Shown one piece after another: positions 1-11,120 of a stretch of DNA of 11,120 nucleotides. Position 1 is the stretch's first letter, and the number at the start of each line of letters is the position of its first letter. A program made the position numbers and the translations under genes. Under the pieces are notes generated by a model. It made no database searches and was not told the origin of the DNA. It saw only the letters and a program-made list of their open reading frames with translations. Source of the stretch: Candidatus Bathyarchaeota archaeon JdFR-04 (GTDB taxonomy: Archaea; Thermoproteota; Bathyarchaeia; Bathyarchaeales; UBA233). The DNA is taken from the NCBI GenBank assembly GCA_002010925.1, contig MTLR01000110.1, positions 1 through 11,120 on the forward strand. Direction: 5' to 3'.

Positions 1-2640
1 ATACGCGAGTTCAGACAAGCAATCGCCCACCTAGTCGACAGAACATGGCTCAACACAATAATCGGCCCAGGCTTCTATACCCCGCTGTACACGCCCGTAC
101 CACCAAGCATGGGCACATACGTGCACCCAGAAATCCGGCCAGGAGGCGCCTTGGCACACTTAACCTACCCCTACGACCCAACAACAGCCGCACAACTCCT
201 AGACACAGCAGGCTTCCCTGTTAACCCAGCGACAGGCTGGAGGTTCTGGGACATGAACGGCGACGGCATCGAACAGCCAGAAGAGTACCTAGAGCTTAAA
301 TTCTTCATCCGAAGCGATGACCAGCACAGAAGGGACTTCGGAACCTGGCTCGCAGCTGAGCTTGAAAACGTAGGCGTACGCGTAAACGAAGTTATAGGCA
401 CCATCACAGTTGCTTGGTTCCAAGTGTTCAGAGACAAGGACTTTCACCTGTACACGGGCGGCTGGAGCCTCGGCGTAGACCCGGACCACCTCACACTGTG
501 GAACTGGGACTTCTATTGGCATCCGGGCTTCTGCAACAACTACGCCGCATGCAACAACCAAACCTTCAACCAAGCAAGCTACGGCGTATTATACGCAAAC
601 ACCTTCGAAGAAGCAAAAATAAACGCCTGGAAAGCCCAGGAAGCCTTCTGCGGGGACGTCCTATCCATCCCGCTCTGGAGCTACAGCGGATTTAAAGCCA
701 TAAGACGACACTACTCAGGCGGAACAGCTGGCAGTCCAGTTACACCGGACGACGGAGAAAACCAGTACAGAGGCCAATACTGGGAAGGCCTCGTAAACAT
801 GCCAGGCTACGGAATAGACAACCACTGGACCCTCCTAAACATGCACCCACAGGGATTCGAACTCGGAGACGGCGAAAACCTAACCATACGATGGGGCTTC
901 AAAACATCCACCATCAATAGCCTAAACCCACTATACGCCCAATGGCCATGGGAATGGAAAATCCTAGACCTAATCTACGACAAACTCATAACACGCAATC
1001 CATACAACCTAGCCGAGTTCATCCCTTGGCTAGCCACAAATTTCGAAGTTTCAACATATTCCCATCCAATCTACGGAACATGCACCAAGATAGCTCTAGC
1101 CCTCAGAACAGACGTGTACTGGAGCGACGGAACACCCCTAACAGCCGCAGACATAGCATTCACACTCGTCGAGCTACCCAAAGCGCTAGAGGCCATAGGA
1201 CTACCACCACCAATATGGATCAAAAACGTAATGGACATAACCTCAGTTGACCCAAGGGAGCCAACCCTCATAGAAATACTGTTCAACACCAAAACCATAT
1301 GGGCATTAAGCGGGATAAGCCAAACCCCCATCCTGCCCAAACACATCTGGAAACCACTAATCCTCGGACCCGACCTCACACCAGGAACTGAGGACGACGG
1401 CACCTACGAAACCGTCTACAGCTTCGCCCCAGACCCCAACCTAATAGGCTCAGGCCCATGGAGACTAGTTGAATACATAGAATTCAGCCACGTACTAATG
1501 GTAGCAAACCGCCCTGGAAGCACAGTACAAACAAACATCGAGGGAAGTGTACCAATAATGAGTCCCTACGGATATTTTGCCTCTAATCCAATAAGGATAA
1601 AGGCGTACGCCGACGGCTTTCACGGAAAATTCACAATTGACGGCCCTGGCTGGGGGAGTGTTCCGAGCTTTAACATGCTTGTTAATTTCATAATCGAGGT
1701 CCACAACCTACACGCTAGCCAAATAATCACTGTTGACAAATACGTGTACATGGATGAGTCCCTAATCTGGCATACGCCACTAGCGATCGATCCGCTATGG
1801 GTGGATAACGAAACGCTGCAGCTAATATTGTACAGTACGTTTCATACGCTCAAAGTTGCCGTTTATATTAACACCGCTGGATTTCCATGGGATGGAGTGT
1901 GGGTGAACTATACCTACCCACTATGGATTACCTTCAGAGAGGATATAACTGGCAGCACATTCTACGACGACATAGGGCTTTCTGACTACCCATACAAATC
2001 GCAATTGCCTACATCGGACTTTAGTGTGAATAATGTTGATACTATTATAGCGTTCCTTGCGTTTGGTTCTTATCCTGGCCACGAGCGGTGGAACTCGATA
2101 GCAGACATAAATCACAACTATATCGTAGATATCCTCGACATATATGAGATAGGAGGAGATTATCCCACCCAATCCTTTAGCGTGATGTGGATAAAAATTG
2201 TTGACAGTGCGCCGCCTAGCCATTGGGTATGGGAGAACTACACCATACTTATAGATTCGAACTGTGCAATGTTGATGCCTGAATCTGGAGCTTTCAACTA
2301 CACCCTAAAGGAGATATGCTTTAACCTAGATGTTTTAAGGCCTGGGTATTGTGCTGTTTCTATTCCTAAACAGGTTCTGCACGGAGGCTTTGCCTTATAC
2401 CTTAATGGTACTCTAACGCCCAGCGTCATAACGTGGACATCGACTCAAATAAGCTGGAACCAGATAAGCGGCTACACCTATATAAACTTCACATTGGATG
2501 AAGGATACTACCACGTCAGAATAGTTGGGGAGCACTTAACATGGTTCCCGGGAGACGTCAACAAGGACGGAAAAGTGGATATATTAGACATAGGGACAGC
2601 TGCACTAAACTTTGGACAGCCAAATCCCCCCTTTCCATGA
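1..2640 (+). CDS. ABC transporter substrate-binding protein, family 5, with dockerin-like modules (5' end outside window)
   Basis: The frame is open from base 1, so the true start and signal peptide lie upstream; 879 codons are visible before TGA. Counting from the Met at 109, residues up to about 255 resemble the C-terminal lobe of an SBP_bac_5 (oligopeptide/dipeptide-type) binding protein. Residues 257-480 look like an N-terminal-lobe segment (SDGTPLTAADIAFTL, a family-typical stretch, at 339-353; GSGPWRLVEY near 447-456). The visible order is therefore lobe fragment plus second lobe, suggesting a duplicated or tandem fold. Residues 637-686 form a dockerin-like pair ending in ADINHNYIVDILDI, with degenerate calcium ligands. 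Residues 690-812 resemble a beta-rich archaeal surface module, and 815-828 (GDVNKDGKVDILDI) is a canonical calcium loop. No C-terminal membrane anchor is visible. Inferred role: extracytoplasmic capture of peptides or oligosaccharides for an ABC importer encoded elsewhere. The family is confident; the substrate is unknown. Codon usage changes near 1560. Confidence 0.85.
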   Translation: MREFRQAIAHLVDRTWLNTIIGPGFYTPLYTPVPPSMGTYVHPEIRPGGALAHLTYPYDPTTAAQLLDTAGFPVNPATGWRFWDMNGDGIEQPEEYLELKFFIRSDDQHRRDFGTWLAAELENVGVRVNEVIGTITVAWFQVFRDKDFHLYTGGWSLGVDPDHLTLWNWDFYWHPGFCNNYAACNNQTFNQASYGVLYANTFEEAKINAWKAQEAFCGDVLSIPLWSYSGFKAIRRHYSGGTAGSPVTPDDGENQYRGQYWEGLVNMPGYGIDNHWTLLNMHPQGFELGDGENLTIRWGFKTSTINSLNPLYAQWPWEWKILDLIYDKLITRNPYNLAEFIPWLATNFEVSTYSHPIYGTCTKIALALRTDVYWSDGTPLTAADIAFTLVELPKALEAIGLPPPIWIKNVMDITSVDPREPTLIEILFNTKTIWALSGISQTPILPKHIWKPLILGPDLTPGTEDDGTYETVYSFAPDPNLIGSGPWRLVEYIEFSHVLMVANRPGSTVQTNIEGSVPIMSPYGYFASNPIRIKAYADGFHGKFTIDGPGWGSVPSFNMLVNFIIEVHNLHASQIITVDKYVYMDESLIWHTPLAIDPLWVDNETLQLILYSTFHTLKVAVYINTAGFPWDGVWVNYTYPLWITFREDITGSTFYDDIGLSDYPYKSQLPTSDFSVNNVDTIIAFLAFGSYPGHERWNSIADINHNYIVDILDIYEIGGDYPTQSFSVMWIKIVDSAPPSHWVWENYTILIDSNCAMLMPESGAFNYTLKEICFNLDVLRPGYCAVSIPKQVLHGGFALYLNGTLTPSVITWTSTQISWNQISGYTYINFTLDEGYYHVRIVGEHLTWFPGDVNKDGKVDILDIGTAALNFGQPNPPFP

Positions 2641-2664
2641 AAATGAAATATCCAACCTCCCCCC

Positions 2665-2703
2665 TTTTTCTGTAAAGAAGCACTAAACATATAGTTTACA
2701 GAA
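2665..2703 (+). terminator. T-tract and 9-bp inverted repeat after the binding-protein gene
   Basis: A T5 run (2665-2669) follows a C-rich stretch 25 bp after the TGA stop. It overlaps a perfect inverted repeat: TTCTGTAAA at 2668-2676 and TTTACAGAA at 2695-2703, with an 18-nt loop. Archaeal termination mainly needs a T-tract, so this is a reasonable 3' end for the upstream gene. The repeat could instead be an operator or an RNA-processing stem. Confidence 0.45.
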
Positions 2704-2867
2704 GGCTCTTTAAAACAAAAGTACTTATCAAATGAAACTTTTTGTTTGTCATAAGATTAATCAAGGCGAAGCCAGTGTTTTTGTCTCCGAAGGCATCTTC
2801 GAAAGCTTAATCATGGAGAGGCTGCATACAAAATGTATCAAGATGTTAACAATACTTATCTATCAGT
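2704..2867 (+). other. Intergenic leader upstream of aRF1 with nested stems
   Basis: This non-coding stretch carries a TATA-like TTTAAAA at 2709-2715, which would place a transcript start near 2735-2740. Downstream, GATTAA (2755-2760) can pair with TTAATC (2807-2812) and enclose two small hairpins: GGC/GCC (2765-2773) and CGAAG-GCAT-CTTCG (2788-2801). This could be a structured leader of the release-factor gene or a small RNA. A second weak TATA-like stretch lies at 2851-2860. No tRNA or known riboswitch pattern was recognised. Confidence 0.3.
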
Positions 2868-4175
2868 TTGGATTGTAGCTTAACGGCAAAGTCCATCGAA
2901 TGTGTGAGAGAATTGGTTAAGCGTACTTCCCTTGAATTGTTTCGTTTGAAGAAGATGTTGGGTGATCTGGCGCGTAAGGAAGGGCGGGGTACAGAGCTTA
3001 TTTCGCTCTATGTTCCGCCCGGACGCCAGATAAGCGAAGTAGTTAACATGCTTAGGCAGGAGTATGGGACAGCTTCGAACATAAAATCCACCACTACACG
3101 GAAAAATGTTCAAGACGCAATAGTAAAGGTTCAGCAACGCCTTAAACTTTTTAGGCAAGTGCCTGAAAATGGCTTGGTGATTTTCTGTGGAGCCCTGCCT
3201 CAGAATGGGCCGGGAAGCGAGAAAATAGAAACTTATGTTATAGTGCCGCCTGAGCCGATAAAGGTCTATCTTTATCGATGTAATTCACGTTTTCATATTG
3301 AACCTTTGTTAGAACTTTTAAAGGAGCGGGAGGCCTACGGCATAATTCTAATAGATGCCTCCGAAGCTACTCTTGCTACCTTAAAAGGAAGAAGGCTAGA
3401 AATACTCCAGAAAGCAACCTCAGGGGTGCCTGGAAAACACCGGGCGGGTGGACAGTCAGCCCGAAGATTCGAAAGACTGAGGGAGATGAGACTAAACGAG
3501 TATTACCGGCGGGTAGGGCAACACGCTAACGAGTTGTTTCTAAACATGCCTGATCTGAAAGGTATAATAATTGGCGGCCCAGGCCCAACAAAGCTGGAGT
3601 TCCAAAAAGGCGACTATCTAAGCTATCAGCTGAAAGATAAGATTTTAGATACTGTGGATACCTCCTACGTGGATGAACAAGGCGTAAAGGAAATAGTTGA
3701 GAAGGCACCAGAAATAATGCGCCGCGTCCGCTACATAGAGGAAAAGGAAGTTATGCAAGAGTTCCTTTATCATGTTGGGCATGACACTGGTATGGCGACA
3801 TATGGCGAGGAAGAGGTAAAAAAGGCTTTAGAAATAGGTGCTGTTAAAACCCTGCTGTTGTCTGAGGGGTTAGATATAATCCGCGCCACTGTGAAATGTA
3901 ATGCCTGCGGCTATCAAGAAGAGAAAACCATGCGGTACAAAGAGCTTTTAAATTTTAAATCAAGCTTGGAGGGAAAGCCATGTCCGAAGTGTAAGGCTCC
4001 CTCACTTTCAGTAGCCGAAGTTCAGGACTTGATAGAGGTTTACGCCAAACTTGCTGAAACAGCTAACGCTGAGGTGGAGATGATCTCGACAGAAACCGAA
4101 GAGGGACATATGCTTAAAAAAAGCTTCGGCGGAATCGCCGCCATACTGAGGTTTAAGCTTCAAAACCAAGCTTAA
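2868..4175 (+). CDS. prf1: Peptide chain release factor aRF1
   Basis: Class I archaeal release factor: it reads all three stop codons in the ribosomal A site and triggers peptidyl-tRNA hydrolysis. Over 435 residues the hallmarks are in the expected order. They are RGTELISLY (40-48), TASNIKS stop-codon recognition loop (68-74), YxCxxxF as YRCNSRF (136-142), the catalytic GGQ (194-196) inside GKHRAGGQSARRF, then the C-terminal domain with two Cys pairs, CNAC (344-347) and CPKC (372-375). These form the minidomain zinc site of many archaeal aRF1 proteins. The longest frame opens with TTG at 2868, with no Shine-Dalgarno signal. In-frame GTG (2904) or TTG (2913) would give about 420 residues, closer to the usual length, so the start is uncertain. 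It is convergent with valS, with 2 bp between the stops. Function is very secure. Confidence 0.96.
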   Translation: MDCSLTAKSIECVRELVKRTSLELFRLKKMLGDLARKEGRGTELISLYVPPGRQISEVVNMLRQEYGTASNIKSTTTRKNVQDAIVKVQQRLKLFRQVPENGLVIFCGALPQNGPGSEKIETYVIVPPEPIKVYLYRCNSRFHIEPLLELLKEREAYGIILIDASEATLATLKGRRLEILQKATSGVPGKHRAGGQSARRFERLREMRLNEYYRRVGQHANELFLNMPDLKGIIIGGPGPTKLEFQKGDYLSYQLKDKILDTVDTSYVDEQGVKEIVEKAPEIMRRVRYIEEKEVMQEFLYHVGHDTGMATYGEEEVKKALEIGAVKTLLLSEGLDIIRATVKCNACGYQEEKTMRYKELLNFKSSLEGKPCPKCKAPSLSVAEVQDLIEVYAKLAETANAEVEMISTETEEGHMLKKSFGGIAAILRFKLQNQA

Positions 4176-4177
4176 AA

Positions 4178-6640
4178 TTAAACGTTTTCATATTCCGCCT
4201 TGAATTTTATCTCTTCATATTTCTCAATAGCTTCGCCTTTACCCTTTTCTGGCAGTATCTCAAGGCTTTCCGCTTTGCAGGTGCCAACTATATCTTCTCT
4301 TCCTAACAGTAGGCTTTCAGCATATTCCTTGTTAATAGCATAAATCGTTAGTCTTTTTATAGGCGTGTTTAAAGATATTCTCCTTTCAGCCTTGTTTCTT
4401 CGAACAGCATTTATAACTGCAATCAAGAGATCTCCGCGGCGTTCAGCTTCCTCATCTATTAATTCTTTATGCGGAGTTGGCCAGCATGATAGATGGATAC
4501 TTTTATGCTTCATCTGTTGTTGATATATTGCATAGTAGATTTCCTCAGTTATATGTGGGCATATTGGTGCAAGGAGCTGGAGTATTCGGTATAATGCTTT
4601 ATAAAGCGTGTATTGAGCCGCCCGTTTCTTGTTTTCGCCGTATTTTTCGGGTCTGTATAATCTGTCTTTAGCTGCTTCTATGTAATCGTCGCAGAAAACA
4701 TGCCATGTGAAATTCCGAACTTCCTCAAGAGCAATGTTAAACTGACACTTTTCCAAGGCTTCGGTGACCCTAACCGTTGTTTTCTCAAGTTTGGTTAAGA
4801 GCCATCTATCTAACACTTGAAGTTCAGCGTCCTCTGTTGGTGTATAATCTTTGATCTGGTTGCTGACAAAGCGGGCGGCGTTCCAGAGCTTTATAAGGAA
4901 ACGCCAGCCATATTCCACGTCTGGCCAACGGAAGGGAATGTCTGAGCCTGTTGATCCGCCAGCAGCTGCCCATTGACGGGTGGCGTCAGCACCGTATTTA
5001 TTGAAGACCTCTGGAGTAGCAATGTAATTTCCAAGCGACTTGCTCATTTTCCTCCCATCACTTCCCAAAACCATGCCGTTTATAAGACAGCTTTTGTAGG
5101 GCTTCTCGTTAAAAAGCGCCAAATGTCGAACCATGAGATAATAAGCCCATGTTCGGATGATGTCGATGCCTGATGGATGAACATCGGCAGGAAAGAGTCT
5201 CCGCCAATCTTCTCTATCAGGCCAGCCAGCGTGTACAGCGCATGTAAGGGAAGAGTCAAACCATGTGTCTAAGACATCTTTTTCCGGCGTGAAAGTTTTG
5301 TTTCCACATTTTGGGCATCGATCTGTTTTTGGTGGAGTTGTTTTCGGGTCTATTGGGAGCCATTCGGGTTTAGCGAGTATGATTTCACTGCACTTGTTGC
5401 AATACCAGATTGGTATGGGTGTGGCGAACACTCTTTGGCGGGATATTACCCAGTCCCAGTCCAGGGATTTCGCCCAATCTATTAGCCGGTGCTTCATGTA
5501 ATCAGGATACCACTTCACTTCGAGGGCGCTTTTTTTAACCTGATCGGTTAGTATTCTTGTCTTCATGAACCATTGTTCTCGTTCAAGAATTTCAATTGGG
5601 GTTTTGCATCTCCAGCAAACTCCCACCTCTTGATCAAGCGGCTCGATTTTCTCCAGTAAGCCCTCTTTTTCTAGATCTTGGGTTATGGCTTTTCGGGCTT
5701 CTTCTACGGTGAGGCCGGCGTATTTTCCGGCGTTTGACGTCATCTTTCCTTTCTCATCTATGCACATTATCACAGGCAGTCCATATTTCCTCACGGTTTT
5801 TACGTCTGCTTTGTCGCCGTATGTGCATATCATTACGACGCCTGTTCCGAATTTGGGGTCAACCATTTCGTCCGTTATGATTTGGACTGTTCTGGTGGTT
5901 GTGGGTATGTGGATTTTTCTGCCGATGTATTCGCGGTATCTTTCGTCGTGAGGGTTAACCGCTACGGTTACGCATGCTGGAATGAGTTCGGGTCTAGATG
6001 TGGCTATGGTTAGGAAGCCTCCCTCTTCCAATGGGAAGCGTATATAACTCAACGTGGATTTCCGGCTTTCATATTCTACTTCGGCGTCAGCTATGGCTGT
6101 TTCACAGCGGGGACACCAATTTATAGGGTGGGTCCCACGGTAAATGAACCCCTTATCATAGAGGATTATAAAAGAAAGCTGGACACGTCTCCAGTAGTCG
6201 GGGTCCATAGTGCGATATTCAGTTGTCCAGTCGATAGAGCATCCTAGGCGTTTGATGGCCGTCTTCATTACACCTATGTACTTTTCGACGAGTTCCTCGC
6301 ACATTTTACGGAATTTCCCCGGTGGGACATCTGTCTTTTTAACTCCATATCTCTCTTCAGCTTCCACCTCGGTTGGAAGTCCGTGGCAGTCCCATCCCTG
6401 GGGGAAATAAACATTATAACCTCGCATGCGTTTATAGCGAGCTAGTATGTCGAAGTAAGTCCAGTTTAGAACGTTGCCCATGTGGAAGTCTCCAGAAGGG
6501 TAAGGCGGCGGCGTATCAATGCTAAAAGTAGGACGTTTATGGTCATTCCAATTAAAACGATAAATTCCCAGTTCTTCCCATTTCTTTTGCCATTTCTCCT
6601 CGATTTCAAGGATATTACATTGCTTTGGCAGCGATTTCAC
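4178..6640 (-). CDS. valS: Valyl-tRNA synthetase (archaeal type)
   Basis: Class Ia aminoacyl-tRNA synthetase charging tRNA-Val. The frame reaches an ATG at 6718 (846 aa), but a GTG at 6640 is the better start. It follows a GAGGGT ribosome binding site at 6647-6652 with a 6-nt spacer, a TATA box lies at 6692-6701 (inside the longer version), and the family N-terminus begins near LPK...IEEKWQKKWEE. This gives 820 residues. In the 846-residue numbering: HIGH-like motif HMGN (79-82), WCPRC (201-205), CP1 editing domain with ATSRPE (239-244) and GTGVV (291-295), Cys pairs at 368/371, 440/443 and 468/471, DTWFDSS (484-490), KMSKS (557-561), then the anticodon-binding helical domain (from about 630). 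The DTWFDSS stretch and overall pattern point to Val rather than Ile or Leu. The HMGN variant replaces the second His of HIGH by Asn. Confidence 0.94.
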   Translation of the reverse strand: MKSLPKQCNILEIEEKWQKKWEELGIYRFNWNDHKRPTFSIDTPPPYPSGDFHMGNVLNWTYFDILARYKRMRGYNVYFPQGWDCHGLPTEVEAEERYGVKKTDVPPGKFRKMCEELVEKYIGVMKTAIKRLGCSIDWTTEYRTMDPDYWRRVQLSFIILYDKGFIYRGTHPINWCPRCETAIADAEVEYESRKSTLSYIRFPLEEGGFLTIATSRPELIPACVTVAVNPHDERYREYIGRKIHIPTTTRTVQIITDEMVDPKFGTGVVMICTYGDKADVKTVRKYGLPVIMCIDEKGKMTSNAGKYAGLTVEEARKAITQDLEKEGLLEKIEPLDQEVGVCWRCKTPIEILEREQWFMKTRILTDQVKKSALEVKWYPDYMKHRLIDWAKSLDWDWVISRQRVFATPIPIWYCNKCSEIILAKPEWLPIDPKTTPPKTDRCPKCGNKTFTPEKDVLDTWFDSSLTCAVHAGWPDREDWRRLFPADVHPSGIDIIRTWAYYLMVRHLALFNEKPYKSCLINGMVLGSDGRKMSKSLGNYIATPEVFNKYGADATRQWAAAGGSTGSDIPFRWPDVEYGWRFLIKLWNAARFVSNQIKDYTPTEDAELQVLDRWLLTKLEKTTVRVTEALEKCQFNIALEEVRNFTWHVFCDDYIEAAKDRLYRPEKYGENKKRAAQYTLYKALYRILQLLAPICPHITEEIYYAIYQQQMKHKSIHLSCWPTPHKELIDEEAERRGDLLIAVINAVRRNKAERRISLNTPIKRLTIYAINKEYAESLLLGREDIVGTCKAESLEILPEKGKGEAIEKYEEIKFKAEYENV

Positions 6641-6691
6641 CTTCAAACCCTCGCGGTTGTTTTGTAAACTATGCAATAGGAAAAGGCGTGG

Positions 6692-6701
6692 AAATAAATA
6701 A
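6692..6701 (-). promoter_or_regulatory. TATA box of valS
   Basis: On the minus strand this reads TTATTTATTT, an archaeal TATA-box type sequence. A start about 25 nt downstream would fall near 6670, giving a leader of roughly 30 nt before the GTG at 6640. This supports the shorter valS start. Confidence 0.5.
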
Positions 6702-6718
6702 CACTTATCGTTTTCCAT

Positions 6719-6927
6719 AGGCGATTTGTAGCTCCCTATACACGATGGAAAAATCGTGAAACAGAAAATGGGTGTAAGTCAGTTAAGCATTTTGTATAAA
6801 CAAATTATATAAACAACATGAGGGAGGGGGCAAGTTAATTTCGAGCCCCATAAGTTTGAAAAATTAGTTAAGAACGTTTATCATTTTGAAATCTGTAATT
6901 AACGGTATATTAGGCTGGAGAGCTGAA
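6719..6927. promoter_or_regulatory. Divergent control region between valS and thiT
   Basis: This AT-rich region holds several elements. A 6-bp inverted repeat CACGAT/ATCGTG sits at 6741-6758. Two direct copies of TATAAACAA lie at 6795-6803 and 6808-6816, 13 bp apart, each a plausible TATA box for thiT. A GGGGC/GCCCC stem lies at 6827-6849, just where a transcript from the second TATA would begin. A further TATA-like GTTTATC at 6875-6881 would give a short leader to the ATG at 6928. No thiamine-pyrophosphate riboswitch core was found by eye. Confidence 0.45.
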
Positions 6928-7446
6928 ATGTTGGATAGTTATATATTTTCAACGAAAGTGTTGGCTGAGGCTTCGATGGCTGTAGCCTTAACCGTTATTC
7001 TAAGAGAGATTTTGCCTCCTTTATACATGATGCCCCAAGGAGGCTCTATAACGGTGGCTGGGCTTGTACCTCTCTTATGGCTCGCCTTAAGGCGTGGGGT
7101 AGTCGCTGGAATATTTGCGGGTATGGTTTACGGGCTAATAAACATGTCTTTTGGTGGTTATGTTGTGCACCCTATTCAAGCGTTGCTTGACTATCCCCTA
7201 GCTTTTGCGGCTTTAGGTTTAGCCGGGTTTTGGAAAAATAATCCATTAGTTGGCGCGATTTCCGGTATAGCTGGAAGATTCGTCTGCTCGTTCCTCGCCG
7301 GAATCGTTTTCTTTACTACTTTTTCCATAGACGGAGTAATTATGTCCGCCGTTTACAACGGAACTTACCTTTTAGGAGAATTAGCCATAAGTTTGGTAAT
7401 TCTCTTTATATTGGCCAAAGAAGGCATCACTTACATTTACCTTTAG
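6928..7446 (+). CDS. thiT: Thiamine transporter substrate-binding subunit, ThiT family (ECF S component)
   Basis: A 172-residue integral membrane protein recognised as the ThiT family, the thiamine-specific S component of energy-coupling factor transporters. It binds thiamine in the membrane and works with a shared EcfT/EcfA module, not encoded here. The family signature MPQGGSIT lies about 34 residues in. It is followed by a string of hydrophobic helices with LVPLLWLALRRG, a Gly-rich GMVYGLINMSFGGY segment, and HPIQALLDYPLAFAALGLAG, all typical. The frame extends back to a TTG at 6886, but the ATG at 6928 has a GGAG site at 6917-6920 with a 7-nt spacer and matches the usual N-terminus. It ends in TAG, and 17 bp later comes a methyltransferase gene, so the two are probably co-transcribed. 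Confidence 0.86.
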   Translation: MLDSYIFSTKVLAEASMAVALTVILREILPPLYMMPQGGSITVAGLVPLLWLALRRGVVAGIFAGMVYGLINMSFGGYVVHPIQALLDYPLAFAALGLAGFWKNNPLVGAISGIAGRFVCSFLAGIVFFTTFSIDGVIMSAVYNGTYLLGELAISLVILFILAKEGITYIYL

Positions 7447-7463
7447 CAGGGTGACGTAACTTC

Positions 7464-8387
7464 ATGAGCGTTAACCTACAGTTGTTGGGGTTAACAGCAA
7501 TTCCTCGGCTTTCGAAAAAGTATAAGATCCAAGTAGACTACTTTCTAGAACGGACGCTTTTCGGGGTTTCTCCAGAGGAATTTCAAAAAACTTTTGAAAA
7601 TGTTAGGAAGATTCTAGCAATGTTCTTTGAAAAATTCAGCATTTCATGGTGGGATGTATACTACAACTCAGATATCGGCATGGAACGGTTGGCTTTGGCT
7701 CAAGAAATGCAACTTGATAAGCGAGACGTTGTTCTTGATGTTGGCTGCGGCAGAGGTTACTTCACAATTGCAGCTGCAAAATTCTCAGGAATGGTTGTTG
7801 GTTTAGACTTGATGAATGGTTTAGGGAGATATGGCTGGTGGAGAAACTTTAAGGAATCCATATGTGAACTAAATTTGTCCCATAAGGTTTTAGGCGTTAA
7901 ATCCGACGCTAGAAAAATTCCGTTTAAAGATTCTTCCTTCACGGTGGCAACAGCAGTTCACTCGATAAGAAACTTCCGGAACGAAGATTGCATTGAAAAG
8001 GCAATTAGGGAAATGAAGCGGATAGTTGTTAAGAACGGAAATGTAATAATAGTTGAGAATATTCCGGTTGCTCGAACGAAAGCCCAAGAAGCACATTTAG
8101 AGCTGTTTCGGTGCAAAGCGAAATACACTAAAGGAGAACTTTATTTTCTCCCAGAAGAACAGCTTGTGAAAATGTTTCAGAAAGTAGGCTTTAGGGAGGT
8201 TGAGGTGAAGGAGCTCGACTACAATTTGAGCGCAGCTCCACCTTTCTTCTGCTTGGATGTCCATCTTCCTTCTATACCAAAAAACGAACGGGAAAAGGCA
8301 ATAAAATCCTATAATAAAGCCCTCGCCATGATTAGAAAATGGGGAGAGGCTTCACCTCCAGCCTTACTAATAAAAGCAACAAAATAG
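7464..8387 (+). CDS. Class I SAM-dependent methyltransferase, substrate unknown
   Basis: A 307-residue protein with a Rossmann-type methyltransferase core. Motif I VVLDVGCGRGYF (89-100) binds SAM. The acidic VGLD (112-115) ends strand 2, SDARKIPFKDSSF (147-159) fits the motif contacting the adenine, and ENIPV follows near 198-202. An N-terminal extension of about 85 residues and a C-terminal tail of about 60 residues are unassigned. The general pattern is UbiE/Methyltransf_11-like, a fold used on small molecules, lipids or proteins, so no substrate can be named. The ATG at 7464 has a GGGTGA site (7449-7454) partly overlapping the thiT stop, which supports translational coupling. Pairing with thiT hints at a cofactor role, but that is speculation. 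It ends in tandem stops TAG TAA, and converges on cofE with 17 bp between. Confidence 0.82.
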   Translation: MSVNLQLLGLTAIPRLSKKYKIQVDYFLERTLFGVSPEEFQKTFENVRKILAMFFEKFSISWWDVYYNSDIGMERLALAQEMQLDKRDVVLDVGCGRGYFTIAAAKFSGMVVGLDLMNGLGRYGWWRNFKESICELNLSHKVLGVKSDARKIPFKDSSFTVATAVHSIRNFRNEDCIEKAIREMKRIVVKNGNVIIVENIPVARTKAQEAHLELFRCKAKYTKGELYFLPEEQLVKMFQKVGFREVEVKELDYNLSAAPPFFCLDVHLPSIPKNEREKAIKSYNKALAMIRKWGEASPPALLIKATK

Positions 8388-8404
8388 TAAACTGTTAAAG
8401 GCTG

Positions 8405-9187
8405 TTATACGAATAGGTCTTTCTCTCGTGGTCTTACAAGTTCCCTAGCGCTTGCCTCTTCAGACCTGGGATAAACGTATCCACGGATTATAACCGCTGG
8501 AATTCCTTCATCGGCTTGCCCCATAACCAGTTCTGCGGCTGAAGCCAACTCATCAGCAATCGCTGTCCGTTTAACTCGTAAAACATAACCAAACAGGTCT
8601 TTTTCACCCCTTCTGTCACGTATGGGCGTAATGCCTGCCACGCCTATGGCTATATTAATCTCCCCTTCTCTCAATGGACGTCCATGGGTGTCCGAAATTA
8701 TAACAGCTACATTTCTGCCTGTGAGTTCCTTTATGCGCATTCGGATTTTCCTAGCAGATAAGTCAGGATCCCGTGGTAGCAATGCCACAATGTTTTCGCC
8801 TGGAACATTGGACTTGTCAATGCCGGAGTTGGCGCATATAAGCCCGTACCTCGTTTCGGTTATTAAGTTTCGGTTTCCCATCCGTACTATGCTTTTGGCT
8901 TCCGTCAGAACAAGCTCAACAAGCTCTGGAGGTTTTCCCGTATGTTGTCCTATGGTCTTAGCGAATTTGGAAGGAGTCACCGTTTTCAGATCTACGATGT
9001 TTCCTTCAGCTCTAGAAACTATGACATGGGTGACAACGATTATGTCGTCGTCCTGTATGGGAGTTCCCTGCTTTTCTGCAGCTTCGCAAATAAGCTTTGC
9101 CAAATCGTCTCCGACTTGTATTATTGGCAAGCCTTTAACGCCTATTATTTCAATCCCTTCCATGAGTTCGACTTCTCCCATCCACAT
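8405..9187 (-). CDS. cofE: Coenzyme F420-0:L-glutamate ligase
   Basis: CofE adds L-glutamate residues to F420-0, using GTP and a divalent metal, to make polyglutamylated F420, a deazaflavin hydride carrier. The 260 residues contain the family landmarks in order: GLPIIQVGDDL (19-29), VVTHVIVSRAEG (51-62), RYGLICANSGIDKSNV (113-128), LLPRDPDLSARKIR (136-149), ISDTHGRPLREGEINIAIG (164-182), DRRGEKDLFGYVL (191-203) and a C-terminal IIRGYVY. Length is near the usual 250. Three starts compete: ATG at 9187, ATG at 9181 (AGGA 7-8 nt upstream) and ATG at 9163 (GGGAG about 11 nt upstream). The last fits the family N-terminus best. The gene overlaps the end of mobA by 43 or 19 bp depending on the start, so the pair is almost certainly one transcript. 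Confidence 0.93.
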   Translation of the reverse strand: MWMGEVELMEGIEIIGVKGLPIIQVGDDLAKLICEAAEKQGTPIQDDDIIVVTHVIVSRAEGNIVDLKTVTPSKFAKTIGQHTGKPPELVELVLTEAKSIVRMGNRNLITETRYGLICANSGIDKSNVPGENIVALLPRDPDLSARKIRMRIKELTGRNVAVIISDTHGRPLREGEINIAIGVAGITPIRDRRGEKDLFGYVLRVKRTAIADELASAAELVMGQADEGIPAVIIRGYVYPRSEEASARELVRPREKDLFV

Positions 9188-9801
9188 TTCCTTTTCAGAA
9201 TCAATTCGGCTCTTTTCAAGTCTATGGGCGTGTTTACGTTAAAAAAGGTTAACAATTGTGGGTCAAGTTGTCGAAGAACAATTGTGGAAACATAACGAAC
9301 TCCACGTAGGTTTTTGATCATAGAACGCATATCCAGCTTATTATCTTCTAACGCTTTTTTAGCTGATTCCTTGGCCGAATTAACCGAGTAAACCGCTTGA
9401 AGAGGTTCAATGTAACCGTTCGTCCACCTTGGAATCACAGCGGCCTTTCCAACACAAAGTTCAAGCAAAAGCGAGATCACTTGTCTAGAAACGAAAGGGC
9501 TGTCACACGGGAGAACTAATGCATATTCACCGGAAACATTTTCTAAACCTGTCAAGGTGCCTACAAGCGGTGATCTAACCTGCAAAAAATCTATAACCAC
9601 CCGAGACTCTGCTGGTAAAACCTTTCTTAATTTTTCTTTCTGAATTTCTGAGCTGGTTACAACTACATACTCATCTACAAAGGATGCTACCTTTTCTGTA
9701 ACGTGGAGAATTAAGGGTTTCCCACCTAGAGAAACCAAACCTTTCTCTTTGCCAAAACGCTTGGAAAATCCGCCAGCTAAGATTATCGCTGAGTTACTCA
9801 A
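9145..9801 (-). CDS. mobA: Molybdenum cofactor guanylyltransferase-like nucleotidyltransferase
   Basis: A 218-residue GT-A-fold nucleotidyltransferase. It begins with the signature LAGGFSKRFGKEKGL (8-22), which binds the GTP phosphates. It continues with SPLVGTLTGL (77-86), ALVLPCDSPFVS (94-105, Asp100 the likely metal ligand), EPLQAVYS (132-139) and FFNVNTPIDL (186-195), all characteristic of MobA. MobA transfers GMP to molybdopterin to make the dinucleotide Mo/W cofactor used by enzymes such as formate dehydrogenases. The TTG start at 9801 is supported by a GAGGT site about 10 nt upstream and a TATA box at a fitting distance. Because it is coupled to cofE, I considered CofC (2-phospholactate guanylyltransferase), but the Gly-rich motif and NVNTP ending fit MobA. 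A related CTP- or GTP-using transferase remains possible. Confidence 0.85.
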   Translation of the reverse strand: MSNSAIILAGGFSKRFGKEKGLVSLGGKPLILHVTEKVASFVDEYVVVTSSEIQKEKLRKVLPAESRVVIDFLQVRSPLVGTLTGLENVSGEYALVLPCDSPFVSRQVISLLLELCVGKAAVIPRWTNGYIEPLQAVYSVNSAKESAKKALEDNKLDMRSMIKNLRGVRYVSTIVLRQLDPQLLTFFNVNTPIDLKRAELILKRKCGWEKSNSWKGLK

Positions 9802-9842
9802 AAGACTTTAGACCTCGTTTTAGCTGAAATAGGTTAATACGT

Positions 9843-9850
9843 GTATAAAC
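9843..9850 (-). promoter_or_regulatory. TATA box of the mobA-cofE unit
   Basis: Read on the minus strand this is GTTTATAC, a close match to archaeal TATA boxes, with an A-rich possible BRE just upstream. A start about 25 nt downstream would lie near 9822, leaving a leader of about 20 nt that contains the GAGGT ribosome binding site of mobA. Confidence 0.6.
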
Positions 9851-9855
9851 TTTTC

Positions 9856-9869
9856 TGATAGTGCTATCA
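9856..9869. promoter_or_regulatory. Operator-like inverted repeat upstream of mobA
   Basis: TGATAG-TG-CTATCA is a perfect inverted repeat with 6-bp arms and a 2-bp centre. It lies 5 bp upstream of the mobA TATA box, next to the BRE position. A dimeric regulator bound here would affect TFB/TBP loading on mobA. The downstream plus-strand gene, with its TATA about 60 bp away, could also respond. The regulator is unknown. Confidence 0.45.
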
Positions 9870-9929
9870 TTTAGTCAAATGTAATGGAGGTTGAGCGGAT
9901 GAGAGCTTGTTAAAGGGTCCTCTTAAAAC

Positions 9930-9939
9930 TTATATTTTA
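9930..9939 (+). promoter_or_regulatory. TATA box of the surface-protein gene
   Basis: TTATATTTTA preceded by AAAAC, a good TATA/BRE combination. The predicted transcript start near 9958-9962 would give a leader of only a few to 15 nt before the GTG at 9966 or ATG at 9975. This fits the absence of a ribosome binding site (nearly leaderless mRNA). Confidence 0.45.
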
Positions 9940-9974
9940 AAAAAGAAAAAAAATATGGATAAAGTGTGTTTAAA

Positions 9975-10238
9975 ATGAATTTAGTTTCCAAAGCTATTTA
10001 TGTTTCACCCCTATATAGATTGAGAGAAAAGCGTTTGGAAATTGTTTCCGCCTTTCTCACCCTTATAATCCTAGCCTCATTCTATGCGGCTTTTGTGGGC
10101 ACGGTAAACATGATTTACGCACTCCACGAGAATGAGATGGTGGAAGAGCTTCGGCTTTCAAGCCTTAAAAACCCTGAAGCATCCTTCCCATATATTTTCG
10201 GCATTGGCGATATCATACACCTACGCTTGGAAGCGTAG
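9975..10238 (+). CDS. N-terminal membrane-anchor part of a surface protein, ended by TAG
   Basis: An 87-residue reading frame (90 if the GTG at 9966 is used). A basic stretch RLREKR is followed by one strong hydrophobic segment (about residues 23-45, starting IVSAFLTLIILASF). That is the layout of an uncleaved signal anchor or signal peptide. The remaining 40 residues are mixed and predicted outside the cell. No family is recognised for this part alone. It ends at a TAG (10236-10238) inside a perfect palindrome. The same frame then continues without a stop to the window edge as Ig-like repeats. Most simply, this is the missing N-terminus of that protein, split by a nonsense codon. An independent small membrane protein is the alternative. 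Confidence 0.6.
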   Translation: MNLVSKAIYVSPLYRLREKRLEIVSAFLTLIILASFYAAFVGTVNMIYALHENEMVEELRLSSLKNPEASFPYIFGIGDIIHLRLEA

Positions 10239-10240
10239 GT
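10219..10240. repeat. Perfect 10-bp-arm palindrome containing the TAG stop
   Basis: ACCTACGCTT (10219-10228) and AAGCGTAGGT (10231-10240) are exact reverse complements separated by GG. The TAG codon (10236-10238) lies in the right arm, and T-rich sequence follows. It could act as a hairpin terminator, as a cruciform-prone site, or as the template for a palindrome-correcting mutation. Confidence 0.7.
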
Positions 10241-11120
10241 TTATTATTTCACTGAGGGGGAAATAATACGCACATCAGTCAACCGTGTGCTTGAACTGAG
10301 CTGCAGGCTTGTGAGGGCGGACAACCAGGAGCCAGTGCCCGGCAGGCCAGTGCACCTATACATGAACCAAACCTATGAGGGGACAGGCTACACCGACGAG
10401 CAGGGATACATGAGTTTCAACGTTACCATTTATGAGCCAGCCACCTATTTCTTCAGGCTCCAGTTCTACTGGCCCGACGCCTGGGACATACTCTACCAAG
10501 ACTCGAACAATGTGACCTTCGCCATAATAGCCCAAGTCCAGCCCGTATTCATCCAGCTAACAGCTGAGCCAACAGAGCTTAAGCCAGGAAAAACCCTAAC
10601 GCTTACGGCCAAAATATTAAATGCCACCTCAAACATGCCCCTCCAAGGCTTCGAAGTCTTCTTCTACTGGTTGGCGGACGATGATTCATCCGGCCTGATA
10701 GGAACGGACATAACTAACGCTGAAGGAGTAGTCACCGTTCAGTGGACCTACCCAAATGACGGAAAAGCCTACGTTTTCTACGCGTATGTTTCCGAAGCCC
10801 AAAAGCTGGCTGCCAACCCGGTTCAGCTAACCGTGGGCAGAAAAACAAGTCTAACACTTAACGTTGAGCAGGGAGAAAACTACGAGTTCACAATCTACGG
10901 AAAACTCGGATCTGAAAATGTGGGCGTGGCGGACAAACAGATAATTATTAAAGTGAACGGCACGGCTGTTGCCGTTGCCGAGACAAGCCATGACGGAAGC
11001 TTTACAGTTACCTTAACGCTTAAGCCAGAAAACAACCAGCCTACAAGCTACCAGGTCGAAGCCATCTACTATGGTGATAACGTATTAAACTTTACGCTTT
11101 ACCAAGCCATGCCAGACGGA
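10239..11120 (+). CDS. Ig-like-repeat cell-surface protein (both ends incomplete: no clear start, runs off window)
   Basis: There are 294 stop-free codons to the last base, in the same frame as the anchor segment before the TAG. The translation has three successive beta-sandwich units. Unit 1 (from RTSVNRVLEL) contains PVPGRPVHLYMN and GTGYTDEQGYMSF. Unit 2 (from QPVFIQLTAEP) contains PGKTLTLTAKI, FEVFFYW and GTDITNAEGVVTVQW. Unit 3 (from RKTSLTLNVEQG) contains QIIIKVNGT and ETSHDGSFTVTL. The recurring TD.(E/A)G....F/V turn is typical of Big-type (bacterial/archaeal Ig-like) domains. Several N-glycosylation sequons (NQT, NVT, NAT, NGT, NFT) suit an extracellular protein. The first usable in-frame start is a GTG at 10287, with no well-spaced ribosome binding site and no signal peptide. 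It therefore looks like the downstream part of a gene starting at 9975. Function beyond surface or adhesive structure is unknown. Confidence 0.7.
10242..10268. repeat. Second inverted repeat, 9-bp arms with 9-nt loop
   Basis: TATTATTTC (10242-10250) pairs perfectly with GAAATAATA (10260-10268) around the loop ACTGAGGGG. It begins 3 nt after the TAG and 1 nt after the first palindrome. It lies in a frame that could be read through as YYFTEGEII. Confidence 0.65.

What the first reader, a model, noticed from the sequence alone, without database searches (positions are those of the whole stretch)
9975..11120. Surface-protein gene split by a single in-frame TAG
A signal-anchor segment (9975-10235) and at least 294 codons of Ig-like repeats (10239 onward) share one frame and are separated only by TAG at 10236-10238. 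The downstream part lacks a credible start, ribosome binding site or secretion signal, so the two halves look like one gene. Options are a nonsense mutation, stop-codon readthrough (including pyrrolysine insertion at UAG), a sequencing or assembly error, or two genes. Against general UAG recoding, thiT and the methyltransferase here also end in TAG, the latter as TAG TAA.
Basis: partly seen in the sequence, partly recalled or inferred. Interest (0 to 1): 0.7.

Follow-up and report, generated by a model that had tools for sequence, protein, structure and literature searches.

The report
Surface-protein gene broken at deletion scar
An archaeal surface-protein gene is cut by a stop codon that sits exactly where about 800-900 codons present in its long relatives are missing, in a short stretch made of mirror copies of its own flanks, so it is most likely a broken gene and not a case of an unusual genetic code.

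Summary
In detail: one in-frame TAG (10236-10238) separates an anchor-bearing half (9975-10235) from an Ig-like half (10239-11120, contig end). Relatives change its meaning. In long members of this archaeal, mainly Bathyarchaeota, family the first half is the N-terminus and the second half the C-terminal Ig region, about 810-930 codons apart. The TAG is thus at the joint of an internal loss. Of the 15 nt at the joint (10233-10247) without counterpart in relatives, 14 complete two perfect inverted repeats, one folding back on each flank (0 of 400,000 random fillers do this). TAG mirrors CTA at 10221-10223. I read this as a deletion joint with template-switched filler: a recently broken gene. 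Pyrrolysine is unlikely: no PylS over cut-off in 61 genomes and TAG ends 40 of 176 ORFs. A misassembly is not excluded, though a protein on a separate 2,106-base contig starts at the first start codon after this TAG, as it would if the stop were there too. Programmed readthrough of the double hairpin stays a low-probability, high-interest alternative.

The parts
9975..10235 (+). N-terminal half: hydrophobic anchor (residues 20-50) and start of the first domain after it
   Evidence: hydrophobic segment; match to a profile of nine relatives' N-termini, 32.4 bits, E 7.2e-9, best of 2,000 shuffles 8.9 bits and of 245 ORF controls 6.5 bits
10219..10240 (.). perfect inverted repeat 1: 10-bp arms, 2 bases between; its right arm contains the TAG
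10236..10238 (+). in-frame TAG, reverse complement of CTA at 10221-10223 in the left arm
10233..10247 (+). 15 nt without counterpart in relatives, between the end of N-half homology and the start of C-half homology
   Evidence: alignments; null model
10242..10268 (.). perfect inverted repeat 2: 9-bp arms, 9 bases between; its right arm encodes the E-I-I of the C-half homology
10239..11120 (+). C-terminal half: Ig-like region (Pfam Big_1 over its cut-off in part of it; three beta-rich domains by my reading of the model of P0001), aligning with residues 968-1264 of the 1,505-aa relative P0028; cut by the contig end
10287..11120 (+). longest ORF with its own start (GTG) after the TAG; equals the start of database protein P0001; the homology to relatives begins before it

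Best explanation
The locus is a broken copy of a large archaeal, mainly Bathyarchaeota, surface protein (N-terminal anchor, several domains including a dockerin, Ig-like domains, a conserved W-rich segment, C-terminal helices). An internal loss of about 810-930 codons joined the N-terminal 86 or so codons to the last Ig-like domains. The joint was filled with short reverse-complement copies of each flank, as replication template switching or fold-back synthesis leaves them. The copy of the left flank brought the in-frame TAG. UAG is an ordinary stop here, so the expected product is a roughly 90-residue anchored stub; the Ig part is either silent or made at low level from GTG 10287 without an N-terminal export signal. 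Shown: one frame, TAG, the two inverted repeats, homology of both halves to distant parts of one protein family, no PylS over cut-off, UAG in normal use. Inferred: that the loss happened in the genome, the template-switch origin, the order of loss and filler, recent age, lack of function.
For: N half = family N-terminus and C half = family residues from about 884 to 1005 onward in L031, P0025, P0026 and P0029. Long relatives read through both regions: L031 is open for 1,240 codons to its contig end, and P0025, P0026, P0027 and P0029 have 1,422-1,539 aa. Two inverted repeats at the joint: 52 nt, MFE -20.9 kcal/mol, z -6.4, 0 of 1,000 dinucleotide shuffles as low. Random 15-nt fillers give at least one repeat in 446 of 400,000 and two separate ones in 0 of 400,000. 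In 208,868 bases of 20 other contigs of this genome there are 15 such repeats, the closest two 110 nt apart. Internal losses recur in the family's database proteins: P0008 and P0024 lack inner stretches, and P0028 appears to lack part of the first domain. G181, G078 and G173 copies are frame-broken or fragments. UAG ends 40 of 176 ORFs, and the next in-frame stop after it is at a distance comparable to that after TAA or TGA. Template switching is described as creating perfect reverse-complement stems in a single event (PMC8794818, abstract and outline page read).
Against: The C half is open for all 294 codons in the window and P0001 for 513, which a decayed gene need not be. Both halves keep one frame, and the 15-nt filler keeps it too. 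No close relative exists (best 47% identity), so the state before the event cannot be seen. N-half pairwise matches are weak on their own (best BLASTP E 0.013, no phmmer hit); the link rests on the profile. A wider 126-nt fold is not exceptional (z -1.44, 15 of 200 shuffles as good), so the structure is local. Windows folding as well occur in 0.14% of window positions and 0.19% of positions in the 20 other contigs. The shortened database proteins come mostly from metagenomes and could themselves be assembly products. The physical reality of the joint rests on one assembly plus an indirect hint.
Confidence: 0.6

Rival explanations
1. Assembly artefact: the contig joins two separate parts of one long gene, or of two gene copies, and the TAG and repeats are products of that misjoin or of erroneous reads.
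For: G000 is a 69.8% complete bin in 204 contigs. The contig stops inside this gene, so assembly was difficult here. G+C rises from 38% to 52% across the joint, and third-position G+C from 0.46 to 0.58.
Against: Neither half has a second match in the bin, and DNA 10050-10450 matches nothing else there, so I found no repeat to misjoin on; shorter shared words were not tested. The two repeats are 22 and 27 nt long and, because of their middle bases, not equal to their own reverse complements. P0001, on a different contig, starts exactly at the first start codon after this TAG, as expected if an in-frame stop precedes it there too; this is indirect, because that contig could not be read.
Confidence: 0.2
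2. Two expressed ORFs: the anchored stub ends at TAG and the Ig part is a separate N-truncated protein from GTG 10287, inserted in the membrane by its C-terminal helices.
For: GTG 10287 equals the start of P0001. G090 carries two tandem N-truncated members with their own starts beside small membrane-protein-like ORFs. Several database members also start inside the Ig region. The ORF is long and open.
Against: Homology to relatives begins at about 10248-10260, before GTG 10287, so this start cuts into the conserved region; by eye I see no ribosome-binding site or export signal upstream. Start sites of database members are gene-caller choices.
Confidence: 0.12
3. Programmed readthrough, or ribosome bypass, of the UAG within the double hairpin, giving both a stub and a short-form surface protein.
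For: One frame kept on both sides over 381 codons. Two stem-loops at and just after the stop. A short family member (P0008, 625 aa) suggests that a protein lacking the middle can exist.
Against: No PylS over cut-off in any of 61 genomes. UAG is a common stop. Nine of nine long or linker-bearing relatives read through this place, though a search for long proteins could not have listed one with a stop. In T4-type bypass the take-off codon stands just before the stop and pairs again at a landing triplet 50 nt on (PMC8211752, passages; that the two triplets match is my recall); here the codon before the stop is GCG, which next occurs at 10317-10319 (read).
Confidence: 0.04
4. Pyrrolysine insertion at UAG.
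For: Only the in-frame TAG itself.
Against: PylS C-terminal model: 0 of 61 genomes over cut-off, two congeners of 99% and 86% completeness included. UAG ends 40 of 176 ORFs. The encoded protein is Ig-like, not a methylamine methyltransferase. No CTA-anticodon tRNA among the 6 tRNAs found in 21 contigs. PylB, PylC and PylD were not searched.
Confidence: 0.01

Closest known systems
Uncharacterised archaeal Ig-like surface proteins (L031/P0023 in JACAEI010000038.1; P0024-P0030)
   Same: N-terminal anchor and Ig-like region; in P0001, which continues the window, also the K-T-P-E-Q-L-Q ... W-W-x-P-W-Y-R-L-H segment and C-terminal helices
   Different: window copy lacks about 810-930 middle codons, dockerin included, and has TAG at the joint
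Template-switch (quasipalindrome) mutations, PMC8794818
   Same: short perfect reverse-complement copies next to their source
   Different: here one on each side of a presumed kilobase-scale loss; ancestor not available, so inferred only
Pyrrolysine (UAG) recoding in archaea, e.g. Sifarchaeia, PMC9723677 (passages)
   Same: in-frame UAG in an archaeal ORF
   Different: no PylS found, not a methyltransferase, no UAG in the relatives seen. A high UAG stop usage alone does not exclude it: that paper reports it for Sifarchaeia too
T4 gene 60-type ribosome bypassing, described in PMC8211752 (passages)
   Same: stop codon with a hairpin inside one frame
   Different: no matching triplet near; the gene around it is rearranged

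Membership tests
Archaeal Ig-like surface protein family (as defined here) | family N-terminal anchor region | tested here: met
   profile match E 7.2e-9 against 2,000 shuffles and 245 ORF starts
Archaeal Ig-like surface protein family (as defined here) | C-terminal Ig region that follows the D-T-R-Y-P-T linker | tested here: met
   47% identity over 298 columns with P0028, E 5.6e-83; the linker itself is absent from the window
Archaeal Ig-like surface protein family (as defined here) | dockerin and middle domains | tested here: not met
   no dockerin in either half; alignment skips about 810-930 codons. Not every member has it: Pfam gave no dockerin for P0008 or P0028 at E 0.01
Archaeal Ig-like surface protein family (as defined here) | W-rich segment and C-terminal helices | tested here: met
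   present in P0001, which continues the window sequence on another contig; not in the window itself
Pyrrolysine recoding | PylS in genome or close relatives | tested here: not met
   0 of 61 over cut-off; 1 of 14 control genomes over it; own bin 69.8% complete
Pyrrolysine recoding | tRNA with CUA anticodon | tested here: inconclusive
   none among 6 tRNAs in 21 contigs, 220 kb of a 1.07 Mb bin
Pyrrolysine recoding | UAG conserved at the site in orthologues | tested here: not met
   9 of 9 aligned relatives read through the place; DNA was seen for one, L031, and proteins with a stop there would not have been listed as long proteins
Template-switch mutation | perfect reverse-complement copy beside its source | tested here: met
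Template-switch mutation | ancestral or sister sequence without the copy | not testable with these tools
   DNA 10050-10450 matches only its own genome among 41
T4 gene 60-type bypass | landing triplet matching the take-off codon about 50 nt downstream (matching is my recall) | tested here: not met
   codon before TAG is GCG; next GCG at 10317-10319 (read)

The most novel reading that the evidence does not exclude
The shortened gene is functional: the double hairpin around UAG is a programmed readthrough (or bypass) signal by which this archaeon makes both a free anchor stub and, at low rate, a short Ig-bearing surface protein without pyrrolysine. It would be the first UAG readthrough by an ordinary tRNA in archaea that I know of (recall); the review read in passages (PMC8211752) names only selenocysteine and pyrrolysine cases as demonstrated stop-codon readthrough in archaea.
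Probability: 0.04. Interest if true: 0.8.

Novelty: new member of a known kind. Interest (0 to 1): 0.3.

Why it matters
It shows that an in-frame stop that looks like recoding can be a rearrangement scar, and gives a cheap check: align both sides to long relatives before invoking pyrrolysine. If the joint is real, it also records template-switch filler on both sides of a kilobase-scale loss in an archaeal surface gene, in a patchily distributed protein family in which inner losses and broken copies recur.

Tried and rejected
Single-protein search with the N half in 41 genomes gave only weak hits (best foreign E 0.0055). I looked at the ORFs of 8 of these loci (ORFs over 250 codons on the given strand were printed for 5 of them) and took the hits for chance, with no further test. 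Viral contigs: no relatives confirmed by the pattern-based scans. PDB sequences: one match to the family profile, at E 0.6, not used. Rfam at 9800-10700: one match, 16.9 bits against a cut-off of 50, away from the joint. Plasmids: no match to P0001. Terminator reading: the first repeat followed by a T-rich stretch scores as terminator-like, but in that 1-kb region 2 such sites were found and 1.0 are expected by chance. Synteny: congeners G001 and G002 keep the cofE-like and mobA-like genes; in the roughly 1.7 kb (G001) and 1 kb (G002) held on the outer side of the latter there is no Ig-like ORF to my eye. This flank is variable and gives no ancestral state. L096 was listed and L097 fetched but not analysed. 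The names leuS, cofE, mobA and aRF1 are my reading, with no family search. The structure of P0001 was predicted at mean pLDDT 70.4 and pTM 0.39; no fold search was run because the machine was busy. Papers on Bathyarchaeota with dockerin: listing only, 5 papers, none opened. PMC8794818: abstract and start of the text with the outline; PMC9723677 and PMC8211752: passages only. My notes hold two slips: and stand on early counts (9-bp arms, 16 repeats); searches give 10-bp arms and 15 repeats. No claim is made that the family is unpublished; only searched for it.

Full report
What is there. Frame 9975-11120 reads 87 residues, TAG at 10236-10238, then 294 open codons to the contig end. The genome is a 1.07 Mb, 204-contig bin of 69.8% completeness. 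Named relatives of this gene are Bathyarchaeota or Bathyarchaeia MAGs (P0007, P0010; three loci; P0023) and one Hodarchaeota MAG (P0021). P0001, a 513-aa protein from a separate 2,106-base contig, is identical from GTG 10287 to the window end and supplies the missing C-terminus. GTG 10287 is the first ATG, GTG or TTG in frame after the TAG, so P0001 starts where a gene caller would start if the stop were present there as well; that contig could not be read, so this is a hint, not a confirmation.

The two halves are distant parts of one protein. A search with P0001 gave 22 proteins, P0001 included (8,000 best candidates scored); a search with the long relative L031 gave 9, L031's own protein P0023 included (7,999 candidates scored), among them P0024 to P0030 of 1,074 to 1,892 aa. 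The C half aligns from codon 10248 with residue 968 of P0028 (47% identity over 298 columns), 903 of P0025 and 1005 of P0029, and from codon 10260 with residue 895 of P0026. In these relatives the stretch before it is a conserved linker (D-T-R-Y-P-T and variants) that the window does not have. The N half alone is too diverged for pairwise search, but a profile of nine relatives' N-termini finds it at 32.4 bits, E 7.2e-9, up to residue 86, next to last before the TAG; the best of 2,000 shuffles reached 8.9 bits and the best of 245 ORF starts from this genome 6.5. Counting along the alignments by hand, I get about 810 (L031), 820 (P0025), 830 (P0026) and 930 (P0029) residues between the two points. 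P0028 appears to lack part of the first domain and was not used for this count, nor were P0024, P0027 and P0030.

The joint. Between the two homologies lie 15 nt, 10233-10247. Fourteen of them complete two perfect inverted repeats: 10219-10240 with 10-bp arms and 2 bases between, and 10242-10268 with 9-bp arms and 9 bases between. The first right arm mirrors the left flank; the second left arm mirrors the codons E-I-I of the right flank. The 52-nt stretch folds at -20.9 kcal/mol, z -6.4, 0 of 1,000 shuffles as low. A wider 126-nt fold was unremarkable (z -1.44). Twenty other contigs of the bin, 208,868 bases, hold 15 such repeats (arms of 9 or more, at most 10 bases between), the closest two 110 nt apart; the window itself holds one more, at 4152-4176. 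Replacing the 15 nt by random letters gave at least one repeat in 446 and two separate ones in 0 of 400,000 trials. One relative, P0025, can be aligned so that three codons before the 15 nt also match its linker (start at 10224); another scoring of the same pair starts only at 10248, so I do not lean on it.

How it arose. Template switching makes reverse-complement copies of nearby sequence in one event (PMC8794818, abstract). A loss of the middle followed or accompanied by such filler on each side accounts for the missing codons, the two repeats and the stop together. This is inference: no sister sequence was found that shows the state before (the DNA matches 1 of 41 genomes, its own). Inner losses recur among the family's database proteins: P0008 and P0024 lack inner stretches without a stop. 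Of 5 other genomes whose family DNA I examined, G174 is open to its contig end, G090 has two N-truncated open copies, G181 and G078 change frame, and G173 holds a fragment; G181 contains N runs, which explain part of its breaks, and the G078 match lies at a contig end. In 256 genomes of the class, 65 matched L031, but by my reading of the rows only 7 genomes, the window's included, match outside the dockerin region (at most two candidates per genome were scored, so this is a lower bound). G024, one of the seven, was not examined in that comparison.

Recoding. The PylS C-terminal model passes its cut-off in 0 of 61 genomes, own bin and two congeners included, and in 1 of 14 control genomes; matches below the cut-off occur in 60 of 61 genomes and in 13 of 14 controls, and I take them for other synthetases. 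In 21 contigs (219,988 bases) ORFs of at least 150 codons end in TAA 83, TGA 53, TAG 40 times; the median distance to the next in-frame stop is 7.5, 13 and 9 codons, and it is 100 codons or more in 6 of 82, 5 of 51 and 3 of 40. High UAG stop usage is not proof on its own: it is reported for Pyl-using Sifarchaeia as well (PMC9723677, passages). No CTA-anticodon tRNA was among 6 tRNAs in these contigs. Nine of nine relatives aligned at the joint read through it, with the bias that long proteins were searched for and DNA was seen for L031 only. UAG is therefore an ordinary stop in this genome as far as tested.

What remains open. The joint may be a misassembly; no reads were available, and G+C changes across it. 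The Ig part may be expressed from GTG 10287, though homology to relatives begins before it. Programmed readthrough at the double hairpin is the boldest reading not excluded; stop-codon readthrough demonstrated in archaea is so far tied to selenocysteine and pyrrolysine (PMC8211752, passages), and a T4-type bypass finds no matching triplet close by.

Verdict. Observation confirmed; most likely a rearranged, broken gene whose stop came with the junction filler.

Noticed in passing
window 7464-8387: A methyltransferase-like gene lies between thiT and the cofE-like gene here; in congeners G001 (L094) and G002 (L095) these two are neighbours without it.
   Followed up: partly
window 1-2640: A protein that looks like a peptide-type ABC substrate-binding protein (my reading, no family search) with dockerin-like repeats near its C-terminus; part of it (2017-2313) matches family member P0025 around its dockerin.
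   Followed up: no
L032 6456-10498 (G090): Tandem pair of N-truncated family members, each next to a small membrane-protein-like ORF; looks like a repeated cassette.
   Followed up: partly
L033 91-694 (G078): A family copy changes reading frame within or just after the conserved W-rich segment; another broken member.
   Followed up: partly
P0001 315-346 and relatives: Very conserved segment K-T-P-E-Q-L-Q ... F-x-W-W-x-P-W-Y-R-L-H before C-terminal helices; no Pfam match over it in P0001 at E 0.01; function unknown.
   Followed up: no
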